Origin: Reichenbachiella versicolor
Lineage (GTDB): Bacteria > Bacteroidota > Bacteroidia > Cytophagales > Cyclobacteriaceae
Length of the DNA: 64,000 nucleotides
Assembly: GCF_003171675.1 (NCBI RefSeq)
Contig: NZ_QFZQ01000008.1
Coordinates: 62,001 to 126,000 of the forward strand
Direction of reading: 5' to 3'
The translations under genes were made by a program, and so were the position numbers. Shown here piece after piece: positions 1 through 64,000 of the stretch; positions within the stretch are counted from its first letter, which is position 1; every line of letters begins with the position of its first letter. The notes under the pieces were generated by a model, which was given only the letters and a program-made list of their open reading frames with translations, had not been told where the DNA came from and did no database searches.

Positions 1-334
1 CAGGAATGAACTTGCTTTTGGCATTAGTGGTTCCGGATGATTTTGCGAACCATTTAATGTCTTTAGGCCAAAGCACTTTTTTCTCACCTTTTAGACGGCG
101 TTCTATGTAAGGATATAATTGCTCATATGTGTGAACCGGTACATCCTGTGCAAACTGATCAGGGTTCTCAATATTTCTGAAATCATACTGCTTGCCGAAG
201 TCAGTTTTCTTCGCAGTATCGAGTAGGTAATGAAAGGTGTCTCGCTGCACGTCATGTGGGTATTTCATAAAAAGCTCGATATCATGTATCCGCTTCTTCA
301 TGACAAATGTCAAGATGGAATTCAATAAGGGCAT
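1..334 (-). CDS. GH3 auxin-responsive promoter family protein, partial (3' end outside window)
   Basis: The minus-strand reading frame opens with ATG at 334 and stays open for 111 codons to the window edge, so the N-terminus is present and most of the protein is missing. Translation begins MPLLNSILTF and includes SSGTTNAKSKFIP near residues 100-111, which resembles the ATP/AMP-binding loop of the GH3/ANL adenylate-forming superfamily. GH3-like proteins are common in Bacteroidota and often lie directly after lptB, as here: lptB ends 4 bp upstream and the two are probably co-transcribed. The bacterial family is thought to conjugate an acyl group, but its substrate is not known from this sequence. 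The family call is by recognition of the N-terminal region only. Confidence 0.75.
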   Translation of the reverse strand, partial: MPLLNSILTFVMKKRIHDIELFMKYPHDVQRDTFHYLLDTAKKTDFGKQYDFRNIENPDQFAQDVPVHTYEQLYPYIERRLKGEKKVLWPKDIKWFAKSSGTTNAKSKFIP

Positions 335-338
335 GAGA

Positions 339-1094
339 TTATACTTTTCTCTTCAACTCAAAGTGCTGTCCTAGGTATACTTTACGTACCTGTTCGTCAG
401 CTGCTAGTTCTTCGGCTGTTCCTTGTTTCAGAAGTTTTCCCTCAAACATGAGGTAGGCTCTATCCGTGATGGATAGGGTTTCCTGTACATTGTGATCAGT
501 GATCAGGATACCAATATTTTTATTTTTAAGTTTTGCTACTATAGTTTGAATCTCCTCTACAGCGATGGGGTCTACTCCAGCAAAAGGCTCATCTAGTAGT
601 ACAAAGTGTGGGTCAATAGCCAGTGCACGTGCAATCTCAGTTCGGCGTCTTTCACCTCCAGATAGGACCTTTCCGAGGTTCTTTCTTACGTGGCCTAAAC
701 TAAATTCTTCCAGTAGTTCTTCGACTTTGTCTTTTCTCTGCTGCTTCGTGTACTTCTTCATTTCCATTACAGAAACGATATTTTCCTCTACAGATAGATT
801 TCTGAATACTGAAGCTTCCTGAGCTAGATACCCTACACCTAATCTTGATCTTTGGTACATTGGAAGACCAGTGATATCACGATCATCGAGGAAAATTTGA
901 CCATCATTGGGTTTGACAAGTCCAACGATCATATAGAAGGAAGTAGTTTTACCAGCGCCATTAGGGCCAAGAAGCCCAACGATCTCTCCCTGCTTTACAG
1001 TTACCGAGATATCGTTTACTACAGTTCTCTTTTTATACTTTTTGACTAAGTGTCTCGCACTTAGCTCCATTCTATGTTCGCTTTGCTCGCTCAT
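339..1094 (-). CDS. lptB: LPS export ABC transporter ATP-binding protein
   Basis: 251 residues, the usual LptB length. LptB is the cytoplasmic ATPase that, with LptF and LptG, drives lipopolysaccharide from the inner membrane across the Lpt bridge to the outer membrane. Visible motifs are Walker A GPNGAGKT, signature LSGGERRR, Walker B with [12 protein letters not shown], and the switch histidine in ITDHNV. The text [15 protein letters not shown] in the Q-loop region is typical of LptB. The ATG start at 1094 precedes the conserved opening strand. It is followed 4 bp later by the GH3-family gene and preceded by the HTH/PIN pair, which appears to have inserted upstream. lptF, lptG, lptA and lptC are not in the window. 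Confidence 0.95.
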
Positions 1095-1165
1095 ATACGT
1101 ACTTTATTGCACTGAGCAATTTTAGTGTTTTTGAATTGAATTAAGAAACTAATAACTGTATCTGC

Positions 1166-1741
1166 TTAAACGTATTTGGATAGTTCATCTGCTGTTTGAT
1201 GTAATCCATTTTTTCTTAGTATCTCCAAATACTGTATTTCGTCATACGGTGGTTTTCGTTTTTTTAATACCATCTCACGAAATGCATCTGTACATTTATC
1301 AGGGGATAAGTCTATCATATCGGCTATAAAGGTATCTGGATCAATAATGTTAAGGCCTAATGACTCGATATATGATGTTGGAAAATCTTTGAGATTATTG
1401 GTGACTATTACATTGGCATTGCATTTCAATGCAGCAGCTACTACATGTCTGTCATCTTGATCTGGAAGCTTCACTGTTTCAATAAGAGTTTCATACTTTT
1501 CAACAAGTGCGTCTGGACATGCTTTGTTCATCCAGTCAATCTGTTTTCGAATTTGCTCCATTGTCAAGTCCATTTTCTTTTTTGAAAAGATAGAACTGAA
1601 TTCATCAAGTAGAGTTTTGCTCCATTTTGGAGAATATAGTTCGTAAGTGGCGAGCCAAAGTAAATAGTCTCTTATTACAATCGGGAATAGAACATTAGCA
1701 TCTAGTACAGCAGTAAACCTTGCACTATTAATCAATCTCAT
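1166..1741 (-). CDS. PIN-domain protein, probable VapC-like toxin RNase
   Basis: 191 residues. The opening FTAVLDANVLFPIVIRDYL carries the first PIN acidic residue (LDANV). A middle acidic cluster, PDQDDRHVVAAAL, and then NVIVTNNLKDFP, match the remaining metal-binding positions of PIN nucleases. PIN toxins of toxin-antitoxin pairs cleave RNA, often tRNA. The ATG overlaps the end of the upstream HTH gene by 14 bp, the arrangement expected for a co-translated antitoxin-toxin pair. The C-terminal 50 residues beyond the PIN core are not recognised. Base composition is AT-rich (about 30% G+C in a hand-counted line) relative to mutS, which fits a mobile module. Target and activity are inferred, not shown. 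Confidence 0.8.
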   Translation of the reverse strand: MRLINSARFTAVLDANVLFPIVIRDYLLWLATYELYSPKWSKTLLDEFSSIFSKKKMDLTMEQIRKQIDWMNKACPDALVEKYETLIETVKLPDQDDRHVVAAALKCNANVIVTNNLKDFPTSYIESLGLNIIDPDTFIADMIDLSPDKCTDAFREMVLKKRKPPYDEIQYLEILRKNGLHQTADELSKYV

Positions 1742-2192
1742 ATAGTCCCAAGTCTTCTGAGTCGTGCATCAATTTCGCAAGTGCATCTTTTTGCTCATTG
1801 AGCTTATTCTTTTTGAATTCAACCAAATCATTAAATTGAATTCTACGATGACGCCCAACTTTTGTAGCTTTCAACTTTCCCTCATCAATAAGCTTTGTGA
1901 TGTAGGGGCGAGAACAATTCAAGAATTCTGCAGCTTTTTGAGTTGTAAAGACTGTTCCTTTCGAAATAATAGAAATGGAATTTCCATCTTTTATATTCTT
2001 TAACACTTCTGCTAAAAGCTTTAAAACATTCAACGGAATTTTTATTGGATCCCCTGTTTCCTGAATAGATATTTCGGGTATGTTTTCTGGGTGGTTGATT
2101 TCGTCAATTATTTCTGTCAGCTTTTGGAAGCCCTCTTGTGCAATCTGTCGCTCTTGGCGATTTGGTGATATGTTAATGTTGGAATCTGACAT
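1728..2192 (-). CDS. Excisionase-family (MerR-like HTH) DNA-binding protein, probable antitoxin
   Basis: 154 residues. A helix-turn-helix of the excisionase/MerR-like type lies at about residues 85-135: TTQKAAEFLNCSRPYITKLI followed by KATKVGRHRRIQFNDL, a pattern used for DNA binding in many antitoxins paired with PIN toxins. The N-terminal 80 residues are not recognised. It is the first gene of a two-gene unit and overlaps the PIN gene by 14 bp. It probably neutralises the PIN protein and represses its own promoter; three AAACGAAA boxes lie 26-47 bp upstream of its ATG. The antitoxin role rests on gene order and the HTH, not on direct evidence. Confidence 0.78.
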   Translation of the reverse strand: MSDSNINISPNRQERQIAQEGFQKLTEIIDEINHPENIPEISIQETGDPIKIPLNVLKLLAEVLKNIKDGNSISIISKGTVFTTQKAAEFLNCSRPYITKLIDEGKLKATKVGRHRRIQFNDLVEFKKNKLNEQKDALAKLMHDSEDLGLYEID

Positions 2193-2217
2193 CTTTGTAA
2201 TCGTTTTATGTAAGTCT

Positions 2218-2239
2218 AAACGAAATAAACGAAACGAAA
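2218..2239 (-). promoter_or_regulatory. Cluster of AAACGAAA direct repeats upstream of the HTH/PIN pair (operator candidate)
   Basis: On the + strand the octamer AAACGAAA occurs at 2218, 2227 and 2232 (the last two overlap), immediately upstream of the antitoxin-like gene that starts at 2192. Closely spaced short repeats at this position are typical of autoregulatory sites of toxin-antitoxin operons. No clear TAnnTTTG element was found at a fitting distance, so the promoter itself is not placed. Confidence 0.35.
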
Positions 2240-2385
2240 GACATAAAATGACACAAATGATATCACTAAAAGTGACTTTGCTACTTCTTATATGGAACCC
2301 ATAAGATAATTACAACAAATAGTACGTCTGAACAGCTTAACAATAGATTTCGATAGGTTTGTCAAATGAACTTTATAAAATTAAA

Positions 2386-4989
2386 TCATTTCCCCTTCAA
2401 CACATTTTTAATCTCATTCAGTTTGAGTAATGCTTCTACTGGTGAGATAGTATTTACATCTATTTTGTTGAGCATTCCTAGTACTTCTTCGTAGTTGGGG
2501 TCAGCGCCAAACATACTTAGTTGGAAGTTGTTTTTAGGTACTTCTTCGAGCTTGCTTTTATTTTCTTCTTTGATCTTGTCTTTCTCAAGGTGGTGAAGAA
2601 TTTCGTTGGCTCGGATGACCACTTCGTTAGGCATGCCGGCCATTTGTGCTACATGGATACCAAAACTGTGCTCACTTCCTCCTTCTTTGAGTTTTCGCAT
2701 GAATATCACACGGTTGTCAAGTTCTTTGACGGATACATTGAAGTTTTTGACTCTTGGAAAGTCTTCTGCGATTTGATTCAGTTCATGATAGTGAGTGGCG
2801 AACATCGTTTTACCCTTGAATTTTGGGTGGTTGTGGAGGTGTTCGACAATTGACCATGCTATAGAGACACCATCGTAAGTACTCGTACCACGTCCAATTT
2901 CGTCCATAAGTACCAAGCAGTTTTCACTGAGGTTGTTTAGAATACTGGCAGTTTCAGTCATTTCTACCATGAAGGTAGATTCACCTTTAGAAAGGTTGTC
3001 AGAAGCACCAACTCTTGTGAAGACTTTATCAATTATCCCTACTTTGGCATAAGCAGCCGGAACAAATGATCCCATTTGCGCCATCAAAACGATCAATGCT
3101 GTTTGTCTCAATAAAGCAGACTTACCCGCCATGTTTGGTCCAGTGATGACTATGATTTGCTGTGAAGCATCATCTAAGAAAATACTATTGGGAACATATT
3201 CTTCGCCATTCGGTAGTTGTGTTTCGATTACTGGATGGCGCCCTTCTTTGATGTCTATCTCTTGACTTTCCTTTACTGTAGGTCTACAGTAGTTATTTTT
3301 CTGTGCTGCTGTAGAGAATGACAACAGACAGTCGATTTCGGAGATGATCTTTGCATTGCCTTGAATGGCTAAGACGAACTGTGCGGTATACTGCACGATC
3401 TCCTGAAAGAGATTAAACTCTATCGAACCTAACTTATCCTCCGCTCCTAAGATTTTCTCTTCATAGACTTTTAGTTCTTCAGTAATATATCTTTCAGCAT
3501 TGACTAAGGTTTGCTTTCTGATCCATTCTTCTGGAACCTTGTCTTTGTGAGCATTAGATACTTCTAGGTAATACCCAAAGACTTTATTGTATGCGATTTT
3601 TAAAGATGAAATACCCGTGCGTTCTTTTTCACGCTCTTGGATTTGGAGAAGGAAGTCTTTGCCTGAGTAGGCGATTTTTCTCAGTTCATCTAGCTCCTCA
3701 TTGATGCCATCCGCTATGATATTTCCTTGGGTAGCATTGAGTGGAAGTTCTTCTTTTAGGTGAGATTCGAGTTTCTCTACCAAGTCCACACACGGATCAA
3801 GTTTTTTGGCGTATGCCTGAAAAACTTCAGAATCGCTCGACCCCAAAACATCAATAATTGGCAATATCTTTTCTAGTGCTTTTCTCAGATGAAGTAACTC
3901 TCTAGGGTTCACCCTGAGCGCAGCTACTTTCGAAGCCAATCGCTCGATATCAGTCATACCGGACAATTGCTCTAGAGTGGATTCAGCTAAATCAGCATTT
4001 TGAATGAATGACTCTACAGCATTCAGTCTATTGTCAATGATGGCCTTGTCCTTTAGAGGAAGTACCATCCATTTCTTCAAGAGGCGTGCCCCCATTGGGG
4101 TTTGTGTATGATCAAGGATTGAGATCAATGGTACACCATCTGGCTGCGCTGGATAGGCTAATTCAAGATTTCTGATTGTAAACTTGTCTAGCCAAACGTA
4201 TTTGTCAGTATCTATTCTAGAGATGGCAGAGATGTGCTTGATCTCTTTGTGTTCTGTTTCTTCTAGATAATGAAGGACAGCTCCGGCTGCAGCTATTCCC
4301 AATTGAGATTCTTCTATTCCGAATCCTTTGAGGTTTTTGGTTTGGAAGTGTGATTGAAGTTTCTCATATCCAAAATCAAATCCATAAATCCATTCTTCCA
4401 AGCAGAATGTATTGAATTCATCTCCAAACAGTTCTTCGAATTCGTTTCGTTTGTTTTTGCAGTAGATGATTTCTGAAGGCTTGAACCCTTGGATGAGCTT
4501 GTCGATGTAGTCTAAATCACCCTCTGATACCATGAACTCCCCTGTACTTAGGTCAAGAAATGCGATTCCATTTGACTTCTTGTCAAAACAGATCGAAGCT
4601 AGATAATTGTTTTTCTTTTGGTCGAGGACGTTGTCGTTGAGTGTTAGCCCTGGCGTTACCAATTCAGTCACTCCACGTTTGACAATACCTTTGACGTCCT
4701 TAGGATTTTCTAGCTGGTCACAGATGGCTACTCTGTTTCCGGCTCTTACCAGTTTTGGTAAGTAAGTATCCAGTGAGTGATGAGGGAATCCAGCTAATTC
4801 GATATGAGCAGCTGAACCATTAGCACGTTTAGTCAAGACGATGTCTAATACTTTGCTGGCTTTGACAGCGTCTTCTCCAAACGTCTCATAAAAGTCTCCC
4901 ACTCTAAAAAGTAACATCGCATCAGGGTGTTTAGCCTTGATGGCGTTGTATTGTTTCATTAGCGGGGTTTCTTTTGTCTTGGCGGCCAT
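2386..4989 (-). CDS. mutS: DNA mismatch repair protein MutS
   Basis: 867 residues, full length for MutS1. The mismatch-reading N-terminus carries the Phe-x-Glu motif in GDFYETFGEDA at about residues 30-40. The C-terminal ATPase has Walker A TGPNMAGKSALL, Walker B LVLMDEIGRGTSTYDG, and the conserved ATHYHEL. MutS dimers bind mispaired bases and recruit MutL to start excision repair. The protein ends with a C-terminal segment that usually mediates tetramer formation. ATG at 4989 gives the standard start (MKQYNAIKAKHPDAMLLF follows a short leader). It appears monocistronic: nearly 200 bp separate it from the HTH/PIN pair, and mutL is not in the window. Confidence 0.97.
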   Translation of the reverse strand: MAAKTKETPLMKQYNAIKAKHPDAMLLFRVGDFYETFGEDAVKASKVLDIVLTKRANGSAAHIELAGFPHHSLDTYLPKLVRAGNRVAICDQLENPKDVKGIVKRGVTELVTPGLTLNDNVLDQKKNNYLASICFDKKSNGIAFLDLSTGEFMVSEGDLDYIDKLIQGFKPSEIIYCKNKRNEFEELFGDEFNTFCLEEWIYGFDFGYEKLQSHFQTKNLKGFGIEESQLGIAAAGAVLHYLEETEHKEIKHISAISRIDTDKYVWLDKFTIRNLELAYPAQPDGVPLISILDHTQTPMGARLLKKWMVLPLKDKAIIDNRLNAVESFIQNADLAESTLEQLSGMTDIERLASKVAALRVNPRELLHLRKALEKILPIIDVLGSSDSEVFQAYAKKLDPCVDLVEKLESHLKEELPLNATQGNIIADGINEELDELRKIAYSGKDFLLQIQEREKERTGISSLKIAYNKVFGYYLEVSNAHKDKVPEEWIRKQTLVNAERYITEELKVYEEKILGAEDKLGSIEFNLFQEIVQYTAQFVLAIQGNAKIISEIDCLLSFSTAAQKNNYCRPTVKESQEIDIKEGRHPVIETQLPNGEEYVPNSIFLDDASQQIIVITGPNMAGKSALLRQTALIVLMAQMGSFVPAAYAKVGIIDKVFTRVGASDNLSKGESTFMVEMTETASILNNLSENCLVLMDEIGRGTSTYDGVSIAWSIVEHLHNHPKFKGKTMFATHYHELNQIAEDFPRVKNFNVSVKELDNRVIFMRKLKEGGSEHSFGIHVAQMAGMPNEVVIRANEILHHLEKDKIKEENKSKLEEVPKNNFQLSMFGADPNYEEVLGMLNKIDVNTISPVEALLKLNEIKNVLKGK

Positions 4990-5150
4990 ATTTTTCTGAA
5001 TTGAAGCACGAATTTATATGTAATCCAAAAGATAATTATACAAAAATCTGCTTTTGGACACAGTGGTATTAGTTTTCACCGTCCAATTAGAATTAGACGG
5101 TTCATTCAGACATGACCTAAAAGGCTAATAATTAATGAGAGAAAGAAGAA

Positions 5151-5681
5151 TTATTGAGGGTCGACAATCTCCCATTGTTTTTTCACTCTAAGCTTTTTCT
5201 CAAGACCATTGCCCGTTACCAAATAGCTGATACCATAGTAGAAGAATGGTAGGGAAAGACCTATTAGGGTATAACCTACAGCTTTGTTGTTGTCGACACT
5301 TAGTGCACCTGCGGTAGCTAGACCTGCGCCTACTGTTAGATTAGTATATCCTGCTGACTTGACAATAAAAGAAATCAAACCTGAAGCTGGATTAGGAATA
5401 CGTTGAACTATGGCTATGTCGTCTATAGCTACTTTGACGGTTTTTTTACCATTTAGCAATATGACTTCATCTGGAGTCCTGTATCGGAATTGACCGGTAA
5501 ATACTTTCTTGTCTGTGGTAGTAATCCTAAGGTCGTGTGATTGTTTAGTAACCAAAATCTGCTTGTCACGCTTTCTATGCTTGATGATGAGGCTATCGTT
5601 ACGAACTTCTTGAGCATAAATATCAACACTGAAGATGGATAGGAAAATCAGAAGCGTAGGGATGAGTATTGCTTTGGTCAT
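5151..5681 (-). CDS. Hypothetical exported protein
   Basis: 176 residues with an N-terminal signal peptide (hydrophobic stretch ILIPTLLIFLSIFSV, likely cleavage after IYAQ). The middle resembles a small beta-rich domain (ITTTDKKVFTGQFRYRTPDEV then VAIDDIAIVQRI), of the kind found in Bacteroidota surface or periplasmic proteins. Two glycine-rich hydrophobic stretches follow at about residues 100-160 and could cross or line a membrane. I do not recognise the family. It is transcribed toward mutS but 160 bp away. Confidence 0.6.
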   Translation of the reverse strand: MTKAILIPTLLIFLSIFSVDIYAQEVRNDSLIIKHRKRDKQILVTKQSHDLRITTTDKKVFTGQFRYRTPDEVILLNGKKTVKVAIDDIAIVQRIPNPASGLISFIVKSAGYTNLTVGAGLATAGALSVDNNKAVGYTLIGLSLPFFYYGISYLVTGNGLEKKLRVKKQWEIVDPQ

Positions 5682-5903
5682 ATCGTGAAAACGTTTTCAA
5701 CTCGAAATTTAATGATTTCAGAGATACAAGTACTTAAGAACACGTAGATTTGATCGAAAGGCGATGACCCATTGGGTTTAATTCCTTGACCTTTGTATTG
5801 AGTTAAACAAAACTCCTAAGGTGCCTCTTACCCTTGGGTCAAGGAACTTCATTCTTGAAAAACAATCCCCAATCTCTCAAGGACTCCTTGTAACTTCGCC
5901 GTC

Positions 5904-6431
5904 ATGAAGAAGCTAAAGAACGAAGAACTCAACCGACCGTCTGTAGAAGAATTCAAAGCTCAGGATAAAAACCCAGCCATTGTCATCCTAGACAATATCC
6001 GTAGTTTGAATAATGTCGGATCGGCTTTTCGTACTTCCGATGCTTTCAACGTAGAGAAGATTTATTTGTGTGGGATCACGGGTAAGCCTCCACATCGTGA
6101 TATTAATAAAACTGCCCTTGGTGCTACCGAATCTGTGGAGTGGGAACATGTGCAGTCGACTGTCGAAACCATACAAAAACTCCAATCTGATGGTTATGAG
6201 GTCTATGCTATTGAACAGGCCGAGAGTGCTACTATGCTTGATACTTTCAAGCCTGATGGAGATAAAAAATATGCATTCGTATTTGGCAACGAAGTCTTTG
6301 GCGTAGAGCAAGAGGCTATAGATGCGGCAGGCCAATGTCTAGAGATTCCTCAGTTTGGGACAAAGCATTCGCTTAATATCTCAGTGACAATTGGAGTGGT
6401 GCTTTGGCATTATGTGATGATGGGGAGGTAG
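5904..6431 (+). CDS. SpoU/TrmH-family (SPOUT) RNA 2'-O-methyltransferase
   Basis: 175 residues, a single catalytic domain without the N-terminal RNA-binding extension of RlmB. The three SPOUT motifs are visible: motif 1 LNNVGSAFRTSDAF, motif 2 YAFVFGNEVFGVEQ, and motif 3 LEIPQFGTKHSLNISV with the knot loop that binds S-adenosylmethionine. Such proteins methylate a ribose 2'-OH in tRNA or rRNA; the exact target cannot be read from the sequence. The ATG lies only 6 bp after TAACTTCG, a near match to TAnnTTTG, so the leader would be very short. The gene converges on the minus-strand caspase-like gene with a 9-bp gap. Confidence 0.85.
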   Translation: MKKLKNEELNRPSVEEFKAQDKNPAIVILDNIRSLNNVGSAFRTSDAFNVEKIYLCGITGKPPHRDINKTALGATESVEWEHVQSTVETIQKLQSDGYEVYAIEQAESATMLDTFKPDGDKKYAFVFGNEVFGVEQEAIDAAGQCLEIPQFGTKHSLNISVTIGVVLWHYVMMGR

Positions 6432-6440
6432 GTATTCTTA

Positions 6441-7088
6441 TTAGAGCTGAATCATATTTGCCTTCATGTTAAACAAAAGATCAGCAAGTGAGGGGTTGTT
6501 TTCTTCAAGGATACATTGATTAATATTCTTGTCTATGTGAAGGTGAATCAAGTCTTTTAATTCAGAAAAATGTAGCCCCCTATTGAAGTATTGTATTAAG
6601 CATGTTGAGGTAATGTCTAATATGGTTTCCTTAAACTTTTCTGCTAACTCTTCCGCAGAAATGTTTTTCACTATAAGCTTTTTTTCATCAAGAACTTCTT
6701 CTTTAGATGTAGGTAAGGCTCCGAAACCAATAGACTTTTTTATTTTTGAAACCTTGGAATAACTTTTTAATAGCCCTGATGAATTACATGAAAGAAGGAA
6801 TAGATTCTGGTCTTCAAAAACTCTCATTTGTTCCTTCTTTATTAATCCTTTTTGTGTGAAGTCAGGTTCATTTTCACCTCCATATAGCTGTTCGTTTGTA
6901 CCATGTCCTAAAAAGATGACGAGTGAGCCTTTTTCAATGGCCTCAATTTGTTTGAGTGAAGATGAATATGATTCTTCGTTCGCGTGAACCTCTATAACCT
7001 TAAACTCAATTCCTATATTATCAAGGCGTTCAATTATTTCGAATAAAAAAGAAGTTGAGGGATCAATGGGAATAATTATAGTAGTCAT
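6441..7088 (-). CDS. Caspase-like (clan CD, CHAT/C25-type fold) putative cysteine protease, last gene of cassette
   Basis: 215 residues, no signal peptide. A hydrophobic strand ending LVIFLGHGTNEQLYGG (His62) is followed about 39 residues later by NLFLLSCNSSGL (Cys101), then SIGFGALPT. This His-Gly / Ser-Cys order and spacing after buried strands is the signature of caspase-fold peptidases such as CHAT and C25. The N-terminal strand TTIIIPIDPS fits the first beta strand of this fold. The last 70 residues are alpha-helical looking and unrecognised. The ATG overlaps the stop of the receiver-like gene by 4 bp (ATGA). In CRISPR-linked and other immune systems CHAT proteases are death effectors; here that role is an inference. 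Family assignment is by motif only and could be wrong if the strands are coincidental. Confidence 0.6.
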   Translation of the reverse strand: MTTIIIPIDPSTSFLFEIIERLDNIGIEFKVIEVHANEESYSSSLKQIEAIEKGSLVIFLGHGTNEQLYGGENEPDFTQKGLIKKEQMRVFEDQNLFLLSCNSSGLLKSYSKVSKIKKSIGFGALPTSKEEVLDEKKLIVKNISAEELAEKFKETILDITSTCLIQYFNRGLHFSELKDLIHLHIDKNINQCILEENNPSLADLLFNMKANMIQL

Positions 7089-7783
7089 TCTTTTTCAAAA
7101 TCATTCAAATTAATTAAATGAGCTACAGTAAGTTCTACTAACGCTTTTTGAAAATTAATACCATTTGGCAAATCTTTATCTATTTCATTAGCGATTTCCG
7201 AAAGTTTCTTGCCTCTGAATTTAGGGTAGACATTGTTGAAAATTAAGTCGGGATATTGTTCTAAATAAGAGGTGATATGTTCTTTGAACAAATATGATTT
7301 TTCAGGAGCCAAAAAAATTCTGGTTAGCTCTTCAGAAATATTTTCTCTTTTTATAAAGTCATCTATTTTTAACCTGATCAAGTCCCTTATTTTGTCAGGT
7401 GTGTCAAATTTTTTAATTGCTTGATCTTGGTCAGCAGAATACAAGCAAAACTTTGCTTTTCTGAATTTGTATTTTTGAGACTGACTATCATTTTTTAGCT
7501 TTTTCAAAAGAGTATACCCGTCCAGATAAGAGTCTTTAAAGTCATAATCTGAGGCAATGATATCAAAATGTTCATTTGAGTATTCATCTTTTATGAAAGA
7601 GTGAATTTTACTCTTATCAAGAATAACTTTATCGTCTTCATTTCTTTTTTTGAATTTTTCGTCTCCAAGGTTTATGAAGGTTTCATCTAATTCAAATCCC
7701 TGTTTTTTTAGCTTTCTTTTGAGTTTGTCTATTTGAGAAGGAATTTTATTATCATCAATATAGAGAAGCTTTTTGATACTCAT
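7085..7783 (-). CDS. Divergent response-regulator (receiver-like) protein
   Basis: 232 residues. The first 145 match a receiver domain with a long insertion after the first strand: KKLLYIDDN supplies the acidic pair Asp10/Asp11, FDIIASDYDF supplies the candidate phosphoacceptor Asp79 (or Asp81), KFCLYSAD supplies the Ser116 switch residue, and Lys139 is a candidate for the conserved lysine. The C-terminal 85 residues are not recognised and contain no known DNA-binding helix-turn-helix. It overlaps both the upstream ATPase/kinase gene and the downstream protease-like gene by 4 bp. It could carry a phosphoryl signal from the kinase-like domain to the protease. The receiver call is moderately sure; signal flow is inference. 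Confidence 0.65.
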   Translation of the reverse strand: MSIKKLLYIDDNKIPSQIDKLKRKLKKQGFELDETFINLGDEKFKKRNEDDKVILDKSKIHSFIKDEYSNEHFDIIASDYDFKDSYLDGYTLLKKLKNDSQSQKYKFRKAKFCLYSADQDQAIKKFDTPDKIRDLIRLKIDDFIKRENISEELTRIFLAPEKSYLFKEHITSYLEQYPDLIFNNVYPKFRGKKLSEIANEIDKDLPNGINFQKALVELTVAHLINLNDFEKE

Positions 7784-10359
7784 ATAGTTTCAAAGGTTAG
7801 TTTAAAAGAAGCACCAGAATAGTTAATCTTATTCCCTAAAAATGTAATATCTGAGTTCATTTCATTTAAAAGGTCTTTGGTGTAAAATAATCCGATTCCT
7901 GAACCACTTTCCTGACTAGGTGGAATGTTTCGAATAGACAACTCAAAAATACAATTAGGGTTATCTAGTAAATCGTTAGATAATCCGAGACCGTCATCAG
8001 AAAAGACTAGGTCTAATTGTTTTTCTGATATATTATGAAAAGTTAATAGTATGTTCTTTGCGTTCCATTTGATAGAGTTTGAAATCAAGTTATCAAGGAT
8101 GATTGAAAGATTTAAAACACTAATGTTTTTGTTTAAAGTTGCGTTATTAAGTTCAAACTGAAAATCTACTTTGTCAGAAAATGTTTTACCATATAGGTCA
8201 ATATATTCTTTGATGTATGATACCACATCAACATCTTTTTTCTCAATATCCTCACTCAAATTCGCGCGTGTAGCAAACTCAGCCATTTTTAGGGACCTTT
8301 CTGCATTAAGTTTTAGAAAACCAAGCCGTTCAATTAGGTTTTGAACTTCAAAACTCCCTTCTGTTAAGTCTTCAATTATGTTTTCGAGACCATCTCTAAC
8401 TTCAATGTTATTTATCTTAATGGTATGAATTAAGCCGTCAGCGTCAGAGCTTAATGTTTTTCTGGTGGCTAGAAGATATTGGTTTTTTTGCTTTTCAAGC
8501 GATAGATCTTTTTGATAGGTTTTTACCTGTTGTTTTATTGATTTGACTGAGTTTTCAGCAAGCTCTTTTTTTTCCTTTAAATCTGTTAGCTCCTGTTGTA
8601 GATCAAGAATAATTTGACTTTGTTTTTCAATTGTTTCCTTGTAATCCTGTAATTCTAAAAGAGCTTTGGAGGTTATTTCATTTGTTGTGTATTTGGAAAA
8701 CTCATTAAGTTGCTTTTGAAGCGACTTATTCTCTTCTGCTTTTTTTTCAAGAATTCTACTTAATGTGTCGGAGTCAATTTTTTTCTTACCAAAATCCTCC
8801 AACAGTTGACTGAACTCTTTCTCAGAGTTTTGCCTTTCCTCTTCGATTTTTCGTGTAATGAGATGCTCATTTATATATAGTTCAATTACGTCTTTAGATT
8901 TTGCTGAAATGATTGAGTGAATAGTAGAATAAATTCTTTCTTGTTTTGAGTTTTCATCCTCTTCGAAAATTAGATCTTCATCTTTCGATTCACCTGATTT
9001 AATTTTACTTTCTATTAGTTGAAAATCTATGTTTTTTGGAATTCTATCCCAGTCTAAACCATCGACTACATATTTTTCTAATCTTTTGAATTGTTTGAAA
9101 AAGAAACCGTCTTTTTCGGTAAGTGATTGATAACTATTATTTTGCACCAATCCAGTTCTACTGGTTACGATTGGGAAAAGTCCGATGTTGTCATTGATTT
9201 CAATAGTTCCAACAACATCTCGAGTTCCAAAAAAACGTGCGTAGCCTTGTGCTTTTCTCTGATCTAATTTGAGCCAATCATTTTCTGGTTCCCCATAAGG
9301 AGGAATTCTAAAACCGTTTAAAAATAAATAGACAGATCCATAATCAACTGACCTTACGCCAGTTTGCCGTGTAAAAAAAGCTTTTGCATATGGATTTAAG
9401 TAATATAAGTTTAGGGTAATGTCTTTTAAAGAATCAGAATATTCATTTTCCTCTTTGACCCAAAAAATTGTTTCCCCCTTATCTTTTAACGTGGTTAGAA
9501 TGATACCCCCTCCGTCAATGATTTTACTTTCTATACTTGTTGTTTTAAAGTCAAGTTTCTCAAAAATCCTGTTTTCAACCTTACCTATAAATCGTTCAAA
9601 TTTTTCTTTTGAATTGTTTTCTTCAATGAACTCTGGTGCATCAATAAATATTCCGAAATCATCATTTTCGAATGCTTGATTCGGGTTTATTAATTTTTCA
9701 AGGTACTTTTTGAGCTCGACAAGTTTATCTGAGTTCCACTTTTCGATCTTGCCATTTTTGTCCTTGACAGGATAGACCCATGAACTTCTAAGTTTGATGA
9801 TTTCAAGTAAAACACCGTGATCAAAAGTTTCCAATCCTGTTTTTTTGAATTGCTCATGAGTAAGTTCTTCATATTTGAGGTTGACTGCTTGAATCTCTTT
9901 TTTCTCATCCTCAATTTCAAACTGCTTCCAATCAATAAAGAGCTTAACGTATTTATTTTCGTCTGCTTTTTTCGCATAGAGGTTTAAGAATTCTCCTAAT
10001 CGGTCACAAGAAAATCTCCCCACTCCTTTGGCACCAGCCATTCGTCTATTATGCTGTTTCGTGTTAGATTTCTTTTGTGAAAACGCTATGTTTAACCATT
10101 TGTCTTTGATGTCATCTAGATTCATACCGATTCCATCATCTTGGATAATTATTCTTGATGTGGAATTTGAAATTTTAGCTGATAAATCGTTTTGGGTTTT
10201 GAGATTGAGATATTTGACAAAGACTTGTTTGGCATCTGCATCAAATGAATTTTTAACTAACTCTAAAATGGCAATATTATCATCATTGATAAGGTCTTTA
10301 CCAATTATACTCTTTAGCTGGACGTTTGTCTTAAAGTGTAAACTATTTTGCTCCGCCAT
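7780..10359 (-). CDS. Dual GHKL protein: N-terminal MORC/Hsp90-type ATPase, coiled coil, C-terminal histidine-kinase-type ATPase
   Basis: 859 residues with two complete GHKL sites. The N-terminal one has N-box ELVKNSFDADA (Glu33, Asn37), G1 DDGIGM (74-79) and G2 GAKGVGRFS (109-117), as in MORC/MutL/Hsp90-like ATPases of restriction systems. A transducer-like region follows (LNGFRIPPYGE about 347-357, TSRTGL about 399-404). Residues 500-640 are a strongly charged coiled coil. Then comes a two-helix segment with His645 in DGLIHTIKINN, a possible phosphoacceptor, and a kinase ATPase with N-box DNLISNS (756-762), G1 SDDGLGL and G2 GSGIGLFYTKDL (819-830). No transmembrane segment. Start shares one base with the methyltransferase stop (TAATG). 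AT-rich: about 30-32% G+C in two hand-counted lines. Confidence 0.8.
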   Translation of the reverse strand: MAEQNSLHFKTNVQLKSIIGKDLINDDNIAILELVKNSFDADAKQVFVKYLNLKTQNDLSAKISNSTSRIIIQDDGIGMNLDDIKDKWLNIAFSQKKSNTKQHNRRMAGAKGVGRFSCDRLGEFLNLYAKKADENKYVKLFIDWKQFEIEDEKKEIQAVNLKYEELTHEQFKKTGLETFDHGVLLEIIKLRSSWVYPVKDKNGKIEKWNSDKLVELKKYLEKLINPNQAFENDDFGIFIDAPEFIEENNSKEKFERFIGKVENRIFEKLDFKTTSIESKIIDGGGIILTTLKDKGETIFWVKEENEYSDSLKDITLNLYYLNPYAKAFFTRQTGVRSVDYGSVYLFLNGFRIPPYGEPENDWLKLDQRKAQGYARFFGTRDVVGTIEINDNIGLFPIVTSRTGLVQNNSYQSLTEKDGFFFKQFKRLEKYVVDGLDWDRIPKNIDFQLIESKIKSGESKDEDLIFEEDENSKQERIYSTIHSIISAKSKDVIELYINEHLITRKIEEERQNSEKEFSQLLEDFGKKKIDSDTLSRILEKKAEENKSLQKQLNEFSKYTTNEITSKALLELQDYKETIEKQSQIILDLQQELTDLKEKKELAENSVKSIKQQVKTYQKDLSLEKQKNQYLLATRKTLSSDADGLIHTIKINNIEVRDGLENIIEDLTEGSFEVQNLIERLGFLKLNAERSLKMAEFATRANLSEDIEKKDVDVVSYIKEYIDLYGKTFSDKVDFQFELNNATLNKNISVLNLSIILDNLISNSIKWNAKNILLTFHNISEKQLDLVFSDDGLGLSNDLLDNPNCIFELSIRNIPPSQESGSGIGLFYTKDLLNEMNSDITFLGNKINYSGASFKLTFETI

Positions 10360-11588
10360 TAGTCTATAAGAAGATTTAAAACACTACCAGCCTGCTCACC
10401 GAACAACGGAGGGATAGCATTACCTATTTGAGAATATCTAGGAACTTCTTGAGTTCTAAGCTTACCACCTGTGGTATACTTCCCCTGAAACTCATACCAA
10501 TCATTGAAAGATTGAATTCTTGCATACTCTCTTACTGTGAAGATTCTTGGTTCGCAGTAGTGAACATAGTCATCAGGTAATGTAGTGATTGTGGGGGTAG
10601 GAGAATCACCTGATAGGGGTATAATAGTCCGTTTTTTTAGATTGAATTTCTCTTTAATTCCATCACTAAGCGTTTTACCTTTTTCAGAATGATCAAGGAT
10701 GTAATTCAGTTTTTCGATTGTTTTAGGTGTGTGGTTAGCGAATCGATGGCTATCAGGTATCGTTTTATCAACGCCTTTTCTTAATAGTAGCTGGTAAGGT
10801 GAAGAAGGCGAATTATATAGCGCAGATTTGAAATTTTTAGTGTCCGGAGATACCACTTCATTGATTCTTAAAAGATCTGAAATTGCATCTTCCAAAGAGT
10901 TATTTAAACCAATGCCCTTGCTCACTAAGAATTGTTCTCTATTGGACTTAATTTCATTGAAAAAATCTTGAGGTATTGATTTTGACGACAAGTCTTTTCG
11001 TACTCCTACTAGAATATAGCGCGTCCTTTTTTGAGGGACTCCATAGTCAGAAAAATTAATGAGGTGCCCTTCTACTTCATAACCTAATGAATCGAGTCTT
11101 TTGGAATCACGCTTCAAGGCATTTTGCACATATTTAGCATATACTCTTCCCTTAACTTTATTCTTATCGAACCTTTGAGTGAAGCCTTTTACATTTTCAA
11201 AGAAAATAATTTTGGGCTGCACCAATCGAATGAATTTAATATACGATTCGATCAACTTATTCCGATTATCATTTTCTAGTCTTCTGCCGGCAGTTGAAAA
11301 CCCTTGACAAGGAGGTCCTCCTGCAACCATGTCTATTTTACCACGAAGCGATTTTAATTCATCTTTATAATTGGTAATTACATCATTAATATCATGACTA
11401 CTTTTCGGTAGCCATGAAGGCCAATCGAAATGCTTCTTCTTGTCAATGAGGTTATATTCTAAAGTTTCGAAAGCATCGGGGCTTTTTTCTATAGCAAATT
11501 GAGCTTTCCATTTACCTGAATTGTATAGTCCCAGCGATAACCCCCCACAGCCAGCGAACAAATCAATATATGTATTCTTTCTAGCCAT
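10359..11588 (-). CDS. DNA (cytosine-5-)-methyltransferase
   Basis: 409 residues from the ATG at 11588. A longer open frame begins at 11720 but would overlap the XRE gene over most of its length, and motif I lies only 10 residues into the shorter form. Motifs in order: I DLFAGCGGLSLGL, IV GGPPCQGFS with the catalytic cysteine at about residue 94, VI ENVKGF, VIII QKRTRYILVG, a target-recognition region, then RYSQIGNAIPP (motif X). The enzyme methylates carbon 5 of cytosine in a specific duplex site that cannot be predicted here. It lies 4 bp after the XRE gene and shares one base with the downstream ATPase gene, so the cassette is one operon. No endonuclease gene adjoins it. Confidence 0.93.
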   Translation of the reverse strand: MARKNTYIDLFAGCGGLSLGLYNSGKWKAQFAIEKSPDAFETLEYNLIDKKKHFDWPSWLPKSSHDINDVITNYKDELKSLRGKIDMVAGGPPCQGFSTAGRRLENDNRNKLIESYIKFIRLVQPKIIFFENVKGFTQRFDKNKVKGRVYAKYVQNALKRDSKRLDSLGYEVEGHLINFSDYGVPQKRTRYILVGVRKDLSSKSIPQDFFNEIKSNREQFLVSKGIGLNNSLEDAISDLLRINEVVSPDTKNFKSALYNSPSSPYQLLLRKGVDKTIPDSHRFANHTPKTIEKLNYILDHSEKGKTLSDGIKEKFNLKKRTIIPLSGDSPTPTITTLPDDYVHYCEPRIFTVREYARIQSFNDWYEFQGKYTTGGKLRTQEVPRYSQIGNAIPPLFGEQAGSVLNLLID

Positions 11589-11592
11589 TGAT

Positions 11593-11799
11593 CTATTTTG
11601 TTGGGTGAAGCAATTCTCTAACATCAACGTCCATAGCTTTGGCGACGTTGTAAAGCATTTCCAATGAAGGTTGACGCGAGTTGGTGCACCATTGAGATAT
11701 CGTAGATACATCTTTGCCAACTTTTTCAGCCAGCCACTTGTTCTTGTTTTTTGTCTCTGCGAGAACTACTTTGATTCTATTCAATTCTAGGGTATTCAC
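11593..11799 (-). CDS. Small XRE/Cro-type HTH regulator of the cassette
   Basis: 68 residues starting at GTG (11799). Almost the whole protein is one Cro/CI-type helix-turn-helix: KNKWLAEKVGKDVSTISQW supplies the scaffold and recognition helices, and ends with the usual MDVDVRELL helix. Size and position, directly in front of a DNA methyltransferase, match controller (C) proteins of restriction-modification systems, which time methylase and effector expression. Two copies of CAAATTAATT 21 bp apart overlap the start codon and could be its operator. It probably controls the entire minus-strand cassette down to 6441. Function is inferred from fold and context. Confidence 0.82.
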   Translation of the reverse strand: MNTLELNRIKVVLAETKNKNKWLAEKVGKDVSTISQWCTNSRQPSLEMLYNVAKAMDVDVRELLHPTK

Positions 11800-11829
11800 A
11801 AATTAATTTTTGTTTTACGCAAATTAATT
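11799..11829 (-). promoter_or_regulatory. Two CAAATTAATT direct repeats, 21 bp apart (operator candidate for XRE regulator)
   Basis: CAAATTAATT occurs at 11799-11808 and 11820-11829 on the + strand; each contains the palindrome AATTAATT. Their 21-bp offset is two helical turns, so bound dimers would lie on the same face. The first copy overlaps the GTG start codon. On the minus strand each copy reads TTAATTTG, one mismatch from the Bacteroidota TAnnTTTG element, so operator and promoter may coincide. No good upstream TTG was found. Confidence 0.45.
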
Positions 11830-11880
11830 CACAGTACTCAGCCTATGCATAATTTTTGAGATTATTATCAAAATAAAATA

Positions 11881-11983
11881 CCCTTTCCCTGTCCAACTGT
11901 TGTCCCTTATGAGGGACAATACCTGTCCTGCATAAGGGAACGAACCTGTCCCGCATAGGGGACAGGTTCTGGACAGGGAAGGG
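11881..11983. repeat. Nested inverted-repeat cluster of GTCCC/GGGAC hairpins
   Basis: Outer arms at 11881-11895 and 11970-11983 are complementary apart from one extra T. Inside are two perfect hairpins: 8-bp stem TTGTCCCT/AGGGACAA with a TATG loop (11900-11919) and 10-bp stem AACCTGTCCC/GGGACAGGTT with a 6-base loop (11943-11968). A degenerate third unit lies between (11922-11938). The units look like diverged copies of one palindrome. The cluster separates the cassette from the HU-like gene and lies just downstream of the latter's stop codon. No U-tract follows on either strand, so a simple intrinsic terminator is unlikely. Confidence 0.6.
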
Positions 11984-11999
11984 TGTACTAAAACGAATT

Positions 12000-12695
12000 T
12001 TAGAGAACTTGTAGTGGCGAACTTAGAGCGCCAATTTTCAGTTCTTTACGACCCTTAAGTCTCGCCCTCACCTCCAGACGATACTCACCCGCAGTCAAAC
12101 TACCAGGGATCATGAAGATCACATTGCTAGGTTTGTTGCGGACGATGGTATCAGCCTTAGTGGCTGTGCCGTTCGTAGCGATCATGAATACACCTTGCTC
12201 AGCATCACTAGGATCGATTTTGAGGAGGCTACCATTGATCTCTCCAACGCCACCACTGGTAAGCGTCTCGTTGCTAGTTCCAGATATTACATCTTTGAAA
12301 CTAACCAAGGTAGGTTGAGGAGAAACAGCATTGACTTTTTTCACATCGATGCCACCAGCTATCTCACCGATCCTATTGCCAGGAGTCACATTGAGTCTTA
12401 CATAATGCTGACTTCGGTCAAAATTATCCGATTCATAAAACACCCCTTGGATCGAAGGAGATATTTTGAACAACGGTGTATTGATGCTAAATCCATCCTC
12501 CAAAGATCTTTCTACACTCGCTTCGAACTCTTCCAATACAGAAAGAGCCTCTGCCCTAGTGACAGTGCTACCTCGACTGATCATATCATCGATGATCTCT
12601 TCTTTGGATTTTGAATCTTGATCCTGCACGACAGCCATGTAGTCGTCAGGATCTGAGGTTAGGTGGTTTTGGAACAATGCATACTTTATAGGCAT
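12000..12695 (-). CDS. HU-like DNA-binding domain protein with C-terminal DUF4469-type domain
   Basis: 231 residues. Residues 1-120 resemble the HU-like domain found in Bacteroidota (opening MPIKYALFQNHLT, then EEIIDDMISRGSTVTRAEALSVLEEF and a strand-rich region). The C-terminal half (about 150-231), with PSNVIFMIPGSLTAGEYRLEVRA, matches an immunoglobulin-like DUF4469 fold, commonly fused to this HU-like domain. Such proteins occur in many Bacteroidota near repeats or mobile regions; their role is not established. It reads toward the hairpin cluster at 11881-11983 and sits at the border of the accessory cassette. No signal peptide is seen. Family call by recognition, function unknown. Confidence 0.75.
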   Translation of the reverse strand: MPIKYALFQNHLTSDPDDYMAVVQDQDSKSKEEIIDDMISRGSTVTRAEALSVLEEFEASVERSLEDGFSINTPLFKISPSIQGVFYESDNFDRSQHYVRLNVTPGNRIGEIAGGIDVKKVNAVSPQPTLVSFKDVISGTSNETLTSGGVGEINGSLLKIDPSDAEQGVFMIATNGTATKADTIVRNKPSNVIFMIPGSLTAGEYRLEVRARLKGRKELKIGALSSPLQVL

Positions 12696-13130
12696 AATTC
12701 TACTATTTATGGTTAAAAAAATAATTTACGAAAGGAATCAATCACACATTGGGAGCAGACTCACCTCATCAGAGACAAAGCCAAAGGGGTAAGAGGTACA
12801 CCATTGATCACAGCGAATTGCTGAGATACATATAGTCTAAAAACTGTGTGGATTGGAGCTGATGTTACGTGTATATAGGTCATAGAAAATTAGTTAAGGT
12901 GAGCTGGTTTTGTTTATAACTGTTTTCAAATATAGTAATTAATACAATCGATCCAATGGTTTATGAAAAAGAACACTGTCAGATTGATGAATTTGTGATA
13001 AAACTATAATTGGAATTCGCTAGAACATACCTTCTTTGCTAAATTTTCATACAGTGAATTATGGCTAATTGACATGAAAATTTGAGTTACTATCTAAATT
13101 GCGCCTCAATTTGTTCAAGACTAAGCACCC
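12696..13130. other. 435-bp intergenic region between divergent HU-like and TonB-receptor genes
   Basis: The region holds the promoters of two divergent genes. On the + side a candidate promoter lies at 13069-13113. On the minus side I see no good TAnnTTTG. A 40-codon minus-strand frame (12761-12883) has no recognisable family or ribosome site and is not called as a gene. No tRNA, terminator or clear repeat is seen. Confidence 0.5.
13069..13113 (+). promoter_or_regulatory. Candidate Bacteroidota promoter(s) for the TonB-dependent receptor gene
   Basis: Two overlapping readings are possible. TTG (13082-13084) with a 21-bp spacer to TCAATTTG (13106-13113), one mismatch from TAnnTTTG; or TTG (13069-13071) with a 23-bp spacer to TAAATTGC (13095-13102). 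The ATG is at 13131. The 11-mer TAAATTGCGCC also occurs upstream of fumC (15772-15782), which slightly favours the second reading. Confidence 0.35.
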
Positions 13131-15548
13131 ATGAGTGTACTCAATAAAATTCTCATTCTGGTAGTCATGATGTTGATTACCTTTCTTTCTAAGGCTTCTA
13201 CTTATACCTCTCTCTCAGGTAGAGTTATTGAAATAGAAACCGAAAAACCAGTTTTATTTGCCACAATTAAGGTGAGTCATCAAAATGGTCAAATTTCTGG
13301 TGCTATCAGCGACGAACAAGGGCGTTTTGTGATTAATGGACTTTCTGAAGGTTTATGCACAATAGAAGTTTCAGCGCTGGGTCGAGAGACATACCAAAAG
13401 AAAATCTTCATCAGTGAGCTTAACGATTTTTATGATCTAGGAATCATAGAGTTAATGGAATCTGCTACTCAACTGCAGGATGTAGTTATTACTGGGGATG
13501 CTGAAGAATTGTCCGCTCAACTGAACAAAAAGAGTTACAGTATGTCTGAGACTATTTCCCAGTCTGGTGGAACAGTAATGGACGCTATGAAGGCCATGCC
13601 TGGTGTAACATTTAGTCAAGAAGGCAAGGTCTTACTAAGAGGAAGTGACAAAGTGATTGTATTGGTAGATGGTAAGCAATCGAGTTTGACAGGATTTGGC
13701 AATCAAAAAGGTCTTGACAATCTTCCAGCGAACAACATTGAAAAAATTGAAATCATCAATAACCCCTCTGCTAAATATGATGCAAATGGTATGGCGGGAG
13801 TTATCAACATCATTTATAAAAAAGAATCTGAAAAGGGCTTGCATGGATCTTTAGGTTTGGCCGTTGGGCTAGGAGCTATCTCCAAGCGTAAGGAGGATTT
13901 ATCTACAGAATTAGGAAGTTTTCAATACACACCAAAATACATTCCAAGTCTTGATTTGAACTACGGTCAGGATAAACTTAGCGCATTTTTGCAGTCAGAG
14001 ATACTATTTCAAGAGAAGCTTCCAAATAACGAATTCAGCACGCGACACTATGAAGATGGTTCAGTGATCAGTTCGCAAGTACCAGAAAATAGAAAGCAAA
14101 CACACTACATCTTGAAAGGTGGTGTAGATTTTTACCTCAATGACCACAATACCCTAACATTTTCAGGCATATATGATTGGGAGAGTCATGTAGACACAGC
14201 TCAGGTTCCTTATCTCGACAAAGACTGGATCCGTGAACGCTATATCAACTGGAATGAAGAAGAGGTCACTGGATTTATGAACTATATGGCAGACTATACC
14301 CATAGTTTTTATCAGCCAGGACATACCGTTAGTATTATAGCTCAGTTTTCTAAAGGATGGGAAGACGAAACCTATTACATCAATGATAGCTCTGCCGTCC
14401 GTCAAGGTCGAGATGTGACCAATATATTGGCTGAAGAATATATCTATTCTGGTAAAATAGATTATCAAAAGCCCCTGAGCAGTGGTAGAATCGAACTTGG
14501 TGCAAAAATCCAGTACCGTGATTTACCCGTCGATTACACACAGTGGAGAGGTAACGAGTCTATTTTGTACGAGGGGCTTGGGAGATATTCGAATTGGTCA
14601 GAATTTATTCAAGCGGCATATGCCAATTGGGTACATGACGTGGGGAACTATGAAGTCGAAGCAGGATTAAGAACAGAGTATACATCCGTAGCGTATGATA
14701 TGGATCCTGCCAATGTTTATTACAATCAGAATGATGCTTATGATTATTTCAATTTGTTCCCAAATGCTCGATTTACATATAACATTAATGAATCTCAAAA
14801 CCTGTCATTATTTTATAGTTATCGAGTCGATCGACCAGGTGAACCTGAATTGAGGATGTATCCCAAGTCAGATGATCATGAGTTGGTCAAAATAGGCAAC
14901 CCCTATCTAAGACCTCAATACACTCAATCAACTGAAGTAGGTTATCGATACTTATGGAAGTCAGGCTCCATTTATGGAGCAGTATATTCTAAGTGGATTA
15001 TCGACCCATTCATGAGAGTATATTCTCAAGATACAACCAATACAGATCGGGATATAATCTTGAAATCATACGCTAATACAGGTAAGCAGAATTTGATCGG
15101 TTTTGAAGTTATTATCAACCAAGAAATTAGCAATTGGTGGAAACTTACCGCCAATGCCAATATGTATCAGAACAAAATTAGTAGTTATCAAGGTGTTTTA
15201 CTTTTTCCATATGAGCATACTTATAAGTTAGAAAGGTCTACATTAAACACTTTGAATACTAAGCTAACTAACACTTGGTCAGTATCTGAAGATCTTCAAG
15301 TCCAACTGACTGGTATCTATTTCGCACCAACTAATATTCCGCAAGGAAGACAGGAAAGTATGGGCTCAGTTGATCTCGGTATCAAACAAAAGCTATTGGG
15401 AGGCAACGGTGAGATAAGCTTAGTAATTAGTGATATGTTCAATACCAATAATATCCGTCAAACTTATAAAGCGGATGGTGTCAGAATAGATTATCAAAAC
15501 CATTATGAGACGCAGACCATCAGACTAGCTGGGAAGTATAAATTCTAA
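13131..15548 (+). CDS. TonB-dependent receptor, outer membrane beta-barrel family with carboxypeptidase-regulatory-like N-terminal domain
   Basis: 805 residues. A signal peptide (LILVVMMLITFLSKAS) is followed by a CarboxypepD_reg-like domain at about 26-110 (SLSGRVIEIETEKPVLFATI) and a plug domain at about 120-230 (MPGVTFSQEGKVLLRGSDKV then NPSAKYDANGMAGVINI). The rest is a 22-strand-type barrel of the OMP_b-brl_3 class, ending in an aromatic residue (AGKYKF). It likely imports or binds an unknown ligand at the cell surface using TonB energy. No SusD partner or sigma/anti-sigma pair adjoins it, so the substrate cannot be inferred. The ATG at 13131 directly precedes the signal sequence. Confidence 0.88.
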   Translation: MSVLNKILILVVMMLITFLSKASTYTSLSGRVIEIETEKPVLFATIKVSHQNGQISGAISDEQGRFVINGLSEGLCTIEVSALGRETYQKKIFISELNDFYDLGIIELMESATQLQDVVITGDAEELSAQLNKKSYSMSETISQSGGTVMDAMKAMPGVTFSQEGKVLLRGSDKVIVLVDGKQSSLTGFGNQKGLDNLPANNIEKIEIINNPSAKYDANGMAGVINIIYKKESEKGLHGSLGLAVGLGAISKRKEDLSTELGSFQYTPKYIPSLDLNYGQDKLSAFLQSEILFQEKLPNNEFSTRHYEDGSVISSQVPENRKQTHYILKGGVDFYLNDHNTLTFSGIYDWESHVDTAQVPYLDKDWIRERYINWNEEEVTGFMNYMADYTHSFYQPGHTVSIIAQFSKGWEDETYYINDSSAVRQGRDVTNILAEEYIYSGKIDYQKPLSSGRIELGAKIQYRDLPVDYTQWRGNESILYEGLGRYSNWSEFIQAAYANWVHDVGNYEVEAGLRTEYTSVAYDMDPANVYYNQNDAYDYFNLFPNARFTYNINESQNLSLFYSYRVDRPGEPELRMYPKSDDHELVKIGNPYLRPQYTQSTEVGYRYLWKSGSIYGAVYSKWIIDPFMRVYSQDTTNTDRDIILKSYANTGKQNLIGFEVIINQEISNWWKLTANANMYQNKISSYQGVLLFPYEHTYKLERSTLNTLNTKLTNTWSVSEDLQVQLTGIYFAPTNIPQGRQESMGSVDLGIKQKLLGGNGEISLVISDMFNTNNIRQTYKADGVRIDYQNHYETQTIRLAGKYKF

Positions 15549-15843
15549 TAACAATCCAGTAGCTAAAGTTTAGACTCACTTTAGTTTGAGCAGAATCCAA
15601 AGTTATGTAGCATACCTAATGATTTTTAAGCTAAATGCATACTTGTTACTTAATAGTTTCCGAACCTTTGATAAGATGAAGTGTAGCCTAATAAATCTTA
15701 CCTGACCATACTCTTCTCGCTCACAGTATCTAAATCATAATATGCCCATAGGCGATGTGCGTCTTAAAGATTAAATTGCGCCCGCAAACACATCGATCGT
15801 GTAGCAAATAATTAATAGTAGAAGTAATAAAAAGAAAGAACCA

Positions 15844-17247
15844 ATGGAATACAGAATCGAAAAAGACACCATGGGCGAGGTACAAGTACCCGCTGATAAG
15901 TACTGGGGCGCACAAACTCAGAGATCTAAAATGAACTTCAAAATAGGTGGCGAGTCAATGAAGATGCCTATTGAGATCATTAGAGCTTTTGCGATTTTGA
16001 AAAAATCTGCCGCTGAGACCAACGCTGCCCTTGGTGTGATGGATGAAGAAAAAAGCAAGTTGATTGGACAAGTATGTGATGAAATCCTAGAAGGTAAGCT
16101 TGATGATCAGTTTCCATTGGTAGTATGGCAAACGGGATCAGGTACACAGTCTAATATGAACTGTAACGAAGTCATCGCCAACAGAGCCCATGTGATCAAT
16201 GGTGGTACTTTGACCGATGCTAAGAAATTCATCCACCCAAATGATGATGTCAACAAATCTCAGTCATCAAATGATACTTTCCCTACAGCGATGCACATCG
16301 CAGGCTACAAGATGTTGATAGACGTTACTATTCCTAAGGTGACTAAACTAAGAGATACCTTGGCGGCCAAAGCTGAAGCATTCAGTGATGTAGTGAAAAT
16401 AGGTAGAACTCACTTCATGGACGCTACACCACTTACACTAGGTCATGAGTTTTCAGGATATGTAGCTCAATTAGACTTTGGCTTGAAGGCATTGAAAAAC
16501 ACCTTAGCTCACCTTTCAGAGTTGGCGCTAGGCGGTACTGCTGTCGGAACAGGCTTGAATACTCCAGAAGGATATTCTGAACTTGTAGCTGAGAAAATCG
16601 CAGGTCATGCTGAACTTCCATTCGTGACAGCAGCCAACAAATTCGAAGCATTGGCAGCACACGATGCGATAGTAGAGTCTCATGGAGCATTGAAGCAATT
16701 AGCAGTTAGCTTAATGAAAATTGGAAATGATATCAGAATGCTATCTTCTGGACCTAGAAGTGGTATTGGTGAAATCAAGATTCCAGAAAACGAACCAGGT
16801 TCATCTATTATGCCAGGTAAAGTAAACCCTACTCAGTGTGAAGCTTTGACAATGGTAGCAGCTCAAGTTATCGGAAACGATGTAGCAGTATCTGCTGGTG
16901 GTATGACGGGTCACTTCGAGCTAAATGTCTTCAAGCCAATGATGGTTTACAACTTGCTTAACTCGGCAAGATTAATCGGAGATGCTTGTGAATCATTCAA
17001 TGACAACTGTGCGGTAGGAATCGAGCCAAATCACCCAGTGATAGAAGAGAAGCTAGAAAAGTCATTGATGCTAGTAACTGCACTCAATACCCACATCGGA
17101 TATGAAAATGCAGCTGCAATTGCTAAAAAAGCACACAAAGAAGGAACGACATTGAGAGAAGCAGCTCTTGCATTGGAGCTATTGACCAATGAGCAGTTTG
17201 ACGAATGGGTAGTTCCAGCTGACATGGTAGGAAGCCTTAAGAAATAG
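15844..17247 (+). CDS. fumC: Class II fumarate hydratase
   Basis: 467 residues, standard for the oxygen-stable, iron-free homotetrameric enzyme that interconverts fumarate and L-malate in the citric acid cycle. The superfamily signature [16 protein letters not shown] is present at about residues 318-333, the active-site region [14 protein letters not shown] near 98-111, and the His-containing [14 protein letters not shown] near 184-197. The start [16 protein letters not shown] is canonical. A strong terminator follows at 17280. No other cycle gene adjoins, but sucC lies 5 kb away on the other strand. Confidence 0.97.
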
Positions 17248-17279
17248 GACTAATTAGAATCTGAGAAAGAGTAACATTA

Positions 17280-17326
17280 CCGTTCGAGAGGTTTTTTAAA
17301 GACAAGAAACCCTCGAACGGTTTTTG
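17280..17326 (+). terminator. Intrinsic terminator of fumC
   Basis: Perfect 9-bp stem CCGTTCGAG (17280-17288) with CTCGAACGG (17312-17320), extended by a few more pairs, followed by TTTTTG. It lies 33 bp after the fumC stop. Confidence 0.85.
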
Positions 17327-17482
17327 TATATACGCTCTATATCAATAGGTTGTGAAGTGTGATTATACCCAAAGTAATATTAACAAAAATTGAAAAAGTA
17401 CTATTATTGTCAATTAATAGCTATATTCGAATCACGTTTCAGTTAAAGTGTTACTTTAAGTAGAATAAAATATCCCAATGTT

Positions 17483-18091
17483 ATGAGACATATTATAAGT
17501 GTTTTTTCAATTTTGATGGCTTTGACATTTGCTTTCAATGCATCTGCTCAAATGTCAAAGAGTGAGCAGAAGGAGTGGAAAAAACGAATCAAATCGTTGA
17601 CTCCTCAGCAATACAAAGCTTTGTTGGAAGAAAACAAGTCTTTGAAAGGTCAACTTAGCAGCCTTAAAAAGGATGCGGCAGGATTTGATACTAAGTTGAA
17701 AGAAAAAGACGATCAGATCTCTGATTACCAAGATCAAATCTCTAGTATGAGAAGTGAATTGGCAGCAGCGAAAAGAAAAGCAGCAGCAGGTGGAAGCGAA
17801 GGTGGAAGCATTGCAAGATCTTCAGGCCCTATCAAAGGAATCGTTTTCAAAGTTCAGATCGGAGCATTCAAACAAAAAGACTTAAAAGAATTTGCTAAGA
17901 ACAACCCATCTTTTGAAGTAGACGATGATAATGGTACATTGAGATACACAGTAGGTCTTTTCAGAGATTACTGGGAAGCTGATACTTTCAAGAAATATTT
18001 GAGAGAAATGGGTGTCAAAGGTGCATGGATCGTAGCATACAAAGACGGTAAAAGAGTACCTATTAAGGATGTCTTAGAAGGTGTTATCTAA
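17483..18091 (+). CDS. Exported coiled-coil protein with C-terminal SPOR-like domain
   Basis: 202 residues: signal peptide (FSILMALTFAFNASA), a coiled coil at about residues 35-95 (SLKGQLSSLKKDAAGFDTKL), a short Ala/Gly/Ser linker, then a C-terminal domain from about 115 with FKVQIGAFKQKDL and LRYTVGLFRDYWEADTFKKY. The VQIGAF strand and YTVG-F pattern are those of SPOR domains, which bind denuded peptidoglycan glycans at division sites. The protein is therefore probably periplasmic and cell-wall associated. Annotation pipelines often call close homologues ezrin/radixin/moesin-like because of the coiled coil. It stands alone between two terminators. Confidence 0.7.
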   Translation: MRHIISVFSILMALTFAFNASAQMSKSEQKEWKKRIKSLTPQQYKALLEENKSLKGQLSSLKKDAAGFDTKLKEKDDQISDYQDQISSMRSELAAAKRKAAAGGSEGGSIARSSGPIKGIVFKVQIGAFKQKDLKEFAKNNPSFEVDDDNGTLRYTVGLFRDYWEADTFKKYLREMGVKGAWIVAYKDGKRVPIKDVLEGVI

Positions 18092-18114
18092 GTCAACATT
18101 CTAAAAGAAATTTG

Positions 18115-18146
18115 AATCCTCGGCCATAGGTCGGGGATTTTTTTTG
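18115..18146 (+). terminator. Intrinsic terminator after the SPOR-like gene
   Basis: 11-bp stem AATCCTCGGCC (18115-18125) with GGTCGGGGATT (18129-18139), ATA loop and two G-U pairs, followed by a run of T. It lies 24 bp after the stop codon. Confidence 0.85.
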
Positions 18147-18178
18147 TCTATACACTAATTAGAATAATGCTATCTTTG
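18144..18178 (+). promoter_or_regulatory. Bacteroidota promoter of map
   Basis: TATCTTTG (18171-18178) matches TAnnTTTG exactly. TTG at 18144-18146 lies 24 bp upstream, slightly longer than usual and overlapping the preceding terminator's T-run. The map ATG is 18 bp downstream, giving a very short leader. Confidence 0.55.
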
Positions 18179-18195
18179 CACACTAATTCAAGGAA

Positions 18196-18978
18196 ATGAT
18201 TCATTATAAGACAAAGGACGAGATAGAATTGATGCGCCAAAGTGCTCAACTGGTTTCTAAAACCTTGGGCATGCTAGCGAAAGAAGTAAAACCCGGTGTC
18301 ACTCCGCTTTATCTAGACTCACTTGCAGAGTCTTTCATTAGAGATAATGGAGGTGTGCCAGGTTTCCTTGGTCTGTACGATTTTCCCAATACCCTATGCA
18401 TGTCTCTTAATGAGCAGGTCGTTCATGGTATACCTAATGATACCCCACTGGAGAGCGGAGATGTGATTAGTATCGATTGTGGCGTTTTGATGAATGGCTT
18501 CTATGGTGATCATGCTTATACTTTTGAAGTAGGAGAGGTAGCTCCTGAAACCAAGCGCTTATTAGAAGTTACCAAAGAGTGCTTAGATCTTGGAATCAAG
18601 CAAGTGAAGAAGGGGAATAGAATTGGTGACATTAGTTTTGCTATACAGCAATATGCTGAGAGAAACGGCTACGGTGTAGTGAGAGAGTTGGTTGGTCATG
18701 GATTAGGTCGAGAGATGCATGAGAGCCCTGAGGTTCCTAATTTTGGAAAGAGAGGTAGAGGGCCGGCTCTGAAAGATGGTCTAGTCATCGCTATAGAGCC
18801 GATGATTAATCTGGGAACAAAGAATGTTCGTCAGCTGTCAGATGGCTGGACGATCATTACGGCTGACAAAAAGCCGTCTGCTCACTTTGAACATGATGTG
18901 GCAGTAGTGGATGGAAAGGCAGAAGTATTATCTACCTTTACATATATAGAAGAGGCACTAGAAAGTGTAAAAAGTTAA
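18196..18978 (+). CDS. map: Methionine aminopeptidase type I
   Basis: 260 residues, the size of bacterial type I enzymes without an N-terminal zinc finger. All five metal ligands are visible: Asp94, Asp105, His168 (GHGLGREMHE), Glu201 (AIEPMI) and Glu232 (HFEHDVAV); His78 in VVHGIP is the usual substrate-contacting histidine. It removes the N-terminal methionine from nascent proteins when the next residue is small. In many bacteria map lies in the ribosomal protein cluster; here it stands alone, with its own TATCTTTG promoter just upstream. Confidence 0.95.
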   Translation: MIHYKTKDEIELMRQSAQLVSKTLGMLAKEVKPGVTPLYLDSLAESFIRDNGGVPGFLGLYDFPNTLCMSLNEQVVHGIPNDTPLESGDVISIDCGVLMNGFYGDHAYTFEVGEVAPETKRLLEVTKECLDLGIKQVKKGNRIGDISFAIQQYAERNGYGVVRELVGHGLGREMHESPEVPNFGKRGRGPALKDGLVIAIEPMINLGTKNVRQLSDGWTIITADKKPSAHFEHDVAVVDGKAEVLSTFTYIEEALESVKS

Positions 18979-19081
18979 AAATATGTCTCGAGCAGATCAT
19001 ACAATTAAATAAATGCTTTGTTCGTTAGTTTACTAAATTCTACCTATTTTTTCACCCTAAATTCGCTTGAACTAATTCATT

Positions 19082-19771
19082 ATGGAAAGTACGTACCAAT
19101 TCTGGTCAACCTACGGTTTCACTGGTGCACTTGCATTAGTAGTAATATCAGCTTCGATCTATATCCTTTATTCTTTGATTACTGTTCTAATCGGTAACAG
19201 ATCTAAGAAGTACAACTTTATCCTTAAAAACGAAGTCATGATTATGATGACTGCTTCTATAGGTTTCGCATTGGCGATTGGTATAGTGGTAAGTGTTTTA
19301 CTTCTCAATGAAAGAGATTTCACACACATCTTTGTTTTTAGTTTAAAAACAGGAATGGCAGCAGCAGCAGGCTTGACTGTTGGATTTGCTGCCAGAGCAT
19401 ATTTGAAAGTGTATTATCCTTTTATTTTGGATAGAAAGCTATCAGATATCCGATTCAAACCTAGGAAGCACCCTCACACAGGAAACTTGATGAGACTTCT
19501 TAATGAGGAAGAGGAAGACAAGTACTTGACTGAAGAAATGATTCGTCAGGAGGATGAGTTCAAATTTGACTTTGACGTATGGTTGGATGAAGTGACTGAC
19601 AAAACCATCATCGAAACTTATAAAGGAACAGCCGATAGAGAATGTCCTAGATGTCATTTTAAAATTTTAAAACTGACCAGTGAAGAGATAGATACGGTTA
19701 CTAAGAAAGAAATCAAGCATTTCCATTGTTCGTACTGTGGTCACAGAGAACGAGAGGAAGTAGAGAAGTAA
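19082..19771 (+). CDS. Membrane protein with C-terminal zinc ribbon, function unknown
   Basis: 229 residues. Three hydrophobic segments (about 13-37, 51-73, 83-107; the second includes MMTASIGFALAIGIVVSVLL) form an N-terminal membrane part. A charged cytosolic stretch with an acidic patch (NEEEEDKYL) follows, and then a four-cysteine zinc ribbon: CPRCH at about 191 and CSYCGH at about 217. The layout suggests a membrane anchor presenting a small zinc module to the cytoplasm. I do not recognise the family. It is isolated between map and a bidirectional terminator. Confidence 0.6.
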   Translation: MESTYQFWSTYGFTGALALVVISASIYILYSLITVLIGNRSKKYNFILKNEVMIMMTASIGFALAIGIVVSVLLLNERDFTHIFVFSLKTGMAAAAGLTVGFAARAYLKVYYPFILDRKLSDIRFKPRKHPHTGNLMRLLNEEEEDKYLTEEMIRQEDEFKFDFDVWLDEVTDKTIIETYKGTADRECPRCHFKILKLTSEEIDTVTKKEIKHFHCSYCGHREREEVEK

Positions 19772-20102
19772 TCACAATTGAAAGAAAAAAATCCTAGTTT
19801 GTTAAAGACTAGGATTTTTTTTGCTCTATGGATTAGTGTTTACTCTTTTCTCTATCCATTTTACTTGATGAATTCAATCTTTTTGTATTTGAAAGGAAGT
19901 AATAAAAGGTACTTTGGTTTAGTAGATCTTTTTTACCCGAATGCTTAGGTATACTTATTGGGTTAATTAAAAATCTAACGACTTTAGAATCTTTATGAAA
20001 TGACTAAATATTTATTATTGCATCAATGTTGCATTTTTTAGACAGCTCATTTCTAGAGACTAGTACATGCTTCACTATTGAGGATTTTTTCAAGAGTAAA
20101 TA
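19772..20102. other. 331-bp intergenic region with terminator and probable promoter of the flavoprotein/transporter pair
   Basis: A perfect hairpin terminator lies at 19788-19822. The rest is AT-rich. Near 20016-20032 TTGCAT occurs twice, and TATTATTG (one mismatch from TAnnTTTG) lies at about 20012-20019, so a promoter for the gene at 20103 is possible. No further gene or RNA is seen. Confidence 0.4.
19788..19822. terminator. Bidirectional-looking intrinsic terminator
   Basis: Perfect 10-bp stem AAATCCTAGT (19789-19798) with ACTAGGATTT (19808-19817), followed by T8 on the + strand and preceded by an A-rich run. It lies 17 bp after the zinc-ribbon membrane gene. Confidence 0.88.
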
Positions 20103-21224
20103 ATGATAGAAAATAACAAAACAGATGTCATTGTAGTCGGGGCAGGAGCAGCTGGATTAGGTGTTTCAGTCATATTAAGTAAGTTAGGATTAGATTTCAT
20201 AGTTCTAGAAAAAGATGAAGTCGGTGCTTCGTTTAAAAAATGGCCAAAGGAAACTAAATTCATTTCTCCTTCCTTTACAGGTAATTTCTTTAAAATGGCA
20301 GATTTAAATGCCATTACTCCTGATACTTCTCCTGCCTTATCTCTAATGACAGAGCACCCTACTGGAGAGGAATATGCTTCTTACCTTGAAGGACTTTCTG
20401 CATATCACAAATTACCTGTTTATACAGGCGTAGAAGTCAAAGAAATACAGAAAGACGGAAGATTATTTACACTAGATACAAGTCTCGGAAGCTACGAATG
20501 TAAATTCTTAATATGGGCAGCTGGAGAGTATCAATACCCCAAAAGAAAAAGTTTTCAGGGTAGTGGCCTAAGTACGCATTATTCAGAAGTTCCTTCATTT
20601 TCTGAATTGGACGGAGATGAACACATTGTAATAGGCGCTTATGAGTCTGGATTTGACGCTGCGTGTAATCTTATTAATCAGGGGAAGAAAGTGATTCTTT
20701 TGGATGATTCAAACTATTTGGAGCATGTAGAAAGTGATTCTAGTTATTGTCTTTCACCATTCACTAGAGATAGGATTAATAGCGTAATAGATCAATTAGA
20801 TTATCATTCACAAACAAAAGTTGAGAGTGTTGAATTTATAGACAATAAATATCTAGTCAAGACTAAGAATGGCAAAGAGTTCGAGACTAGTCAAAAGCCC
20901 ATTAACTGTACAGGCTTCGCTAGTAGTCTGAAACTTGTCCAAGATCTTTTTATTTTCAACAAACAAGGATATCCTCTATTAACTGAATTGGATGAAGCTA
21001 CTAGAACAAAAAACTTGTTTCTGGTAGGCCCTCAAGTGAAGCATGATAATGCTCTGTTTTGCTTCATATACAAGTACCGACAGAGGTTTGCTATAGTAGC
21101 TGAGACAATTGCTAAGAGAAAGCGCGTTAAACGAAAACTCCTTAAAACGGTGCTTAAGGATTATAAGGAGCTCAATTTCTATCTAGATGATTTATCCTGT
21201 TGTGATGGAGAATGTGTTTGCTAG
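20103..21224 (+). CDS. FAD/NAD(P)-dependent oxidoreductase with cysteine-rich tail, probable arsenic-resistance flavoprotein
   Basis: 373 residues. The N-terminus VIVVGAGAAGLGVSVIL is an FAD-binding Rossmann motif, followed by the EKDEVGASFKKWP region typical of flavin monooxygenases and thioredoxin-reductase-like enzymes. A second dinucleotide site lies near residue 180 (IVIGAYESGFDAACNLI), where the third glycine of GxGxxG-like motifs is shifted. The last residues form CCDGECVC, a soft-metal-type cysteine cluster. It sits 94 bp upstream of an ACR3-like transporter, so a role with arsenite (as in ArsO-like flavoproteins) is plausible. The flavoprotein call is secure; the arsenic link is inference from tail and neighbour. 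Confidence 0.75.
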   Translation: MIENNKTDVIVVGAGAAGLGVSVILSKLGLDFIVLEKDEVGASFKKWPKETKFISPSFTGNFFKMADLNAITPDTSPALSLMTEHPTGEEYASYLEGLSAYHKLPVYTGVEVKEIQKDGRLFTLDTSLGSYECKFLIWAAGEYQYPKRKSFQGSGLSTHYSEVPSFSELDGDEHIVIGAYESGFDAACNLINQGKKVILLDDSNYLEHVESDSSYCLSPFTRDRINSVIDQLDYHSQTKVESVEFIDNKYLVKTKNGKEFETSQKPINCTGFASSLKLVQDLFIFNKQGYPLLTELDEATRTKNLFLVGPQVKHDNALFCFIYKYRQRFAIVAETIAKRKRVKRKLLKTVLKDYKELNFYLDDLSCCDGECVC

Positions 21225-21318
21225 AAGTTTGATATTGACTGATTGATCTAATACAAACATTTTTTAAGTATTCTTTTATAAATGCATGTCTTCTGATAAA
21301 GACAATGCCTAATAAGTT

Positions 21319-22272
21319 ATGAAACCATATCTGGAATCTCTTTTAATGATTGCTGCAATAGTAGCAGGCTCTTTAGTTGGCCTTTTCACATCGTTTCAAA
21401 GCTCTTGGACAGACTATTTCATTCTTGCAATGTTGTTTTTCCTGTTTTACAATATTTCGTTGGATAAGTTATTCAAGCAGATAAAGAACAAGAGATATCT
21501 TTTGACTGCCTTATTATCAAACTTTGTGGCAATACCGACTATAGCTTTTTTACTAGCGTCAATGTTTGTGTCGAATGAAAGTGCAATTTTTATTGGTTTG
21601 ATTATCTACATGGTCGCTCCATGTACTGATTGGTATTTAGGGTTTACAAAACTAGCTGGCGGAGATGTAGAGTTAAATTCAGCCTTGTTGCCATTCAATT
21701 TACTATTGCAAATTCTTCTTTTACCAGTCTATCTTTATGCGGGTACATCGAATTCATTTAGTATCCCTTTCGATGCATTTTTTGAAGTAATGGTTTATTG
21801 GGTGCTTTTACCATTTGTTATTGCGCAAATGGTACGCTTGCTTGTTAATAAACTTAAACCGTTTCTTTTTGAGAAGAGCGTTTCTTTATCTGAGAGATTA
21901 ACCTTTATCGCTATAGTTCTGTTGATTTTTTCTATTTTCAATTCAAATGTTGAATCCCTGATAGAGAATGCTTTCGTTCTTCCTAAAATGTTTGCAGCTA
22001 TATTGAGCTTCTTTATTCTAACCTTCTTTCTAGCCAGATTCATCTCAAGAGCTTCTTCTTTTTCAAAAAAGGAAGAGGTGAGCCTGACGATGACAACAGC
22101 AGCGAGAAATGCTCCGCTAATGTTGGCCGTAAGCTTAATATTTTTTCCAGACGAACCACTCATTCATCTAGTTTTAGTAGTTGGTATGTTAGTAGAATTC
22201 CCTCACCTCATTACCATAACGTACTTCCTAAAGAAGAAAGTTTATAAAAGAGGTCTTTCAGTTTCTACATAG
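21319..22272 (+). CDS. ACR3-like arsenic resistance / bile acid:sodium symporter family permease
   Basis: 317 residues with about nine or ten hydrophobic segments. The motif MVAPCTDWYLGFTKLAGGD at about residues 97-115, followed by ALLPFNLLLQILLLPVYLY, matches the conserved cysteine and following helix of COG0798 (ACR3-type) arsenite permeases and their bile-acid-symporter relatives. ACR3 proteins export arsenite using the membrane potential. The upstream flavoprotein with a Cys-rich tail supports the arsenic reading, but arsR and arsC are not nearby, so another anion cannot be excluded. Confidence 0.72.
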   Translation: MKPYLESLLMIAAIVAGSLVGLFTSFQSSWTDYFILAMLFFLFYNISLDKLFKQIKNKRYLLTALLSNFVAIPTIAFLLASMFVSNESAIFIGLIIYMVAPCTDWYLGFTKLAGGDVELNSALLPFNLLLQILLLPVYLYAGTSNSFSIPFDAFFEVMVYWVLLPFVIAQMVRLLVNKLKPFLFEKSVSLSERLTFIAIVLLIFSIFNSNVESLIENAFVLPKMFAAILSFFILTFFLARFISRASSFSKKEEVSLTMTTAARNAPLMLAVSLIFFPDEPLIHLVLVVGMLVEFPHLITITYFLKKKVYKRGLSVST

Positions 22273-22321
22273 ATTCATTTTTAGTTGAAATGATATGATT
22301 ACGTCTAGTATAAGATCGGTT

Positions 22322-22362
22322 ACATAAAAAATAAGCCTCGCCAAAATTAATTGACGAGGCTT
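22322..22362 (-). terminator. Intrinsic terminator downstream of tRNA-Arg
   Basis: Perfect 8-bp stem AAGCCTCG (22333-22340) with CGAGGCTT (22355-22362); read on the minus strand it is followed by ATTTTTTATG. It lies directly after the tRNA gene. Confidence 0.85.
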
Positions 22363-22364
22363 AG

Positions 22365-22438
22365 CGTACCCGGAAGGATTCGAACCCTCAACCCTCAGAG
22401 CCGAAATCTGATATTCTATCCAGTTGAACTACGGGTAC
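22365..22438 (-). tRNA. tRNA-Arg, anticodon TCG
   Basis: 74 nt on the minus strand. Acceptor GTACCCG pairs perfectly with CGGGTAC; D-stem GTTC/GAAT; anticodon stem TCAGA/TCTGA around loop TTTCGGC, giving anticodon TCG at 34-36 with U33 and G37 (codon CGA, arginine); T-arm GAGGG, TTCGAAT, CCTTC. Discriminator base is G, and CCA is not encoded. A terminator follows. It lies 70 bp downstream of sucC on the same strand. Confidence 0.93.
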
Positions 22439-22455
22439 TGTTGTTTGATAGTTGC

Positions 22456-22496
22456 TAGTCCATAGTCAGTAGACCTATTCTCTAAACTATGGACTA
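22456..22496. repeat. 11-bp inverted repeat between sucC and tRNA-Arg
   Basis: TAGTCCATAGT (22456-22466) and ACTATGGACTA (22486-22496) are perfect complements around a 19-base loop. On the minus strand it follows the sucC stop by 12 bp and precedes the tRNA by 18 bp. No U-tract follows, so it may be an RNA-processing or mRNA-end hairpin rather than a terminator. Confidence 0.5.
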
Positions 22497-22508
22497 TCAT
22501 TTGCCAAC

Positions 22509-23717
22509 TTAAATCAATTCTTTCACTTTCGCAGCAGCATCTTTCAATAATACTGCAGAGTACACTTTCAATCCTGATTCGTCGATGATCTTAGCTCCTT
22601 CTTCAGCATTAGTACCTTGTAGTCTTACAATGATAGGAATATTGATCTCTCCGATGTTTTTATATGCCTCTACTACACCGTTAGCAACTCTGTCACATCT
22701 TACGATTCCTCCAAAGATGTTAATCAAAATTGCCTTAACGTTAGGATCTTTCATAATGATACGGAAACCAGCCTCTACAGTCTGAGCGTTAGCAGACCCT
22801 CCTACATCAAGGAAGTTAGCAGGCTCTCCACCAGATAACTTGATAATGTCCATAGTAGCCATAGCGAGTCCAGCACCATTTACCATACACCCTACATTTC
22901 CATCTAGTTTCACATAATTAAGACCAGACTGTCCAGCTTCTACTTCTGCAGGATCTTCTTCTGAGAGATCTCTAAGCTCATGAAGATCTTTGTGTCTGAA
23001 GAGTGCATTGTCATCTAGATCTACTTTAGCATCTACTGCTAAAATTTTGTTATCAGAAGTTTTCAATACAGGATTGATTTCGAACATAGATGAATCGGTA
23101 CCCACGTAAGCTTTGTAAAGAGCAAAGATGAACTTCACCATTTCTTTGAAAGCCTGACCTTCTAGACCAAGAGCGAAGGCCACTTTTCTTGCTTGAAATC
23201 CTTGCAGACCAACTGAAGGGTCTATCCATTCTTTGATGATTTTTTCAGGAGTTTCTTCAGCAACAGTTTCGATGTCCATACCCCCTTCAGTAGACGCCAT
23301 TATTACATTGCATCCTTTAGCTCTGTCCAGAAGGATACTCATGTAGTATTCTTTTGGATCGCTTTCACCTGGATAATAAACATCCTGTGCAATCAATACT
23401 TTGTTGACTAATTTACCTTCTGGGCCTGTTTGGTGAGTTACAAGTGTACCACCTAAAATATCTTTAGCTTTTTGAGGAACTTCATCAAGACTTTTTGCTA
23501 AAACTACACCATTAGATCCAGTTTCATTGATTTTACCTTTTCCTCGACCACCAGCGTGGATCTGAGCTTTGACCACGTACCATTCAGTACCTGTACTTTC
23601 ATTGAGCTCCTTAGCAGCTACCAATGCCTCGTCTGGTGTATCTGCAACAATTCCTTCTTGGATCGTTACTCCGTATCCTTTCAGGATCTCTTTGGATTGA
23701 TATTCGTGAATGTTCAT
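22509..23717 (-). CDS. sucC: Succinyl-CoA synthetase (ADP-forming), beta subunit
   Basis: 402 residues, standard. The ATP-grasp N-terminus MNIHEYQSKEILKGYGV is followed by VVKAQIHAGGRGKGK (nucleotide-binding loop) at about 49-63, FEINPVL (metal site) and, in the C-terminal ligase domain, NIFGGIVRCDRVANGVV. It pairs with SucD to convert succinyl-CoA and phosphate plus ADP (or GDP) to succinate, CoA and ATP (or GTP) in the citric acid cycle. sucD is not in the window, as is common in Bacteroidota where the two are unlinked. A good promoter lies at 23742-23772. Transcription may run on into tRNA-Arg. Confidence 0.97.
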   Translation of the reverse strand: MNIHEYQSKEILKGYGVTIQEGIVADTPDEALVAAKELNESTGTEWYVVKAQIHAGGRGKGKINETGSNGVVLAKSLDEVPQKAKDILGGTLVTHQTGPEGKLVNKVLIAQDVYYPGESDPKEYYMSILLDRAKGCNVIMASTEGGMDIETVAEETPEKIIKEWIDPSVGLQGFQARKVAFALGLEGQAFKEMVKFIFALYKAYVGTDSSMFEINPVLKTSDNKILAVDAKVDLDDNALFRHKDLHELRDLSEEDPAEVEAGQSGLNYVKLDGNVGCMVNGAGLAMATMDIIKLSGGEPANFLDVGGSANAQTVEAGFRIIMKDPNVKAILINIFGGIVRCDRVANGVVEAYKNIGEINIPIIVRLQGTNAEEGAKIIDESGLKVYSAVLLKDAAAKVKELI

Positions 23718-23741
23718 CTTACTTCTATATATATTTTGGTG

Positions 23742-23772
23742 CGAATCTAAATTAACCCCTGCGCTTTATCAA
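23742..23772 (-). promoter_or_regulatory. Bacteroidota promoter of sucC
   Basis: On the minus strand TTG (23770-23772) is followed after 20 bp by TAGATTCG (23742-23749), one mismatch from TAnnTTTG. The sucC ATG is 25 bp downstream. Confidence 0.5.
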
Positions 23773-23866
23773 GTTGACGAATTTTTTACTTCTACCTAGT
23801 CAGGAAAATTGTCTGTTTATTAATGCGTATTTCAATATCTTTCAGCATTATCCTTAGTTCAGCACC

Positions 23867-25978
23867 TTGAGAGAAAAATTTCTAGAACACCAGATCTTCC
23901 GTACCGCACTAGTCTGCATGATGTTGACGATGGCTTATGTTGCCTTCTACAGATTGTTTGCTTTGCATCAGTACTTGGTATTCGTGTTTTACATTATTGG
24001 TTGTATTACGACCTTTATTTTCTGGTTAAGAGTTCGAAATGGCAAGGACCCGTCTAAATACGTAAACCTTTGGCTGGTCATACTAATGATCTATTCGATA
24101 TTTTCTTGGTTTAAAACTGGAGGTATTGAAGGAGGAGGATTAGGATATTTTACTGGAGTTTTATTATCAGTAATTATCATTAAGAAAGAATGGAGGGTTA
24201 AACTGGTAAACTTTGCATTAATTCTTCAGTGGATACTTATCCTTTTGGATAATTACGCTCACGAATTACCAATTTGGGGAGAAAATGACAAGGAAGTATA
24301 TGACTACATGATCGTATCTTTCATCATTTTATTAATAGTTACCCGTCTTAAAAATAATTTCGATTCTCAGCAGGAGAGTGCGATACAGTTTCAGGATGGT
24401 CTTAGAAAGATGTACGATCTTCAGGCTATTAGACATTTGCCACTGAGTAGTTTAATTGAACAGTACTTATTGCTAGGCTGTGAGATTCTAAAACTTGAAA
24501 ATGGCTTCGTTGCAAGAGTTGACGAGAACGACGAATTGGAGGTTATTGGTTTTCTAAAAGTGAGGTCATTTTCAAAGTCAGGTGATCTGAAGTTTTTACG
24601 AGAAAAAATACTAGAGACGGTAGGTCAAGATAAGCTTACGTTGATAGAACCAATCAAAAAAAGAGGATTGTACCCCGCAAAAAATAAGGGTGTTTTTTAT
24701 GCTGGTCTGCCTTTAGTAATTAATGATGAAACTTTCGGTGTGATTGGATTTTATGATGAATCCACCCAAAAACGTTCTCTTAATTCTTTTGAACAAGAGT
24801 TGTTCGAATTGATGCAAGGAAACCTTGAAAGTTTACTTGACATAAAATACTTGACAGAAAGTCGTGAAGAGGTAGATAGAGCCTTGACGCTTAGTGAAGA
24901 ACGTTTCAAAAGTATATATGATTATGCCGACATCGGTATTTGCTTGACGGACTTAACAAATAGAGTTTTAATGGCTAACCATGCATTATTAAAGATGCAC
25001 GGATTCAAAGAAGAGGATATAATAGGTCAGAGTATAGAAAAATTCTCTCCATTGGATGAAAACGAGGAAGAGTCCACACAGCTCGATTTCCTCATTCGGA
25101 AAAGTATAGACAGCTACTATATTGAAAAGAAAAACTTAACTAATTCTGGGAATCATATATTCGCAGGAGTCACCGTATCTGCGATTAAAGGTGAAAATGA
25201 AGAATTGAAATACTTGGTTAGAATTGTGAATGATATCACTAACAGAAAGCAAAGTGAAGAAAAGATTAATGCCCTAAATTCTAAGCTTGAAGAGCAGGTC
25301 AAAGAACTAGAGACAGCTAACATAGAATTGGAGTCATTTAGCTATTCTATTTCTCATGATTTAAGAGCCCCTTTAAGAGCAATTCAAGGTTATTCCAGAA
25401 TGATTAAAGATTCCCATAGTGAGAATTTGGGTGATGAAGGGAATAGGCTTCTCGATGTGATATCGAAAAATAGTTCGAAGATGTCTCGGCAGATTGAAGA
25501 TTTATTGGAAATTTCAAGAGTTAGCAGAAAAGCTATTCGACTAAGTCCAGTTGAAGTAGACGAAATAATAAAATGTGTGATACAAGAATATGCTTTAAAT
25601 CCTGATCATATAAAATATGAAGATATGCCTGTGATATTCGCTGAAAAAACACTGATCAAACAAGTTTTTGCTAATTTATTAGGTAATGCTGCTAAATTTT
25701 CAGCGAATGAACCTCATCCTTTAATTGAGATTCAATGTAAGAAAGAGGTAGATCAATATGAATTTATGATTATTGATAATGGAGTAGGCTTTGATATGCG
25801 TAGGTACGATAAACTCTTTAGTGTTTTTCAAAGACTTCACAGAGAGGAGGATTTTGAAGGTACCGGAGTTGGGTTAGCTATTGTCCAAAAAGTTATATTG
25901 AAACATAAAGGAAAAATTTGGGCAGAAAGCGAATTAGGAGTAGGAACTACATTCCATTTTACGATTCCACGGCCATAA
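23867..25978 (+). CDS. Membrane sensor histidine kinase (GAF, PAS, HisKA, HATPase)
   Basis: 703 residues from a TTG start; no in-frame ATG precedes the first membrane helix. Residues 1-165 contain about six transmembrane helices. A GAF-like domain (about 200-335) and a PAS domain (about 345-465, SIYDYADIGICLTD) follow, then a coiled linker, HisKA with SISHDLRAPLRAI (His497, bacteriophytochrome-kinase type) and HATPase_c with NLLGNAAKFS and GTGVGLAIVQK. It autophosphorylates on sensing an unknown signal. The next gene has an N-terminal receiver domain and begins 59 bp downstream, so it is a likely phospho-acceptor partner. Confidence 0.88.
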   Translation: MREKFLEHQIFRTALVCMMLTMAYVAFYRLFALHQYLVFVFYIIGCITTFIFWLRVRNGKDPSKYVNLWLVILMIYSIFSWFKTGGIEGGGLGYFTGVLLSVIIIKKEWRVKLVNFALILQWILILLDNYAHELPIWGENDKEVYDYMIVSFIILLIVTRLKNNFDSQQESAIQFQDGLRKMYDLQAIRHLPLSSLIEQYLLLGCEILKLENGFVARVDENDELEVIGFLKVRSFSKSGDLKFLREKILETVGQDKLTLIEPIKKRGLYPAKNKGVFYAGLPLVINDETFGVIGFYDESTQKRSLNSFEQELFELMQGNLESLLDIKYLTESREEVDRALTLSEERFKSIYDYADIGICLTDLTNRVLMANHALLKMHGFKEEDIIGQSIEKFSPLDENEEESTQLDFLIRKSIDSYYIEKKNLTNSGNHIFAGVTVSAIKGENEELKYLVRIVNDITNRKQSEEKINALNSKLEEQVKELETANIELESFSYSISHDLRAPLRAIQGYSRMIKDSHSENLGDEGNRLLDVISKNSSKMSRQIEDLLEISRVSRKAIRLSPVEVDEIIKCVIQEYALNPDHIKYEDMPVIFAEKTLIKQVFANLLGNAAKFSANEPHPLIEIQCKKEVDQYEFMIIDNGVGFDMRRYDKLFSVFQRLHREEDFEGTGVGLAIVQKVILKHKGKIWAESELGVGTTFHFTIPRP

Positions 25979-26037
25979 ATTGTAGGTATTATTCAACTTG
26001 ATTAATTTTCTAAATATTCTAAATCTTAAAATAAGTA

Positions 26038-27798
26038 TTGGAACACACTAAGCTTAATATTCTAATCTTAGAAGACTCTGTTGAAGATGCCGAAATGGCA
26101 ATTTATGAAATCAACAAGGCAGGTTTTGATAACGACTATATCAGAGTGGATACTTTGGATGAGTTCAAAGAAAAGCTTTTTGATTTTCTCCCACACTTAA
26201 TTATTTCAGATTATAATCTTCCGGACTGCACAGCCATAGATGCTTTTCAGTTAATAGGAGAGATTGATATTCCTTTTATAATAGTGTCAGGCACGGTTGG
26301 GGAGAAGAATGCTGTTGAAGCCTTGAAAATGGGAGTTACGGACATCGTGTCCAAGGATAGTTTATCTATGCTTCCGCTGGTCATTGAACGCGCGATGAAC
26401 GAAAAAAAGATCAATCGCGAAAAGAAATCAGCTGAACATGAGCTTATTCTAAATAAGGAAAGGTTAGAGCTTGCTCTAGAAGGTACGGATATGGGAGTTT
26501 GGGATTTAGATTTCATGTCTAATACTATAGTCTATAATAATAAAAGCCTTTCAATACTTGGCTTATCAGAGGAGGATGCCATTTTGGACTTTAAGTACTT
26601 TCAAGAAAAAAGTGAAACAATAGATGAAGATGTGGTCAAAGCTATGCAGGATGTGATTGAAGAACGCGCTCCTAATTTTGATCATGAATTTCCTATTCAT
26701 CGTCATGGTGATACTAGTAAGAGATGGGTATTGGCTAGAGGAAAAATTACAAGATACTCATTAGATAAGCGTCCATTGAGAGCTTCAGGGACGGTAATAG
26801 ATATTACTTCTAGAAAACTGTCTGAAGAGAAGCTTAAAAAAAATCAAGCGATTCTTGAGAACGCTGAGGCAGTGGCAAGACTAGGAAGTTTCGAATGGAA
26901 TTCTAGACAATCATCAATGATGTTTTCGGAGGAATTTAGAAACATTTTCGAAATCAAAGAGCATCACAGTCTGACTGAGATATACATGGAAAGGGTGCAT
27001 CCTCAGGATCAACCCTATGTAAAAGAGACACTTCTTTCAAAAAAGAAATTCTATGATATAGAACATAGACTGCTCTTCGATGAAGATAGAGTGAAAATTG
27101 TCAGAAATTCAGGTTACATCACTACAGATAAACAAGGTAAGGTAACCACAATTATGGGTGTAGTTCAGGATATTACTGAGCAAAGAGAGATTACTCGCTC
27201 TATATATAATGCCCAGCAAGAAGAACGCGCTAGAATGGGTAGAGATATACATGATGGTATAGGTCAGATGTTGGTCGCTGCTAAATTTAAACTTTCCTGC
27301 ATAGATATTGACAAGCCTGTTTTAGCTAATGCTAAGGATGAAGTGGAGGAGTTACTGGCGACTACGCTTGAAGAGGTTAGAAGAGTATCTAGAAATCTGG
27401 CTAACCGACATTTGGAAGATTTTGGATTGAAGAAAACTCTAGAGTACTTTATAGAAGAGACTCGAGCAATAGGAGACTTTCACTTGGATTCATATATTGA
27501 TTTACCAGATGAATATGATTTGGAACTGTCGACTACGATATATAGAATTGCTCAAGAAGCGCTTAATAACGTAATTAAATACGCCAAGGCCACCAACGTT
27601 TCTATTAGTGTAGAAACAACTCGCGACAACATCATTCTAGAAGTAAAGGATGATGGGATAGGTTTCGACACTGAAACTAAGTGGAATGGTATAAAGAATA
27701 TGAAAGAAAGGACATCTTTGCAAAACGGGCATTTTGAGATTGATTCTGTCCCAGATAAAGGTACCTTAGTAAAATCTTGGTTTCCACTTAATAACTGA
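26038..27798 (+). CDS. Receiver-PAS-PAS histidine kinase of the NarL-partner (HisKA_3) type
   Basis: 586 residues from a TTG start. Residues 1-125 are a receiver domain with Asp58 in LIISDYNLPD. Two PAS/PAC domains follow (about 140-265 and 275-385). The dimerisation domain is HisKA_3: EERARMGRDIHDGIGQM with phosphoacceptor His405, and the C-terminal ATPase has AQEALNNVIKYA and DDGIGFD. The absence of membrane segments suggests a cytosolic relay protein. It sits between a membrane kinase and a LuxR-type regulator, 3 bp before the latter. Signal flow membrane kinase to receiver to own His to regulator is inference. Confidence 0.88.
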   Translation: MEHTKLNILILEDSVEDAEMAIYEINKAGFDNDYIRVDTLDEFKEKLFDFLPHLIISDYNLPDCTAIDAFQLIGEIDIPFIIVSGTVGEKNAVEALKMGVTDIVSKDSLSMLPLVIERAMNEKKINREKKSAEHELILNKERLELALEGTDMGVWDLDFMSNTIVYNNKSLSILGLSEEDAILDFKYFQEKSETIDEDVVKAMQDVIEERAPNFDHEFPIHRHGDTSKRWVLARGKITRYSLDKRPLRASGTVIDITSRKLSEEKLKKNQAILENAEAVARLGSFEWNSRQSSMMFSEEFRNIFEIKEHHSLTEIYMERVHPQDQPYVKETLLSKKKFYDIEHRLLFDEDRVKIVRNSGYITTDKQGKVTTIMGVVQDITEQREITRSIYNAQQEERARMGRDIHDGIGQMLVAAKFKLSCIDIDKPVLANAKDEVEELLATTLEEVRRVSRNLANRHLEDFGLKKTLEYFIEETRAIGDFHLDSYIDLPDEYDLELSTTIYRIAQEALNNVIKYAKATNVSISVETTRDNIILEVKDDGIGFDTETKWNGIKNMKERTSLQNGHFEIDSVPDKGTLVKSWFPLNN

Positions 27799-27801
27799 TC
27801 T

Positions 27802-28458
27802 ATGTCGAAAATTAATATCCTAGTAGTAGATGATCATTCTCTTGTAAGAGAAGGTATAATCACGATGCTATCCATCTATGATGAGTTCAATATCATAGGT
27901 GATGCTGAGAGTGGTGAAGAAGCATTAAAAAAAGTAGATGATAATCTGCCAGACGTAGTACTAATGGATATCAATATGCCAGGTCTAAATGGTATTGAGA
28001 CTGCAAAGAAGCTAATTGCTGATTATCCAGATATCAAAGTAATTATGCTATCCATGGACGTGACTCAAGATCATATTTCAGAAGCCATCAAAGCTGGGGT
28101 AGCGGGTTATCTTGCCAAGGATACTAAAAAGGAACTTCTCGCTGAAGGAATCAAAAAAGTAATGCAAGGCGAGCAATATTTCGGAGAGAAAGTATCTCAG
28201 GTCATTTTTAAAGGATTTTACAAGCAAAGCAAGGGAGAGAGAGCTGCAAGTGAAAATAAAGATCTTAGTAAAAGAGAAATTGAAGTACTTCGTCAGATCG
28301 CAACAGGTTTATCAAATAGAGAAATAGCTGATAAACTTTTTATTAGTATTCGCACCGTTGATGCTCATAGAAACCATATCATGCAAAAACTCAATTTGAA
28401 AAGCACAGCTCAACTAGTAAAATATGCCATTAAAGAGAAAATAATCGAGTTGGATTGA
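27802..28458 (+). CDS. NarL/FixJ-family response regulator
   Basis: 218 residues. Receiver domain at 1-120 with acidic pair Asp10/Asp11, phosphoacceptor Asp56 (VVLMDINMPG), and the usual Lys in GYLAKD. A LuxR-type helix-turn-helix lies at about 155-210 (LSKREIEVLRQIATGLSNRE). It follows the HisKA_3 kinase by 3 bp and is its probable cognate output, acting as a DNA-binding transcription factor. The regulon is unknown. A terminator follows at 28535. Confidence 0.93.
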   Translation: MSKINILVVDDHSLVREGIITMLSIYDEFNIIGDAESGEEALKKVDDNLPDVVLMDINMPGLNGIETAKKLIADYPDIKVIMLSMDVTQDHISEAIKAGVAGYLAKDTKKELLAEGIKKVMQGEQYFGEKVSQVIFKGFYKQSKGERAASENKDLSKREIEVLRQIATGLSNREIADKLFISIRTVDAHRNHIMQKLNLKSTAQLVKYAIKEKIIELD

Positions 28459-28534
28459 TCAGGTATGATCTAAAATATAGGTAATTCCTTTATAGTCATA
28501 AAAATTTCTCTTAGAGAGGTCAAAGACATCACCT

Positions 28535-28574
28535 AATACGCTTACGTTATTCAAATGTTAAGCGTATTTTTTTT
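28535..28574 (+). terminator. Intrinsic terminator of the kinase/regulator operon
   Basis: 10-bp stem AATACGCTTA (28535-28544) with TAAGCGTATT (28559-28568), followed by T-rich TTTTTTG. It lies 76 bp after the response regulator stop. Confidence 0.85.
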
Positions 28575-28754
28575 GCCTTATTCCCTACACCGTTTTTAAA
28601 AAAACTATGATTTCAGTCAATTGAGGCAGGTTTTTGTTAGTTTTTTTCGTAAAAAACTTTTTACGAAAATCCTCTATTTCAGAGCCCTCTCAACTGTTCT
28701 ACTTTTGAATTGTGATTAATTAAATGATTTACTCACAACTAAAGCAAACAAGTC

Positions 28755-29174
28755 ATGAACGGATATTTTATCAGACCATCGAGAGTGACACCATCTATAT
28801 ACTTCGATCCAAAAAAAGGGATCTTTGATATGAGGGGTAAATCGAATCCTGAGAATCCAAATGCATTTTATGACTATGTTTTGAAAAGCTTGGATGCATA
28901 TGCTGAACTAGATGGGGACAGTACGATGACTACCAACTTGGCTTTCGAGTATTATAATACTAGTTCTTCTAAGTACTTATACATGTTCATGCAAAAATTA
29001 GCGATGATAGATGGAATGGGTAAAAAAGTAACAGTTAATTGGTTCTTTGAACAAGGAGACGAAGATATGAGAGAAGCTGGTGAAGAGTTGGAAGGATTCT
29101 TTGACATGAGATTCAACATTAAAGAAGTTTCGAAAATTAACGCAGTAAAGGCTACTCAGATAGCAGCTGCATAA
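28755..29174 (+). CDS. DUF1987 / SiaC-family regulatory phosphoprotein
   Basis: 139 residues, one DUF1987 domain. Recognised by SIYFDPKKGIFDMRGKSNPE at about residues 15-34 and the central LAFEYYNTSSSKYL. In Pseudomonas SiaC is toggled by the SiaA phosphatase and SiaB kinase and, when unphosphorylated, activates the diguanylate cyclase SiaD. The Ser/Thr-rich segment here could hold the phosphorylation site. No siaB or siaD gene adjoins it; a PP2C/STAS/kinase switch lies 8 kb away at 36930-39746. The 3' untranslated region carries four structured tandem repeats beginning 2 bp after the stop. Confidence 0.8.
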   Translation: MNGYFIRPSRVTPSIYFDPKKGIFDMRGKSNPENPNAFYDYVLKSLDAYAELDGDSTMTTNLAFEYYNTSSSKYLYMFMQKLAMIDGMGKKVTVNWFFEQGDEDMREAGEELEGFFDMRFNIKEVSKINAVKATQIAAA

Positions 29175-29175
29175 A

Positions 29176-29468
29176 GATACGGGATAATACAGGTGGATAA
29201 AGAGTCGTTGCAATGCGATGGCTCTTTTTTAAATCATCTCTTTATCAAAAGATACGGGATAATACAGGTGGATTAAAGGGTCGTTGCAATGCGATGGCCC
29301 TTTTTTAAATCACTTACATTATCAAAGATACGGGATAATACAGGTGGATAAAGAGTCACTGCAACGGTGGTGGCTCTTTTTAAGTTCAGTACATATTATC
29401 AAAGAAATTAAAGACAGGGATAATACAGGTGGATTAAAGGGTTGCTGGAAACGGTAGCTCTTTTTTTT
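29176..29468 (+). repeat. Four tandem ~76-bp structured repeats, each a conserved box plus covarying hairpin and U-tract
   Basis: Units begin at 29176, 29251, 29327 and 29413. Each opens with a near-identical box, including GGGATAATACAGGTGGAT, then a 12-13-bp hairpin and a T-run. Hairpin arms are 29199-29211/29215-29227, 29275-29287/29291-29303, 29350-29362/29367-29379 and 29436-29447/29452-29463. Stem changes are compensatory: AAAGAG/CTCTTT in units 1 and 3 becomes AAAGGG/CCCTTT in unit 2. Loops differ (AAT, AAT, AACG, GAAA). The array fills the 358-bp gap between the SiaC-like and lolD-like genes. Pairing was checked by eye. Confidence 0.88.
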
Positions 29469-29519
29469 GCATTTTTTTCCACTCTTCTTAAAAACAGCAA
29501 AGTGAATAGTTATAACTTC

Positions 29520-29527
29520 TATATTTG
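29520..29527 (+). promoter_or_regulatory. TAnnTTTG element of the lolD-like gene
   Basis: TATATTTG matches the Bacteroidota -7 element exactly. The ATG at 29533 lies 6 bp downstream, implying a nearly leaderless transcript. No TTG was found at the usual distance upstream. Confidence 0.5.
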
Positions 29528-29532
29528 CTGAC

Positions 29533-30186
29533 ATGCTGCAAGCCTATAATATTCATAAGTCCTATAGCGATTTAAATGTATTGAAAGGTATTGACCTTTC
29601 TGTAAGCAAAAACGAGGTCATATCTATTGTTGGGGCCTCAGGAGCTGGTAAAAGTACTTTGCTCCAAATTTTAGGGACTTTGGATAAACCAGATATTGGT
29701 GACATTACTATCAATAACCAATCTATTAATGGTATGAAACCTAATCAATTAGCTGCTTTTAGAAATAAGCAAATTGGTTTCGTTTTTCAATTCCACAATT
29801 TGCTTCCAGAGTTTTCTTTAGAAGAAAATATCTTAATACCGTCCTATATAGGAGGTAATTCAGGTAAAAAAGTCAGTGACTATGCTGATCAACTTATGCG
29901 AATGTTGGGCGTGTATGATAGAAGAACGCACAAACCATCACAATTATCAGGAGGGGAACAGCAACGTGCTGCTGTAGCAAGGGCTCTAATAAATAAACCA
30001 AGTATAATTTTTGCGGATGAGCCTAGTGGAAATTTAGATTCGGTAAATGCTAATCACTTGCACTCAATATTTTTTGAACTACAAAAACAATTGGGACAGA
30101 CTTTTGTGATTGTTACACATAATAAAGAGCTGGCTGACATGACAGATAGAAAAATAGTCATGGCAGATGGTAAAATCTCAGAATAA
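29533..30186 (+). CDS. lolD: LolD-like ABC transporter ATP-binding protein
   Basis: 217 residues. Walker A GASGAGKSTLLQ, Q-loop FVFQFHNLLPEF (the LolD/MacB-type text), signature QLSGGEQQRAAVARAL, Walker B IIFADEPSGNLD, switch VTHNKELAD. LolD powers the LolCDE complex, which releases lipoproteins from the inner membrane for transport to the outer membrane. The membrane partner (LolC/E) is not adjacent, so MacB-type or FtsE-like use cannot be excluded. The stop shares one base with the start of the EamA gene (TAATG), so the two are translated together. Confidence 0.8.
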   Translation: MLQAYNIHKSYSDLNVLKGIDLSVSKNEVISIVGASGAGKSTLLQILGTLDKPDIGDITINNQSINGMKPNQLAAFRNKQIGFVFQFHNLLPEFSLEENILIPSYIGGNSGKKVSDYADQLMRMLGVYDRRTHKPSQLSGGEQQRAAVARALINKPSIIFADEPSGNLDSVNANHLHSIFFELQKQLGQTFVIVTHNKELADMTDRKIVMADGKISE

Positions 30187-31031
30187 TGATTGGGTCCAAG
30201 GGAATTTGGTATATGCTAATTGCAGCATTTACCTTTTCACTTATGAAAGTGAGTGTCAAGCTAGTATCTCATTTACCAGCGGTGGAAGTTGTATTTTTCA
30301 GATCTTTGGTTTCACTGGTTCTGAGCTTGTTTTTTCTTTTTAGAAGTAAAGTTCATGTCTTCGGAAATAATAAGAAGTTGCTTCTGATGAGAGGGGTATG
30401 TGGGGCATTGGCTCTTACGATGTATTTTTCTTTGATTCAACAGATTCCTTTAGCTGCAGCTGCGAGCATGCAATATCTTTCGCCAATTTTTACTGCTGTA
30501 CTGGGTGTTTTTATAGTAAAGGAGAAAGTTTCTTGGAAGCAATATATATTTTTCGGAGTTTCCTTTATAGGTGTACTACTTATTCAAGGAGTAGACGCTA
30601 GAGTTAGCCTTATTCATTTACTTATAGGCGTTACTTCGGCAGTATTTACAGGATTAGCCTACAATTTAGTTCGTAAGTTAAAAACCACAGAACACCCTTT
30701 GGTTATCATACTTTACTTCCCGATGGTAACTATGCCTTTTGCAGGTATCTATTGTCTTTTTAACTGGGTACAACCACAGGGTTTGGATTGGCTTGTGCTT
30801 TTTATGGTAGGTACTCTGACTCAGATAGCTCAATATTTTCTAACTCGTTCTTATCAATTGGAGGAAGTTTCCAACGTGTCCATTGTTAATTATACTGGAA
30901 TGCTCTATGCAGTTGTGTTTGGTTTATTGGTTTTTGGAGAATCATATTCATGGTTGAGCTATACTGGAATGGGTTTAATTGTAACAGGAGTCTTATTAAA
31001 TATTCTTTACAAGAATCGATTAAAAGTATAA
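30186..31031 (+). CDS. EamA-family (DMT superfamily) transporter
   Basis: 281 residues with ten hydrophobic segments in two EamA halves (about 1-140 and 145-281). The first half has the FFRSLVSLVLSLFFL region and the second LTQIAQYFLTRSYQLEEVS, both typical of DMT permeases. Family members move amino acids, nucleosides or other small metabolites; substrate cannot be inferred. Translationally coupled to the lolD-like gene by a 1-base overlap. Confidence 0.85.
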   Translation: MIGSKGIWYMLIAAFTFSLMKVSVKLVSHLPAVEVVFFRSLVSLVLSLFFLFRSKVHVFGNNKKLLLMRGVCGALALTMYFSLIQQIPLAAAASMQYLSPIFTAVLGVFIVKEKVSWKQYIFFGVSFIGVLLIQGVDARVSLIHLLIGVTSAVFTGLAYNLVRKLKTTEHPLVIILYFPMVTMPFAGIYCLFNWVQPQGLDWLVLFMVGTLTQIAQYFLTRSYQLEEVSNVSIVNYTGMLYAVVFGLLVFGESYSWLSYTGMGLIVTGVLLNILYKNRLKV

Positions 31032-31263
31032 ACGTCTAATCAAAATAAAATTTTGTATTAACATCGTTTGGACATATAATTCAACTTTTTATTATAAAAT
31101 CTTAGAATAATTTTTTTAAGATTAGTTTTGTAAACGTTTGAAGTACGGTTACTGTTTGCTTTTAAAAGGTTCGTTGCTTTTATTGACGGCTTTAACAATG
31201 GGATGGCTAACTCAGCTTTTAGATGATGATAAGACAATGTAATGTCATCTAAATCAGAGTGGA

Positions 31264-31704
31264 ATGAAGTTTTTTTTAACTGTTTTCCTGACCTTAATGT
31301 CTGTAGTGTTTTTAAACTCTTGTAATGAAGAAGAGGTTGAGACAATTCAGGAAATTGATATGGAGTTGGAGGATTACGTTAAGAAATTCTTTAGCGCAGC
31401 TAGAAAACATGGAGCTGAACAAAGAATCGATCGTTCTTATACGATCAAATTCGGGGATATAGATGGAATTCGTGCTGCGGTAGCCAATAGATCAAAAGGG
31501 ACAATTATTGTTAATTCTAGGTATAAGTCCTATCCAAGAACTTTGGAGTATATAATAATGCATGAGTGCGGTCACTTTTTCTTAGAATTAGACCATGGTG
31601 AAGGACTAATCATGCAAGAGGTGATAGAGGTATCAAATATTACGGCCTATTTTGATAATCAGGCTTCTTATATAAGTGAGATGTTTGAAATAGCAGATCG
31701 TTAG
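31264..31704 (+). CDS. Putative zinc-dependent metallopeptidase lipoprotein
   Basis: 146 residues. The signal peptide ends in the lipobox LNSC (Cys about 20), so the protein is likely membrane-anchored outside the cytoplasm. Residues about 100-117 read IMHECGHFFLELDHGEG, an HExxH helix with a third His seven residues on, followed by LIMQEV, a possible Met-turn. This resembles a Bacteroidota putative metallopeptidase family with HELGHxxLxRxH and IM. Zinc binding is likely; proteolysis is not proven. No neighbour gives a substrate hint. Confidence 0.65.
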   Translation: MKFFLTVFLTLMSVVFLNSCNEEEVETIQEIDMELEDYVKKFFSAARKHGAEQRIDRSYTIKFGDIDGIRAAVANRSKGTIIVNSRYKSYPRTLEYIIMHECGHFFLELDHGEGLIMQEVIEVSNITAYFDNQASYISEMFEIADR

Positions 31705-31818
31705 TCTAATCTAATTCATATAATGTTAGATGTTGAGATAAGCCACTGTTAATTGAAGAGATATAGTTCATTGCCTTTATTTTCTAGTTAGGTAGAGGGG
31801 TGCTATTTCCTAGTGGTG

Positions 31819-32784
31819 TTATAGTATACCTTCGACTATTTTTTCAATAGACATTCCTTCCGCTTCTGCTTTGAAATTTCTAACAATTCTATGTCTTAAA
31901 ACTGGTTCAGCAATGGCTTTAACGTCTTCTATATCAGGAGAGTACTTTCCGTTGAATAGTGCGTTACATTTAGCTCCTTTTATAAGAAATTGAGAAGCTC
32001 TAGGTCCAGCTCCCCACTCCAAATATTGTTTGGTGATGTTAGTAGCCCTTTCTGAAGATGGACGAGTTTTGTGTACGAGCTCTACAGCATATTCGACTAC
32101 ATTGTCAGCTACCGGTACTTTGCTAATCAATTGTTGGTAAGCTTGTATCTGTTTTCCATCCAATACAGGTTTAACATCGCTTACAGATGCACCTACTTCG
32201 TTTTTGACAATATTTACTTCAGTTTCATATGAAGGGTAGTCCAACTGAATCATAAACATGAATCTATCTAACTGAGCTTCTGGTAGCGGATAAGTACCCT
32301 CTTGTTCGATAGGATTTTGTGTCGCTAATACAAAGAATGGTTTATCCAATTTCCAATGTTTACCAGCAACAGTTACAGAATATTCCTGCATAGATTCAAG
32401 CAGTGCAGCTTGTGTTTTAGGCGGTGTACGATTGATCTCATCAGCAAGGATAATATTCGAGAATATTGGTCCTTTGATGAATTTGAAGTTTCGTTCTTTA
32501 TCAAGTGTTTCAGCTCCTACTATATCAGAAGGCATCAAATCAGGTGTAAACTGAATACGGTTGAAGTCTAGATCAAGAGCTGCTGATAACGTACGGATTA
32601 GAAGTGTTTTAGCTAGACCAGGCACACCTACTAAAAGTGCATGACCTTCACAGAAAATAGAATTTAAAAGTAGCCGGACAACATCTTCTTGTCCTACGAT
32701 GACTTTTGAAATCTCTTTTGTAAGGTCCGTATAAGCTTTATGTAAGCTATCGGCCGCTACTACATCATTTGAAAATTCACTCAT
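31819..32784 (-). CDS. MoxR-family AAA+ ATPase
   Basis: 321 residues. Walker A VGVPGLAKTLLIRTL, Walker B IILADEINRTPPKTQAALLE, sensor region VLATQNPIEQEGTYPLPEAQ: all standard MoxR. MoxR ATPases act as chaperones that activate partner proteins with von Willebrand A domains; in Bacteroidota they usually lead a DUF58/Bat operon. Here the gene is the last of a seven-gene minus-strand operon, starting 4 bp after a SurA-like gene, and no DUF58 or Bat gene follows. That placement suggests a link to envelope protein folding, by context only. Confidence 0.92.
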   Translation of the reverse strand: MSEFSNDVVAADSLHKAYTDLTKEISKVIVGQEDVVRLLLNSIFCEGHALLVGVPGLAKTLLIRTLSAALDLDFNRIQFTPDLMPSDIVGAETLDKERNFKFIKGPIFSNIILADEINRTPPKTQAALLESMQEYSVTVAGKHWKLDKPFFVLATQNPIEQEGTYPLPEAQLDRFMFMIQLDYPSYETEVNIVKNEVGASVSDVKPVLDGKQIQAYQQLISKVPVADNVVEYAVELVHKTRPSSERATNITKQYLEWGAGPRASQFLIKGAKCNALFNGKYSPDIEDVKAIAEPVLRHRIVRNFKAEAEGMSIEKIVEGIL

Positions 32785-32788
32785 AGAA

Positions 32789-34132
32789 TTATTCTTCCAT
32801 TATTTTACAATACTTATAGTTATCGTCTATCTCGATGTAGACATCACCTCTAGCCTCTTGAAACCAATCAGACATAATATTGTTTCGCTTATTAGCCAAA
32901 GTTGCCGTTTTTAATTTTTGATAGTCTTGCTGAAGGTTAGCTTGATGTGGAGGTATTTTCTCTTTGAAATATATTATTCTAGCAGCAGGACTACCATCTC
33001 CTAATCTAAAATCGATAGGTTTAGTGATATTTCCTACTGTCATAGTGTCAATTGTAAAAAATAATGTAGGGTCAAGGGTTTCAACAGAAACTTTATTGGA
33101 TCCGCTAGCATCGCTGAAAAAACCACCGTTTCCACTGGTTTGCTGATCATCTGAATATTCTTTTGCAGCGTATTCAAAGTTTAAGCTATCATTTACAATT
33201 TTAGTTCTTAGACTATCAAGGTAATCTTTACTGTCCTGAACGTCCTGTAGAGTAGGAGATGGAATCAATAAAATGTGTCGTGCATGAAAAGTATTACCTC
33301 TTCGTTCTATTAATTGTATAAGATGAAAACCAAAATCTGATTCGATCGGGTCTGAAATTTCACCTGGTTCAAGGGCTAATGCAGCTGCTTCAAATTCAGG
33401 TACTAGTTGGCCTCTTTTCTGAAAACCTAAGTCACCACCTTTAGGTCTGGATCCAGGATCCATTGAATATTTTTGGGCTAGTACACCGAAATCTATACCT
33501 GCTTCAATGTCTTTTTTGAACCCATATAATTGCTCTCTGATTTCTTGTTTTCTAGAATCACTTACACTAGGCTCTACTACTATTTGACCTATGGTTACCT
33601 CGGTTGAGAAATAGGGTAAGCTATCTTTTGGTATAGCGTAGAAGAATTGTTGTACTTCAGCTGGAGAAGTCTCCACTGACTGCCCAATTTCACCTTGCAT
33701 CCTTTGAACTACCATTTGTTCGTGAATTTGGTCAAACAGTTCTTCTCTGAATTCAGCGACTGTTTTTCCATAAATCTCCTCAAGCTTTTCTTCAGAACCA
33801 ATCTGTTGAATGAAGTAAGACATTCTTTGATCAAGGTTAGCTTCCACCTGTTCTGCTGGTACGACGACTGAATCTATCTCTGCTTTTGCCACCATAAGTT
33901 TACTGATAACAAGGTTTTCGAGCATTTTACACTTTGCATCTCCACGAACTATTTCACCTCTGGAGAGCATTTCTAAATAACCTCTTTCTAATTCAGACTT
34001 AAGAATGATGTAGTCATCTACCTTGGCTACTACCTTTTCCAATACCATTCCATCACTTTGAGCAAATGCCAATGAGCTTGTCAAAGTGAAGAATACCCCT
34101 AATATTACCTTATTTAAAGACTTCAAAATCAT
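32789..34132 (-). CDS. SurA-like periplasmic peptidylprolyl isomerase
   Basis: 447 residues from ATG 34132 (a GTG 15 bp earlier is possible but the ATG directly precedes the signal peptide ILGVFFTLTSSLAFAQ). A SurA_N-like chaperone region occupies about 25-170, followed by two parvulin domains: one with VLAQKYSMDPGSRPKGGDLGF and EISDPIESDFGFHLIQL, the next with RHILLIPSP and EYSDDQQTSGNGGFF. SurA guides outer-membrane proteins across the periplasm. The start lies inside the end of the upstream lipoprotein gene (23-bp overlap), and MoxR follows 4 bp downstream, so the operon is tightly packed. Confidence 0.88.
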   Translation of the reverse strand: MILKSLNKVILGVFFTLTSSLAFAQSDGMVLEKVVAKVDDYIILKSELERGYLEMLSRGEIVRGDAKCKMLENLVISKLMVAKAEIDSVVVPAEQVEANLDQRMSYFIQQIGSEEKLEEIYGKTVAEFREELFDQIHEQMVVQRMQGEIGQSVETSPAEVQQFFYAIPKDSLPYFSTEVTIGQIVVEPSVSDSRKQEIREQLYGFKKDIEAGIDFGVLAQKYSMDPGSRPKGGDLGFQKRGQLVPEFEAAALALEPGEISDPIESDFGFHLIQLIERRGNTFHARHILLIPSPTLQDVQDSKDYLDSLRTKIVNDSLNFEYAAKEYSDDQQTSGNGGFFSDASGSNKVSVETLDPTLFFTIDTMTVGNITKPIDFRLGDGSPAARIIYFKEKIPPHQANLQQDYQKLKTATLANKRNNIMSDWFQEARGDVYIEIDDNYKYCKIMEE

Positions 34133-34991
34133 TATTCTGCTTAGCACTTGCCAGGATGTCCTGCTCGAGCTGTTTTCTTAGTTCTACCTTTTTCTTATTT
34201 ATCAGAATGCTCTCAATATCGTCTCGGATGTATTCGAGTGGAGAAATTTGATTAGAAATTTTATAATCCAATAATCTGATGAAATAAAAATTCTCATCAT
34301 CTTTAGTTTCTATATAGCTATTGCTTTTGAGGTATTGGACCTTATCTTCTATTTCAGTAATAGGAGTATTGTTGATCACTTCATCAAATTCAATCCACAA
34401 GTTTGACTCTAGAGATGATTTAGTTGCAAATCTATAGCAATACGACTGTATTTCTTCCAACTCTCCGTTAGGATATGATTTGATAAGCTTTCTGAAGTTA
34501 TCTATTTGAGGTGCTTCCTTTGGAACAACTGTAAATAAGCACTTAACAATGTTTTGTCTGAGTACAAAATTTTCAAATTTTTCATTGTAGTACTTCGTTA
34601 TTTCCTCATCGCTAATATTTTTATTGAGGTGTTGATTGACATAATATTTCTCATACTCATGCACCATGAGAGCATATCTATAATCTAAAACTTTTCGCTC
34701 AATGTTTGCCTCGTCAAACTCAAGCTCTTGAGTTGCTCGGTTAATCGTAAGTTGCTTTTTGATCCATTGTTCCATGAATTTCTTCATGATTAGTGAACTG
34801 TCTTTGGATGAAGATCCAACTGGAACTATACCTACTATATCATCTTCATATAAATAGGTATTGCCTACTCTTGCAACTTTTACTCGTTCAATTTTCTTCG
34901 TATCACTGGATGGCTTATACAAATTTCTCAATTGCTCGCAGGACGCGGTCAGTAAGACTAAAGCAGGCAGTGTAATAAATAATTTATTCAA
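34110..34991 (-). CDS. Lipoprotein with SurA-N-like region, no recognisable isomerase site
   Basis: 293 residues from a TTG start (34991). The signal peptide ends in the lipobox LTASC (Cys about 18), so it is membrane-anchored. The body resembles the N-terminal peptide-binding region of SurA-like proteins (VGNTYLYEDDIVGIVP near 42-57; repeated helices), but no parvulin motif of the GGDLG/GFHII type is present. It lies between two true SurA-like genes and overlaps both (8 bp upstream, 23 bp downstream). A non-catalytic chaperone partner is the likely reading, by context. Confidence 0.65.
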   Translation of the reverse strand: MNKLFITLPALVLLTASCEQLRNLYKPSSDTKKIERVKVARVGNTYLYEDDIVGIVPVGSSSKDSSLIMKKFMEQWIKKQLTINRATQELEFDEANIERKVLDYRYALMVHEYEKYYVNQHLNKNISDEEITKYYNEKFENFVLRQNIVKCLFTVVPKEAPQIDNFRKLIKSYPNGELEEIQSYCYRFATKSSLESNLWIEFDEVINNTPITEIEDKVQYLKSNSYIETKDDENFYFIRLLDYKISNQISPLEYIRDDIESILINKKKVELRKQLEQDILASAKQNNDFEVFK

Positions 34992-36933
34992 ACTCAGACG
35001 TGTATTTTTTTAATGCAGATTTTGAGACTTTTATGGGGTACTTCTTCCTTAATTCATCTAGCCACAATTGTTCTAGTTCAGATTGATAATCAGAAATTAC
35101 CAATCCTCTGGTCTCCTTAAGTTCTTTGTATCCTTTTTTCTTAATTTCTGAAATAGACCAAAGCGTAGTATACTCTGTGTGTTTTTCAATATGTATTCCT
35201 TCTTTCCAATTTTTATCTATAAAAGTGTTATCACCTTTCATGACTTTTTCATTAGAAACTTGTAGTGATAGTGATTTTTCTTTGTTGTATATTGAATCTA
35301 GCTGCTGATTAGTCATATGTAGGTTATCAATGATTGATTCAATTATAGAAGTATCTGTTAATACAAATTTCCTGACCAGAGCATGTTCTCCAAGAATGTA
35401 TTTTTCTTTATTGGATTCATAGAATTTCTTTAACCCAGTAGTATCCTCAATTGCTTTATTCCACACTTTTTTCTCCATGAGGTTAAAGAGTAAAATACCG
35501 CTGCGATATTCATCAAGGATCATTTTATATTCTTGGTTATTGACAGTGATATCTTCTTTTTCAAAGTCAAATATTACTTTTTCTTCATACTGATCAAAAA
35601 GCTGTTGAAGGTATTCTTCTCGAGTGGTAGTCTTTCTTGGCTTTTGTTTTGCGACCACAAAAGCCCAAAAATCAGAGATTGGGAATTTTTTCTTCCCTAT
35701 TGTTATTAGAGATTTTTCAGATAAATCATTTTTAGAAATTTCCCATTGTCCAGTTAGTAAAGTAGAGTCCACAGCTGAGAAAGCTTGATTCTTTAGGATA
35801 GTGTCAAGTATGTATTCATGCTCTTTTTTCAGTCTTTTGATTGCAGTTTCTTTCTTAATTTTAGAACGTCCATCTCTTGAGATTCGCTTTTCTATTGTGG
35901 ATTTCTGTTCTTCTAATGATGAAATAGACTTTTTATCTAAAAGTTTAATAATATGCCATCCAAATTGAGTTTTAACGGGTTTAGAGATTTCTCCTTTTTT
36001 AAGAGAAAAGGCTGCATCTTCGAACTCGGGCACTAGGTTTCCTGTACCAAACCATCTGAGCTTACCTCCAACTTTAGCAGTATTCTGGTCGTCAGAATAA
36101 AGTGCACATTGTTCATCCCAATCTTTTCCGGACATTAGATTTTGGTAAATGGATTCTGCTTTTTCTTTAGCTTTTAATTGAGCAGTTTCATCACCTTGAT
36201 ATCTAATCATTATATGTGCAGTAAGCGCTTGACCTCTAGCTGGTCGCTTATCCTCCACTCGTAAAATATGATATCCAAATCTGGTAGTAAAAGGACCTAC
36301 TATTGATCCAACTTGGTTAGAGTAAGCCGCATTTTCAAATGGGTAAACCATTTGCAACGCTGAGAAATAACCTAAATACCCGTTATTTTTTAATGCACTC
36401 TTGTCATCAGAATACTGTTTTGCCAATTTGCCAAAATCTTCACCAGCTTCAATTCTTTTCTTAATATCTAGAAGTCTATCGTAAATTTCAAGAGTATCCT
36501 CTGGTGTTGCGTTAGGTTTATTCTTGAGTAAAATATGAGATCCTGAAACTTCCCACAGCATTCTTTCATAAGTTTCTTTAACCTGTTCGTTGTTGATTTT
36601 TGAGGTCAGTAGATACGGCTCAATGAGTTGTTCTTTGTATCCGTTCAATTCTTTAATAAATCCCTCTTCTTGATCCATTTTAAGGCTTCGCGCCTCTTTG
36701 ACTTTAAGTCTGAAATCAATATATAGTTTTAAGTAATCATTAACCTTTTGAGAGGCTGAATCAGAACTTGGTCTTTCTGAGTTTTTTAGAAAATAGTATT
36801 CAAATTCAGCTAAGTCATGTTTATCGTTACCAATGTTGAATAGAGTGACTTTGGATTTGTCCTTAATAGCTGGTTTTGCGAAGGAGTGAGTGAAAAGGGT
36901 GGTTAGTAATAATAAAAGGAGGGTACGATTCAT
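34984..36933 (-). CDS. Large periplasmic peptidylprolyl isomerase with two parvulin domains
   Basis: 649 residues. A signal peptide (LLLLLLTTLFTHSFA) is followed by a SurA_N-like region, parvulin domain 1 (about 125-235: SGSHILLKNKP, LAKQYSDDKSALKNNGYLGY, FTTRFGYHILRV) and domain 2 (about 240-345: AHIMIRYQGDE, LYSDDQNTAKVGGKLRWF, KTQFGWHIIKL). The last 300 residues are unrecognised. It should help fold outer-membrane or secreted proteins. The start overlaps the anti-sigma kinase gene by 4 bp, coupling it to a partner-switching module. Confidence 0.88.
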   Translation of the reverse strand: MNRTLLLLLLTTLFTHSFAKPAIKDKSKVTLFNIGNDKHDLAEFEYYFLKNSERPSSDSASQKVNDYLKLYIDFRLKVKEARSLKMDQEEGFIKELNGYKEQLIEPYLLTSKINNEQVKETYERMLWEVSGSHILLKNKPNATPEDTLEIYDRLLDIKKRIEAGEDFGKLAKQYSDDKSALKNNGYLGYFSALQMVYPFENAAYSNQVGSIVGPFTTRFGYHILRVEDKRPARGQALTAHIMIRYQGDETAQLKAKEKAESIYQNLMSGKDWDEQCALYSDDQNTAKVGGKLRWFGTGNLVPEFEDAAFSLKKGEISKPVKTQFGWHIIKLLDKKSISSLEEQKSTIEKRISRDGRSKIKKETAIKRLKKEHEYILDTILKNQAFSAVDSTLLTGQWEISKNDLSEKSLITIGKKKFPISDFWAFVVAKQKPRKTTTREEYLQQLFDQYEEKVIFDFEKEDITVNNQEYKMILDEYRSGILLFNLMEKKVWNKAIEDTTGLKKFYESNKEKYILGEHALVRKFVLTDTSIIESIIDNLHMTNQQLDSIYNKEKSLSLQVSNEKVMKGDNTFIDKNWKEGIHIEKHTEYTTLWSISEIKKKGYKELKETRGLVISDYQSELEQLWLDELRKKYPIKVSKSALKKYTSEFE

Positions 36934-37349
36934 TTTTTCTTGTCAATGTTCTTGGTCATACAACATACATTTCGAGACTTCTCACACTTGAATTCTACCT
37001 GATCCATTATTTTTTTAACAAGCATTATACCAAGTCCTCCTCGACGTTTGCTCATAACGATATCATCGATAGCTGGCTCTTTATAGTGTGTATAGTCGAA
37101 GGCTTCTCCATGGTCTACAATTTCAAATTTAATCTTATCACCTTCATCCTGTACGTAAACTTCTAAGTTTTCATTAGGATTATCTTTATTAGAGTGGATC
37201 ATCAAATTTGCACAGACCTCGTCTACAGCTAGAACTACTTTGTTTGATTCCTTTTCAGAGAGACCTATATCATTAAGCACTTCAGTCAAAAAATGACGAA
37301 TGTCTTTGAGTTTCTCTCTTTTACACGATGTTTTGAACTGATGTGTCAT
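36930..37349 (-). CDS. Anti-sigma regulatory factor (RsbW-like serine kinase, HATPase)
   Basis: 139 residues, one HATPase_c domain. N-box VDEVCANLMIHS, G1-type EIVDHGEAFDY, G2-type RRGGLGIMLVKKIMD. RsbW-type kinases bind a sigma factor or other partner and phosphorylate a STAS antagonist. It lies in order phosphatase, STAS, kinase, overlapping the STAS gene by 4 bp upstream and the isomerase gene by 4 bp downstream. The controlled partner is not encoded here. Confidence 0.88.
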   Translation of the reverse strand: MTHQFKTSCKREKLKDIRHFLTEVLNDIGLSEKESNKVVLAVDEVCANLMIHSNKDNPNENLEVYVQDEGDKIKFEIVDHGEAFDYTHYKEPAIDDIVMSKRRGGLGIMLVKKIMDQVEFKCEKSRNVCCMTKNIDKKK

Positions 37350-37687
37350 TTTAATTCTGCCAGCGCTTCCTCCTTCGATGGTTGAATATTCATCAATAGA
37401 TTTAATCCCAAGATTTCAAAAACATCTATGACCTTTTCAGACATATTAAAAAGTACCATTTGGATTTCTTCATTTTCAAGATCTTGTAATATAGACATGA
37501 ATACACCTAAGCCTGCTGAAGAGATATATTCTAATTCTGACATATCTATCAGAATTTTTTTACTCTGTTGCATTGCTTCTTTCAAAGCAGTTTCTAAATA
37601 AATGGATGATGAAGCATCTATCTCTCCATGGACAGAGAGTTCATATACTCCTTCATCAGCTATCGAATGTGTATCAATCGTTACCAT
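37346..37687 (-). CDS. STAS-domain anti-sigma factor antagonist
   Basis: 113 residues, a single STAS domain. The strand-loop KILIDMSELEYISSAGLGVF carries the Ser-Ser pair (SSAGLG) that includes the usual phosphorylation site. In partner switching the unphosphorylated form sequesters the RsbW-like kinase; a SpoIIE phosphatase regenerates it. All three partners are adjacent. It begins 1 bp after the phosphatase stop and overlaps the kinase start by 4 bp. Confidence 0.92.
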   Translation of the reverse strand: MVTIDTHSIADEGVYELSVHGEIDASSSIYLETALKEAMQQSKKILIDMSELEYISSAGLGVFMSILQDLENEEIQMVLFNMSEKVIDVFEILGLNLLMNIQPSKEEALAELK

Positions 37688-37688
37688 T

Positions 37689-39746
37689 TTATTTTCTAAA
37701 CTTTAGAATTAATAATGTATAGTCGTCGGATAGTTTATCTTCCTCACAAAACGAATAGAGGTCATTAATTAAACTCTGTTGAATTGCCTCAGGAGCCAAT
37801 TCAGCGTTTTGGGTTAATGTTTTGAGTAGTCTTTCAGAGCCATATTGCTCTTTGTTTTTATTTGTCGCCTCGGTGATCCCGTCTGTATATAGTACCAATA
37901 CATCATTTACCGCAAATTCAAACTCGTTGACTTGTACGTAGTTGTGAAACTTAGAGTTTCTTAAAATCCCAAGTCCAAGACCTTTATTCTTGAAATATGA
38001 AGCCTGACTGTCTTTTGCACTATAGAATAATGATGGACAATGTCCTGCACGAGCAAATGTGGCTTTATTCGTTTGACTATCGATTACGAAATAAGACACT
38101 GTAATAAATGATGTTTGCTCCAGACACCTACTCAAAGCGTCATTGGCATAGACCATGAAATCTTCAGGATTAAGGTCTAGATGAACTAAGCTATGAAAGA
38201 TACCTTTCATTTGTGCCATATGAAATGCAGCTGAAGTTCCTTTACCAGAGACGTCTCCGATAATCAAAGCTGTGCGGTGATCGTCCAATTCGAAAATATC
38301 ATAATAATCACCCCCTACTTCATCAGCAGCCTGAGTAAAAGCATGTATGTCAAATGCCTCATGTTGCACAAGCTTATCAGGTAGTAGTTGTCGCTGAACT
38401 CTGTTTGCTATTTTTAATTCTTCTTGATATCGTTCATTTGTTAGGGCTTCTTGTAGTAATCGGAAGTTTTCAATTGAGACATTGGCTTGATTCACAAAGG
38501 TATCAATGATGTCAATCATTTCTTTGTTGAAGCCATCATTTACCTCTTTAAGTAAAACTAGTTTTCCAATTTTTTCACCCTTAACATTGACAGGAAACTG
38601 AAGTACTGATTTATAATCAGGATGTTTTATGTTGGCAGTTAGTTTAATCTGATCATTGTTTTGATCAAACTCTGAGTTGAGTATTTTTTTGAATCTACTG
38701 CTTTCAACAGCGGATTTGATTTTTGGAATTGCTGTTTTTTCTATTCTGTCTGTTAAAGTAACGTTGATGTTTTTAGATTCATCTCTAATTTCTATCCAAG
38801 CTGCTTCACTGAATACGGCGCTCGTAGCACTTTCCATGAGTATTTCATAGACTTTCTCTTCACTTTCACCAGCTGGAATGGATTGGCTTAATCTTTGAAA
38901 ACTCACTGCTTCATCTAATTTTCTTTCAAATACTGATGTTGTTGGTAAATTGAACAGTATAACTAAGAAAGAAATTGCCGCATATATGACAATGAAAGTA
39001 ATCATAGAGAGTATGAAAACATTGTCGAGTAAGTCGCGAATCAATATCGACTTATCAGAGTAGAACATCAATGTGCGTACAAAGTACCAGATGTAAACTA
39101 CTACCAGAAGAATGAAAAGTAAACTTCTCCACTTCTGTTTAAAATTCAAGTAAGCAATCCACTTCAGGTTAAAAGACAATACCAGACCAATAATTCCTAA
39201 AACAGCATATATCGCGATAAAAGATGGCTCATTGTAATGATGAAAGAATAAATCATATATTAAGGTAGCAAGCAGTAAGTATTCGTATATCTGCCAAGTA
39301 GCTAGAAGAGATTTGGTTTTTTGGTAAAGGATTAATCGTTTCCAGACTACGTAGGTAGAAGACACGAACCCAATTATCAACCCCATGTTAATATGGTAGA
39401 AGAAGTTGATAATAATGCTATTCTCAGTTAGTCTATGTCCATCTAGAATATTGAAGAAAAACTCAATTACTAGGGTCACTATCGTGGTTACTAATCCAAA
39501 AACAAATACTTTCCAGAGAAGATCTACGAAATTGACACTTTCAGCCTTACTAATGCTGTATCTGTAGTAAATCAGAATGGCACAAATAAAGAAAGCTAGT
39601 AAAAGATTAGATATGATGTTTGGAAGACCAAAGGCGATCTCATTTTTTTCACTAAAAGCTGCCATTAAATCTACTATGGTCAAAAGTGACCAAAAGATCG
39701 TTGCAAAAATGACGCTAAGGCGGATTATCCCTTTTTGAGAGAGCAT
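37689..39746 (-). CDS. Membrane SpoIIE/PP2C-type serine phosphatase with GAF-like domain
   Basis: 685 residues. Seven to eight hydrophobic segments occupy residues 1-265, a GAF-like sensor domain about 285-430, and a SpoIIE phosphatase domain about 450-685 with QRQLLPDKL, DEVGGDYYDIFEL (metal Asp), IGDVSGKGTSAAFHM and LVLYTDGITEA, DDYTLLIL at the end. It should dephosphorylate the STAS protein encoded next, so a membrane or ligand signal sets the state of the switch. It is the first gene of the seven-gene operon that ends with moxR. Confidence 0.9.
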   Translation of the reverse strand: MLSQKGIIRLSVIFATIFWSLLTIVDLMAAFSEKNEIAFGLPNIISNLLLAFFICAILIYYRYSISKAESVNFVDLLWKVFVFGLVTTIVTLVIEFFFNILDGHRLTENSIIINFFYHINMGLIIGFVSSTYVVWKRLILYQKTKSLLATWQIYEYLLLATLIYDLFFHHYNEPSFIAIYAVLGIIGLVLSFNLKWIAYLNFKQKWRSLLFILLVVVYIWYFVRTLMFYSDKSILIRDLLDNVFILSMITFIVIYAAISFLVILFNLPTTSVFERKLDEAVSFQRLSQSIPAGESEEKVYEILMESATSAVFSEAAWIEIRDESKNINVTLTDRIEKTAIPKIKSAVESSRFKKILNSEFDQNNDQIKLTANIKHPDYKSVLQFPVNVKGEKIGKLVLLKEVNDGFNKEMIDIIDTFVNQANVSIENFRLLQEALTNERYQEELKIANRVQRQLLPDKLVQHEAFDIHAFTQAADEVGGDYYDIFELDDHRTALIIGDVSGKGTSAAFHMAQMKGIFHSLVHLDLNPEDFMVYANDALSRCLEQTSFITVSYFVIDSQTNKATFARAGHCPSLFYSAKDSQASYFKNKGLGLGILRNSKFHNYVQVNEFEFAVNDVLVLYTDGITEATNKNKEQYGSERLLKTLTQNAELAPEAIQQSLINDLYSFCEEDKLSDDYTLLILKFRK

Positions 39747-39820
39747 CTATATTAGTGAATATTCAGTTTGTAATCAAGCAATGATGCCTTGAACGCAGCA
39801 ATTTAGTAATTATTGGAGAT

Positions 39821-39859
39821 TACAAACAAAAAACGGATCATACTCAGTACGATCCGTTT
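39821..39859 (-). terminator. Intrinsic terminator of guaB
   Basis: Perfect 9-bp stem AAACGGATC (39831-39839) with GATCCGTTT (39851-39859). Read on the minus strand it is followed by a T-rich tail (TTTGTTTG). It lies 28 bp after the guaB stop; a weaker T-run on the + side is also present. Confidence 0.85.
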
Positions 39860-39886
39860 AGATTTTTTAAAGAAATTCAGTTTGAA

Positions 39887-41353
39887 TTATCTTGAATAAT
39901 TTGGTGCTTCTCGGGTTATATGTACATCATGAGGGTGAGATTCCTTCATTCCTGACCCGGTAATTTTTACAAATTTGGCTTTCTTCAAGTCTTCAATTGA
40001 TCCTGCTCCACAATATCCCATTCCAGCTTTAAGACCACCAGTCATTTGGTAAAGAACTTCAGCCACCATGCCTTTGTAAGGGACACGTCCTACAATTCCT
40101 TCAGGTACTAGTTTCTTTACATCATCTTCAGCATCTTGGAAATACCTGTCCTTTGACCCGTCTTCCATTGCTTCCAATGACCCCATACCTCGGTAAGTCT
40201 TGAATTTTCGACCCTCATAAATTATTACTTCTCCGGGAGCTTCTTCTGTACCTCCAAGTAAGCTACCAATCATGATGCAGTTGCCCCCTGCAGCTATTGC
40301 CTTTACAAAATCGCCAGAAAATCTGATACCTCCGTCAGCGATAATAGGAATTCCTCTTCCTTCAACGGCTTTAGCTGCCTCGTACACAGCCGATAGTTGT
40401 GGCATACCTACACCAGCTATAATTCTAGTCGTACAAATAGATCCAGGTCCTACACCTACTTTTATGGCATCTGCTCCTGCATCCGCTAATGCCACAGCGG
40501 CTTCGGCAGTTGCTATGTTTCCAACTATTACATCAATATCAAATTTTTGTTTGATTCTCTTACAAGTATCGATAACACCTTTTGAATGACCGTGGGCAGT
40601 ATCTATTGAGATTACATCTACACCCGCTTCAATAAGCTTTTGTACCCTTTCCTCGATATCTGGAGTCACTCCTACAGCTGCACCTACTCTAAGACGGCCG
40701 AATTCATCCTTACACGCGTTAGGTTTATCTTTATTTTTAAGAATATCTTTGTAAGTGATTAATCCAGTCAATTTTCCTTCAGAATCTACAATAGGAAGCT
40801 TTTCTATTCTGTGGTCTTGTAAGATACTCTCTGCCTCATTCAATCCAATCTTGTCTGTTGCTGTGACTAGATTATCAGAGGTCATGATTTCTTTGATTAA
40901 CTGATCTTTATTCTTTTGAAATCTAAGATCTCTATTAGTTATAATCCCTATTAGTTTTTTCTCTGAGTTTACAACTGGGATACCGCCAATCTTGTATTCT
41001 CTCATTGAAGCTAGAGCATCTCGCACAGTGGCTGTTTCAGGAAGTGTGACTGGATCTAGGATCATTCCACTTTGCGACCTTTTTACTTTACGAACTTGAG
41101 CAGCTTGCTGATCAATCGTCATATTTTTGTGAATGATACCAATTCCACCCTCAAGAGCCATCGAAATAGCTAGAGCTGACTCTGTTACAGTATCCATCGC
41201 TGCGGATACTAATGGAATGTTTAATTTAATGTTTTTAGTGAGATATGTACTTGTATCAGTATCTCTCGGCAAAACCTCAGAATAACCCGGAAGTAATAGA
41301 ACATCGTCGTAAGTGAGGGCTTCGAAAACAAGCTTGGAATTATCGAAATGCAT
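39887..41353 (-). CDS. guaB: Inosine-5'-monophosphate dehydrogenase
   Basis: 488 residues from ATG 41353; a TTG six bases earlier is possible but less likely. Catalytic-loop GPGSICTTRIIAGVG holds the active cysteine; a pair of CBS domains sits at about 95-210 (EYKIGGIPVVNSEKK, DHRIEKLPIVDSEG); the flap region has GMGSLEAMEDGSKDRY. It oxidises IMP to XMP with NAD+, the first committed step of GMP synthesis. A TAnnTTTG element (41382-41389) lies about 30 bp upstream and a terminator follows. It appears monocistronic. Confidence 0.97.
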   Translation of the reverse strand: MHFDNSKLVFEALTYDDVLLLPGYSEVLPRDTDTSTYLTKNIKLNIPLVSAAMDTVTESALAISMALEGGIGIIHKNMTIDQQAAQVRKVKRSQSGMILDPVTLPETATVRDALASMREYKIGGIPVVNSEKKLIGIITNRDLRFQKNKDQLIKEIMTSDNLVTATDKIGLNEAESILQDHRIEKLPIVDSEGKLTGLITYKDILKNKDKPNACKDEFGRLRVGAAVGVTPDIEERVQKLIEAGVDVISIDTAHGHSKGVIDTCKRIKQKFDIDVIVGNIATAEAAVALADAGADAIKVGVGPGSICTTRIIAGVGMPQLSAVYEAAKAVEGRGIPIIADGGIRFSGDFVKAIAAGGNCIMIGSLLGGTEEAPGEVIIYEGRKFKTYRGMGSLEAMEDGSKDRYFQDAEDDVKKLVPEGIVGRVPYKGMVAEVLYQMTGGLKAGMGYCGAGSIEDLKKAKFVKITGSGMKESHPHDVHITREAPNYSR

Positions 41354-41381
41354 GGGCAAATAACTGTTTTTATTTGCCGTG

Positions 41382-41389
41382 CAAAGCTA
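41382..41389 (-). promoter_or_regulatory. TAnnTTTG element of guaB
   Basis: Minus-strand TAGCTTTG, an exact match, lies 28 bp upstream of the ATG at 41353. No TTG at the usual distance upstream was seen. Confidence 0.5.
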
Positions 41390-41534
41390 GGATTTTTTAG
41401 AAATTAAAAGCCACTCTTTTCATGATATCTTTTTTAAGATTTGAGACTATTTACGACAATTAGTTTAATTATTTAAAAACGATCTAAATTACATCGTTGA
41501 CTTGTAAACGACAACACTATTTTTCTATTTGTAA

Positions 41535-41542
41535 TAATTTTG
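41535..41542 (+). promoter_or_regulatory. TAnnTTTG element of hemA
   Basis: TAATTTTG matches the Bacteroidota -7 element exactly and lies 18 bp upstream of the hemA ATG. The nearest TTG (41502-41504) is 30 bp upstream, farther than usual. Confidence 0.45.
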
Positions 41543-41560
41543 CAGTCAACATAAATCATT

Positions 41561-42832
41561 ATGCATAATCAGTTCAAAGCAATTAGTCTTTCTTACAAAA
41601 ATGCACCAATAGAAATTAGAGAAAAGGTGTCTTTGGATGAAGCTTCTACCAAAAAGCTTCTTGATATGATCGCTGAATGCAGTGAAATAAGTGAGGCGTT
41701 AGTCCTTTCTACTTGTAATAGAACTGAAATTTACTACGCTAGCAATACTTCTAAGAAAGAATTGTTAGTAAAGCTTCTGTCTCTAGTGAAAGGGCTAGGT
41801 GACAGTGCTGAGTATTTGCAATATTTTATTGATTTAGATACCAATGAGGTTGCTATCAATCACTTATATGCTGTATCTATTGGTTTAGAAGCACAAGTCG
41901 TTGGAGATCTTCAGATCATCAATCAAGTAAAGAAAGCTTATCAGTGGTCTGCCGATCAAGAAATGGCTGGTCCATTTGTTCATAGATTACTCCATTCCAT
42001 TTTTTATACCAATAAAAGAGTTGTACAAGAAACTGCATTTAGAGACGGGGCTGCGTCAGTATCCTATGCTACTGTTGATCTAGTTCAAGAGCTCACACAG
42101 GCTTTAGAAACACCTAGAATTTTAGTTGTAGGTCTTGGAGAGATTGGTGAAGATGTAGCTCGTAATCTTGATAACTTGTCAACAAAGCATGTGATGCTTT
42201 GTAACAGAAGTATCGAAAGGTCAGAGGCTCTAGCTCAAGAACTAGGATATGAAGTAGTGAAATTTGAGGATGTAGCTTTAGCTGCTATAGAGGCTGATGT
42301 AATCATTTCTTCTGTAAATATTTCTGAGCCCTTAATAGTTAAAAAGTGGTTTACTGACTTACACAGTCATAAATATCTTTTCGATTTATCAGTACCTAGA
42401 AGTATTGAGGAGGATATTGAGAACATCAACGGATTGTTACTATACAATATAGATAATATTACAGCTAAGGCTAATGCTGTATTAGAAAGAAGATTAGCAG
42501 CAATACCAGATGTGAATTCGATTATAGCCGATGCTATTAAAGAGTTTGGGACTTGGGCTCAAGAAATGGGAGTATCTCCTGTTATTAATAAGCTTAAAAA
42601 TGCTTTAGAAGAAATTCGCCAAGCAGAAATTTCTAGATACGTAAAAAAATTGACTCCAAAAGAATCTGACCTAGTGGATACTGTGACCAAGAGTATGATG
42701 CAAAAAATCATCAAGTTACCAGTGCTTCAGTTAAAAGCGGCATGTAAAAGAGGTGAAGAAGAGTCTTTAGTAGAAGTATTAAATGATCTTTTCAATCTCG
42801 AGAAAACAAAGTCTGAGGAAGTAAAGAAATAG
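41561..42832 (+). CDS. hemA: Glutamyl-tRNA reductase
   Basis: 423 residues, full length. Catalytic Cys52 is in LSTCNRTEIYYA; GLEAQVVGDLQI near residue 110 is the signature for substrate and tRNA contact; the NADPH domain has VVGLGEIGEDVARNL near 190; a C-terminal dimerisation helix bundle follows. It reduces glutamyl-tRNA to glutamate-1-semialdehyde, the first committed step of haem synthesis in bacteria lacking ALA synthase. The WG-repeat gene begins 2 bp after the stop, so they are probably co-transcribed. Other hem genes are not in the window. Confidence 0.96.
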   Translation: MHNQFKAISLSYKNAPIEIREKVSLDEASTKKLLDMIAECSEISEALVLSTCNRTEIYYASNTSKKELLVKLLSLVKGLGDSAEYLQYFIDLDTNEVAINHLYAVSIGLEAQVVGDLQIINQVKKAYQWSADQEMAGPFVHRLLHSIFYTNKRVVQETAFRDGAASVSYATVDLVQELTQALETPRILVVGLGEIGEDVARNLDNLSTKHVMLCNRSIERSEALAQELGYEVVKFEDVALAAIEADVIISSVNISEPLIVKKWFTDLHSHKYLFDLSVPRSIEEDIENINGLLLYNIDNITAKANAVLERRLAAIPDVNSIIADAIKEFGTWAQEMGVSPVINKLKNALEEIRQAEISRYVKKLTPKESDLVDTVTKSMMQKIIKLPVLQLKAACKRGEEESLVEVLNDLFNLEKTKSEEVKK

Positions 42833-42834
42833 TA

Positions 42835-45018
42835 GTGAGTTCAGTTCCTTTGCCTATCAGAGGTTTTTTTTTAATTCTAGTATTTACTTTTTCTACCCTT
42901 CACTTTTCTCTGGCCACTGACGTTGTAGAGATTTTTCTTAAAAATGGAAAGTTTGGTATTAGAGATGCTGAGGGTAATACCTTAATAACTCCCCAATATG
43001 AAAAAATAGGGTGGAGTAATGGACTGCAGCTTCCAGTTGGTGATGTCATTGGCTATAATGATGGAAATGGTTGGGGGCTTATGACAATCAAGGGAAAGCA
43101 TATCTCTGATTCTCGATATTATACATTAGAGGGAGTTCACAAAGGGTTGATTTTTGCGTCGGTAATAGGGAGGTTTTCGAATGAGTTATTATACGGAGTA
43201 CTGAACTTCAAGGGAGATGTACAAGTTGACTTCAAATATCATTCTATACAAAAATCTGGTGAGCTGCTGATCGTATCGAATAGGACTGGTCAGGGTTCCT
43301 ACTTTGGATTGATTAACAGCTATGGTAAAGAAGTACTTCCTTCGAAATATAGTTTAGTAGAGAATTTCAATAATAATGTTTATACCTACACGATAGCTTC
43401 TGGTAAAAAGGGATTAATTGATACTGATGGCAGAGTACTGATAGAACCATTATTGAATTCAATAGAACCATTAGAAAGTGGGAAAGCTGTGATCCAAGAA
43501 GGAGGTTCATATGGAATAATCGATGTCAAGGGCAAGATCACAGTACCCCCTAGATTCAAGTCTATAGGGGAAGACCGCGTGAGTTTTCAAAAGTATCTAT
43601 TAAAGGGTTGGAAAAATACAATTGTCGAGTTTGAAGCGGATTCCGTATTGCCAGCTTCAGAATCAATGGTTGCGGTTTTTAGAAATGCGGTTTTGCGTTT
43701 TGAGAATTTGGATACGGTGGTCAATGAGTTTTCTTCTGTAAAGCGTTATGAGAAAAATGAAGATTTGATAGTGGTTGAGACTGAGTCAACTATTAATGTA
43801 CTTGATGGAAAAGGAAATATCCTTGTAGGTGGAGACTTGGAAAATGTGATGCTTGACGAATATTATATTTATACTCAACAAAGCGGTAAATGGAGTATTT
43901 ACGACCACCTCGGGAAATTGATTTCTAAATGGGCATTAGCTGATGTTAAAGTATCAAATGATCCGCTTGTACCTGTTAAAAAAGGAAAGTACTGGGGGTA
44001 TATGAATCAAGATGGGAACCTTAAAATCAGTGCCAAGTTTGATGATGCAGAACCTTTCAAAGAAAAGGTAGCAATAGTAAACTACCTTGGTTTTGCAATG
44101 ATGATCAATCGAAAAGGAGACATTATAATTGATAGAAACGCTGATAAGATGTCATTCCAAAGTGGAGGTTATATTCTGGCTAAATCCAACCAACGTACCG
44201 ACATTTTCAGCCCTGAAGGTTTTCGAGTATATCAAACATACAATGAGTTAGTACCAGCTTTTAATGGGTACTTAGAGGTAACAGAATCTGGACAATACGG
44301 TTATGTGACTTTGGGAGGTAACGAGGCTTTACTCCCTATATATGATACGATAAGATACTTAGGCGGAAGATTTTTAGAAATCACACAAGAAGATAAGGTA
44401 GGGTTAGCTCGGTTGGATGGAGTTATTTTGATCCAACCTAGTACACGTTATCAACAGATTCGTGATGTCAATGAAGGAAAGATATCTGTTAAGATTAATA
44501 ATAGCTGGGGATTTGTCAATCTACAAGAACAATTATTGATTGCTAACCGATATGATAATGTATTCTCTTTTAATAATGGTATGGCGATCGTGAGTATGAA
44601 TGGAAGTTGGGGAATGATTGACACTCAAGAGAGAATTATTGTACAGCCGAATATTGATAAAATAATGCCATGTGAAAAAGGTACAATTATTATTCAAAGA
44701 GATGGAAAACAAGGTGTTTTAACCGACCAAGGTAAGATGATAATAGAGCCGGTGCATGATGAAATAGTTAGATGTATGGATGGCGCTCTTATTGTCAGAG
44801 ATGGTGAAAAATTTGGTGTGTTTTTAGCTACTGGAGAGCAAGTAATGCCGATTTCATTTGATAGTGTAATTCAAACAATGAATCATTCATTCATCGCTAA
44901 GCGTCGAGGGAAGTATGCTTTGATTAATACAGAGGGCAATTTTGAACTCCATTTAAAATACAATCAGATTACTGAATATTCTGATGGTTTTTATTTGTGC
45001 CAACTAGCAGGTAAATAA
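42835..45018 (+). CDS. Exported WG-repeat protein
   Basis: 727 residues from a GTG start. A signal peptide (FFLILVFTFSTLHFSLA) precedes at least ten degenerate WG-type repeats of about 50-60 residues, with recurring GKFGIRD, GYGYV, NSWGFVN, GSWGMID, GKQGVLT, EKFGVF followed by G..II.P..D.I. WG repeats form repetitive beta structures of unknown role, thought to be binding surfaces. It follows hemA by 2 bp; any link to haem is not evident. The start GTG lies 2 bp after the hemA stop; no better start is seen before the signal peptide. Confidence 0.85.
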   Translation: MSSVPLPIRGFFLILVFTFSTLHFSLATDVVEIFLKNGKFGIRDAEGNTLITPQYEKIGWSNGLQLPVGDVIGYNDGNGWGLMTIKGKHISDSRYYTLEGVHKGLIFASVIGRFSNELLYGVLNFKGDVQVDFKYHSIQKSGELLIVSNRTGQGSYFGLINSYGKEVLPSKYSLVENFNNNVYTYTIASGKKGLIDTDGRVLIEPLLNSIEPLESGKAVIQEGGSYGIIDVKGKITVPPRFKSIGEDRVSFQKYLLKGWKNTIVEFEADSVLPASESMVAVFRNAVLRFENLDTVVNEFSSVKRYEKNEDLIVVETESTINVLDGKGNILVGGDLENVMLDEYYIYTQQSGKWSIYDHLGKLISKWALADVKVSNDPLVPVKKGKYWGYMNQDGNLKISAKFDDAEPFKEKVAIVNYLGFAMMINRKGDIIIDRNADKMSFQSGGYILAKSNQRTDIFSPEGFRVYQTYNELVPAFNGYLEVTESGQYGYVTLGGNEALLPIYDTIRYLGGRFLEITQEDKVGLARLDGVILIQPSTRYQQIRDVNEGKISVKINNSWGFVNLQEQLLIANRYDNVFSFNNGMAIVSMNGSWGMIDTQERIIVQPNIDKIMPCEKGTIIIQRDGKQGVLTDQGKMIIEPVHDEIVRCMDGALIVRDGEKFGVFLATGEQVMPISFDSVIQTMNHSFIAKRRGKYALINTEGNFELHLKYNQITEYSDGFYLCQLAGK

Positions 45019-45102
45019 AACTAAGTATTAAAATGCTGATTGTTCAGTAATCTATTCTGTCCTCTTACATTTTTAAAGGGCAATTTGCCTCTTGTTTTTA
45101 TA

Positions 45103-45134
45103 GTCTTAAATTTAACTGATTCTAAATTTAAGAC
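45103..45134. repeat. 12-bp perfect inverted repeat between convergent genes
   Basis: GTCTTAAATTTA (45103-45114) and TAAATTTAAGAC (45123-45134) pair perfectly around an 8-base loop. The right arm overlaps the stop codon of the M16-like gene. No U-tract lies on either side. It could stabilise mRNA ends of the two convergent genes. Confidence 0.55.
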
Positions 45135-46396
45135 ATAGGACCCACAACAACCCTTCTCACTTGATCTACATTTAAGTATTGCTTAATTGAGCTTTGAAGT
45201 TTGTCTACATCAAAGGACTTTAATGATTCAAAATACCTTTCATAGTGTTCATAACCAGCTCCTATGTTATGAATCTGCATGAATTTACCCATGAGCTTAA
45301 ATGGAGTAGTTACTGAAGAATAGAATGTACCTGATAAATAATTAACAACCATTTCTATTTCTTCTTCTGTAGTAGGTTGATTTATAATTTTCTCAATCTC
45401 TTTAAATGTTTCGTTAATTGTGTCTTCTGCATATTCTCCTTTTACATCCGTGCTGATAAGAAGAAATGAAGCATGATTCAAATGAACAGGGTAGGAATGA
45501 ATACCGTATGTATAACCTTTTTCTTCTCGTATATTTTTCATTAGTCTCGATCCAAAATAGCCACCTAAAAGTGTATTGGATATGGCTAAGTCAAAATAAC
45601 CTTGGTCAAGTTTACTGGGTATATGCCAAGCTAATTTGATTGATGATTGTAGATTATCTGGGCGATTTATTTCGATTTGTTTTTCCATACCGGAAATGGC
45701 AGGATTGGCTTTCTCTTCATTTAGTAGAAAAGGGAAAGTCAACTTGTCTTGGGTCAGTTTAAGAAGCTCGTCATCTATTTTGCCAGATAGAAATAGCTCA
45801 GGGCAGTTGAAGAATTTTTCATTGAAGTAGGTTGTTAGCTGATTTCTTTGAATGGACTGAATATTTTCCTCTTGAATAGCTTTGCCATACGGATGGTCTA
45901 AACCATAAAGTGATTCGCGAATTTTTTTCGAAGCAACCATACTCGTTTTGGAGTTGTTGACTCGATGTTCGTTCAAACGAATTTGTTTGAGAGTCTCAAG
46001 CTCTTTTTCTGGGAAGGTTGGTTCAGTCAGTATTTCGTTGAATAAATCAAGTACTTGACTATAGTTTCTTGTCAAACTATAAATATTGAAAGAAACGTCA
46101 TCAAATCCCGGATCTATTTCTATGAATGCACCTAGTGCCTGAAACGCCTCTGATAGTTCATGGGCAGTTTTGGATTTTGTGCCCTCCATGAGCATTTTGG
46201 CTACAAACCATGATTCAGCAAGAAAAGACTCATACCAAATTCCAGATTTTAGTTTGAGTTGTAACTTGACTATAGATTGCTCACCAGCATTGATGTAATA
46301 GGTTGGGATTCTACTTCCTTCAACTTTTTGCGCTTCTGCAAAAGGAGAATAAAAAAGCTCCCCCGAAGGAGGAGCTACAGTTCTGTCTAATGTCAT
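45128..46396 (-). CDS. M16-family peptidase-like protein lacking the zinc motif
   Basis: 422 residues, with an M16 layout: an N-terminal half, and a second half containing IREEKGYTYGIHSYP, the conserved R-x(n)-Y motif region. The HxxEH zinc site of active M16 peptidases should lie in the helix around residues 60-70, but that region reads FLAESWFVAKMLMEGTKS, with no His pair. So this looks like a non-catalytic subunit, as in pairs where one M16 protein is inactive. No signal peptide is seen. It begins 5 bp after porV and may be translated with porU and porV; a role in type IX secretion is only suggested by position. Confidence 0.78.
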   Translation of the reverse strand: MTLDRTVAPPSGELFYSPFAEAQKVEGSRIPTYYINAGEQSIVKLQLKLKSGIWYESFLAESWFVAKMLMEGTKSKTAHELSEAFQALGAFIEIDPGFDDVSFNIYSLTRNYSQVLDLFNEILTEPTFPEKELETLKQIRLNEHRVNNSKTSMVASKKIRESLYGLDHPYGKAIQEENIQSIQRNQLTTYFNEKFFNCPELFLSGKIDDELLKLTQDKLTFPFLLNEEKANPAISGMEKQIEINRPDNLQSSIKLAWHIPSKLDQGYFDLAISNTLLGGYFGSRLMKNIREEKGYTYGIHSYPVHLNHASFLLISTDVKGEYAEDTINETFKEIEKIINQPTTEEEIEMVVNYLSGTFYSSVTTPFKLMGKFMQIHNIGAGYEHYERYFESLKSFDVDKLQSSIKQYLNVDQVRRVVVGPMS

Positions 46397-46401
46397 AGAT
46401 A

Positions 46402-47613
46402 TTAGTTTTGCTGATCTTCTTCTTTAGTTACCATCCAGATCAATGTAAATCTGATAGTCTCAGCAAGTGGATTATTTTGATCGCCAGGTATCAAATAAGA
46501 CATATCTAGACCAAAGGTCTGATATCTAATACCTAAACCTAAAGAAGCATACTGACGACCTCCTTTTTCTTTGTTTTCGTAAAAATATCCAGCTCTTGCT
46601 GAGAAAATATTTCTGTACCAATATTCAGCACCAGAAGAGACCGTAAATTCTTTTACTTCCTCAGAAAAGCCATCAGGTGCATCAGAGAATGAACCGAACA
46701 TTCCAGCAATCAAATTTCTATCTGGGTCTTCACCTTTTTCTATTACACGTTCATTATTATTATCAAATACTGGATTGCCATCTTCATCTTCAGCATAAAC
46801 AGGTGGTGTTGGTACCAATAGCTTGTTAAGATCAACAGCTAAGGTGAGAGAGTTATACGGATCAAGCTCTAGTTTTAACGAAGTACCGATTCTTAGATTG
46901 ACAGGGATAAAATCTTCTTGTTCAGCATTTCCAGTATATGACATTTTTTGACCAATATTAGAAATATGTGCACCAAATGCATATTCAGCGTTTGTCCTAC
47001 CTAGAGTCACAGGTTTGGTATAGTAAGTTCCTAAATCTACTGCTACACTGGAAGCAACTTTATCTTGACCACCTGACGGCCCTACTAAGTTAGATGCCAC
47101 ATATCTCATAGAAACACCTATACCCCAGTTATTACTTAATTTCCTTGAGTACGTGCCATCAAAAGCAAATTCACGTGGATTATCTTCTCCTAATTGAACA
47201 CCTTCAATATCAGTAAGGTAAATCTTACCTAAGTCAAAATATCTCATAGATATTCCTACAGTTTGGACCTTGTCAATTTTATAGAAGCCAGATAGGTAAG
47301 TCAGTCCCATATCTGGAACAATGTTCTTTAGCCACGGAGAGTATGAAAGTGATCCTCCAAAACTACCATCAATAAATGCCAATTTACCATTATTCCAATG
47401 TGCACTATTGATATCTGGGCTGGTGGCTGCTCCAACATCCCCCATACCACTCGCTCGTGAATCTGGTGCGATAGATAAGAATGGAACCGCAGTCAAAATA
47501 ACTCTATAGTCTGGGTCTGTAGTACCTCCACCGATGGTTTGAGCGTTAGTAGACAACGTTGCCAACATGGCAATGAGTCCAAGTATGCTGAATTTAATCC
47601 TGTAGTTTTTCAT
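46402..47613 (-). CDS. porV: Type IX secretion system outer membrane shuttle protein PorV
   Basis: 403 residues. A signal peptide (SILGLIAMLATLSTNAQ) is followed by an outer-membrane barrel of the FadL-like PorV type, with the early conserved text LSIAPDSRASGMGDVGAAT and repeated SYSPWLKNIVPDMGLTYL-type strands, and LIPGDQNNPLAETIRFTL near the end. PorV carries cargo from the translocon to the attachment complex with the sortase PorU, whose gene is 33 bp upstream. Adjacent porU-porV order is usual in Bacteroidota. Confidence 0.92.
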   Translation of the reverse strand: MKNYRIKFSILGLIAMLATLSTNAQTIGGGTTDPDYRVILTAVPFLSIAPDSRASGMGDVGAATSPDINSAHWNNGKLAFIDGSFGGSLSYSPWLKNIVPDMGLTYLSGFYKIDKVQTVGISMRYFDLGKIYLTDIEGVQLGEDNPREFAFDGTYSRKLSNNWGIGVSMRYVASNLVGPSGGQDKVASSVAVDLGTYYTKPVTLGRTNAEYAFGAHISNIGQKMSYTGNAEQEDFIPVNLRIGTSLKLELDPYNSLTLAVDLNKLLVPTPPVYAEDEDGNPVFDNNNERVIEKGEDPDRNLIAGMFGSFSDAPDGFSEEVKEFTVSSGAEYWYRNIFSARAGYFYENKEKGGRQYASLGLGIRYQTFGLDMSYLIPGDQNNPLAETIRFTLIWMVTKEEDQQN

Positions 47614-47646
47614 CTTTTTGTTGTTGCGATAATACGGAGCTTGACT

Positions 47647-50600
47647 TTACTGAACGACCAGCCTTTGATAAGCATGAGCTTTAGCATTGTCAAAAGTACT
47701 CTGTACTTGAATCTTATATATATATGTTCCTTGATTTAATCTGTTGCCCCAAGCATCTCTTCCATCCCACATCAAATTATCAATGACCGGAGGACTATCG
47801 AGGTAACGATACTCCTTTTTTAAAATTTCCTGTCCTTGAAAATTAGTGATACAAATCTGAATATTCAACTCCTCACCAACTCTATCGTGTTGAAATTTAA
47901 AATAGGTATTATCGAGTAGTATAGGATTTGGATATACTCTCACTAAATCTAACTTGACTTGGTTTTTAGTAGTAACGTAGAATGTAACGGTTTTTTCAGA
48001 GCGATTATTGTAGTTGTCAAAAGCTTCAAGAGTAAGAGTATGCTTGCCTTCTTCCAGATTTTGAATAGGATATGATACCCAGCCTTCTTGATAAGTATCA
48101 ATGCTTGAAGTAAAAAATTCGTTGATAACTATGGGTTGATTATCATCAAGATACATAACAATATCGTTGTTAAATCCCATATTTGAAATGTTGATGCCGT
48201 TTTCATCAAAAAGTTTAGCAACCAAAACAGAGTTGACAGGTACAGTGCCACCATTTACAAAATCAGTATCATTGATATATACATCTATAGTTGGCTTCGT
48301 ATTGTCAACTTCGTAGTTGTCTGCAGTTCCCCCTACGATTACGTCTGAGAAAGCGCCAAAAGCATCTCGGTTAAACTCTGAGTCAACAGCATACATGCTT
48401 ACTTTTCCTTTTTCAAAAGAGTAATTGATGTTTTTTGGAATAACAAATTCAGCATTGAAACTACCTTCAGAGACTGTCACATCTCCTCTAAAAAGCAATA
48501 CATCTTCTACAAAGTAAGTATCCGCATTACTTTCGTCACCATATGTTTTAAAAACACCTGGTTGATCATAAATAGTAATGGTAGCAACTCCATTAAAATT
48601 ACTATCTTTTTCCCCATTAATCAGGACTTGTCCTGTCACACCGTGCTTTCCAAGTGCCTTAATTGTATCAGGCTGATCGAGATTATTGTCATTGATAGAA
48701 GTTAAAACCATATGCTGTTGAGGTACTAAAAGCCTCATACTTGCATCTCCGAGCAAAGAGTAATTTCTATTTCTGACACCTCGGAAGCTGTTGTTTTTAG
48801 TATTCATCATGATCTCGCCTAGGCGATGATATTTGTTTTCAGGTTGATCAAGAAAAGCCTCATAGAATGCCTTATTGATTTCTTCATTACTACTTGAGTA
48901 TACCGATCGAGTAGAAGTTAGCATTCCTATTGCACCACCTTTTGGACTAAGTACTAGTTTTTCGCCTCCTGATGTAAGTCTAGGGTTGTCAAATACTCCA
49001 AAGTTACATGTAGCCGTAATAAAGAACGGAGTATAAAGCCTGTTATTAAGTTTAGTAATCATTTCATCAGTTAACAAGAATTCATGAGCCAATCGAGCCG
49101 TATTCCCATGTCCAGTATAATTCATGATAAGATTACCTCTAGAAAAATGATCGAGTAAAGCTTGACTAGCATCAGGACTATTCTGACCGCTAGGTGCATC
49201 TTCTTGTTTATAGGCATCTACAAAAAGCAGAGAGCAATTAAATTCATCAGACTGTTGGTGTACATAGTTTTTCAAATCATTAGCAGCTGATTGGTGAATG
49301 TTAGCATCTCCATCATCGGCTATAAAAGTGAAGTGTTGACGCCACTTGCCATAATTGTAGAGACTAGATTCATATCTTCTTAGTTTAATAAGGTATGCTT
49401 CAGCCTCTTCGATCTTTTGAATAGGTATTCGTCCAATACCTATATCAAGAGTATGATTATCGGTACTATTGGTAGTTTCTAACCATTCCCCTTCGTCTTC
49501 TTCTAAGAAGCCATAATAATCATCCGATCCATATGAATTTACCTCATGAATAGAATTTCGTGATTGGTAGTTAGGTACGAAATTAGTAAAGTTGATTTCA
49601 CGGTTTTTGTAATCAAAAGAAGCATCACCAACTAGTGTTACAAATTTTAAATCTCCATACTTTGAGTGTTGATCTTTGATAAAATCTCGAATAGCAGATA
49701 CATCTTGACGACCTGAAGAATATTCATTGTAAATTTTATCAACAGTAACTACGGCTGTGCTCATTTGATCCTGTTCAGTTCGAAATGAAGCTATTTGTTT
49801 AACAACATTTTCAAAATTGACATGTGTAATGTAGATCACCTCTGCACTAGGAAGACCATGTAAATTCTGGTTGCTGACGGCGGAATGATAAATTGGAGAT
49901 TTGGCTTGAGAAGGGTTAAATACGATGAACCTAGTTTGTTCTTCCTTGGCTAGGAACTTTGCTGTGTTGCCCGATATAGAAAGATTTACTGTTGTAGGCT
50001 GAGAGTAGTCACTTAAATTCCAAACCTGAGTATTTGAAGTCACATTTTTGATTTCGTAAAACGAACCTGCTTCTTCCACATGTACTAGAAGTTGTCCACT
50101 TGATAAATTCAGGTTGTTTCGGGTAACAATGTGCAAGTAGTCTAGATACCCTTTAGACGCAGTGTTATTATTGAATACAATAGATGCTTTTATTCCAGAG
50201 GACCATCCCGAAGTATTATTGGTGTTGGTTGAAAAAAGTCCTGATTGGATATCAGCGACATTATCATACTCGATATCTGGCACTGGAGTCATTTCAACAT
50301 TCCCAATATTCATGCCGCCTAGAATTATATCAAAATTGGAATCTTGTTTGTCCCTTGAGACTAACTGATATTGAACAATTACTTCTGATCCATCGACTAC
50401 GTCCAAACTAGGGTAAGTAATATTGGTAATCTTGCTTGATTGAGTCATCAGGTGACCGACAAACATTCTACCTGATCCAGAATTGCCACTAGCAGCAAGT
50501 AAGTTATCCTCATCTAATTCGTAAGGAGTTAATTTTAGATACGAAGTCTTAGGATTACTACCATCAGTTAGATTGTCTGATTGTTCTATTCTTCGTGCAT

Positions 50601-51036
50601 TCTCTTTGATGGTGATGAAATAGAATGATGTATCGCTATAGAAATTCTTTTCGAAGGTTAAGGTTTGACTGTCTTGATCAAAAAATAATCCATTAGAGCT
50701 TTTCCCATAGAAATAGATCCCATCATCGGATCCGAAGTTGCCATCAGATAGTCCTTCAGTATAAACTGGAATCTCAATCAAGTCATCTGGACGAGCTTCA
50801 CTATTTCTTTGTGGAAGTATACCATTTACACTATTTCCAAAAACAGCTATTTTGTTGGCGTCAATATTTGAAGGGTCCCAGCCTAATTGTCGGATCAAAT
50901 TTTGATCTATTTTGTGAATTCCATCTTCGAGTACTGCGATTTTGTACCACTCACCTTCAGACAATACAGACCTGTCAGTAGCCGAATGAGCTGCTGTAAA
51001 GCCTAGAATGAATAAACATGTTAGAATTAATCTCAT
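47647..51036 (-). CDS. porU: Type IX secretion system sortase PorU (C25 peptidase family)
   Basis: 1129 residues. A signal peptide (LILTCLFILGFTAAHSA) leads into a beta-rich N-terminal region, a C25 (gingipain-type) peptidase domain at about 390-760 with His643 in MNYTGHGN and catalytic Cys677 in ITATCNFG, an Ig-like region, and a C-terminal type IX signal-like domain with VRVYPNPI and a final strand IYKIQV. PorU cleaves cargo C-terminal domains and attaches cargo to the cell surface. It is the first gene of the porU-porV-M16 unit. Confidence 0.93.
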   Translation of the reverse strand: MRLILTCLFILGFTAAHSATDRSVLSEGEWYKIAVLEDGIHKIDQNLIRQLGWDPSNIDANKIAVFGNSVNGILPQRNSEARPDDLIEIPVYTEGLSDGNFGSDDGIYFYGKSSNGLFFDQDSQTLTFEKNFYSDTSFYFITIKENARRIEQSDNLTDGSNPKTSYLKLTPYELDEDNLLAASGNSGSGRMFVGHLMTQSSKITNITYPSLDVVDGSEVIVQYQLVSRDKQDSNFDIILGGMNIGNVEMTPVPDIEYDNVADIQSGLFSTNTNNTSGWSSGIKASIVFNNNTASKGYLDYLHIVTRNNLNLSSGQLLVHVEEAGSFYEIKNVTSNTQVWNLSDYSQPTTVNLSISGNTAKFLAKEEQTRFIVFNPSQAKSPIYHSAVSNQNLHGLPSAEVIYITHVNFENVVKQIASFRTEQDQMSTAVVTVDKIYNEYSSGRQDVSAIRDFIKDQHSKYGDLKFVTLVGDASFDYKNREINFTNFVPNYQSRNSIHEVNSYGSDDYYGFLEEDEGEWLETTNSTDNHTLDIGIGRIPIQKIEEAEAYLIKLRRYESSLYNYGKWRQHFTFIADDGDANIHQSAANDLKNYVHQQSDEFNCSLLFVDAYKQEDAPSGQNSPDASQALLDHFSRGNLIMNYTGHGNTARLAHEFLLTDEMITKLNNRLYTPFFITATCNFGVFDNPRLTSGGEKLVLSPKGGAIGMLTSTRSVYSSSNEEINKAFYEAFLDQPENKYHRLGEIMMNTKNNSFRGVRNRNYSLLGDASMRLLVPQQHMVLTSINDNNLDQPDTIKALGKHGVTGQVLINGEKDSNFNGVATITIYDQPGVFKTYGDESNADTYFVEDVLLFRGDVTVSEGSFNAEFVIPKNINYSFEKGKVSMYAVDSEFNRDAFGAFSDVIVGGTADNYEVDNTKPTIDVYINDTDFVNGGTVPVNSVLVAKLFDENGINISNMGFNNDIVMYLDDNQPIVINEFFTSSIDTYQEGWVSYPIQNLEEGKHTLTLEAFDNYNNRSEKTVTFYVTTKNQVKLDLVRVYPNPILLDNTYFKFQHDRVGEELNIQICITNFQGQEILKKEYRYLDSPPVIDNLMWDGRDAWGNRLNQGTYIYKIQVQSTFDNAKAHAYQRLVVQ

Positions 51037-51148
51037 GAAGTAATAATTACTATATCAATACACGAAGTTTTAAACAATTGTTCCTTTGAGAGGAGTGGTT
51101 GACGCTGGTAGACTATTGTTATTCGGGTAAAGATTTATCCTATAGAAA

Positions 51149-51844
51149 TTATTTATTAGAGTCGAAAAGAGAAGCTAATATAGAAATAATGACGTAAAGC
51201 ACAATAATCAATGGCAGTGCAATCCATTTGAATGTCACTAATAAACCGATGCTAATAAGGATAGTAACGTATTTATTTTGGTTTCCTTGCCATCCATAGC
51301 CTTTGAATTTTAAAGCAATCATTTTGATTTCTGAGACCAACAATAAAGCCATCGATACAGACATGATCACTAGAATTATCGGATTATTGACAATTTCACC
51401 AAAAACTTCATGAGCAATCAAAAGTGGAAGTGAACAGAAAAACATAGCATTGGCAGGAGTCGGTAATCCGTAAAAAGTATCAGACTGTCTTTCATCGTTA
51501 TTAAACTTTGCAAGGCGCACTCCAGAAAGAATGGCAATGATTAAAGGTGTATAGCTCCACCACCATTCAGATACTCCTAGGTTTTGTACCATTTTAAATA
51601 CAACCAGACTGGGAACAAGTCCAAAAGAGAGCATGTCTGCGAGTGAATCAAGGTCTTTTCCTATCTCAGAGTATGATTTTAATAATCTGGCAGCGAATCC
51701 ATCTAAAAAATCGGCTATAGCAGATAGCATAGTAAAAAAGATGACATTACTGAGGCTGCCTTGAAAAACCTCTATGACTGCTAAACAGCCAAAGAATATA
51801 TTGCAGCAAGTAAGGAAGTTGGGAATATGTTTTTTGATATTCAC
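51149..51844 (-). CDS. pssA: CDP-diacylglycerol-serine O-phosphatidyltransferase
   Basis: 231 residues from the GTG at 51844, which overlaps the upstream stop by 4 bp; a TTG at 51865 would overlap more. The CDP-alcohol phosphotransferase signature is complete: DFLDGFAAR, eight residues, then GKDLDSLAD. About six membrane helices. It makes phosphatidylserine, precursor of phosphatidylethanolamine. The gene follows an MBL-fold hydrolase gene and probably shares its transcript. Confidence 0.93.
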   Translation of the reverse strand: MNIKKHIPNFLTCCNIFFGCLAVIEVFQGSLSNVIFFTMLSAIADFLDGFAARLLKSYSEIGKDLDSLADMLSFGLVPSLVVFKMVQNLGVSEWWWSYTPLIIAILSGVRLAKFNNDERQSDTFYGLPTPANAMFFCSLPLLIAHEVFGEIVNNPIILVIMSVSMALLLVSEIKMIALKFKGYGWQGNQNKYVTILISIGLLVTFKWIALPLIIVLYVIISILASLFDSNK

Positions 51845-52494
51845 GAGTTCTGATTGATAGCGCAAAAAGGATTGCTTATTTTTTCTTTTCCGATAGTTGT
51901 ACTACCGCCGTGGCCAGGATAAACTACCACATCGTCTTCTAACTTGAATAGTTTTTCATGTATGCTTTTGATTAAGATATCGAAGTCCCCTCCAGGTAGA
52001 TCTGTCCTACCGATACTGCCATCGAACAGCACATCTCCACCTATACATATTTTTTGATCTTTATTAAAAAACACTACATGTCCAGGAGCATGACCTGGTG
52101 TGAATAATATGTCCAATTCCGAATTACCAAACTTGATTTGATCACCTTCTTCAAAAAAACTTTCTGCTTCGACAGGATGATAACCTTGGAAGCCATATGC
52201 TGGGGCATACACTTCTACAGATTTTAAAGTCGCTTCGTCTTCTTTATGAATCTGTAAGCCTACATTGTATTTTTTCGAAATGAAAGCATTTCCAAAGACG
52301 TGATCAATATGACAGTGTGTATTCACTAATCCTACGACTTTTAGATTCATATCTTCTATGAATTCAACCAGATCGCGTTGCTCTACATCTTCATAACAGC
52401 CTGGGTCAATGATAATAGCTTCATTAGTCTCATCGTACAAGACGTACGTATTCTCCATGAATGGGTTAAATACGAAATTTTGAATTTGGATCAT
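51841..52494 (-). CDS. MBL-fold metallohydrolase (glyoxalase II-like)
   Basis: 217 residues. Zinc site motif NTHCHIDHVFG at about 58-68, PGHAPGHVVF, the bridging Asp in CIGGDVLFDGSIGRTDLPGGD and PGHG with a last His. The layout is that of bacterial glyoxalase II-like hydrolases, which cleave thioesters; substrate not assignable. No signal peptide. Its stop overlaps the pssA GTG by 4 bp. Confidence 0.88.
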   Translation of the reverse strand: MIQIQNFVFNPFMENTYVLYDETNEAIIIDPGCYEDVEQRDLVEFIEDMNLKVVGLVNTHCHIDHVFGNAFISKKYNVGLQIHKEDEATLKSVEVYAPAYGFQGYHPVEAESFFEEGDQIKFGNSELDILFTPGHAPGHVVFFNKDQKICIGGDVLFDGSIGRTDLPGGDFDILIKSIHEKLFKLEDDVVVYPGHGGSTTIGKEKISNPFCAINQNS

Positions 52495-52567
52495 AGCAAT
52501 AATACTTAATCCACAAATTTGTCGGTTTATTAGTCAATCACAAATAAATCCAACGCCGAAGCATTAC

Positions 52568-52849
52568 TTACTTATCTAAAAACAGAATAGTAGAAATAAA
52601 TAGTAATATGAAAATAGAAAAAGAGGTATAAAGCAGAGTAAAAAGTATGTTCAGTTTTATTCTTTCGTAAGACGTGACCTCGTTGTTCTCGTGTTTAATA
52701 AATTTAGGTTCAAAAAAACCTTCTTGAAAAACGGTTTTTAAGTCAGCTCCTTGAGTTTTTGCATAGATCAAATACCAACTATACGCAGAATAGGAGAGAC
52801 AAGAAAGTATCGCTATACCTGAGATAAAAAAGATCAAATCAATAGTCAT
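52568..52849 (-). CDS. Small two-helix membrane protein, function unknown
   Basis: 93 residues with hydrophobic segments at about 4-26 and 70-91. The charged loop between contains FFEPKFIKHENNEVTSYERIK. Not recognised. It lies 73 bp upstream of the MBL gene on the same strand. Coding status is supported by length, a sensible hydrophobic pattern and no overlapping gene. Confidence 0.5.
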   Translation of the reverse strand: MTIDLIFFISGIAILSCLSYSAYSWYLIYAKTQGADLKTVFQEGFFEPKFIKHENNEVTSYERIKLNILFTLLYTSFSIFILLFISTILFLDK

Positions 52850-53091
52850 TATAAATTTTTGTCTGTGCTTATTGACATTAAAATTACAATGGGTGTTGGT
52901 TGAGTGTATAGGTTGTCAATGTGATTTTTATCAGGAGGAAATTGAAAATTAGAAACTCGGATTCTAATTCTTTTGTTGGATATCAGTAGGTATATAGTGA
53001 TAAATAGAAAATTTACATTTTCAATCGCTTTATTAGATTCTTAGTCTGCAAATTTGTTCCATTGAATAGCTAATCAATTAAACATCCAGTA

Positions 53092-54165
53092 TTGAAAGAT
53101 TTCTTAATAGTCGGGCACGGTATCGCAGGAGCAGTTTTATCAAATCTATTGATAGAAAAAGGCAAGGCTATTGACGTATTGGACGAGCCAAATAAAAATA
53201 TTTCTTCGATGGTGGCTGCGGGGCTCTACAATCCTATTACTGGACGAAGAATGGTTAAAACTTGGATGGCCGATTCTTTATTTCCATCCATGTTAGAAAC
53301 CTATCGACGTTTAGAGAAGGTGTTATCATCGCAGTTTCTTCACGATATAGGAATTTACCGACCCTTTGTTGATATCGCGGAACAAAACGACTGGGATGCT
53401 AAGAGATCAGATGACAAATTCGCCCAGTTCATAGAAGATGTTGCGCGTGACTCTGTTTCAGAAATTGATCTCAATGATCCTCATGGAGGACTACATTTGG
53501 CACAGTCCGGATATCTAGACATTCCTGCTTTATTGTTGGCAAGTAGTGAAAGATTGAAAGCTTTGAACAGTTATAGCGAAGAAAATTTTGAAGAAGATAA
53601 ATTGGAGATAGGTGATGATACTGTCTTTTACAAAGGCACAGAGTATGGGCGTGTTATCTATTGTAATGGTCTTCGAGCACAAGAATCAAAGCATTTTGGA
53701 TGGTTACCATTCAGACCAGTGAAGGGAGATGTGATGATAATGAGTGGAGAAAAAGATCTTAAGAAAATTTATAATAGAGGGATTTTTATTCTTCCTAGAA
53801 AAAATAGAGAAGTAAAAGTGGGATCGACCTATCAAAATCATTTTGAGTCTATCGAACCAACCGAAAAGGGTCAAAATGAATTGTTAGAGAAGTTATCAGC
53901 TTTGTGTCATGAAAGCTTTGAAAGAAAAGAAGCTCTTGCAGGTGTCCGACCTGCGACCAAGGATAGAAGACCTTTGATTGGAAAACATCCCGAATATGGA
54001 CAATTTTATCTGTTCAATGGGTTTGGTTCTAAAGGAGTTTCATTAGTACCTTATTTTGCTCATGACTTATTGAGTCATCTGATTCATGGCACAGAGATAA
54101 ACGAAGATGTAAATCTTAATAGATACCTCAAAGAATATTCTAACCCTGTCAACATATCGCGCTAA
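53092..54165 (+). CDS. FAD-dependent oxidoreductase of the DAO/DadA type
   Basis: 357 residues from a TTG start placed directly before the first strand. The FAD-binding motif is FLIVGHGIAGAVLSNLLI at residues 3-20, with AAGLYNPITGRRMVKTW shortly after. The C-terminal half has GSTYQNHF and GVRPATKDRRPLIG, typical of D-amino-acid oxidase-like folds, and FNGFGSKGVSL near the end. The substrate is unknown; close relatives include tRNA-modification (MnmC C-terminal) oxidases. The next gene begins 1 bp after its stop. Confidence 0.82.
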   Translation: MKDFLIVGHGIAGAVLSNLLIEKGKAIDVLDEPNKNISSMVAAGLYNPITGRRMVKTWMADSLFPSMLETYRRLEKVLSSQFLHDIGIYRPFVDIAEQNDWDAKRSDDKFAQFIEDVARDSVSEIDLNDPHGGLHLAQSGYLDIPALLLASSERLKALNSYSEENFEEDKLEIGDDTVFYKGTEYGRVIYCNGLRAQESKHFGWLPFRPVKGDVMIMSGEKDLKKIYNRGIFILPRKNREVKVGSTYQNHFESIEPTEKGQNELLEKLSALCHESFERKEALAGVRPATKDRRPLIGKHPEYGQFYLFNGFGSKGVSLVPYFAHDLLSHLIHGTEINEDVNLNRYLKEYSNPVNISR

Positions 54166-54166
54166 A

Positions 54167-57100
54167 ATGAAGATCAAATATCTGATCATTTTGCTATTGA
54201 CTATGACTGGGTTCTTGTCTAGAGCACAGTACAAGCAGGTTGAATTTGGTCAAAACAGGGTACAGCATAAGAATTTTGACTGGCAATACTACGGTACTGA
54301 AAACTATGAAGTGCATTTTTATCGCGATGGTGAAGAGTATGCTCAAATTGCCATGGCTGAGCTTGATGAAGACTATGAAGCTATATCAGATATGATTGGT
54401 TATTCGCCATTTGCCAAAGCTCAAATTTTCGTTTATAACAATCATAGAGATCTTTTGCAAAGTAATGTAGGTGTAGGACAGCCGACTTTCACCATTGCTG
54501 GAGAAACCAGATTTGTTAAGTTGATGCTGGAGGCTGCGTATGCTGGTAGTGTTGTCGAATTCCGAAAGGAACTCAAATACAAGACCACTAAGATGCTGAT
54601 GGATGATATGATGTTTGGGGGGACACTTGGTGAGGTCTTTCAAAATTCTTACTTGCTCCATATGTCAGAGTGGTTTTTGGAAGGAGCTACCAGATATGTA
54701 GCCTATGGCTGGGATATCGAGATGGATGACTATGTGAGAGATCATTTGCTATATAAGAAACTTCGACCATTTAAAAGGTTGGAAGGCGAAACAGCAGCAT
54801 TAGTAGGGCAGTCCGTCTGGAACTACATTGCTGTACGATATGGCAAGAGTAACTTGAGTAATATCTTAAACCTTACCAGAATCATTAGAAATGAAGAAGT
54901 AAGTATTGCAAGTTCACTTGGGATATCCTTCGAGCAGTTCATGTTTGAGTGGGCAGATTACTATGGAGTACCTATGGAAGCCTTGAATGCTGCCTATATC
55001 GAACCGACTAAGGAAGATAGAATTGTTAAGACGTTTAACAAAGACAGCAAGCTTACCAAAATGAGAGTAAGCCCTGATGGTACGAAACTAGCATATGTCC
55101 AAAACACTGAAGGTAAGTACAAAATTGTTATCAAAAATTTAGAGAACGGTAGAGAGAATGTTGCCCATAGAGGAGGTTATACACTTATTGACCAGGAAAA
55201 TTCATTTCACCTTCCCTTGATTGCATGGGCAAATGATCATCAATTAGGTATTGTAGAAAAAGATTATAATGACCTTCAACTTGTAACATTTGACTTGAAT
55301 AAGGGCAACAAACAGAAAAAGACGCTAAGGAAGTTTAACATGGTCAATGATTTGAGTTACAATGACAATGGAAAGCTTGCCATTATTAGTGCAGAGACTA
55401 AAGGCCAAACCGATTTATTCCTCTTGAGTACCAGAAAAAATGCCATTAAAAGATTGACTAAAGATGGATGGGATGATTTACATCCAAGGTTTATCCCAGG
55501 TACTGATGCCATTGTCTTTAGTTCCAATCGTACCATTGATTCCCTTCGAGTACCACCAGAGTCTTCCGACGCTCCACCAGATGTTTTGAATTTGTTCGCC
55601 TACGATCTGGATACTACAAGAACACTGTTGAAAAGATTAACAAATACGTTGAGTAACGATAAACATCCTGTCGCATTGGACAAGGATAATGTGTATTATC
55701 TCAGTGATTTAAAAGGGATCAATAATATGTATAAGTATAGCTTCGTCGATGACACTTATACTCAAATCACCAATTTCCGTACGAGTATGACAGATTATGA
55801 CATTAATCAATACACAAAGGATTTGGCTTTTCTGATGCTCAATAAAGGACAGGCAAAAATTTACTTAAATAGAAATTACGATTTAGAACAGACTGTTTTT
55901 CCTCCATCCACTTTAAGACAACAGGTTCGCCAAGTGGAGTATTTGAGAGAGAAGAGAGAGAGTCAAAAAACAGAAGAGCTTTTTGATGAGTTGAAGCAAG
56001 ATTGGGAGATTTTCAATCCGGATAGTGTGGTAGCAGAAGAATTCTCGGATGAATATGCTTTATCAATAAATTATGAATCTACTCAAAATGAACTCAACGC
56101 AAAGAATCGTGAAGCTGAAGAAGGGTTTTTGAACCTGAACAATTATGTGTTTCAGATACCTGAAGATTCTTCTTCTGTTCAGACTGAAACCATTGAGCCA
56201 ATTGGCGATGACTATGATCCATTGGACTTTTTATTTGCTGGTGATACGCTGGGAAGTAACTTTGAGAAACCACAAGGTGAAGCTACGATCATGGTGCCAG
56301 AGGATGACGGCTATATCAATTTGAATAATTACGTCTTCGGTCAGTCGAAGCCTGTCATAGACACAAAAACTGTAGGCGGTAGATCTATAGGAGCAGAATA
56401 TGACCCTTTGAGTCAATATTATGATGATGGTCAGTTTGAATTAGATTCAACTATTGTACAAACTCCTGCTGATACTATATTATCTCCAGATCATTTTCAG
56501 TTTGAAGAGGAAATTCCTGAGGAAGAAGATAAGTTTTCATTCTTATCTATTTACTTGAAGATGCAAGAAGAGCCAGAAGTAGTAGGGCCACTTCCATTTG
56601 TTACCTCATTTTCAATAGACAATCTAGTGACTTCCATGGTCTTTGATCAGTATCGTGGTTTTGGCATATTGATGGAGACTCAGATGTCAGATTTGCTAGA
56701 CAATCATCGATTTAATGGTGGTATGATGTTTATTACAGATTTCCAAAGTGGAGATTTTTTTGCAGAGTACAAATACCTAAAGAATCCAATAGATTATCAT
56801 GCTCGCTATGATCGTAGAGTAATATTTAAAGAAGGAGATGAGCCATTTTTCAGTGATTATGGATTTCGAAATTATATCCAAAAGTATAAGATGAATACAT
56901 TCACCATTGGAGCTTCCTTGCCAACTTCTGTAGCCACACGCTTTGAAGGAGATGTTTTTATGGCCTTTACAGAAGGGCAAAACTTGCATCCGGATGTATT
57001 AGCAAATAGTTTTCCAGCCTCCGACGTATTTAGCGGTTCAAGTCATGACTACGGAGGATATAGGCTTAGCTGGGTCTTTGATAGGACCGTTTCCAATGGT

Positions 57101-57808
57101 CTGAATTTGTTTGAAGGGGCAAGAGGTAAACTTACTTATGAGCAATACGAATGTTTTACAGATGAAAGGTTAAGCTTCAGAACACTATCTGCAGATATTA
57201 GACGCTATCAAAAAATTCATAAAGAACTGATACTAGCAGGTCGAATTTACTATGCTCGGTCATTAGGAAACAATCCAAGAACCTATATGCTGGGAGGTAT
57301 GGATAATTGGATAGGAAGTAGTTCTGACAATACAGACAACCTTGATACCCCACTCAGTTTTAGCAATCATAAGGATAATTCTGAAGTGCTTTTTTCCGAA
57401 TTCGTCAATCTTAGAGGATTTGATTTGAACAGGTTTAGTGGCGAAAATGTATTGACAGGTTCTGCTGAGTTGAGGTGGCCAATAGTTCAATATTTTTCTA
57501 CAGGAGCGATTAAATCTGACTTTTTAAGAAATCTGATGTTCATAGGTTTTTATGATATCGGTTCTGCATGGACCGGGCCCTCACCATTCGAAGAAGGCAA
57601 TTCTGTAGATACTCGTGAAGTTGGTTCTGAAGAATCTATATTCACTGCTGTTGTTCGTACAACAAGAAACCCTTGGCTAGCCAGTTATGGATTTGGAGTA
57701 CGCACCGCACTCCTTGGATACTATGCTCGTTTTGATTTTGCTAAGCCTATCGAGGATTATCGAATTGGAAACATGAAATTTTACGTCACCATAGGCTACG
57801 ATTTTTAA
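54167..57808 (+). CDS. Large outer-membrane protein: degenerate gluzincin-like domain, TolB-type propeller, C-terminal beta-barrel
   Basis: 1213 residues. Signal peptide (YLIILLLTMTGFLSRAQ). Residues 35-290 resemble a peptidase MA-like gluzincin, with EWFLEG at 168-173, but the place of HExxH reads KELKY (134-138), so zinc binding is lost. About 290-560 is a WD40/TolB-type propeller (KMRVSPDGTKLAYV). A long acidic, low-complexity linker (about 600-800) follows, with two copies of YINLNNYVF-like text. The last 400 residues form a surface-antigen-type barrel (FTAVVRTTRNPWLASYGFGVRT, ending VTIGYDF). It is probably inserted in the outer membrane. Function unknown. Confidence 0.72.
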   Translation: MKIKYLIILLLTMTGFLSRAQYKQVEFGQNRVQHKNFDWQYYGTENYEVHFYRDGEEYAQIAMAELDEDYEAISDMIGYSPFAKAQIFVYNNHRDLLQSNVGVGQPTFTIAGETRFVKLMLEAAYAGSVVEFRKELKYKTTKMLMDDMMFGGTLGEVFQNSYLLHMSEWFLEGATRYVAYGWDIEMDDYVRDHLLYKKLRPFKRLEGETAALVGQSVWNYIAVRYGKSNLSNILNLTRIIRNEEVSIASSLGISFEQFMFEWADYYGVPMEALNAAYIEPTKEDRIVKTFNKDSKLTKMRVSPDGTKLAYVQNTEGKYKIVIKNLENGRENVAHRGGYTLIDQENSFHLPLIAWANDHQLGIVEKDYNDLQLVTFDLNKGNKQKKTLRKFNMVNDLSYNDNGKLAIISAETKGQTDLFLLSTRKNAIKRLTKDGWDDLHPRFIPGTDAIVFSSNRTIDSLRVPPESSDAPPDVLNLFAYDLDTTRTLLKRLTNTLSNDKHPVALDKDNVYYLSDLKGINNMYKYSFVDDTYTQITNFRTSMTDYDINQYTKDLAFLMLNKGQAKIYLNRNYDLEQTVFPPSTLRQQVRQVEYLREKRESQKTEELFDELKQDWEIFNPDSVVAEEFSDEYALSINYESTQNELNAKNREAEEGFLNLNNYVFQIPEDSSSVQTETIEPIGDDYDPLDFLFAGDTLGSNFEKPQGEATIMVPEDDGYINLNNYVFGQSKPVIDTKTVGGRSIGAEYDPLSQYYDDGQFELDSTIVQTPADTILSPDHFQFEEEIPEEEDKFSFLSIYLKMQEEPEVVGPLPFVTSFSIDNLVTSMVFDQYRGFGILMETQMSDLLDNHRFNGGMMFITDFQSGDFFAEYKYLKNPIDYHARYDRRVIFKEGDEPFFSDYGFRNYIQKYKMNTFTIGASLPTSVATRFEGDVFMAFTEGQNLHPDVLANSFPASDVFSGSSHDYGGYRLSWVFDRTVSNGLNLFEGARGKLTYEQYECFTDERLSFRTLSADIRRYQKIHKELILAGRIYYARSLGNNPRTYMLGGMDNWIGSSSDNTDNLDTPLSFSNHKDNSEVLFSEFVNLRGFDLNRFSGENVLTGSAELRWPIVQYFSTGAIKSDFLRNLMFIGFYDIGSAWTGPSPFEEGNSVDTREVGSEESIFTAVVRTTRNPWLASYGFGVRTALLGYYARFDFAKPIEDYRIGNMKFYVTIGYDF

Positions 57809-57955
57809 TTGTAATTCAATTCTGCAAATCTTAAGTAAACAATGCAAGAAAATTTACAGTCTCTATTCACTTCAGTTTATTGGTGCTAAACGATCATAAA
57901 TAATTAGGTATTAGACCTCTGACGGCAATAACCGATATTTTCTGCACATTTGCAT

Positions 57956-58834
57956 ATGGTAAAATCAATGACAGGTTATGGTATAGCTCAGTTTGAAGAC
58001 GATCAACTCAGCATATCGGTAGAGATTAAGACTCTCAATTCTAAATTTTTAGACTGCGCTGCCAAGCTTCCAAAGGAAGTGTCGATATACGAAAATGAAA
58101 TCCGAAAAATTATCGGAGACAAACTCGTCAGAGGTAAGGCTAATTTTACCATTGAAGTTTCTTTCAAATCAGGAGTAAATTCCTCTCCTACTGTCGATCA
58201 AGAGGTTTTTGATCATTATAAAGCTGAGTTTAGCAATGCCGCTGGTGATATGAAAATTACTGATGCTGATCTTTATGCTCAGATAATGAAAATGTCTGAT
58301 GTGCTAGTTTTGAAAGAACAAGACACCAATTCAATGCTGGACAAAGCCAAAGTTTTGGAGCTCACAGAGCAAGCCATAGATCAATGTGACCAATACCGAA
58401 TAGATGAAGGTAAATCGATAGAGGAAGCCATGATTGGTTTCGGAAAAAATATCGCGATCACACTGGAAGCTATAAAAAAACGGAACCCAGAAAGAATAGA
58501 AAACATCAAGTCTAGAATCAATGCTAGTCTAGAGGAATTAGAGTCTTCAGAAAAAGCTGATCCAAATCGTTTTGAACAGGAGTTGATTTACTACATCGAG
58601 AAACTTGATATTTCAGAAGAATTTGTACGACTAGGCAACCATATCGAATACTATCAAGAGACTTTAGCAAGCTCCGATTCACAAGGCAAGAAGCTAGGAT
58701 TTATTAGTCAGGAAATGGGTCGTGAGATCAATACTATCGGTTCAAAAGCTAATGATTCGGAGATCCAAAGATTGGTCGTAGAGATGAAAGATGAACTCGA
58801 AAAAATCAAAGAACAAGTATTGAATATTGTTTGA
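57956..58834 (+). CDS. yicC: YicC-family protein (endoribonuclease-like)
   Basis: 292 residues from ATG 57956 (a TTG two codons earlier is weaker). The start VKSMTGYG is the family signature, and the C-terminal DUF1732-type region has SSDSQGKKLGFISQEMGREIN and NTIGSKAND. YicC proteins are linked to RNA turnover in enterobacteria, where a nuclease activity has been reported, and to stress or stationary-phase survival; in this organism the role is inferred. Its 3' region runs into the 41-bp palindromic repeat array and then a strong terminator. Confidence 0.92.
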   Translation: MVKSMTGYGIAQFEDDQLSISVEIKTLNSKFLDCAAKLPKEVSIYENEIRKIIGDKLVRGKANFTIEVSFKSGVNSSPTVDQEVFDHYKAEFSNAAGDMKITDADLYAQIMKMSDVLVLKEQDTNSMLDKAKVLELTEQAIDQCDQYRIDEGKSIEEAMIGFGKNIAITLEAIKKRNPERIENIKSRINASLEELESSEKADPNRFEQELIYYIEKLDISEEFVRLGNHIEYYQETLASSDSQGKKLGFISQEMGREINTIGSKANDSEIQRLVVEMKDELEKIKEQVLNIV

Positions 58835-58901
58835 TTTTTCTACCAGATGTCTTTTTGATTCATTCTTGAAACAATCAACGTAATAAAACCTTGCCGTTAG
58901 C

Positions 58902-59148
58902 GAGCGAGGATAAAATCAGGATTAATTTTTTTGATCGATAATTTGCGACAGTAAAAACTGACGCTGATTTTCTTATTGTAATCTTGCGGCATTAAAAATA
59001 GAAGTTGATTTTCTTGCCGCAGTGCTACGACATTAAAAAATGAGACAATTTACTTTGTCGTAATACTGCGAGATGAATGTTGAGATTAAAATTTAAAGCC
59101 GTAGTGCATCAGGATAAAAAACAGAGAAGTATTTCTTTGCCGCAGATG
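58902..59148 (+). repeat. Six-unit degenerate tandem repeat, 41-bp period, with palindromic junctions
   Basis: Units start at 58902, 58943, 58984, 59025, 59066 and 59107 (five of 41 bp, the last 42 bp). Junctions share TTGCCGyArTrCTGCGrCATTAAAA-like text and are partly palindromic; unit 58984 begins GCGGCA and ends TGCCGC, and unit 59025 begins ACGACA and ends TGTCGT, a compensatory pair. Interiors vary and are AT-rich. The array occupies the 462-bp gap between yicC and lgt, and a terminator lies 50 bp beyond. No open reading frame fits it. Confidence 0.8.
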
Positions 59149-59198
59149 AACCGCTTGTATTTTAACTTTCGGATAAAAGTCAAAGTATATAAAAACAG

Positions 59199-59238
59199 AG
59201 GAGCTTGTTCCATATCGAAACAAGCTCCTTTGTTTTTT
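59199..59238. terminator. Bidirectional-looking intrinsic terminator between yicC and lgt
   Basis: Perfect 11-bp stem AGGAGCTTGTT (59199-59209) with AACAAGCTCCT (59219-59229), followed by TTGTTTTTT on the + strand and a T-rich tail on the minus strand. It serves yicC and, reading the other way, lgt. Confidence 0.88.
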
Positions 59239-59296
59239 AAATAAAATCCTTTGAATAAGGTTGATGTCTACACCTTAGAGATAAGTGTCCGGAAAA

Positions 59297-60382
59297 CTAC
59301 TGTTCCGTCTTTTCTCCAAATTTGAAAGAGTATATCAATATACCCAATCCAAACAGGAACATTGGAATGCTCAGCCATTGACCCATGTTGAGAGGAATAT
59401 CAGCTTCCCAGCCTACTTGGTTTTCCTTAGAAAATTCTACTAGGAATCTTTCAATCCAAAGCATTACCATGAAAAGTCCGAATATAGTACCATTATTCAA
59501 CTGGTGTCTGTGATGATAGTAGACATGAGCTAAAATCAAAAATATGACTAAGCAAGCAATGGCTTCATAGAGCTGGCCTGGATGTCTGGAGATTCCTTGT
59601 AGTTCTATAGTAGCTTTGACAATATTATTCTTTTTCCCTGTAGAGACTTTTATGTCTTGATTAGTCAAAGCAAAATGCTCGCTTACTTGACTAGAGCGAC
59701 TAATGATAGACTTTATAGTTCTTTTAATGCTTTCAGCTTTTGCAGACTCGTCATTCACCATGCCACGCTTGTAGGTCAATTCTAGATTTACAGGAACATA
59801 TTCCCCCAAATCTTGGTCGCCTTTACTAAACGAAATGTCTTCAATCGCTCGATCTTCACGTAATACAGCTTCCTCCAAGCTCCTTGCGAATACAACACCA
59901 TAATCACTCTTGGTAGGTTTACCGATTATTTCAGAGTTCATAAAATTCCCAGTACGAATCATCATCCCACTTAGGATCGTGATGATAGCCACACGGTCTA
60001 ATATCCATAGGTATCGGTAGTTGAATTTCTTCGCAAATAGATAAAGAGATATAAATAGAGCAATGGCCGCTCCATGACTGGCTAATCCTCCTTCCCACAC
60101 ATATAGAATTTTGATAGGGTTTGATAGATAGTAAGAAGGCTGATAAAACAAGCAATGACCAAGTCGAGCTCCTATGATCGTACCAGCTATCACATACATA
60201 GTCAGTTTATCGATATCTTTTTGGTTTCGTCCCTCTAGTTTGAACATGTATGACATGATGTACTGTCCGACGATAAATGCCATAGCGAAAAGAAGACCAT
60301 ACCATCTTACAGGGTGACCGATGCCTGGTATGACAAACATGTCTGGGCTTGGGCTCCAGATAATGAAGTTAATTATGTCCAT
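59297..60382 (-). CDS. lgt: Prolipoprotein diacylglyceryl transferase, long form
   Basis: 361 residues, about 80-90 longer than Escherichia coli Lgt. Conserved residues include His103 (ASHG) and Arg143 in the signature RTGNFMNSEIIG, then RHPGQLYEA near 266-274. The extra segment lies between YGVVFAR (about 161-167) and SRHPGQ (about 265) and is charged and periplasm-facing if topology is conserved; similar extensions occur in other Bacteroidota. Lgt attaches diacylglycerol to the lipobox cysteine, the first step for lipoproteins such as those at 31264 and 34110. It lies 6 bp downstream of trkH. Confidence 0.93.
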   Translation of the reverse strand: MDIINFIIWSPSPDMFVIPGIGHPVRWYGLLFAMAFIVGQYIMSYMFKLEGRNQKDIDKLTMYVIAGTIIGARLGHCLFYQPSYYLSNPIKILYVWEGGLASHGAAIALFISLYLFAKKFNYRYLWILDRVAIITILSGMMIRTGNFMNSEIIGKPTKSDYGVVFARSLEEAVLREDRAIEDISFSKGDQDLGEYVPVNLELTYKRGMVNDESAKAESIKRTIKSIISRSSQVSEHFALTNQDIKVSTGKKNNIVKATIELQGISRHPGQLYEAIACLVIFLILAHVYYHHRHQLNNGTIFGLFMVMLWIERFLVEFSKENQVGWEADIPLNMGQWLSIPMFLFGLGILIYSFKFGEKTEQ

Positions 60383-60388
60383 AAGTGC

Positions 60389-61846
60389 TTATACTTTTTT
60401 CCAGAAATAAGGAGTCAGCAATATTAGTACAGTAAATAGTTCTAATCTACCGAGTAACATTAAGAAACTGAGAAACCATTTACCAGCAAGAGGAATTTGA
60501 GAGAAATTATCAACAGGACCTACATCTCCTAGACCTGGGCCTATATTCCCTAGAGACGTAGCGACAGATCCCAATGCAGTCAAAAAGTCGACTCCGATCC
60601 AAGTCATAATAACAGAGCCAGTAGCAAAAATGGCAATGTAAATCATGATGAATGCTAGAATGTTGAAGGTGATATCTCTGTGAACTGCTTTTTTGTTGAG
60701 TCTCACAGGGATAATTGCCGATGGGTGTAGCTGACGCTTAAGCTCTAGAATACTGTTTTTAATTAATATAACATGTCTTACGATCTTAACTCCCCCAGCC
60801 GTACTTCCAGCCGACGCTCCCAGAAACATCGCCACGAAAATGATCATAACTGTATTTGATGGCCAAAGGGAATAATCTGCAGTGACATATCCTGTGGTAG
60901 TAATAATAGATACTACTTGAAACAGACTGTCTCTAAAAGATGTTTCCCATTCTTCACCGTAGTGTAGGTGTACATTGAACCCTATGAGAATAGTCAATAG
61001 TAATGTGGTGATCAAGTAAAATTTAAACTCTTCGTTTCGGAATACAGTCTTGAATTTACCATGTAGTCCAAAATATGTCATAGTGAAGTTCGTACCCGCT
61101 AAGAACATGAACAGGATGATCACATACTGAATAAAAGGAGACTGATAGTGAGCAACGCTGGCATTTTTAGTAGAAAACCCTCCCGTAGCCATAGTCGTCA
61201 AGGCGTGATTCAGAGCATCATAGAAAGTCATACCACCGATCCAAAGAAGGCATAGTTCAGTGAATGTTAAACCAACATAAATAAACCACAGTCTTTTAGC
61301 CGTTTCGGTAATTCTAGGTTTCAGTTTATCAGGCGTAATACCAGGAGCTTCAGCTACGAATAGCTGCATACCTCCGATTCCTAATAGGGGAAGGATCGCC
61401 ACCGCCAGTACGATAATACCCATTCCTCCTATCCATTGTGTCAAACTTCTCCACATCAAGACTCCTTGGTCTACAGCTTCGATATCTGTCAGAATAGTAG
61501 CGCCAGTAGTCGTAAATCCTGAAATAGTCTCGAAAAAAGCATCCGTAAAATTATCAATAGACCCACTGAGGATATAGGGTAATGTACCAAATAGTGACAT
61601 CGACAACCATCCTAAGGTTACAATTAAATAACCATCCTTTTTCTTAAGTTCTTTCGAAGTGTTTTGGCGCGTGGCTACGAAAGTCACGAAACCAATGAAC
61701 ATGGTAGTAAGTGAAGAGACTAGTATTGGAAACAAGTCATCTGTTTCAAAATACAAGCTGAAAGGTACGCAAGTCATCATGAATGCTCCGTTGAGAAGAA
61801 TCAACAGACCGAGCACGTTGATGATGACTTTATAATTGAACTTCAT
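60389..61846 (-). CDS. trkH: TrkH-family potassium uptake protein, membrane subunit
   Basis: 485 residues with eight or more membrane helices and four pore loops. Filter-type motifs in order: GFTTTGAT, MATGGFST, TTTGYVT and SLGNIGPG. Tail sequence includes FLMLLGRLELFTVLILL, a usual TrkH ending. It conducts K+ into the cell with the TrkA regulator encoded 9 bp upstream. The transcript probably continues into lgt. Confidence 0.95.
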   Translation of the reverse strand: MKFNYKVIINVLGLLILLNGAFMMTCVPFSLYFETDDLFPILVSSLTTMFIGFVTFVATRQNTSKELKKKDGYLIVTLGWLSMSLFGTLPYILSGSIDNFTDAFFETISGFTTTGATILTDIEAVDQGVLMWRSLTQWIGGMGIIVLAVAILPLLGIGGMQLFVAEAPGITPDKLKPRITETAKRLWFIYVGLTFTELCLLWIGGMTFYDALNHALTTMATGGFSTKNASVAHYQSPFIQYVIILFMFLAGTNFTMTYFGLHGKFKTVFRNEEFKFYLITTLLLTILIGFNVHLHYGEEWETSFRDSLFQVVSIITTTGYVTADYSLWPSNTVMIIFVAMFLGASAGSTAGGVKIVRHVILIKNSILELKRQLHPSAIIPVRLNKKAVHRDITFNILAFIMIYIAIFATGSVIMTWIGVDFLTALGSVATSLGNIGPGLGDVGPVDNFSQIPLAGKWFLSFLMLLGRLELFTVLILLTPYFWKKV

Positions 61847-61855
61847 TGGATTTGT

Positions 61856-63196
61856 TTATTTAAAGAAGTCCTCAATTTTGCGAATGCACTCAGGTTTGGA
61901 AAGTACAACGACTCTATCCTTAGGTTCGAACTGAAAGTTACCTCGAGCGGTGATTCCTTTACCATTTCTAATAACTCCACCAACAATCGCCCCCTTAGGA
62001 AAACCAAGGCTTTTCAGTTCCTGACCTAAAATTTTAGAACAGTCTTTTACTTCGAATTCTACAATTTCACCATCCACTCCGTGAATACTTGTGTGGTTGA
62101 CGACTTCACCTTTTCTAATGTATCTGAATATAAAACTTGCAGCAATCAACTTTTTGTTGATCATAGTATCCACACCTATGTTTTGGGACAAATGGATATA
62201 GTCAATATTCTCTACGAGCGAAATAGTCTTAGGCACTCCATGGTTTTTAGCTACTAGAGATGAGATCATATTAGTCTCAGAATTCCCCGTTACAGCTATG
62301 AAGGCATCCATGTCGTCTATTCCTTCTTCTTTGAGCAGTTCTACATCACGCCCATCACCATTGATGATCATTACATTGTGAAATTGATCAGCCAGTTCGA
62401 AGCACTTATCTCTGTCTTGCTCTATTAATTTGATATTATATTTTTTGTTGAGGAGGCTAGCCGTTTGGATACCGATTTTGCTTCCTCCAAGGATCATAAG
62501 ATTTTTAATGTCCTTGCTACTTTTTCCTGCTAACGATAATACTCTATCTACGCCGTTGGGCTGACAAATAAAGTAGGCGTGATCATCTTCATGAAATCTG
62601 TTGTCACCATGAGGAATAATGGTCTCTTTATCCCTCAAGATAGCAACCGTACTAAAGTTGTGATCAGGGTTGAGATACGCAGTTTCTACAAGACTCTTGT
62701 CTTTCAACTCGGAATTGCCATCAATAGTGATTCCCACCAAAGACAAAATACCTTGTTCGAAGTTGAATAGATCAGTTACTGCAGATTCTTTGAGAAGTCT
62801 TTTGATCTCTTTGGCTGCAAGTGACTCAGGAGATATTACTTCGTCAATACCGATTTTTTGGTGATCTAAAATGTCTTTTTTGTGAAGAAACTCTGTGTTG
62901 GTGATTCGAGATATAGTTTTTTTTGCCCCCAATTGCTTACCAATCATACAAGTCGTGATATTGGTAGCCTCAGACTCTGTGACGGCAATGAGTAAGTCTG
63001 CTTTACAGACCTGAGCTTTTTCTAAAACCTTAATCGAAGTAGAGTTTCCTTTGACAGTTTGTACGTCAAGATGATTCGAGACATACTGTAATCGATCATC
63101 ACTCATATCTATGATATCGATATCATGTGCTTCGTAGGCTAGTAATTTCGCAAGGTGAAATCCTACATCTCCTGCTCCTGCTATTATTATTCTCAT
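61856..63196 (-). CDS. trkA: TrkA, NAD-binding potassium transport regulator
   Basis: 446 residues with two RCK units: N-terminal Rossmann IIAGAGDVGFHLAKLL at 4-19 followed by a TrkA_C domain, and a second Rossmann LMILGGSKIGIQTASLL near 229-245 followed by another TrkA_C domain. TrkA binds NAD(H) and gates TrkH. It is the first gene of the trkA-trkH-lgt run. Confidence 0.95.
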   Translation of the reverse strand: MRIIIAGAGDVGFHLAKLLAYEAHDIDIIDMSDDRLQYVSNHLDVQTVKGNSTSIKVLEKAQVCKADLLIAVTESEATNITTCMIGKQLGAKKTISRITNTEFLHKKDILDHQKIGIDEVISPESLAAKEIKRLLKESAVTDLFNFEQGILSLVGITIDGNSELKDKSLVETAYLNPDHNFSTVAILRDKETIIPHGDNRFHEDDHAYFICQPNGVDRVLSLAGKSSKDIKNLMILGGSKIGIQTASLLNKKYNIKLIEQDRDKCFELADQFHNVMIINGDGRDVELLKEEGIDDMDAFIAVTGNSETNMISSLVAKNHGVPKTISLVENIDYIHLSQNIGVDTMINKKLIAASFIFRYIRKGEVVNHTSIHGVDGEIVEFEVKDCSKILGQELKSLGFPKGAIVGGVIRNGKGITARGNFQFEPKDRVVVLSKPECIRKIEDFFK

Positions 63197-63290
63197 AGAA
63201 TGTGACGATGGTCAAGACCAAGGCAAATATACAGGTGGGTTTGATATGATGAAAGCTTAACCCGTAAAGTAGGGGTTTTGCTTATATAAG

Positions 63291-63971
63291 TTACACTTTT
63301 CTCCCGCGTGTCATTTCCTTTTTTCCAGGAGGTCCTGGAAGTGATTCGGTGTCATATCCAGCTGCTCTCAGATCTCGCTTAAACTGGCCTTGCGCGCAAT
63401 AGGTGGAGAAAATACCGCCTTTAGCAGTAGAGGAATACATCTTATTGAGTACCTCTAGACTCCACATTTCTGGTTGTTTGGATGGTGCAAATGCATCGAA
63501 ATAGATTATATCGAATTGATCATTTCTTGTTTCAAAATCAAAAACATCCGTCTCTAATTTCTCCAAAACGAAGTTGTCAGTTACACTTACAGGTACATTC
63601 CAAGCGGCATCATGTAACTTTTCAAAAAGCTCTTTGTCACCTATAGGACTATTGTCCGTGTAATTGAGCTCGGAAACAATTTCTGAACCTACTGGAAACT
63701 TCTCTAGAGAACAATATTCCACTGTAAAATTAGAATCTAACACTTTTGATGCTGTCAGCCATGCATTTAAACCTGTACCAAAACCTATCTCTAAAATTTT
63801 GATTGTCTCCTGATTTGGATAGCATCTTCGATGCTCTTCAAGCGCCTTATCAATAAAAACATAAAGAGCTTCTGTAAGAGCTCCATGTGTAGAATGGTAG
63901 GTTTCATTCATATCCGGCAAAAACAGAGACGAAGAACCATCCTTGGTTTTGATGATTTCTACTTTAGGCAT
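63291..63971 (-). CDS. mnmD: tRNA (5-methylaminomethyl-2-thiouridine)-methyltransferase MnmD
   Basis: 226 residues, matching the stand-alone methyltransferase half of MnmC. SAM-binding motif LEIGFGTGLNAWLTA at about 60-74, then DIIYFDAFAPSKQPEMWS, and the C-terminal LPGPPGKKEMTRG. It methylates the wobble uridine side chain of tRNAs for Glu, Gln and Lys. The oxidase half of MnmC is absent here; the FAD oxidoreductase at 53092 is a distant possible counterpart. No known partner adjoins. Confidence 0.93.
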   Translation of the reverse strand: MPKVEIIKTKDGSSSLFLPDMNETYHSTHGALTEALYVFIDKALEEHRRCYPNQETIKILEIGFGTGLNAWLTASKVLDSNFTVEYCSLEKFPVGSEIVSELNYTDNSPIGDKELFEKLHDAAWNVPVSVTDNFVLEKLETDVFDFETRNDQFDIIYFDAFAPSKQPEMWSLEVLNKMYSSTAKGGIFSTYCAQGQFKRDLRAAGYDTESLPGPPGKKEMTRGRKV

Positions 63972-64000
63972 ATTTATAGATCAATACAGTGGCATGAGCT
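63972..64000. other. Window end, no feature seen
   Basis: 29 bp upstream of mnmD with no recognisable element; a neighbouring gene probably begins beyond the edge. Confidence 0.3.

Follow-up and report, generated by a model that had tools for sequence, protein, structure and literature searches.

Tandem box-plus-terminator units next to a two-component system in Reichenbachiella, a probable new regulatory RNA family

Two groups of small RNAs provide the closest described counterparts to the locus analyzed here. The FopS RNAs of Bacteroides form a multicopy family of ~65-70 nt transcripts, each with a single-stranded conserved 5' seed and a Rho-independent terminator; according to the accessible part of the source, (i) the members are encoded at separate loci and have their own promoters, (ii) they bind RbpB and target SusC-type mRNAs, and (iii) the seed query covered positions 1-21 and one member, FopS-14, is derived from a 3' UTR (PMC11697453). 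The CcsR1-4 (cuckoo) RNAs of Rhodobacter are four homologous sRNAs located in the 3' UTR of ccaF1, a DUF1127 host gene; as far as the accessible parts of the two reports describe them, they are transcribed from one promoter, cut out by RNase E, and followed by a terminator at the 3' end of the operon (PMC8625941, PMC10253847).

The window, a 64,000-nt stretch of the Reichenbachiella versicolor genome, contains four tandem units at positions 29172-29472 of the plus strand, which the repeat finder identified as one four-copy family (Table 1). The preliminary description had reported four tandem RNA-like repeats with compensatory stem changes at 29176-29468, downstream of a SiaC-like gene. Repeat finding, folding and a box scan confirm this observation, the coordinates are correct within a few bases, and the upstream gene indeed matches the SiaC family (PF09345, 1.3e-32). 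The array is flanked on the 5' side by a two-component system and siaC, and on the 3' side by the gene of an ABC transporter ATPase that we take to be LolD-like (lolD below).

Table 1. Coordinates of the array units and of the neighboring genes and putative promoter elements in the window
Feature	Position	Strand	Basis or detail
Hybrid sensor protein (receiver, PAS, HisKA_3 kinase)	26038..27798	+	domain search
NarL/LuxR-type response regulator (RR)	27802..28458	+	Response_reg and GerE
CCTCTATTT element upstream of the promoter; possible activator or -33 region	28671..28679	+	putative role
TACTTTTG, TAnnTTTG-type -7 element of the promoter shared by siaC and the array	28700..28707	+	conservation, consensus fit
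siaC-like gene, 139 aa	28755..29174	+	PF09345, 1.3e-32
Array unit 1	29172..29236	+	box 29181-29198, hairpin 29199-29227, U-tract
Array unit 2	29247..29312	+	box 29256-29273, hairpin 29275-29303, U-tract
Array unit 3	29323..29388	+	box 29332-29349, hairpin 29350-29379, U-tract
Array unit 4 (last)	29408..29472	+	box 29417-29434, hairpin 29436-29463, longest U-tract among the four
TATATTTG, own promoter element of lolD, located 3' of the array	29520..29527	+	five bases before the ATPase start
ABC transporter ATPase, 3' of the array	29533..30186	+	ABC_tran, 3.2e-33
EamA transporter, 3' of the ABC ATPase gene	30186..31031	+	domain search

Each unit consists of a box, a 12-13 bp hairpin that begins within 0-1 nt of it, and a U-tract. 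The box had been described as nearly invariant; over 18 nucleotides, GGGATAATACAGGTGGAT, it is identical in all four window units. The siaC stop codon and the first box are separated by six bases, and the unit spacing is 76, 76 and 85 in the register of the repeat finder. Four box matches were found in the window at up to 3 mismatches versus 0.03 expected, and none of 100 shuffles reached four. The hairpins fold with z-scores of -3.77, -3.83, -2.85 and -4.25 in units 1 to 4, and their loops read AAT, AAT, AACG and GAAA, respectively. An A-U pair in the stem of unit 1 is G-C in unit 2 (GAG/CTC versus GGG/CCC); stems and loops are as the preliminary description had them. The features of intrinsic terminators, namely a G+C-containing stem directly before a U-tract and a conserved structure, are present as predicted structure; the consensus terminator scan flagged two of the four window units, and in the missed ones the stem pairs probably consume part of the T run.

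At up to 2 mismatches, the genome of the window holds the four array copies of the box and one 2-mismatch site, antisense within a 438-codon open frame, and thus a mobile or genome-wide repeat was rejected. A translated mini-ORF was rejected as well, the reading frames varying among the units (by eye).

Units of this type occupy one locus in all eight Reichenbachiella genomes searched. They total 29, with 4, 5, 1, 7, 1, 6, 1 and 4 units in genomes G000 to G007, where G000 is the genome of the window. In the search of this genome and 58 relatives, the exact box was found in all seven congeners, at one locus and in 1-5 exact copies each. The box is exact in 25 of the 29 units and in the first unit of every genome, an invariance that for the core is partly by construction, since the unit-picking pattern required ACAGGTGGAT. 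A covariance model built from the four window units and not tied to the exact box recovered all 29 of these units, with none at the locus lacking the box; further copies with covariation exist in relatives, so that this half of the refuting condition in the preliminary description does not hold. In G003, ordinary units alternate with three whose box begins CAGATGAT or CAGATGAC, and the box of the last unit in G005 carries one change. The seven-unit array of G003 (L016:1553-1921) looks like a two-unit repeat, normal plus second box type, duplicated as a block. Within a genome the units are most alike (by eye). Three species have a single unit, and therefore the tandem arrangement is not essential.

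Outside the genus, no exact box was detected in 51 non-congener relatives, 9 of which have single 2-mismatch sites. In a sample of 382 other genomes of the family (390 including the eight of the genus), none of the matches listed is exact and none stand in a row. Three of these genomes (G148, G158 and G257) have 4-5 box-like matches each at up to 2 mismatches, at positions beyond those listed, which may be either coincidental matches in coding DNA or a diverged array. The scan of GTDB genomes, which may omit near relatives of the window, returned five stretches, three of them single matches in unrelated records, and all 14 stretches from IMG/VR were likewise single matches in unrelated records. 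All 17 single matches sit in open frames of at least 142 codons; one of them (L063) has a downstream T run and folds weakly. The covariance model gave 17 further matches, two in the genus and 15 outside it, that are weaker than nearly all of the 29 units. The surroundings of 16 of them were read and contain no box (best sites with 6-8 mismatches, the shuffled median being 8); the exception, L051, is located close to the end of its contig. By these searches, the family is apparently specific to Reichenbachiella, and the Bacteroidota-wide scope envisaged at the outset was too wide, the array being recognized in one genus only.

The promoter elements were compared with the -7 consensus of Bacteroidota, TAnnTTTG in the accessible part of the source (PMC7366714). 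Both TACTTTTG at 28700 and TATATTTG at 29520 match this consensus. The former reads TACTTTTGA in all eight species and TAGTTTTG in G071, an outgroup from a related genus. The CCTCTATTT element is conserved in the same nine genomes and is a good candidate for the RR binding site. Its conservation and the adjacency of the regulator gene make the RR a candidate activator of the array promoter. On the plus strand, TAnnTTTG is absent from the interior of all eight arrays, and thus the units are apparently served by one upstream promoter. A reverse-strand promoter role for the box was discarded, minus-strand TATCTTTG being found inside the arrays of only two of the eight genomes. A small hairpin, GTCAC-n-GTGAC, was noticed by eye just 5' of the first unit in three species that lack siaC (L013, L016, L018); the G003 version reads AATCAC/GTGATT, and GTCA...TGAC was also seen 5' of the first box in G004 (both by eye).

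The same elements bear on the serial attenuator raised in the preliminary description, here taken more widely as serial attenuators or riboswitches in the lolD leader whose box senses a ligand or an anti-terminator. Terminator-like hairpins do lie directly 5' of an ABC transporter gene, and tandem copies could sharpen a response. However, a promoter element, TAT[A/C]TTTG, separates the array from lolD in all eight species (it precedes lolD in G071, too), in RNAalifold on 21 full repeats the box does not pair alternatively with the hairpin, and within the window no RNA-switch family of Rfam scores at or above its gathering threshold. We regard the attenuator as very improbable because of the intervening promoter element.

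The relation between the array and siaC varies within the genus. The gene lies directly upstream of the array in four of the eight species, among which only the window's genome has more than one unit, and is absent between the RR gene and the array in G001, G003, G005 and G007, where promoter and array are kept. The earlier placement of the array in a 3' UTR thus holds for half of the species; in the other half, the same promoter leads through a leader of ~100 nt straight into the array. The end of this leader resembles the siaC 3' end of sister species (by eye). In the tree of RR and LolD (436 columns), the four species without siaC form one clade (98%), and siaC is present at the locus in the other four species and in G071, so that one loss is the simplest account. 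This clade has 4-7 array copies. Judged from these gene contents, the array has outlived its host gene, and, as array and promoter are kept without siaC, it is not just a siaC 3' UTR.

A general association of the box with siaC was also rejected. Each genome has 4-8 SiaC matches, including the locus copy where present; among the loci examined, the box accompanies the four locus copies, and the 15 paralogues have no downstream box. At seven SiaC-family loci (L191-L194, L196, L197, L202), a short ORF of similar sequence starting with M[K/R]PK[F/L] follows (by eye). The outgroup G071 keeps the kinase-RR-siaC-lolD order, and two terminator-like hairpins in a row without a box were seen by eye between its siaC and lolD (L100, 771-858, minus strand). 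This layout is a possible pre-array state and suggests that the terminator came first and acquired its box in the Reichenbachiella lineage.

Conservation of the units was assessed against the background of neighboring genes. In the RR gene, identity at fourfold-degenerate sites ranges from 25 to 44% across the 28 genome pairs, which is near saturation, and RR and LolD together give 25-40%; the first-unit box is identical at 18 of 18 positions across the eight genomes. In the stem alignment, 96.0% of 374 cells are paired, and in 8 of 14 pairs both sides have changed. None of 500 shuffles reached either this paired fraction or this number of both-sided changes, and sliding the 3' side of the stem left 42-75% of cells paired. 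One unit, the third of G007, folds poorly (-5.9 kcal/mol). As far as sequence comparison can tell, the box-plus-terminator family is real and selected.

The weight of these two lines of evidence is unequal. The paired stem changes emphasized in the preliminary description reflect real covariation; taken alone, they would also fit an ordinary conserved intrinsic terminator, any of which would show the same. The box is strong evidence and exceeds what such a terminator explains: its invariance, which terminators do not need, bears out the earlier statement that the repeats are more than a terminator. This comparison bears on the simplest alternative, a multiplied intrinsic terminator that only insulates the siaC or RR transcript from lolD and was amplified by unequal crossing-over, the box having no role. 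Every unit is terminator-like and rightly placed, the units of one genome resemble recent duplicates, and the hairpin pair of G071 stands between siaC and lolD with no box at all. Yet an 18-nt box 5' of the stem has no role in termination and is nevertheless exact in all eight first units despite near-saturated fourfold sites, and no box occurs at the 15 siaC-paralogue loci or the 16 weak model matches. We therefore consider a plain terminator unlikely.

To search for partners of the box, we scanned the eight Reichenbachiella genomes with the anti-box, and no site common to the genus was found. A 14-mer anti-box at up to 1 mismatch has 29 sites outside the arrays (2 exact and 27 with one mismatch) versus 12 for the reversed 14-mer. 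Of the 20 sites examined, five are antisense to one conserved protein. This protein is presumably threonyl-tRNA synthetase. A few sites (L137, L140, L146) are close to a potential start codon in one species, and none was shown to be shared. The combination of ATCCACCTGT with an ATG within 30 nucleotides downstream gave 63 rows, 52 of them outside the arrays (some sharing a site), versus 18 for the control, with recurrences only within G002, G004 and G006; the version with the ATG upstream gave 61 rows versus 25, recurring in at most three genomes. In all three comparisons the anti-box count exceeds its control; a reversed pattern controls poorly for coding DNA, and the excess is to be read with that limit.

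The lack of a base-pairing target in these searches would also fit another explanation, namely that the box is a protein-binding site and the RNA acts as a CsrB/RsmZ-like sponge, titrating an RNA-binding protein through multiple sites on each molecule. The identical boxes, each containing two GGA, recur in variable copy number, and the invariant 18-nt core would suit protein binding no less than seed pairing. In the Gac/Rsm layout, a sponge RNA is found beside a LuxR-type response regulator, and a regulator of this type adjoins the array. The candidate proteins argue against this explanation: CsrA was found in none of 19 genomes, including all eight of Reichenbachiella, by a search that was positive in 3 of 14 control genomes; Hfq was found in none of the eight Reichenbachiella genomes; and RRM_1 matched in one of nine genomes, only inside a 623-aa frame, although divergent RRMs could escape such a search. 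The single site in three species is also poor for titration. We thus hold the sponge to be rather unlikely. Of the readings that the preliminary description had put side by side, a family of small RNAs remains the best one, and the protein-binding array is weakened by the failure to find CsrA.

Overall, we lean towards the array being an operon of FopS-like seed-plus-terminator small regulatory RNAs beside a two-component system, and it probably represents a new family of regulatory RNAs. For this model we infer transcription, separate RNA release, control by the RR, and base-pairing. The pathway would start from the single Bacteroidota-type promoter (TACTTTTG), probably under control of the adjoining two-component system, and transcription would proceed via siaC, where present, into 1-7 units, each with a predicted single-stranded box and its own putative intrinsic terminator. 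Partial termination, RNA processing, or both would yield RNAs of ~60 nt with the same box near the 5' end. By analogy to the Bacteroides FopS seed, the box would most likely base-pair with target RNAs, and the copy number may set the dose.

Predicted accessibility of the box was compared among the units. In a single terminated unit, the mean unpaired probability is 0.71-0.87 in 25 of the 29 units; in units 2, 4 and 6 of G003 and unit 3 of G007, the box is predicted to be less open (0.30-0.50). When the sequence past the hairpin is included, the predicted value falls to 0.24-0.68. Compared with shuffled spacers, the real ones give values below the mean in 19 of the 21 repeats and within the lowest tenth in only 7; RNAalifold on the 21 full repeats gave no consensus pairing for this effect. 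The folding offers a weak hint that read-through may pair the box with the next spacer and hide it, termination then switching the box on.

Serial strong terminators should starve the later units, and the sRNA-operon model must invoke read-through. The model is further weakened by the outcome of the anti-box searches, by the single unit in three species, by the less open box in longer transcripts, and by the search for sRNA partners, in which Hfq was found in none of eight genomes and RRM_1 in one of nine. Possible but doubtful is a specific form of this idea, a terminator ladder in which polymerases from the two-component-driven promoter stop at successive terminators and the array length sets the number of box copies per transcript. 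If true, the array would also exemplify a 3' UTR regulator that turned into a stand-alone noncoding gene upon deletion of its parent ORF, siaC.

To our knowledge, the sRNA systems characterized so far in Bacteroidota beyond Bacteroides are few. The literature search, with most subscription papers outside its coverage, returned no paper joining 'Reichenbachiella' and 'small RNA' and no such paralogous, tandem or multicopy sRNA family. A genus-wide family whose seed-like box is invariant, whose copy number is graded, and whose host ORF was naturally deleted in one clade would be a tractable case, in which sRNA action without known chaperones and the transition from a 3' UTR to an independent noncoding gene can be addressed; the eight genomes are a ready-made copy-number series (1, 4, 5, 6, 7).

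Comparison of the array with known RNAs revealed partial similarity to several of them. Within the window, a tRNA is the only Rfam match at or above a gathering score; five families match the array region below theirs. The best of these, BTnc231 (RF04180), shares hairpins with a U-tract, but its match at 29221-29380, starting in the last part of unit 1 and reaching unit 3, scores 27.3 bits versus a gathering score of 80.4. No entry for the FopS/GibS R1 seed stood among the Rfam matches up to E=5 in the library copy used, which may lack the FopS model. With CsrB/RsmZ, the array shares repeated GGA-containing motifs and the adjoining LuxR-type response regulator. However, CsrA was not found, and the box stands 5' of a terminator-like hairpin, whereas the GGA motifs of CsrB sit in hairpin loops.

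The FopS family and the array have in common, from the FopS features accessible to us, the conserved single-stranded 5' box followed by a terminator, both in Bacteroidota; here this architecture is a predicted structure, with the box half or more paired in 4 of the 29 units. Unlike FopS, the units stand in tandem and have no plus-strand promoter element of the TAnnTTTG type each, and no RRM_1 match, as a sign of an RbpB-like partner, was found in eight of the nine genomes, where divergent RRMs could have been missed. Like CcsR1-4, as far as those sources describe them, the array has homologous units in a row, apparently behind one promoter; a small-protein gene, siaC, lies directly 5' of the array in four of the eight species, and only in the window's genome does it precede more than one unit. 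The array differs in that every unit has a terminator-like hairpin with a T run rather than the 3' end of the operon only, and that the host gene encodes SiaC (PF09345) instead of DUF1127, belongs to another phylum, and is absent in half of the species. As the array departs from both FopS and CcsR1-4 in at least one of the features compared, we assign it to neither; by these analogies, the architecture of its units is FopS-like and their arrangement is CcsR1-4-like, apart from the terminator-like hairpin that each unit carries.
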